24,154 nt of DNA, from contig JAIVFH010000368.1 in NCBI GenBank assembly GCA_025765595.1, positions 1 to 24,154 on the forward strand, in the 5' to 3' direction. This stretch comes from Obelidium mucronatum (Eukaryota; Chytridiomycota; Chytridiomycetes; Chytridiales; Chytriomycetaceae). The translations under genes and the position numbers were made by a program. The notes under the pieces are model-generated. The model saw nothing but the letters and a program-made list of their open reading frames with translations, had not been told where the DNA came from and made no database searches. Below are positions 1 to 24,154 of this stretch, in pieces (position 1 is the stretch's first letter; every line of letters starts with the position of its first letter).

Positions 1-416
1 CAGTGTCAGCATCGAACGTATCCCCCACCGCCAATAATACCAAGAACAATAAGGCTTCCTTGTACCCCTTGGAGATATCCACAACATCTTCATCAACTAC
101 TGGAGACGATGAAGAAAGCTCTGAAAACAGCTTCAGAATGTTCACTTACCGTAATTCCACTGCGTCGCCTTTGGCCATTCAAGCTAAATATGATGATAGT
201 ATCAAGCGAATGGATTCTCCAGGGATTCTGTCGATTGGGAATGGGGCTGGTTCTGGACGAGGGAGAGGCAGCCCTGCTGTTTCAACGACTGGTGTTGGCA
301 GCACGACAGCTCGGAAAACGTTTCGAGTTACAACTGTTCCGTTGCCTGATGATGATTTGATGGAGTCGGATGTGGAGGGATCGATGGGTCCTGCAGTTCG
401 AGCTGTGGAGGAGTAG
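1..416 (+). CDS. 3' end of a Ser/Thr-rich protein, unknown function (partial)
   Basis: An open frame runs in from the window edge and ends at TAG 414-416. About 137 residues are visible. They are rich in Ser, Thr, Asn and Gly, with an acidic DDEESSE stretch, a short GRGRG run and an acidic segment (PDDDLMESD) near the end. This looks like a disordered C-terminal tail. No domain or membrane segment is visible. The first codon in view is GTG and is unlikely to be a start; the real start lies upstream of the window. An AATAAA-like polyadenylation signal sits at 561-566. Confidence 0.55.
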   Translation, partial: VSASNVSPTANNTKNNKASLYPLEISTTSSSTTGDDEESSENSFRMFTYRNSTASPLAIQAKYDDSIKRMDSPGILSIGNGAGSGRGRGSPAVSTTGVGSTTARKTFRVTTVPLPDDDLMESDVEGSMGPAVRAVEE

Positions 417-673
417 TGGAGTCCTTTTTATTGGATCAACTTCCTCCCTACCGTACTAATTTTTCTTGCTGACTTAATTCATTTATTTTCCCTATAATTG
501 CTTTGACGTACATTTTTATGTTGTTTTTCTTACCCTCTCCTTTTTGGGGGGCGGAATTGGAATAAATAATAAGAGTAATTGCTTTATTTTTACAAGTTTG
601 AATTCTATTCATGTTCTCTCAATGCTCAATCGATATATTAATAATAGTCTGGAAGATGAGAAAAAAAATGTAT
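417..673. other. convergent 3' intergenic region
   Basis: AT-rich spacer between the tail of the first gene (+) and the tail of the unknown two-exon gene (-). It holds an AATAAA at 561-566, probably the polyadenylation signal of the first gene. No other gene or repeat is seen. Confidence 0.5.
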
Positions 674-1646
674 TTATTCATAAAAGTCGTTGACGTCATC
701 TTTTGCAACAACAACAACATCTTGAATCACATCTGCAGTAACAATAAAGCCAACTGGCATTGGAAAATACACAGCATCATTCTTCTTTCTCCACACATTG
801 GACTCCCCACCCTCACGTTCTTTCGTAACATCAATCCAATCCCCCCCTCCAATTTTTTCGTACACAAAACGGGTCGGAGTGTATTTGACATTGCATACCT
901 TCTTGTCCAATGGGATTACAAACTCAATGGTTGGGAGCGGTTCTGCCTGGAATGAGGCCAAGATTGCTTGACTTTGAAGATCATTTTTGAATTCCGAAGC
1001 TTGCAGCCCATCTTTAGTGTACAGGTAGGGAGACAAGTTTTTTGGAGTCATTGACACTTCAATGCCAAACGCATCTGCTGCAACTGCAAATTTGGCAGTG
1101 TGGCCGGCAATAATGGATACTTGAATTAAGTATGATTCCTCCAGAGGAATCACTCGGTAGAGTTGGTCAAAACTTGTGTCTTGTTCGTCAGAGTCAATTT
1201 TTGCCTCATTGACGGAGGGAGGCAGAACCTTCGGTGGCAGGGGTGTCTTTTGAGGAGGGACTTTTCCAGTCAACAAGTAATGGAATTCGTCAACGCCAAG
1301 CCTGCCTAAACCGAGGGGCTGCCCGTTTGAGCCCAACAAAACAGGTTTCGAACTTGAGGCCGCCAACAACGAGTTAATAGAAGATCCTGTATAAGTAGTC
1401 TTTATATTGCAGAATTAAAGATAAATGTACAATATCACCTGAAGAAACGCCAAGCGGTGCTTTAAGTTTGTTTTTGAGAGATGTCTTGTGGACTTTGACA
1501 AGCTGGCCGGTGGCGTCACTCTCGATCACTTGGTCGACATCGTCAGGAGTTGGTTCTTGACCGTGGACCTTTTTGAATGATGCCCGAGCTTGGTTCAAAG
1601 CAGCATCAAGCTCGGCAGACCATTTCAGCTTGATCGCTTTTGGCAT
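674..1646 (-). CDS. two-exon protein of unknown function, 306 aa
   Basis: Exon 1 is 1646-1439 (ATG at 1646) and exon 2 is 1386-674, with a 52-bp intron at 1387-1438 (donor GTGATA, acceptor TACAG). The join is phase 1 and gives 306 residues. The N-terminal ~65 residues are charged and probably helical (starts MPKAIKLKWSAELD). A Pro-rich linker (VPPQKTPLPPKVLPPSV) follows, and the C-terminal ~150 residues look like mixed beta structure. No signal peptide, membrane helix or known catalytic motif is visible. The gene is head-to-head with the transposase at 2004. I do not recognise the family. Confidence 0.65.
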
Positions 1647-2003
1647 GTGTGAATTTCGAAAACTTTGTAAATCTCACAAATTGAATCGGCTGCTGTTTTA
1701 AAACACCATTAAAAAATGATCGAATAGCCATGCAAAAAAAAGGAGTGATAAATCAAATTCCAATATTTACAGGGCTTAAAAGATGGCTTGTATCTTTTTA
1801 TTGGCTGATCATCTAATGACGCCATAGACGCTATCTCATGGAGCAGCTCCTGGCGCTTCAAATGCACCTTTTTTTTTGAGTATTGACGTGGAATTATGTA
1901 AACTATGTGGGTTTTATTGAAACAGAATAGAACAAGTATCAAATTGAAGAAAAAAAACACATTTACAAAAAACCAGTAAAAAACACCATCCAACAACTGC
2001 AGT
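1647..2003. promoter_or_regulatory. divergent intergenic region, likely 5' regions of both neighbours
   Basis: This AT-rich stretch lies between two genes that start away from each other (ATGs at 1646 on - and 2004 on +). It should contain both promoters, though no clear element can be singled out. It also contains an A-rich segment with CACATTTA (about 1945-1965) that is mirrored as an inverted copy at 2949-2971. Open frames here are short and unconvincing. Confidence 0.4.
1945..1965. repeat. left arm of an imperfect inverted repeat flanking the transposase
   Basis: The A-run followed by CACATTTA is repeated in inverted orientation at 2949-2971 (TAAATGTG followed by a T-run), just after the transposase stop. 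About 17-20 positions match, but most are homopolymer. It could be a worn terminal inverted repeat of the element carrying the transposase, or chance in AT-rich sequence. No convincing TTA/TAA target duplication was identified. Confidence 0.25.
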
Positions 2004-2911
2004 ATGACATCCTTCTCCAGCATAGCCGCGAGATACATGTCCCAGAAACGCGTTGCACAAGGATCAACAGCGTTTGATCACCAGTTCCGATCCCACTTCG
2101 GGATGTCAGTGGTGTCTTGCGAAGATGTCTGGCAAGAGCTGGCTGCTGCAAATCTTCATGTATCCCTCAAAAAGGTTCATCTTTTATGGGCTTTATTTCA
2201 CTTAAAGGTTTATGCCTCAATTGATGTGTCATCCTGTCGATTTGGAACAACACCTCCAACGTGGCAAAAATGGGTGGAGATAGTGCTTGATCGTTTACTC
2301 CAGTTGGATGTTGTAAGTAGCTCTCTTTTGTAATGTATAATTGTTTCTTAAATTCTTTTGCTTGAATCTAGATTCATTGGGATTCTCGGTTCGAAAATTG
2401 GAACTCGCTTCAACCTTCGTGCTATGTCGATGGAGTCCACTGTTATGCTGAGGAGCGCCGCCCAATCCGCCGAAGTGATTACAGCCACAAGCTCAATCGC
2501 GCTGGCTGGGCATTCGAGATCGCCACAGCATTAGGAGTTTCGAAAATTGTTCATGTTTCTGGTGGTGTTCCTGCCGGGGATTGGCCAGATCTGAAATTGG
2601 CCCGTTCAATGCTGGTGCCACGACTACTTCCAGGGGAGCGTGTTGCTGCTGACAAAGGCTATCGGGAGCAAGGTGGGAATGGGAGTTTTGTGACTCCAGT
2701 GACAAACAGAGCCAACGATCCAGCCATTGATACCCACAATATTGTCCTTAAAAAGATGGGTGCCCGTCACGAAACAGTCAACAAAAGAATGAAAGATTAT
2801 CAGATTTTAAAGTCTTACCGTGGCAAGCGAGAAGAGTTTCCAAAAGTGTTCTTTGTTGTTGCTAACCTCACACAAATTAAATTACGGACCGAACCGCTTT
2901 ATTCTCTTTAA
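2004..2911 (+). CDS. PIF/Harbinger-like DDE transposase (DDE_Tnp_4 type), 282 aa
   Basis: Two exons, 2004-2312 and 2372-2911, are joined in phase 0 across a 59-bp intron (GTAAGT...TCTAG), giving 282 residues. The predicted catalytic acidic residues are all present: D123 in YVDGVH, D197 in AADKGY and E237 in RHETVN. The surrounding pattern, with a conserved LLWALFHLK segment, PAGDWPDLKLAR and the RHETVN block, is typical of PIF-like transposases common in chytrids, oomycetes and diatoms. It would catalyse DNA strand transfer in the nucleus. No Myb-like partner gene is adjacent. An AATAAA is at 2939-2944. It could be a solo mobile copy or a domesticated gene; the intact frame and catalytic set leave both open. 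Confidence 0.85.
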
Positions 2912-2948
2912 TCTCTTTGTTAAAAACAAACGAAATCGAATAAATAGA

Positions 2949-2971
2949 TAAATGTGTTTTTTTTTCTCATC
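2949..2971. repeat. right arm of the imperfect inverted repeat flanking the transposase
   Basis: TAAATGTG followed by nine T, inverted relative to the A-rich segment at 1945-1965. It lies 37 bp after the transposase stop codon. Support is weak because most of the match is homopolymer. Confidence 0.25.
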
Positions 2972-3024
2972 TTCCTGGTTCAAGAAAGTGAGCAAGCCTC
3001 ACAACTTAAACTGTAAATATTCTT

Positions 3025-3747
3025 ATGCCACAGAAAATCCAAGCACTTCTTACTCTCATTCTCGCTGTCTCTGTATCCGCTGATACTTGGTGTATCTTCA
3101 AGCAGGATATTACTACCACCAAAGTATACGCTGGATCCCTTCAGCCTTCAGGCAGAGCAACACAAGCAACACTTACCTTTGGAGAAAAGTGCAAGCAAGG
3201 CCCTTGGTACAACTACTCGTGTATTCCTTGTGGCCCTCAGACCCCCGTCGTCGCTGAGACCTTGAAGAGCTTTGCGCCGCCAAGTTGTGGATTCAAGAGG
3301 TGAGAGCCTGAGCTTTTGTCAAAGTCCACCCCTTCCAAATTCACAATTACAAAATATATTATTAGATGCAATTCGAACGGCTGCTCGGTTCCTGGAAACT
3401 ACAATCCCTCCATCCCAGGCACAGGTCTCTCCGTGAAGCAATTCTGGGCAGAGTCATGCCTCCAACACGATTTCTGCTATGCCGATCGCGCAGCTTCTTC
3501 ATCCGCTTCATCATTCGCGAAAACGCAGTCAGATTGCGATGATATTTTGAGAAAGAATATGGAGGCTCAGTGTGACACGTTGGATGGAGCCAGTTGGGCT
3601 GGGTGCAAGGCTGTGGCGGGATTAATTCGCGCTGGGTTGTCTGTCATCAAGAATGAGTTTGATAATGATCGTGCCAAGTGTGTCAATGGCGATATTTGTG
3701 GGTCTGTTGGAGTATGTTCAGCCAAGTCTTCTGCTTGTCCCTTTTGA
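3025..3747 (+). CDS. secreted phospholipase A2-like protein (fungal/bacterial type), 218 aa
   Basis: Exons 3025-3299 and 3366-3747 join in phase 2 across a 66-bp intron (GTGAGA...TTATTAG), giving 218 residues. A signal peptide is evident (hydrophobic residues about 6-17, probable cleavage after VSA near residue 19). The catalytic motif is CLQHDFCY, with His126 and Asp127 as the expected His-Asp pair and flanking cysteines (C123, C129) as in small secreted PLA2s. The family hydrolyses the sn-2 acyl bond of glycerophospholipids, usually with calcium. The N-terminal ~90 residues form a separate Cys-containing region with no domain I recognise. The protein is probably exported and disulfide-bonded. 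The gene follows the transposase on the same strand, which looks incidental. Confidence 0.8.
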
Positions 3748-3874
3748 AGGGCCGTTGTTTGGCCCAGCTGAGTTTCTACCTTGACCTTTTAGGTGGAGGT
3801 AGGGTAGAAAATTTTTCTTCTACCTCACCTTTTTCTGTAGCCCCTAATAAAAGAGGCCTCAAATTAAACACACA

Positions 3875-5987
3875 ATGACCGGCACCACTGCCCTTCCCCT
3901 CGAGGTCTTCCAAGCAATCCTCGTTCATCTTCCAGTCGACAAGTTTTTGATGCAAGTTGCTTTTGCCTCCAAGCAGTTGGCTCAAGTCATCTTCAGCCTT
4001 GAGTTTGCGCACCTCCACTTTCGCCATCGTATCACTCTCCACGCAGCCGAAATAGATCGAGGCGCAATCTATCGAAAGCTCGGCGTTGACTCTTGGAAGG
4101 ACCTTTCCGCCAACTACCAGGCCCTCTTTTATTGCCTTGTGCCATTGGAGATTGCAAAGTGGATGAAAGCTCGCGCTTATGTCTTCAGCAAACTGCCTCC
4201 TGAAAAAGCATTGGCTTATGTCAGGGCAATACTGTGTTATCCGCAGTGGTACAACTCGGAAGCCAGGCATTTGACGCTGTCGGCTGCTATACATGATGGT
4301 CATGTTGACGCCGCAATCGCCTTAGTAGAAGATTCTGCCAGAGATCGAGTCTATATAAACGACTATTGCATCGAATCAGCTGCTAGATTTGGAGATGTTG
4401 GGCTTGTTAGAATCCTTATCGACTATCAAGAGGCAAGAGGTGAATCAAGTCAAACGACGAGTTTTGCGTGTTTTTGACATTAGTTTCATTGCAGGAAGAT
4501 TGTATGACTACAATCGCGCCTTTGAAAGTGCGTCGAGAGAAGGACATTTGCCAGTCGTGAAACTCCTCCTTGATTTGGGATTGGTTGACACAAAATCAAG
4601 CATTGATTTCGGGATCCGACAAGCGTCAGCCTGTGGGCATGTCACCCTTTTGGAGTTTTTTCTTGGATTAGAGAATGCTGATCCAGCTGCGGCCGACAAC
4701 GACGCCATTAAATTGGCGTCAACGTATGGGAATGCAGATGTGGTTCGAATTCTTCTTGATTCTGGGAAAGTAGATCCTGCGCCCAGCAACAACTACGCCA
4801 TTCGACGTGCAGCGGAAAAGGGGTACACTGCTGTTGTGAAGCTTCTCCTTGAATCGAAAGCAGTGGACCCTGCCGCAGATAACAATTCCGCTATTCGATT
4901 TGCATCAAACCGGGGATATGAAGATATTGTTAAGCTTTTGCTTGATTCCGGGCTAGTTGACCCTTCCGTTAACAATAACGAATGCATCAAATCTGCATCA
5001 TTGAACGGTCATACATCCGTTGTGAAACTTCTTATTGACACTGGAAGGGTTGATCTGACTGCCGAGAACAACTGGGCTATTCACAAGGCGTCAAAATACG
5101 GACACCTCTCTGTTGTCAAACTACTTGTTGAGCATGGTGCTAATCCAGCTGATGAGAATAACGAAAGCATTCGGGCATCATATGCCGGATATAGCGATAT
5201 TGTGAAGTTCCTTCTGGACTCAGGACTTGTGGACCCATCTGTCAACGACAACATCTGCATTCGAAACGCGTGCATGCAAGGTCACGAAACTGTAGTACGC
5301 CTCCTGCTAGAATCAGGCAAAGTGGATCCATCCGCCAAAAATAACGAATCTATAGCCAACGCTGCTGATCGTGGGCACGTCGCAATTGTCCGACTTCTGC
5401 TTGAGTCAAAGCGAGTCGACCCATCGGCAAATGGCGAAGCCGCACTTCGATTGGCGTGTAAATCCGACCATGAAGCTGTCGTGAAGTTGCTGCTTCAGAC
5501 AGGAAAAGTGGATCCAGCTGCAAACAAAAACTACCCACTTCGATGGGCTGTCTTTTGTGGATGTACAAATATAGTGCGCCTTCTTTATGAAACTGGGAGG
5601 GTAAATCTAGCTGACGTGAACAATGATTGCATAAGAGTTGCATCGAAATATGGTTATTCAGCTATTGTCAGATTCCTTCTCGAATCGGGAAAAGTGGATC
5701 CGACAGTCAATGACAACTATTGCATTCGAATCGCATCAAAGAATGGGCACACACCCGTAGTTAAGCTTCTTCTTGACTCTGGACTGGTCGATCCAGCAGC
5801 CAGAAACAATGCAGCTATCAGAGAAGCGTCAAAGCGAGGGCACGAAGCTGTTGTGAGACTTCTCCTAGAATCGCGGAGAGTGGATCCCACTGTTGATGGA
5901 AATTATTGCCTTCAAATTGCAACGAAAAAGAGAATGAAGCAGATCGTTGCTCTGCTTCTCTCGAGCGATTATGGATTGAGCTCTTGA
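3875..5987 (+). CDS. F-box-like protein with about 18 ankyrin repeats, 685 aa
   Basis: Exons 3875-4439 and 4495-5987 join in phase 1 across a 55-bp intron (GTGAAT...TTGCAG), giving 685 residues. Residues about 7-41 (LPLEVFQAILVHLP...) resemble an F-box, the segment that docks a protein on the Skp1-cullin ubiquitin ligase. From about residue 130 to the end there are ~18 ankyrin repeats with consensus NNxxIRxASxxGHxxVVKLLLDSGxVDP. Most repeats are 31 residues rather than the canonical 33, and two near the middle (around nt 5060-5250) are 30. The array is highly regular, suggesting recent expansion or homogenisation. By analogy it would be a substrate-recruiting ubiquitin ligase subunit; the target is unknown. 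A polyadenylation signal is at about 6012-6017. Confidence 0.8.
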
Positions 5988-6128
5988 CGCTCGTGTTGCG
6001 AATGAATTTGGAATAAAACCTTTCTATTTATCTTTGAAAGCATTGGGAAGACGGTCATTCATCGGTTGTTAAACTGACTATTAAGAATGATGAAATCAAA
6101 ATGTATATAACAATATGATTGATAATTT
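5988..6128. other. convergent 3' region
   Basis: Short AT-rich spacer between the stop of the ankyrin gene (+) and the original stop codon of the split receptor GPCR1 (-). It contains AATAAA at about 6012-6017. Confidence 0.5.
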
Positions 6129-6418
6129 CTATTTTTCTTTAGCTTTCTTAAGTTGATTCAGAACAGCGTCCAACCCATTCTTGAACTTTTCTCCATCCCC
6201 GAACCCAACAAAGTCCAGAGCAGCATGTTGTTTGTTTGCTGTGACTTCCAATCGTTCAAATTTATCGTGTTGATCGTTTATCAGAATAAAATGCTGAAGG
6301 CATTCAACTGTATTTCCATTTGTTTTGACATTGCTCAATTGAAATACGCGACAAGACTCAGCACCGCTGTTTGCTGTTGGTGGGTGAAACAAAAAGAACA
6401 CATTTCCGCGAACAATTG
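6129..6418 (-). pseudogene. severed C-terminal end of family C GPCR1
   Basis: Read on the minus strand, this is the original end of the receptor gene whose body lies at 11426-14435. The frame continues directly from the other side of the transposon: GPCR1 reads ...SYTIV up to the 9-bp target duplication, and this piece resumes TIVRGN... and ends at TAG 6131-6129. About 96 residues are encoded, finishing in a Lys-rich end (LKKAKEK). It aligns with the end of GPCR2 (21324 onward), including the shared DF...GDG region. One target copy plus the two halves gives a 942-bp exon, equal to the GPCR2 last exon after removing its one-base insertion. Cut off from its promoter, this fragment probably yields no normal receptor. 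Confidence 0.88.
6410..6418. repeat. left 9-bp target site duplication
   Basis: GAACAATTG at 6410-6418 immediately precedes the element tip TAGGCTCAG. The same nine bases follow the right tip at 11426-11434. Removing the element and one copy restores the GPCR1 reading frame. Confidence 0.92.
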
Positions 6419-6820
6419 TAGGCTCAGTGTCAGCCTTGCTCTCGGAACTCTCAAAAAGAAAAAATAAAAAAAATTTCCATTTTCGAGCCCCAGCGAGAAG
6501 GCTGATCGACAATCTTCAAAACCCGCCAACTCCATTTTTTGTAGCGGAAGAACCAGCGGATGGATCTTCCTCAAATTCGGCACAGGTGTAGTTCAACTTA
6601 TTTTATTAGTTTTGGCGGCCTTTTGGCCACGTGTTTCTGACAGTTTCCGTTTGAATAGTGGGGCCGCGTTTCAGACGTCTCCAGTGGACTCAAAACACGC
6701 TATATGCTCCTATGTCTTGTTTTTTTTTCAGTATATCCAATATATCAACATATTCTATTACCGTTCGACACGTTGATTTGACCTGGAAATCATTTTTTGT
6801 TCTGTCCGGAAACACATCAA
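6419..6820 (+). repeat. left 402-bp terminal inverted repeat, also 5' leader of the DUF6589-like gene
   Basis: The match to the reverse complement of 11024-11425 runs from tip TAGGCTC to AACACATCAA, where the copies diverge (C at 6821). No mismatch was found over the stretches compared. Near its inner end is a T-run followed by CAG (6720-6731), a strong candidate 3' splice site, and CAG|GTGTAGT near 6586 could be a donor, suggesting a leader intron. An ATG at 6712 is in frame with the downstream gene but would fall in that intron. The tip is a weak palindrome (GGCT cagtgtc AGCC). Confidence 0.93.
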
Positions 6821-6846
6821 CTCAACTGAAATCAACAGTTGCATTT

Positions 6847-9345
6847 ATGATACGCGACAGCCGCGGGATGTTTCGGGGCAAGGCCGACCCACTGACTCAA
6901 GATCCAAGCGACGTCGGTACTGAGTCCGAAACTTCACCTGAACGTAGCCACAGCCGCAAAAAGGCATCAGTTGGACTGGAAACTCCTCTTTCCAATCAAC
7001 GCCCAACAAGAAACACATCAAATCCATTTTCGACCCATCAAATGGGTTGCCCAATCCCGTCCATGAGTTTGGAAGAGAGATTGAACGATTCTCGGGATGC
7101 CAATTTAGGATCATCCTTCACAACTCATTTACGTGCAACTGGACAATCAGAGCATTCTGCAAAATTCCGTGCAGCAATGGCAGCGGTAAAATCGGCGGCT
7201 GCACAAAAAGCAAGCTTCAAATTTCCGGAAATTGAGGCTCGAGTGGCCATGTTGTCCATTGATGACCAGCTGCAACTGTTGCAGAATCTCTTCAACGCTT
7301 TGCCTCTTCCAAAGCAACGCGATTTTCTTTTGAATAATGCATCTGCTCTCTCGAAAATCGAAATCAAAGAATGCCTGAAGGTTGATATTGCTGCTCCAAC
7401 CGTTGTTAACCGCTTGAATGTCAGTGTGCTTCTCGAATCTTGGGAGGCCAGTGCGCCCTTTATCTCGTCTCTCATCGGAATGCTTGTTGGACATGAAAAA
7501 CCAAAGCTTATTCTCATCCTTGGAATCATTCTTTTTTCTGCATCTCAGAAGTACAATCTTCTGCAGTCGGAGATTGGTTTGATCTTGTACTCTAATGGCG
7601 CTTCGCAGAATCTCGTAAAACTAATGAATAGTATGGGTGTATCAGTTGGAAATGATACAATTCTTGACCGGCTTGTTGACATGAAACAGCAAGCTCTCGA
7701 TCTGATTCCAAAAACATTCCGTTCAAATAGTATTCTCTTGATCCACGACAATGTGGAGCGATACAACAAGACATACCAAAAGACTCAAGGAAACCAAAAC
7801 CAGCTTGTGTCCCAAACGCTGCGTGGATTCATTCTTATCACACATGATCCAGCAATGCTACAACCCGCTGTGCCAATTAAGCCGCCATCACCATCCAATA
7901 TTGTTGCCGACGCTTGCGAGTTGGCCTGGTATCATTCTCAGACTTTTAATGAATTGTACAATCTCATCATCAAAGAATGCGCGGAGTTCAAAGACCTATC
8001 TTCAAGGCACAACCATCCTAACCGCCCCCATAGACCAACTGGTATCCTGCCTTTGCCCATTATGGACGAACAAGAAATGACTACCAATGGATCCATTCGG
8101 ATTGGGGAGCAATACACTAAAGACTTCAATATTCCGCACAACAAATGTATAAAAGTCCCTTTATTTGGAGATTTGGGGACAGTCACATCTGTTCGCTCTG
8201 CAATCAATGAGCGCAAACATGAGTGGGGTAGCTCTGATGTTGAGAAGCTGCAACACCTGATGCCCATCTATGGAGATTTTCATCTTGGAATGGCCGTTGA
8301 TAAAGCCCAAGTCTCCGCCATGGGCTGGGAGCCATCCTTTCCAGGAACTATTGCTTGGTTTGCTCGAATTCAAAACAAGAATATCAATGCCAAGAAAGCG
8401 ACATTCTACGAGATGCAAGATGTGCTAAACGGCTCCCTTAGCGCCTATGTTGTTGCACTTGCGGACTCTATTACAGTGGATTACGCCAATGACCTGTCGG
8501 AACTGCAGTCAGGTAGTCAAGAAAAGCTGGACTACATTGTGAATACTCTCCTGCTTCATGTTAACAGAGCAGTCTATCAATTGAAGCCGATTGTAAACAA
8601 AGGAAAGCGTGCTACGGAGTATTCTCCTTTGGAAACCCACCCTTTCCGCAACTACATGCTGCAATTTATACGCTTGCGACTTCAATCATTGGTCTTCTAC
8701 GATTGCATTCGCTATGGTGACGGAGAAGGCGTGAATATTATGCATAAGCTGTTCTTGCCATTGCTCAAGAGACACTCCAAAAAATACGCACAGGGAACTG
8801 TGCGTCAGTTGTGGGATTTATCAATGATGACTCCTCGGGAACGAGGAATATGCGTACAAAACGCGTTTTTAAACTCAAAAGGACTTGTGAACTCCTTTTT
8901 TCCCAATGACTTGGGAATGGAGCATGAAGTCCTTGCCATGAAGTCAGTTCAATCCAAAGCAGGAAGTAACCGCAACTGGAATCATACCCAAACAATTTCT
9001 ATGACTGCATCTCATGTCTGTAGCTTGACTAGCTCTCTTTTTGACCACTTGGACATTCCAAGAAGACGAGCATATCATCACGACGTGGATACAAAAAAAG
9101 ACAAGGAGACCATGATGTTTGATGTCAAATCTCAGATGAATCGAGTACAAGGCTACTTCAAAGTGGGTGAATATGCCTTTAAACCTGTGCTGGAAGTGGG
9201 TTACAAGGAGTTAGTCAAGGATGGATATATTGCTCGGCAACTGAAGAACTTTTTTTGTGGATCTGGGGATGAGGATGATATTGAGGAGTTAGATGAACGG
9301 GTGTTTGACGAGGATGGTGTTGAAATTTTTGATTTAACGAAATAA
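6847..9345 (+). CDS. DUF6589-like protein, candidate transposase of the element, ~832 aa
   Basis: The first in-frame ATG inside the TIR is at 6847, giving 832 residues. The frame is also open through the TIR from an ATG at 6712 (+45 residues), so the start is unsettled. Residues 1-100 are Ser/Thr/Pro-rich and look disordered. The middle and C-terminal parts resemble DUF6589 proteins as I recall them: an IHDN segment (D301), FGDLGTV (D442), YGDFHLGM (D477, H479), RYGDGEG (D625, E627), a LSMMTPRERG block and NDLGMEHE (D688, E692, H693). Acidic residues spaced like this could form an RNase H-like DDE/D centre, but that is inference; DUF6589 has no assigned function I can cite. It converges on the RecQ gene with a 23-bp gap. 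No intron is needed in the body. It could instead be an accessory DNA-binding factor. Confidence 0.7.
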   Translation: MIRDSRGMFRGKADPLTQDPSDVGTESETSPERSHSRKKASVGLETPLSNQRPTRNTSNPFSTHQMGCPIPSMSLEERLNDSRDANLGSSFTTHLRATGQSEHSAKFRAAMAAVKSAAAQKASFKFPEIEARVAMLSIDDQLQLLQNLFNALPLPKQRDFLLNNASALSKIEIKECLKVDIAAPTVVNRLNVSVLLESWEASAPFISSLIGMLVGHEKPKLILILGIILFSASQKYNLLQSEIGLILYSNGASQNLVKLMNSMGVSVGNDTILDRLVDMKQQALDLIPKTFRSNSILLIHDNVERYNKTYQKTQGNQNQLVSQTLRGFILITHDPAMLQPAVPIKPPSPSNIVADACELAWYHSQTFNELYNLIIKECAEFKDLSSRHNHPNRPHRPTGILPLPIMDEQEMTTNGSIRIGEQYTKDFNIPHNKCIKVPLFGDLGTVTSVRSAINERKHEWGSSDVEKLQHLMPIYGDFHLGMAVDKAQVSAMGWEPSFPGTIAWFARIQNKNINAKKATFYEMQDVLNGSLSAYVVALADSITVDYANDLSELQSGSQEKLDYIVNTLLLHVNRAVYQLKPIVNKGKRATEYSPLETHPFRNYMLQFIRLRLQSLVFYDCIRYGDGEGVNIMHKLFLPLLKRHSKKYAQGTVRQLWDLSMMTPRERGICVQNAFLNSKGLVNSFFPNDLGMEHEVLAMKSVQSKAGSNRNWNHTQTISMTASHVCSLTSSLFDHLDIPRRRAYHHDVDTKKDKETMMFDVKSQMNRVQGYFKVGEYAFKPVLEVGYKELVKDGYIARQLKNFFCGSGDEDDIEELDERVFDEDGVEIFDLTK

Positions 9346-9368
9346 TAATTGCGTTACTTTTTATTTGG
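9346..9368. terminator. 23-bp gap between convergent stop codons in the element
   Basis: Only 23 bp separate the two stop codons of the element's genes, so each 3' UTR must run into the other gene's coding end. The gap is AT-rich (starts TAATTGCG) with no clear AATAAA. The transcripts should overlap tail to tail. Confidence 0.5.
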
Positions 9369-11024
9369 TCAATTCGGCATTTTCTTTAACTCCTTCAAAT
9401 ATGCAACAACAAGTGTTTTTGCTTCAATTTTCCATTTGTCTTCGAAACTATCAATCCAATCAACAAATGAGTCGAGAACCACACCCTTCAGATCTCTGCA
9501 AATATCATCGATGACTTCCTGTGGGAATCTGCAAAGTCCCAACTCCCATGGTACTCCAATCAAACAGCTTTCCCGCCATTCTGACAGCTCCGAAAACAGT
9601 TTGATAGATTCTTCAACTGTCAATCCACATTGCGAGCGAATGTGCCTTTTTTGTTTGAGCAATGGAGTGTTGGAAACATATGGAATCAAGCCAGACTGTG
9701 CTATAGTTGGTTTACGAGACTCACAAGCATCACAGCACCGGTCATTTGGTACCGGATCAAGCCCCTTAAAGTACCCCAAAAGAACCTTCCTTCGGCAAAC
9801 TGGATTTGAAGTTGAAGGTGTTGATGCAAAGAGAGAGTACACCTCTCTGTTGGTGGCCTTACTCTCCTTCAACGCCACAGAATCGCTTTTCTTGTCTGAT
9901 AAATCCTGGAGGGAGTGGAAGAAGAGACAACGACTGGGCAATCCATCCCTTCCAGCCCTCCCAAATTCCTGGGCAGCATTGCAAAATGATACTGGAGTCT
10001 TGTAATGAACAACAGTTCTAATTGAAGGATGGTCCAAGCCCTGGCCCAGCATTTGAGTGGTGCAAATAACCTTCAATTGATTAGGGTTTTCTCGAATCAG
10101 GCCTAGTACTGCGTTTTTGTGGGATTCCGAAGACAAGGCAGTTAAGTGAGTGAGCACGGGGGGGTAATTGGAGATGCCAGCTGAAAGGTACGTGTAAATC
10201 TTGTTCAGTGTGGTCTTTGAATCGCAGAAGAGGACCAGAACAAATACACTCGGATCAAAAGTTTTTGTTTCGAGAGCTATTTTGATGAATCCAAGATCCT
10301 TTTGCATCTCCTTCCGCTCCTGGACATCGTAAAACAAGTTTGGCCGATCCACACACCCAATAATTTCGACAAATCCTGGTCTCAATCTCAGTCGATTGCA
10401 CATCTTGTTGTACATTGACTTTGGAACCGTTGCTGAAGCTGCAATGAAAGGAATATCCTTGAAATGAACACGAATGTTCTCCAGATTCAAATAGTCTTGT
10501 CTCCAAACATCTCCAGCGTTGGTCATTTCGTGCCATTCGTCTACTGCAATCGCGAACGCAAATTTTTGAATGACTTTGAGTATCTTCATGTCCTTTCCTC
10601 CAAGAATACTTGTTAAAAATTCCGGAGTCATCCACACAACATCAACATTTCCACTCTCAAGCAATTCCAGTGTTGAAGAATTCCCAATCTTGTTCATATC
10701 CAATGATCCAAAGGCTGCCGGTCGAAGGGGTATGTCTGATTTCTCCAAATTTGCCATTTGGTCAATCATGATTGCCAAGAGTGGAGATATAATGAACAAA
10801 ACCGATTTTCGATCACCAGAATCCACCATTCTTTGCATGTGAGCCAGCAGAGACAGGTAAAAAGTGTACGTCTTGCCTCCGCCGGTCCTTTGAATCAATA
10901 CGCAGTCTTTCCCATTCAACACAGCCTTGACGCAAGCAATTTGATAGTCACGAGGAGCACTCTCGTAGTACTTGGCGGTTAGCAGGATGCAGACTTCCAA
11001 GATGGGATCATGTTCTAGTGACAT
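9369..11024 (-). CDS. RecQ-family DNA helicase of the transposon, 551 aa
   Basis: The ATG begins at 11024, the last base of the TIR, giving 551 residues without introns. Superfamily 2 motifs are in order: motif 0 RDYQ (Q28), Walker A TGGGKT (47-52), DEWH (162-165, in place of RecQ DEAH), SAT (197-199), motif V GQGLDHPSIRTVVHY (327-341) and motif VI QEFGRAGRDG (352-361). A RecQ zinc-binding region follows (C410, C430, C431, C434, with CRRKVLLGYF). The family unwinds DNA 3'-to-5' using ATP. No HRDC domain is evident and the C-terminal ~110 residues are unassigned. Lying within intact TIRs, it is most likely part of the transposition machinery, for example opening ends or remodelling intermediates, rather than a host repair gene. 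The frame is also open upstream into the TIR (ATG equivalent at about 11132), so a longer N-terminus is possible. Confidence 0.92.
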   Translation of the reverse strand: MSLEHDPILEVCILLTAKYYESAPRDYQIACVKAVLNGKDCVLIQRTGGGKTYTFYLSLLAHMQRMVDSGDRKSVLFIISPLLAIMIDQMANLEKSDIPLRPAAFGSLDMNKIGNSSTLELLESGNVDVVWMTPEFLTSILGGKDMKILKVIQKFAFAIAVDEWHEMTNAGDVWRQDYLNLENIRVHFKDIPFIAASATVPKSMYNKMCNRLRLRPGFVEIIGCVDRPNLFYDVQERKEMQKDLGFIKIALETKTFDPSVFVLVLFCDSKTTLNKIYTYLSAGISNYPPVLTHLTALSSESHKNAVLGLIRENPNQLKVICTTQMLGQGLDHPSIRTVVHYKTPVSFCNAAQEFGRAGRDGLPSRCLFFHSLQDLSDKKSDSVALKESKATNREVYSLFASTPSTSNPVCRRKVLLGYFKGLDPVPNDRCCDACESRKPTIAQSGLIPYVSNTPLLKQKRHIRSQCGLTVEESIKLFSELSEWRESCLIGVPWELGLCRFPQEVIDDICRDLKGVVLDSFVDWIDSFEDKWKIEAKTLVVAYLKELKKMPN

Positions 11025-11425
11025 TGATGTGTTTCCGGACAGAACAAAAAATGATTTCCAGGTCAAATCAACGTGTCGAACGGTAATAGAATATGTTGAT
11101 ATATTGGATATACTGAAAAAAAAACAAGACATAGGAGCATATAGCGTGTTTTGAGTCCACTGGAGACGTCTGAAACGCGGCCCCACTATTCAAACGGAAA
11201 CTGTCAGAAACACGTGGCCAAAAGGCCGCCAAAACTAATAAAATAAGTTGAACTACACCTGTGCCGAATTTGAGGAAGATCCATCCGCTGGTTCTTCCGC
11301 TACAAAAAATGGAGTTGGCGGGTTTTGAAGATTGTCGATCAGCCTTCTCGCTGGGGCTCGAAAATGGAAATTTTTTTTATTTTTTCTTTTTGAGAGTTCC
11401 GAGAGCAAGGCTGACACTGAGCCTA
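11024..11425 (-). repeat. right 402-bp terminal inverted repeat, also 5' leader of the RecQ gene
   Basis: Inverted copy of 6419-6820 with the same length. Its inner end coincides with the A of the RecQ start codon (11024). Read on the minus strand it carries the same T-run plus CAG acceptor-like site as the left copy. Its outer part is also read by the truncated GPCR1, which gains a foreign tail ending at TAG 11255-11253. Confidence 0.93.
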
Positions 11426-14400
11426 GAACAATTGTATAAGAAACGCCCCCGCGCACCCAATAAGCTGGAGCGTACCACTCCTTGACACAATAAATAACAT
11501 AATACACTTGCGAGGATTTGACGCGGGCTTTTTTAAGACTTGAACCGACAGCTATCACGGATTGCATTTGAAGCATTGACAAGCTATTGGCGGATTTCAG
11601 AGACCGCTCCGACTCTTTCTCGCTCTCTGGTTCCAGCTGACTTTTCATTACCAAGCTCCATTTCAATTTACTGAAATGAATCCCATTGTCCCCAAATATT
11701 TCTGCTTTAATCAATCGTGTGAGTCTTGGAACAGCTTGCATCAATATTGGTACTGTGGTATTAAAAAACACGAGGGTAGATACTTTGATCTGATATTGAA
11801 TCGCAATTTCCTGGTCCATTGTCAGGGCAAGAATCACCGAAATTGTTAGGCAGATAGAGGTGACAAGCAATAAGGTGAATTCCGTATGTGTTGGCCCTAC
11901 ATTATGGGATTTCACTGTAACCGTGACAAGAGCGCAATAGACTAGAGAATTATATATCCACATGGCATAGACAAGTTTCGGACTCTCCGCTGATCGGTCA
12001 GTGCACGTGAATTCAATGAAATGATCTGGAAGAGTCTTTTCCACCACATATATTTGCGATAAATATGACCAAGCACATAGCAATATCTAAATTAAAAAAA
12101 TGCCTTGGTCGATTGGATGGAGTCTTGAAAATAAGGTAAACTGTCGACTCACAAGCTCTCCAGCAACCAATCCACCCACAAAACGCATCCAGAACCAGTC
12201 TCGAACCGCATATTTGGGCAGAATCGTTTTGGCTCCGTAAATCAAAACTACTCTCAAGTTCTTGAAAATAATCGCAGCCGACATGATGGCAAATGCCAGC
12301 GATTGTAACCAAACTGCCAGGTGACACTTATATACACTGGGTCTCCCGATATATAGTAAATTAGAAACGTATGACGGAATTGACCCAGCGGCTAGTACGG
12401 ACATCAATGGAACAGAGCCAGATCGTATTGCTGGGTTACGTTGAAAAACGGCAATCAAGAGGAGGAACAAGCCAGCAAAGAAAACACCCACTCCTGCGAA
12501 AATCTTGAGGATAAAAGCGTTCTGACTGTCAGGCCAAATCAGTAGAGTTTCATAGACAGGTCCATCGAGAGGTGGGATAGATGTCCCATCAAAGAATATC
12601 GGTAACTGCCCATCTATATACTCGATTCGCGTGGAATCGATATCAGTCGATGCAAATGCTGTGTTCGGTGTGATTAAGGAGACTCTATCAATTAAAATGG
12701 GAAGAATCACCTGTCGTCATCAAGCTTTTGGTGCCCTCGCAATAAGAAAGTGTGTAAGATCTAGTAACGGCAAAATTCGGTTTTAAATCACTTTATAGTA
12801 TTGACCATGAACACCAACGTCGCCAAATCGCCATTCCGTGTCAATTGAACGGGATCTCCAAGAATGCCGCGATATCCAGTTTTCATGAATAGAGTTGAAT
12901 TCATGAAGCCGTTCAATTTTCTGGTAGATGCCATTTCAATAGTCATACTTGGGTTTTTTAATAGCTGATTTTGTCGGTTGAAAAACAAAGCAAACAAAAA
13001 AGGTAAGAAAGTCAAAAGCCTTACATTATGCAAGCCATGCGCGAATAACATAGGACAAGTAAACATTTGGTTGATATTGAAGTATCGCTGAATTTCATCG
13101 GTCGTAAACAGCAATCCCCACGGTGATTGGAACCTGTTGATGGCGTCTACTATGTTTTGCTGTTGTAGATTCATATTTTCAGTCATTCCGGATGCACCAA
13201 AGGTGCTCATCAAGCCACGAGCATTTCGAAAGTATACATCGCCCCAAAGATCGACGGCATTTTCTCTTTGAACTGGTATATTATCCGTGAACCACACATA
13301 TTCTGGGCCGACAAACTTTTTGCGACTGGTCGCATCGACAAAAAGTGGGGGCAGCTGAGCGAGTGAATTAAATGACGTTCAATAACTTACTCAGCTAGTT
13401 CAAAGTAAATGTACGACGCCAACTCAGGAGTTGCACATAATATGATGTACCTTGGAGCCACTTTTAACCAAAGAAAATAAAAACGCCACACAAACCTTGC
13501 GTCGACATGACCTAGAGTCTCCGCTACGTAATCTAAATCTGGCGGATCAGTCATGACGACAATCTTGGCCAGAATTCTAAAGTTCCATGCCTCCAAAACG
13601 CTTGCAATATATCCGCAGTCTAACACAATGAAAGAAAGTATAAATTGGTCAGGAAAATTGTAGAGCATCAAAGCTATTACTTGAACTGGGGTCTGAGAAT
13701 GGAACAGTTTCAATCATTGCCACTCGACGCACATTCCACTTTCGAAGTACCAATGCGATTGATTCAGCGTATCCCGTCAATGCCATGGTCTGAAAGTAAT
13801 AACCGTATTTGTTTCGATCCCACATTGAAGATTGAAGCGTCGACCCAGCGCATTGCGGAATTTGGAAGTAGCTATACACTTCTGCATCTGCTGCCAAATC
13901 GCGGGGTAAAAAGTCTCCAAATACAGCTATAACATCTGATGTGAAATTCAATAGATTCAGCGAACAACCTAGGAAAGCAGTTTCGATTGAAGAAGACCTG
14001 GGTGGTGAATTGCAATCTCTTGTGCAACAAGCATCGCAGCTCCCGGACTCGAAGCGCCGGGACTAGAAGCCCTCTGACGATCCAAATACGCGTTGTTATT
14101 GAATCTTTTAATCTTGATTGTTGTGTTTGGAAGGATAGATGGGTCCATGTTGATCTGATCAATGGCAAATTTCATGGCTTGCTGATTCCAATACCACCAC
14201 GATGAATATCCCCACAAACTCATGTCGCTCATCCTTCCGATGTCGATTCTATCATATCCAGAAACGACGAGAGAGCCATTGTACTTCAGTTGTGGAAACC
14301 TGTCATTAGTTAGAGGTGAGCACAGTGGTTATCTTGTCGTCGCTCAAGTACTTGCCATGAATAAGGACCTATGAATCCCACCGTAATCGAAGACTGTGAT

Positions 14401-14435
14401 TTTAGCTCAGCCGTCGTGGCATTGATGGCTGGCAT
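11253..14435 (-). pseudogene. family C (GABA-B-like) GPCR1, last exon disrupted by the transposon
   Basis: A receptor with an extracellular ligand-binding-like region and a seven-helix family C domain. Exons (minus): 14435-14352, 14283-13998, 13935-13681, 13619-13496, 13450-13391, 13325-13025, 12964-12792, 12684-12153, then 12086 onward; all phases agree. The 14283 junction is the least certain. Two introns (13451-13495, 45 bp; 12965-13024, 60 bp) are multiples of three with no stop and were recognised by comparison with GPCR2. The 7TM region (exons 12684-12153 and 12086 on) contains RSGSVPL, LPKYAVRD and a C-terminal tail. The native protein would be ~918 residues from the ATG at 14435. That ATG lacks a signal peptide, so a 5' exon is probably missing. 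The insertion replaces the last ~93 residues with ~57 encoded by the TIR (stop 11255-11253). The membrane core remains, so some function is possible. Confidence 0.87.
11426..11434. repeat. right 9-bp target site duplication
   Basis: GAACAATTG immediately follows the element tip ...GAGCCTA, matching 6410-6418 exactly. It lies in GPCR1 coding sequence. Confidence 0.92.
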
Positions 14436-14587
14436 AGTGGATCTGATGATGGAAATCTCCACGTTGGGAATCAAAGATCCTGATCTTCTTAAAGATCTTT
14501 ATCCTCCAAGTATATCTAAACATCATTCTATGAAGTCCTTCTGGTGAGTCGTGACTGGTCGGTCAGAAAGAAAAGACGCAAAAACAA
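14436..14587. promoter_or_regulatory. divergent region between GPCR1 and acyl-CoA synthetase
   Basis: This 152-bp stretch separates oppositely directed genes. It should hold the promoter of the acyl-CoA synthetase and perhaps an unrecognised first exon of GPCR1; the GPCR1 frame stays open on the minus strand to about 14495 before a stop. No specific site can be named. Confidence 0.35.
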
Positions 14588-16867
14588 ATGCAAGCAACCG
14601 AAGACCTTTCAACGCGCCCAGCCGATGGTTCATCCACAGGTAAATCAAACTAGTTACATTATCAAGTCTTGTCATGCATCAGCTAACGATGTGAACCACA
14701 GGCATCTTTACCAGCTGCCAACCAATGAGCACTCTACACAAGGAAAACAGGCACATCAAGACACTCACCGAACTCTTCCAAGAGTCTGTCAGAAAATACC
14801 CAAACAGACCAATGCTTGGCCACAGACCAAAAGACGTTTCGATCTCTGACGGAAAACCCACATGGAGTCCTTACACGTGGCAGTCTTACCGACGAATCAG
14901 CGACAGACGTGTGAATTTGGGCTCAGGAATCATTCATATTTACAAGATGGACTAGTGTCTGTCCCTCTCTACGATACATTAGGCCCGTCGGCAGCTCAAT
15001 ATATTTTGAACCACGCGTCTCCCCCGATAGTCGTATGCTCATTCGACAAGGTGGAATCCCTCATCTCATACATCCATCATTGTCCATCTGTAAAGTGTAT
15101 TATTTCAATGGACACTGTAACTCCAATGACATCTCAATCCTTCGAAATCCTGCGCAAATGGGCCGCTGAGAAAAATGTCGCCTTGTACTCGCTGGCGCAA
15201 GTCGAATCCATTGGCGCCGAAAGTCGGATCCCTTTTACTCCTGCGAAACCAAGTGATTTATGCTGTATTTCTTATACTTCTGGAACGACGGGAGAACCAA
15301 AGGGTGCCATGCTGACGCATGAAAATATACTCTCCTTAATTAAACATGCCTCGGATAATGGATTCGATTTTAATGAGAAGGATGTGTACATCTCATATTT
15401 GCCCTTGGCTCATGTGTATGAAAAGGGCATGTTTGTGGCCATTACAGCATGTGGTGGCGCTGTCGGCTTTTATCGAGGCGATGGTATAACTCATTCGACG
15501 TCATCGATTAATTATTTAACACCTTTTTCGTCATCCGCTATCAGTTGCTCTTCTCATTGAAGATATCGGTACCTTGAAACCAACCATATTCTGCTCCGTC
15601 CCCCGCCTGCTCAACAGAATCCACGACAAGATTGTCAAACAAGCCACCACATCCTCCGCCATCAAATCACACCTCTTTACTACCGCGCTTTCTGCTAAAC
15701 TCGCAAACTATGACGCCACAGGCGCAGTTAAACACTCGCTTTGGGACCCTTTAATCTTCCAGAAGGTCCAGTCTGCATTAGGCGGGAGAGTGAGACTCAT
15801 TTTCTCTAGTTCCGCACCAATTCACCCGAGCATCCTGAGATTTTTGAGTGTCGCTTTTGGATGTCAAGTGCGAGAAGGATACGGTCAGACTGAATGCAGT
15901 GGGGCTATTACGATTGGATTGCATGGAGACAGGGATATTGGACACGTTGGACCAGTTTTGACTGGGTAAACGAAAAAAATGCGGTTTGGAGTTACATATT
16001 CTTAATCAAAACAAACCAATCAGATGTGCCATCAAACTCGTCTCGGTTCCTGAAATGAATTACAATGCGAAAGATAATAAGGGAGAGATATGGATTCGTG
16101 GGCCCATCGTTTTTAAAGGATACTACAAGGATGAAGAAAAGACGCGCGAGGCTTTGACGTCTGATGGTTGGTTGAAATCAGGAGACATTGGGCGTGTAGA
16201 TGAAAAAGGCCGCTTGTATATTATCGACAGGAAAAAGAACATTTTCAAGGTATTCTAACGCTGGGGGTGCTACTTAATGATTTTCCCCACACGGCTAATT
16301 TTACTCACTCAAATTGCGAAGCTCTCCCAAGGAGAATACGTTGCACCAGAAAAAGTTGAGAACGTTTACATCAAAACCAAATGGATTTCCCAAATTTTCG
16401 TTCACGGGGACTCGCTGCGTAATGAACTCGTCGGAATCGCAGTCCTTGATCCTGAAACATGTATCCCGCAAGGACGATTAATGGGAATCCTTCCACCAGA
16501 CACCCCAGACTCAGGAATTGCTCTTCCAGGCGCGCCAGTGAATCCGCATGTGAAAATTTTGGCTCAAAGCCCTGAATTTAAACAATTTGTGATCCGTGAC
16601 ATGGATCGAGTTGCAAAGGATGCCAAATTGGTGGGCTTCGAGCACGTGAAGGCGGTTCACTTGGAAGCGGAAATGTTTTCTATCGAGAATGATTTGCTAA
16701 CTCCCACCATGAAATTGAAAAGGAACGATTTGCTGGTAATTATCTGTCAAATGAATGCCCAAAAAGAACTACTCAGACACATTCTTGAATAGAAAAAGTA
16801 CAAGAACCAGATTTCAGCATTATATGCTGAGATCGAAGCCCCAAAGCCGTCTATGGCAAAGTTGTAA
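14588..16867 (+). pseudogene. long-chain fatty acyl-CoA synthetase with an internal frameshifting deletion
   Basis: An AMP-binding enzyme that activates long-chain fatty acids to acyl-CoA by way of acyl-AMP. Exons: 14588-14639, 14702-15483, 15545-15965, 16024-16249, 16322-16735, 16793-16867; introns 57-72 bp. Landmarks in order: TSGTTGEPKG (about 15279-15308), YLPLAHVYEK, YRGD...IGTLKPT, GYGQTE, SGDIGRVDEKG, IDRKKNIFK joined to [11 protein letters not shown] (fatty acyl-CoA synthetase signature) and a terminal KYKNQISALYAEIE. In exon 2, near 14935-14950, the frame changes from ...GSGIIHIY to ...GLVSVPLYDTLG, and about 30-35 residues present in the family (the region before LVSVPLYD) are absent. 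The missing length must be 1 modulo 3. No intron fits there. It is either a pseudogene or an assembly gap. The start MQATEDLSTRP was chosen because it splices in phase. Confidence 0.85.
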
Positions 16868-18149
16868 AAAGTTGCGAATGGAAACTTGGCGTCTTTTCGT
16901 TCAGAGCTTCAAAATATATTTCATCAAAATATGCCTTAGACAATTTCATGACTATTTGCCGCTTTAGAGGCCGATTCTGCTGCTGCTGCAACGTCGCCAT
17001 TTGAATCCCGCTGAACGACTGTATTTCCAGACTCTCTGTGTTCATGGACCATTCCACTCCTTGCTCCGTGAGAGAATGCTTATAAAGAGCAATTTTCATT
17101 GCCACTAGGATCACAAAGATGAGCGACAAACACAGCACACAGATTCCCCGCAATATCTCAATTTTGTCCAGTATATCTTCGCTGAAGTTCATGAGTTTCA
17201 GGACCGAGTAACAAACCAACACCCCAAGCGCAAATCCACACATTGCCGCAGCCAAAAGACCATACTTTGAAATAATAAGAAATCTGGGCTCAACAGTATC
17301 GTTTTCTGCAGCTTTCGTTCGAGACAGGTATTTGACAAAACACGTCAAGAAAACAACATCAAGAACCAACACCACACCCCCAGCCAGCAATTGCGATGCC
17401 AAATACGCGCGCAAGACCTCGGGCACATCTTTTTTTCCTCCGATACACGCCATCCATATAGGTCCTATCAACTGGGAATAAAAGGCCATCGGCGACCATC
17501 GAATCAACTCCTTCAACCCTCGAAACGACTTTGGAAACATTGTTTTAATTTGTTTCTCGCTCCGAGCCCATGAATATTTTACATAGAACCACTCCCCGGT
17601 TGCCTGAAACAAGTTGATGGCAATCCCATAGACGATTTCATGCCGCGTGTTTGAATAATGCATCGTGAGTCTTGCATGGCTTCTCAAACCCTGGGAGATA
17701 TCGACTGCAAGGAAGGAAATCAGACCGCCGATTAAAGACGTGTTGAATGGTGTCATGATTTTGGTTCCTTTACGATCTTCGACGGCAACTAAGAAGTACA
17801 AGAGTGCAGCCATAGTGAGTGCAGTGATGACGGCTGATGCTAGGAATATATATACACAGGCATCGAGCCCAAAGAGTCCTTTTGATTTGTATAGGCGGTG
17901 CCACATCGCGTTTAGTAGAAATTCAGGCATCTCTAGATCATGTGCAATTGCAAGACCAGCCGAGAGATTACAATTTGTAGAAGAGCTGATTAGAATATCA
18001 AGCTCGCGTTCGATATATGACGAAAGATTGTATAGGCCGACTATTAAGCGCGTCGAGTTGCATGTCATTGACGAAATAGGACAATCTTTAAAACCTTGCT
18101 GACGTGAAATCGCGTTGGAATATTGTGCAAGCAATGCACCATGGTACAT
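16851..18149 (-). CDS. orphan seven-transmembrane protein, ~432 aa
   Basis: Single-exon frame; the first ATG is at 18149 (the frame extends slightly upstream without ATG), stop at 16853-16851. Residues ~1-90 hold cysteines and NxS/T sites (CNST, YNLSS) and would lie outside the cell. Seven hydrophobic segments follow, beginning with FLASAVITALTMAALLYFLV and ending with GICVLCLSLIFVILVAM. A polar cytoplasmic tail with a QQQQ run closes the protein. The segment WFYVKYSWARSEKQI after the third helix resembles a G-protein-contact loop, but no standard GPCR class signature is visible. It is unrelated in sequence to the two family C receptors beside it. Its 3' end overlaps that of the acyl-CoA synthetase by 17 bp, tail to tail. 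No signal peptide is seen, so a 5' exon could be missing. Confidence 0.75.
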   Translation of the reverse strand: MYHGALLAQYSNAISRQQGFKDCPISSMTCNSTRLIVGLYNLSSYIERELDILISSSTNCNLSAGLAIAHDLEMPEFLLNAMWHRLYKSKGLFGLDACVYIFLASAVITALTMAALLYFLVAVEDRKGTKIMTPFNTSLIGGLISFLAVDISQGLRSHARLTMHYSNTRHEIVYGIAINLFQATGEWFYVKYSWARSEKQIKTMFPKSFRGLKELIRWSPMAFYSQLIGPIWMACIGGKKDVPEVLRAYLASQLLAGGVVLVLDVVFLTCFVKYLSRTKAAENDTVEPRFLIISKYGLLAAAMCGFALGVLVCYSVLKLMNFSEDILDKIEILRGICVLCLSLIFVILVAMKIALYKHSLTEQGVEWSMNTESLEIQSFSGIQMATLQQQQNRPLKRQIVMKLSKAYFDEIYFEALNEKTPSFHSQLFTTLP

Positions 18150-18251
18150 CACGAACCGCGTGCTCGCCAAATGGAATACATGTACCCTAGTTGTTATTTT
18201 TTATTTTAATTCTTTTTTTCTTGGGTTGGTTAATTGGAAAGTACATTAATA
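18150..18251. promoter_or_regulatory. short divergent promoter region
   Basis: About 100 bp separate the start of the orphan 7TM gene (-) from the start of the carboxypeptidase gene (+). It contains a T-rich tract at 18195-18224. Both promoters must overlap here or extend into the coding regions. Confidence 0.35.
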
Positions 18252-20212
18252 ATGGGGCAATACAACCTCGCCATACCCCTTCATACGGCTTCCGCAGAAC
18301 CGCAAACCGAAATCAAAAAACTCACAAAGTTTCACGGATTGATTCTCTGCTCGTGGCTTGCAGCGGCCTACTTTCTCATCCCTTCCGCTGGTCCAGCCCC
18401 CGTTCCTCGCTTCCGTCTCCCCCTCAATGCATCAACAACAGCAGCTGCCAAACAGTCCCTCGAATGCATTCAACTGCCGCAACTCATTCCCTCTGCTGTT
18501 CCGTCGTTGGACCTTTCCCGCCTCGACAATCCTGGATTTACCAAAGACGCATTGTCCCGCTTCTCGCGTGCAATTCAAATCCCCACCGAGTCTTACGACA
18601 TTCAACCGCCTGGGAAGAGCAATGAAGACGTCGCTGCGCCATTCCTAGCCTTTCACAAGACGCTGGAGCTGGACTATCCACTTATCCACCAGCACTTGTC
18701 CAAACGGGTTCTTGGCAACCACTCCCTGCTCTTCACGTGGGAAGGAACCGCCCCGGACAGGGACGCCTTGATTCTCATGGTTTGTTTGTTGTGTAACCCT
18801 GTTGTATAGTTTTTTTCGCCAACCGCTTTTCGACGCAGGCGCACATCGACGTTGTTCCGGTTCTCCCCGAAACTCGTGATCAGTGGACGCACGCGCCGTA
18901 CTCGGGCGCCGTTGATTACAAGCAGCGGCGCGTGTGGGGCCGTGGCGCGAGCGACACTAAAGCCACACTCGTTGCGGTGCTGGAGGCCGTCGAGCAGCTG
19001 CTGGCGGCAAACTATGTGCCGCAAAGAACGCTTTATTTGGCGTTTGGCGACGACGAGGAAAGCAACGGCAAGGTTTGGATTGTGTTTTTGTGCTCTTGAA
19101 TCTGGGCTTGTTTCTTGAACTTTCTTTTTTTCATTCAGGGCGCGTTCGCGATTGCCCAGTATTTACAAAAAGTCTTGAAGCTTGCCGGAAAAATTGGCCT
19201 GATTGTTGATGAGGGCTCTGGTCTTATGGATTTTGGAGGACTTCGCATGGCACATGTGTGCGTTTCTGAGAAAGGGTACGCGTCATCTAGTTCCAATATC
19301 CAAATTCTAAAAAATTCAGGTACCAGATACGCGGATGTCGAAATGGTGGTAGAAACCAATGGCGGTCACTCTTCTGTTCCTCCAAAACATACTGGAATTG
19401 GTCTCTCCTCCATGCTCATTACCGCTCTGGAATCTAATCCTCAGGAGCCTCAACTATCTCTCAATAACCCAATCGTCGGATCTATGGCGTGCATTGCAAA
19501 CCACGCCCCCAATCCTGACCCGGCTATGGTTAAAGCCATCAAGCAATGGCCAAAATCGCGTAAAACTGTCTTGAAACGCCTGATTCAAACCTTGCCAGAA
19601 GATTTAGTAACTGCTCTTCTAGTATCCACCCAAGCTGTTGACATCATCAATGGAGGCCTCAAAGTAAATGCCCTGCCTGAAAAGGTTACAACAATCATCA
19701 ATCACAGAATCGGCGCCCACGACTCTCCGCACGACCTACAATCGCGCTATAGAAGCACCCTGTCAAAGTTGACCAAGAAACTAAAGCTCAACTTGACCAT
19801 CACGGAATTCAAAGATCCTTCTCTTCTCTTTCATGAATACACAATCTCTGACGCAGTGGGAAAAGTGACAATCGGCTCTCTGTCTCCGTTTTCAGTATTG
19901 GAACCGAGTCCAGTTAGTCCATACAATACTGCCGAAGACAATGGATGGGCTGTACTTGAGGGTACAATCCACTATTTGTTCGATACCGAAGCAACTTCAG
20001 ACCAAGGCAATCGCGTTATAGTTGGACCAATGTTTGCGGGAGGGAATACCGACACAAAGAGTTACTGGGGCCTCAGTAAGAGCATTTACAGGTTCTCGCC
20101 AGGCGCAGATGGCGAAGGAGCTCACACGGTTAATGAATGGGTATCGATGGATACGTTTTTGAAGAGCATCAAGTTTTACCATGAGCTGATTCGAAACTGG
20201 TCTGAACAATAA
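18252..20212 (+). CDS. M20 metallopeptidase, carboxypeptidase S-like, 611 aa
   Basis: Exons 18252-18779, 18839-19072 and 19139-20212 all join in phase 0 (introns 59 and 66 bp), giving 611 residues. A single hydrophobic segment at about 29-45 (LILCSWLAAAYFLIP) suggests a type II membrane anchor, as in yeast vacuolar carboxypeptidase S. Metal ligands and catalytic residues of family M20 are visible: H178 and D180 (AHIDVV), D215 (GRGASDTKA), E249 and E250 (GDDEES), D278 (VDEGS) and H583 (GAHTVNE). The family removes C-terminal residues from peptides using two zinc ions. The start ATG at 18252 was chosen over the upstream TTG. Exon 2 is visibly more GC-rich than its neighbours. An AATAAA overlaps the stop codon. 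Confidence 0.92.
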
Positions 20213-20487
20213 ATCATTACTGTTGACGCGTACAGACCTTTTCGCAAGTGACTCTGAGAAACCATCTTTCTACTTATTTTGAATCGTTTGAATTCTTTTT
20301 AAGGACCTGACGGTGGGGTTAGGTACACAGAGTTGTGAATTTGCTACTGTTTCAAGATTTCAACTTTTATGGGAAACTTGTTCGGAATTGGGACTGTTAT
20401 TGCCCTTAACTTGTGCTAGCGCCGTGCCCCCTCATAGTGTCAATAAATTTTATCGTTATTTTTTTGTTTCAAATCTCCGTTGAAACA
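20213..20487. other. intergenic region, likely promoter of the membrane protein gene
   Basis: 275 bp between two + strand genes. The frame of the next gene is open back to 20413 but only from a GTG, so this is treated as leader. A T-rich tract lies at 20457-20469. Nothing else is recognisable. Confidence 0.4.
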
Positions 20488-21283
20488 ATGCACAAGGGAA
20501 CAACCTTGTTGGTTCCGGATTTCTCGGACCTATCCAGCAAATCTTTGGTCACCTCTGTTATGGTAACCCCCAAGACTCTGCTCTTCCTTCGATCCGTTAT
20601 ACTGGTATATGCGGTGGTTGTGATGGCAACGTCAGTTGCTCTTGATGTTTCTGAAGGCAAATCTTTCTGGGGATACTTTACGTTTTGGACCTTCTTAGGA
20701 ATCATTGTTTACTTTGCAGTGGCTGTCTATAACAGCTACTTGTACATCTATTCAAGTGGGCAGAAGGTGTTGGATGCCCGGCCAAGTCTTGTCAAGTTTC
20801 TCAATTGGTATCTCTATATGATGCCGGCCACCTGTTGTTATATTGTAACCATTGTTTTCTGGGTGCTTTTGTTTCCAATTTGGCAAGGTTCACAGACACG
20901 GCTTTGGTATTATATTAGTATTAGTAATACAATCACTAACTGAAAAAAATTATTGATCCGAAAGGCTTACAACCAGTCAACATGGGGCAAATTCCCTCTT
21001 CATGATATTTGAATTTGTATTTGGAAGCGTTCCCTTGGTGTATCCGCTTGTTTGGCCATACCTTGTTACTGTGGGGCTTTATGTTGCCCTTGCATTTGTG
21101 TATCATGCTGAAACTGGGTTTTGGTCATATGCGTTTCTAGACACCAGCAAAAGATTGTTTTGGGTGTATTATATTGGAATTGGGGTTCTTTTTCTACTGG
21201 TGTTTTTGGCTGTGACAGCTTGTCATCGATGGCGCGATGCCTATAGGAAACGTCATTCAATGGATTCGATTGAAAGAAATTAA
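20488..21283 (+). CDS. multi-pass membrane protein (FAR-17a/AIG1-like in appearance)
   Basis: Starts MHKGTTLLVPDF at ATG 20488 and ends at TAA 21281-21283. It needs one intron: the first frame ends at TGA 20941-20943, and the second resumes with a QHGANSLFMIFEF segment around 20985. A CACTAAC branch-point-like site at about 20934-20940 supports an acceptor at either GAAAG (about 20966) or CCAG (about 20979). The donor is unresolved, and both ends of the intron must be settled by RNA. About five or six helices are visible: LLFLRSVILVYAVVVMATS, FTFWTFLGIIVYFAVAVYN, a segment ending IVTIVFWVLLFPIW, two in the second exon, and a basic tail. The FTFWTF motif and HGxN segment resemble FAR-17a/AIG1-type hydrolases or Rolling-stone-like proteins, but I cannot decide which. 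Confidence 0.6.
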
Positions 21284-21323
21284 GAAAGTACAGAGTTTGA
21301 TGACTGAGGTTTTTAATTGAAAG
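21284..21323. other. 40-bp convergent 3' gap
   Basis: Only 40 bp separate the stop of the membrane protein gene (+) and the stop of GPCR2 (-), so their 3' UTRs must overlap. Confidence 0.5.
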
Positions 21324-24154
21324 TTATGCCATTGCATCCTTCAAACCAAGAATGCTGTCTCCAAATATACTGCCATCTCCCTCCTTTGTAAAATCAATCA
21401 AAACATTTATACCGTTCTTATCCAAGAATTTCACGCGCTCTTGCCGAACTTTCCCAGATTCCAGAACTGATACACTAAGTGACTTGCGAGTCAAATTACC
21501 TAAGTCCAGGACAAATGCAACAGGATTGGAGCTCAAATCACTTTTCACTGGAAGAATTTGAACATACGCTGTTCTTCTCACAAATGCAACTGATGCAACT
21601 CCATACTTCCAGGACTTTGAAAGCGGCCATGTGTTTACAGAATACGCGACGCTAAATACTCTGCTGAACTTTCCATTCTGTCTTGATGCCACCAGAGTTC
21701 CAAAGCCTGACTGGTGATTTACCCATGGCCCGTCTTTTTGCGACAACGCCGATCCAGTTTGTGTTGACATTGACTGTCGCTGCATCTGACTTTTGGTTTC
21801 TTTGGAATAATTGTTTCCTTGACCAACAATGCTCCACCTGACTCTACTTCCGATTGCATCTTTCTGGAAGATTTCCGATTGCAGTAACGATAACACACGA
21901 GGAACAGCTTGTAACAACAAAGGAATGCTTGTGTTGCCGAAAATAATAATGGCTTCTCCGATAAGGTATGTGTTATTACTGGCTTTTTGATTGCCCCAAG
22001 AGGACTAAGTAACAGAAGAAATAGCGAAAGAGGCAGATACAATGAGCAGCATGGTGAATTCCGAGTGAATGGGCGGGACAGCATGGGATTTATACGTCAC
22101 CCAAAATAGGAATAGCAGAATCAGAATATTGTAAACCCACAATGCAGCCCCCGAGGAAATCCCAGACACTGATACATAACTGCATTGATACTGAATTACA
22201 TACCCAGGCAACATTTTCGAGGAAACTCTGCCTTTGGTAAACTGTATTCCAGATCCATAAAAGTACCTGACAGCTTGCTTGTTAGTCGTTGCAAGCTTTC
22301 AAAGCATACACAAACCAGCTCAAGAGCAAGTGCACAGCCGGTTCCAATCAGCCACTGCTACATCCCGTACCATATACTTTGGTAGGACTTTATTTGACGC
22401 GTAAATGAGGGAAACTCGGAAATTGCGGGATATCATTGCTCCAGAAATCAAAACAAATGATGATAATTGTAACCAGAGTTTGGCTTGACAGCTGAAAACA
22501 GTTGGAACCCCAATATACATTAGGTTTGACACATACGCTGGAATGGTTCCAAGCGCCAGGATCGACAAGAATGGCACAGAGCCAGAGCGAATGACGACTT
22601 TCTTTTGATACGCCTGGATGAGGACCAAAAAAATCACAGCCACAATTATGCCACTAATACAGAAGCCAGTGAGAATGAAGGCGCTGGTACTATCTCTTGC
22701 AACTATGGAATAAGTATACAAAGGACCATTTGGTGGCGGAATTGATGTTCCATCGAAAAATGTTAGAACTGTTCCATTGATGGGTGTGATTTTGGTCTGG
22801 TCTATATCTGTGACTGCCCACTCTATTTTCTAATGGTTATTGTCCCTTCATTCATTGCATTAGACACTTACTGACAGATGTCAAATATTTGTCCATGCCA
22901 TCAACACACTGAATGTAAAACGTTCTAATCGGGAATAAACTGTCAATAACTGATTAAAACCTGGTAGAAAATTCTTACGAAGACAGTCCACCAGTTTCGG
23001 AGAGACTAAGAGGGTCAGCTACAATTCCTCTTACACCGGTATTTTTAAACTGAGACCAGCTTAACTTACTTCTCACATTATTGCCATACGTTTTCATAGA
23101 GAGAAGGGATGGATCTCTTTCAATAAGCTTCAGTGCATGGTGGCTGAATTAAACAAAACGAATAATCATAACATGAAAACAAACATTATGTAACCCAGAC
23201 GCGAAAATTTTTGGGCAATCATGCATATTAATAATGTTAAAATATAGTTCAATATTTGAGCGAGTGAAATTATATGCCCTGCAAAATAAAGCCATTAATT
23301 ATAAAAGAACAGAACTGTTGACAAACCCTTGAGCTGCCTGAATGTCGTTAATTGTTTTAAGAAGGCGCATCTCTTGCCCAAGCATGCTAGGTGTAAATGC
23401 ATTTAATCCATATACGTTCATAAATCCTTTGGCAATTTTATAATAGTCTGGTCCATAAATGTTGTAAGCCAGTGTTGTGTCTGGCTTGTTCATACAGAAC
23501 CAGACAAAATCTTTCCCAACCAGCTGCTGCTTTCTGTGCAACGTTTTATTGGAATACACATATAATTGGTTTCGTTTCAAACTTACTTTGCTAGGCCAAA
23601 GTACACACTGGCTGTTGTGGCAGGACCAGCGCAAAGCACCATGTATCGCGCATCTGCTTGTAAAAGCGTGCTGCTGATTGAAGAAAGGCTTGTTGTTGAC
23701 TTTATAGAAAGCTTGGCCAAAATCAAAAACCCATTCTGCTCCAACACTCTTGAGATTGCCTTGCACCCTGTATTGTGGGTATTTGATGATCAAATAGATA
23801 AAGACAAAGAATACGCACATGATCCATTATCCATCGGGCCTTCATTGATTATAGCCACACGCTTGACATTCCATGATTTTAGAGTCAACATAATGGATCG
23901 GGCAAAGCTATTCACTGAAAAAACCAGTTGTTAGATTGGTAATTTCTGGCGTAAGTATAATAGTTTGCTCACAAGACGGCACTGTTTGAAAGTAAAATGG
24001 GTAATTGTCTCGAGAATCAAGAATAGGAGTGAGAATTGATCCTGTGCACATCGGAATTTGGTATTGGCCGTACACTTGCCCCCCAAGCGCGGTTCCCCCC
24101 CAGACATTCCCCCAAACACGCAATAATTTCTAGTTGATGAGCGGAACCTTTTCA
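21324..24154 (-). pseudogene. family C (GABA-B-like) GPCR2 with frameshifts and an in-frame stop; 5' end outside window
   Basis: Paralogue of GPCR1 in the same orientation. Exons (minus): about 24120-23973 (5' boundary uncertain), 23914-23819, 23767-23587, 23533-23327, 23278-23195, 23143-23070, 23027-22979, 22924-22872, 22822-22316, 22266-21324; introns 42-58 bp and all phases agree through the extracellular part. The ligand-binding region is intact (YFQT..., WNVKRVAII, DARYMVLCAGP, DFVWF). The 7TM part carries FFDGTSIPPP, RSGSVPFLS and LPKYMVRD. It has three lesions relative to GPCR1: a 7-nt insertion GTAGCAG (22355-22361), one extra A in an AAA run (22233-22235), and TAG in frame (22007-22005). 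Removing the 7 nt and the 1 nt restores exact phase in both exons. Splicing at the GTAGCAG donor would also keep frame but drop part of a helix. Probably a decaying receptor, unless the lesions are sequencing errors. Confidence 0.85.

Follow-up and report, generated by a model that had tools for sequence, protein, structure and literature searches.

A probable AcademH-like DNA transposon pairing a DUF6589 gene with a RecQ-type helicase gene in the chytrid Obelidium mucronatum

The window (the whole 24,154-nucleotide stretch of an O. mucronatum contig that was analyzed) carries a 5007-bp segment, at positions 6419–11425, that is as good as certain to be a mobile element. We interpret it with good confidence as an AcademH-like DNA transposon that has likely been mobile recently, in which the DUF6589 protein is the predicted DDE transposase and a RecQ-type helicase would unwind DNA.

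Results

The element and its arms

The element is bounded by identical inverted arms of 402 bp; the automatic repeat report gives 405 nt for the arm, an extension over 3 flanking bases of which one is mismatched. The outermost sequence is TAGGCTCAGTGTCAGCC, with its complement at the other end, and GAACAATTG abuts both ends as a 9-bp target site duplication (Table 1). The 402-bp inverted repeats, the 9-bp duplication and the two convergent genes claimed in an earlier note on this DNA were all confirmed in the window.

The gene coordinates assume a start at whichever ATG is closest to the inner edge of each arm, and these starts are putative. For the helicase, the first base of that ATG coincides with the last base of the right arm on its inner side; for DUF6589, 26 bases separate the left arm from the ATG. 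Both frames extend without a stop ∼165 bases into the arms (DUF6589 from 6655, helicase from 11189), so that starts within the arms, and with them a shared N-terminus, are possible. In a related family, on C180, an arm-encoded N-terminal stretch is common to both frames. Both genes probably take their promoter and leader from this common arm sequence. In the diverged copy on C15 the two arms match each other exactly and share the changes that set them off from the main family, namely 2 mismatches and a gap of 1 base, so that one arm may serve as the template for correcting or copying the other.

Table 1. Features of the element and of its insertion site (window coordinates)
Feature	Position	Strand
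Severed C-terminal end of the interrupted host receptor-like gene, placed by the open frame and paralogue alignment over the joined flanks	6129..6409	-
Left target site duplication, 9 bp, GAACAATTG	6410..6418	
Left terminal inverted repeat (402 bp), identical to the right one; from gene position, predicted to hold the promoter and leader for DUF6589	6419..6820	+
Left terminal dyad AGGCT-7-AGCCT, one base in from the end; may be bound by the transposase or fold as a hairpin	6420..6436	+
DUF6589 protein gene, 832 codons from ATG 6847; predicted DDE-type transposase, putatively catalytic	6847..9345	+
RecQ-type superfamily 2 DNA helicase gene, 551 codons from putative start ATG	9369..11024	-
Right terminal inverted repeat (402 bp); from gene position, predicted to hold the promoter and leader for the helicase	11024..11425	-
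Right terminal dyad, placed from the left-end dyad and arm identity	11408..11424	-
Right target site duplication, 9 bp, GAACAATTG	11426..11434	
Adjoining part of the interrupted host gene	11435..12716	-

The interrupted gene

When the flanks of the window copy were joined and one duplication was removed, a frame of 313 residues, open across the junction, was restored. It aligns with a receptor-like paralogue at 21324–22004 of the same window (28% identity over 225 columns, E 7e-16), and the alignment covers both sides of the junction. A distinct reverse-strand frame at 12090–12716 matches 7tm_3, the class C seven-transmembrane receptor model, and is presumably the upstream exon of the interrupted gene; a 7tm_3 match was also found beside the paralogue (22323–22829, reverse strand). 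The open joined frame, the paralogue alignment and the 7tm_3 neighbors together indicate that the insertion severed the C-terminal end of a receptor-like gene, which is probably of class C.

Elsewhere in the window, three forward-strand stretches were recorded: a DDE_Tnp_4 match at 2372–2908 (E 1.7e-06), probably the remnant of a second DNA transposon, a phospholipase A2-like frame at 3304–3744 that falls under the Pfam cut-off, and a long frame for an ankyrin-repeat protein at 4359–5984.

Copies in the genome

With the arm as query, 34 matches were found in the 48.3-Mb genome from which the window comes. Of these, 26 pair up as the two ends of full copies, 13 in number and each on its own contig; the other 8 are partial or decayed (contigs C182, C128, C33, C137, and C412). 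The DUF6589 and helicase frames are full length and stop-free in all 13 copies. Each copy was compared with the window copy over two overlapping stretches that jointly span its length. Nine of the 12 other copies show zero differences, the C158 copy has a single mismatch, the C56 copy has one in each of the two stretches, and the diverged copy on C15 differs in its longer stretch by 16 mismatches and one gap. Since nine of the 12 are unchanged, this family has probably moved very recently.

A perfect 9-bp duplication, each of its own distinct sequence, flanks 11 of the 13 full copies. None was found at the flanks of the copies on C283 and C25. A reciprocal mis-join of these two copies was considered and rejected: by eye, their flanks are unlike each other in either orientation. 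Together with the further copies described below, duplications are present at 16 of 19 elements. In an exploratory reading, noticed after five positions had been inspected, the target begins with a purine and ends with a pyrimidine in 26 of 32 half-sites.

The earlier note held that a transposon would be supported by full copies with other 9-bp duplications and by copies that keep only the ends. The former are the copies just described, and the latter occur as short gene-free derivatives in which both termini are present.

On contig C182, two partial, mirror-image copies of the element lie at 36344–41393 and contain DUF6589 parts only; their arms face each other ∼1.1 kb apart, as in a recombination product or an assembly fold-back.

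Five further families share the gene pair

Diverged elements of five further families were found, on C5 (two copies), C66, C93, and C180, and on C5 near 191 kb. The DUF6589 and helicase genes, in convergent order, are common to all five. In that order, identity to the window DUF6589 protein is 33, 31, 29, 25, and 21%, the protein being aligned in part only for C66, C180, and C5 near 191 kb; identity to the window helicase is 37, 36, 32, 32, and 26%, the C180 helicase frame being shortened.

Inverted matches of ∼312–467 bp flank five of the six further copies, and one of 87 nt flanks the copy near 191 kb. Perfect 9-bp duplications were also found at five of the six (both C5 copies, C93, C180, and C5 near 191 kb). 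For C93 and both C5 copies, a shift of the boundary would give a 10-bp reading, and the duplication near 191 kb, where the right terminus was located and the left one is truncated, came from a search over many boundary pairs and may be due to chance. No duplication was found at the flanks of the C66 element.

Genome-wide, the Pfam DUF6589 profile gave 22 matches. For 20 of these, a helicase match in convergent orientation lies no more than 1 kb away; the exceptions are the two mirror-image fragments on C182. The same profile had no match in 14 control genomes.

Terminal dyads and short derivatives

The outermost dyads read AGGCT/AGCCT in the window family, AGTCT/AGACT in the element near 191 kb and GTCTG/CAGAC in C180; where one family has a G-C pair another has T-A, and the dyad is kept. 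A perfect 5-bp dyad is present at one end in five of the six families, and was equaled by 33 to 110 of 2000 shuffles; C93 was counted at its right end only, its left end differing and lacking part of the dyad. The C66 dyad is of 4 bp and was equaled by 295 of 2000 shuffles. These counts are not independent, because the families are related, and the terminal dyad as a functional feature is only suggestive.

The 17-base terminus was found at 47 places in the genome, and the same pattern read backwards at none. The C66 element bears it twice in tandem at its left end (110382–110415). Short gene-free, MITE-like elements with both termini, related in sequence to the C5 family, were found: one of 144 bp (C376, 13316–13459), with no duplication at its flanks, and two of 79 bp (C219 near 44870 and C558 near 10005), whose flanks agree at 7 of 9 bases by eye. 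The two 79-bp elements are probably one duplicated insertion, because the flanks of one are like those of the other.

The DUF6589 protein is a likely transposase

The window protein matches Pfam DUF6589 (E 2.1e-36), as do the proteins of all six families, and no Pfam transposase model, MULE and hAT included, matched the six family members up to E 1. The aspartate of a DNxE motif is conserved in the four alignment rows that cover it, and DN is present in separate upstream pieces of the other two. The aspartate that follows a glycine (GD) is conserved in all six, as is a phenylalanine-histidine pair 36 residues on. A glutamate stands four residues after an aspartate, and both are conserved in six of six. 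Counted from the ATG at 6847, the candidate acidic residues are D301 (DNxE), D442 (GD), and E692 (the final glutamate). The choice of these three as the triad is a guess, because E407, D624, and D687 (family-alignment numbering) are equally conserved. The conserved D, D, and E could be compatible with a DDE transposase that carries an insertion before the glutamate.

A single-sequence AlphaFold model of 582 residues had a mean pLDDT of 34.6, too low for use, and a profile search of the PDB with DUF6589 gave no match up to E 1. In a large protein collection, of which just the candidates sharing most words with the query were scored, the window protein had no match at E 0.001 (7998 candidates), nor did the 6-row DUF6589 alignment at E 0.01 (7999 candidates). 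The literature searched gave no link between DUF6589 and a transposon: the name was absent, and the Pfam accession appeared only in an optics paper. DUF6589 is likely a transposase, and presumably the counterpart of the Academ transposase. The earlier note's proposal of a transposase from an unstudied family agrees with this, and the absence of the name from that literature fits a family that is unstudied.

The helicase is of RecQ type

The window helicase matches the Pfam models DEAD and Helicase_C, both of which were found in all six families. Its closest relatives in the PDB are BLM (1.8e-29) and bacterial RecQ (8.6e-29), confirming as RecQ-type the gene that the note had called a RecQ helicase. 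The motifs TGxGKT, DExH, and QExxRxGR are invariant in the six family helicases. The cysteines of CRR and CCDxC, candidates for a RecQ zinc-binding module, are present in five of six, and the Pfam zinc model gave weak matches, below the cut-off (E 0.009; three of six members).

Discussion

AcademH was reportedly described by Kojima in 2020 (Mob DNA 11:15). We consider AcademH the most likely home of the element, because the helicase, the duplication length and the element type agree with what is known of AcademH from descriptions rather than from its sequence. Like the element here, AcademH, found in fungi and animals, is a DNA transposon with a DEAD plus Helicase_C helicase; the two domains are assigned to AcademH and KolobokH in the available text of PMC10799480. 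Its target duplications are of 9 or 10 bp, against 3 or 4 for AcademX, a length suggested to be linked to the helicase and the nuclease (PMC10045372, available part), and here 9 bp were found at 16 of 19 elements. AcademH is, however, low-copy in Basidiomycota, Ascomycota, and Mucoromycota (PMC10799480, same part), whereas this genome holds 13 nearly identical copies.

The earlier note's claim of an undescribed system is probably wrong, since helicase-carrying AcademH (PMC10045372) and KolobokH (PMC9587614) are already in print, to judge from the available parts of both papers. That note had allowed for a match to a named superfamily, which would make the element known, and with AcademH and KolobokH described such a match probably, not certainly, exists. 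The element most likely represents a new, apparently recently active family of an already described kind of transposon, AcademH.

In the mechanism that we propose, the DUF6589 protein would bind near the element end, perhaps at the dyad, bring both ends together and then cut, and would join the ends to the target with a 9-base stagger; host repair would fill the stagger and so leave the target duplication. The helicase may open the element ends or the strand-transfer product, and the identical arms may supply each of the convergent genes with an equivalent promoter. Copy number could rise through repair after cut-and-paste movement, or the element could be copied. The two-gene DNA transposon of the earlier note is borne out, and it may move in the cut-and-paste-like manner that the note proposed.

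We regard it as unlikely that DUF6589 is instead a separate transposase family outside Academ, with a RecQ helicase recruited independently and the AcademH likeness due to convergence. Pfam lists DUF6589 as a family of unknown function, and the likeness to Academ rests on descriptions. Recruitment of a RecQ helicase is not unique, because fungal KolobokH and one red-algal Kolobok also carry one (PMC9587614, available part); against this, among the named groups found, the combination of a helicase with a 9-bp duplication is reported for AcademH (PMC10045372, available part). Somewhat less probable still, and speculative, is a version in which DUF6589 forms its own family apart from Academ, movement would need the element's own RecQ helicase to open hairpin-forming ends, and each move would include copying between the arms, which would maintain a single promoter common to both genes.

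A Mutator-like element that has acquired a helicase gene is very improbable. MULEs usually have long inverted repeats and 9-bp duplications, and in both respects the element resembles them, but no MULE, hAT or other Pfam transposase was found up to E 1 in the six family members, all of which match DUF6589. Even less probable is a KolobokH-like element. Kolobok target duplications are TTAA, whereas the 16 duplications here are of 9 bp and differ from one another, with TTAA inside only two of them, and no Kolobok-like Pfam match was found in the six family members. In favor of a KolobokH-like element are the RecQ helicase and its strand: KolobokH, known from fungi only, encodes a RecQ helicase, and in the red-algal Kolobok-1_CCri, too, the RecQ helicase is encoded on the opposite strand (PMC9587614, available part). 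Both are DDE transposons with a RecQ helicase; their TTAA duplications set them apart from the present element. That the segment is a segmental duplication or an assembly mis-join and no transposon has a negligible chance, for although two of the 13 copies have unlike flanks and identical 5-kb copies mis-join easily, 13 full copies on 13 contigs, 11 of them with their own matching 9-bp duplication, rule out chance or mis-join; in addition, the reading frame at the empty site is unbroken and has a paralogue with which it aligns, and the same plan recurs in five diverged families.

Helitrons have a Pif1-type helicase fused to a Rep nuclease, with neither inverted ends nor a target duplication. 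The AcademH-like element shares with them the carriage of a helicase, and has instead a RecQ type, long inverted ends and 9-bp duplications. Multicopy RecQ-like helicase genes are also known at the subtelomeres of one fungal genome (PMC4522978, available part); the helicase gene here is likewise multicopy, but is enclosed by inverted ends that also hold a second gene, and the whole is flanked by target duplications.

These data provide (i) a helicase-carrying DNA transposon that is intact, present in multiple copies and apparently recently mobile; (ii) a likely function, that of a transposase, for DUF6589; and (iii) a system in which it can be tested why certain transposons encode a helicase, because both frames and both ends are intact in 13 copies.
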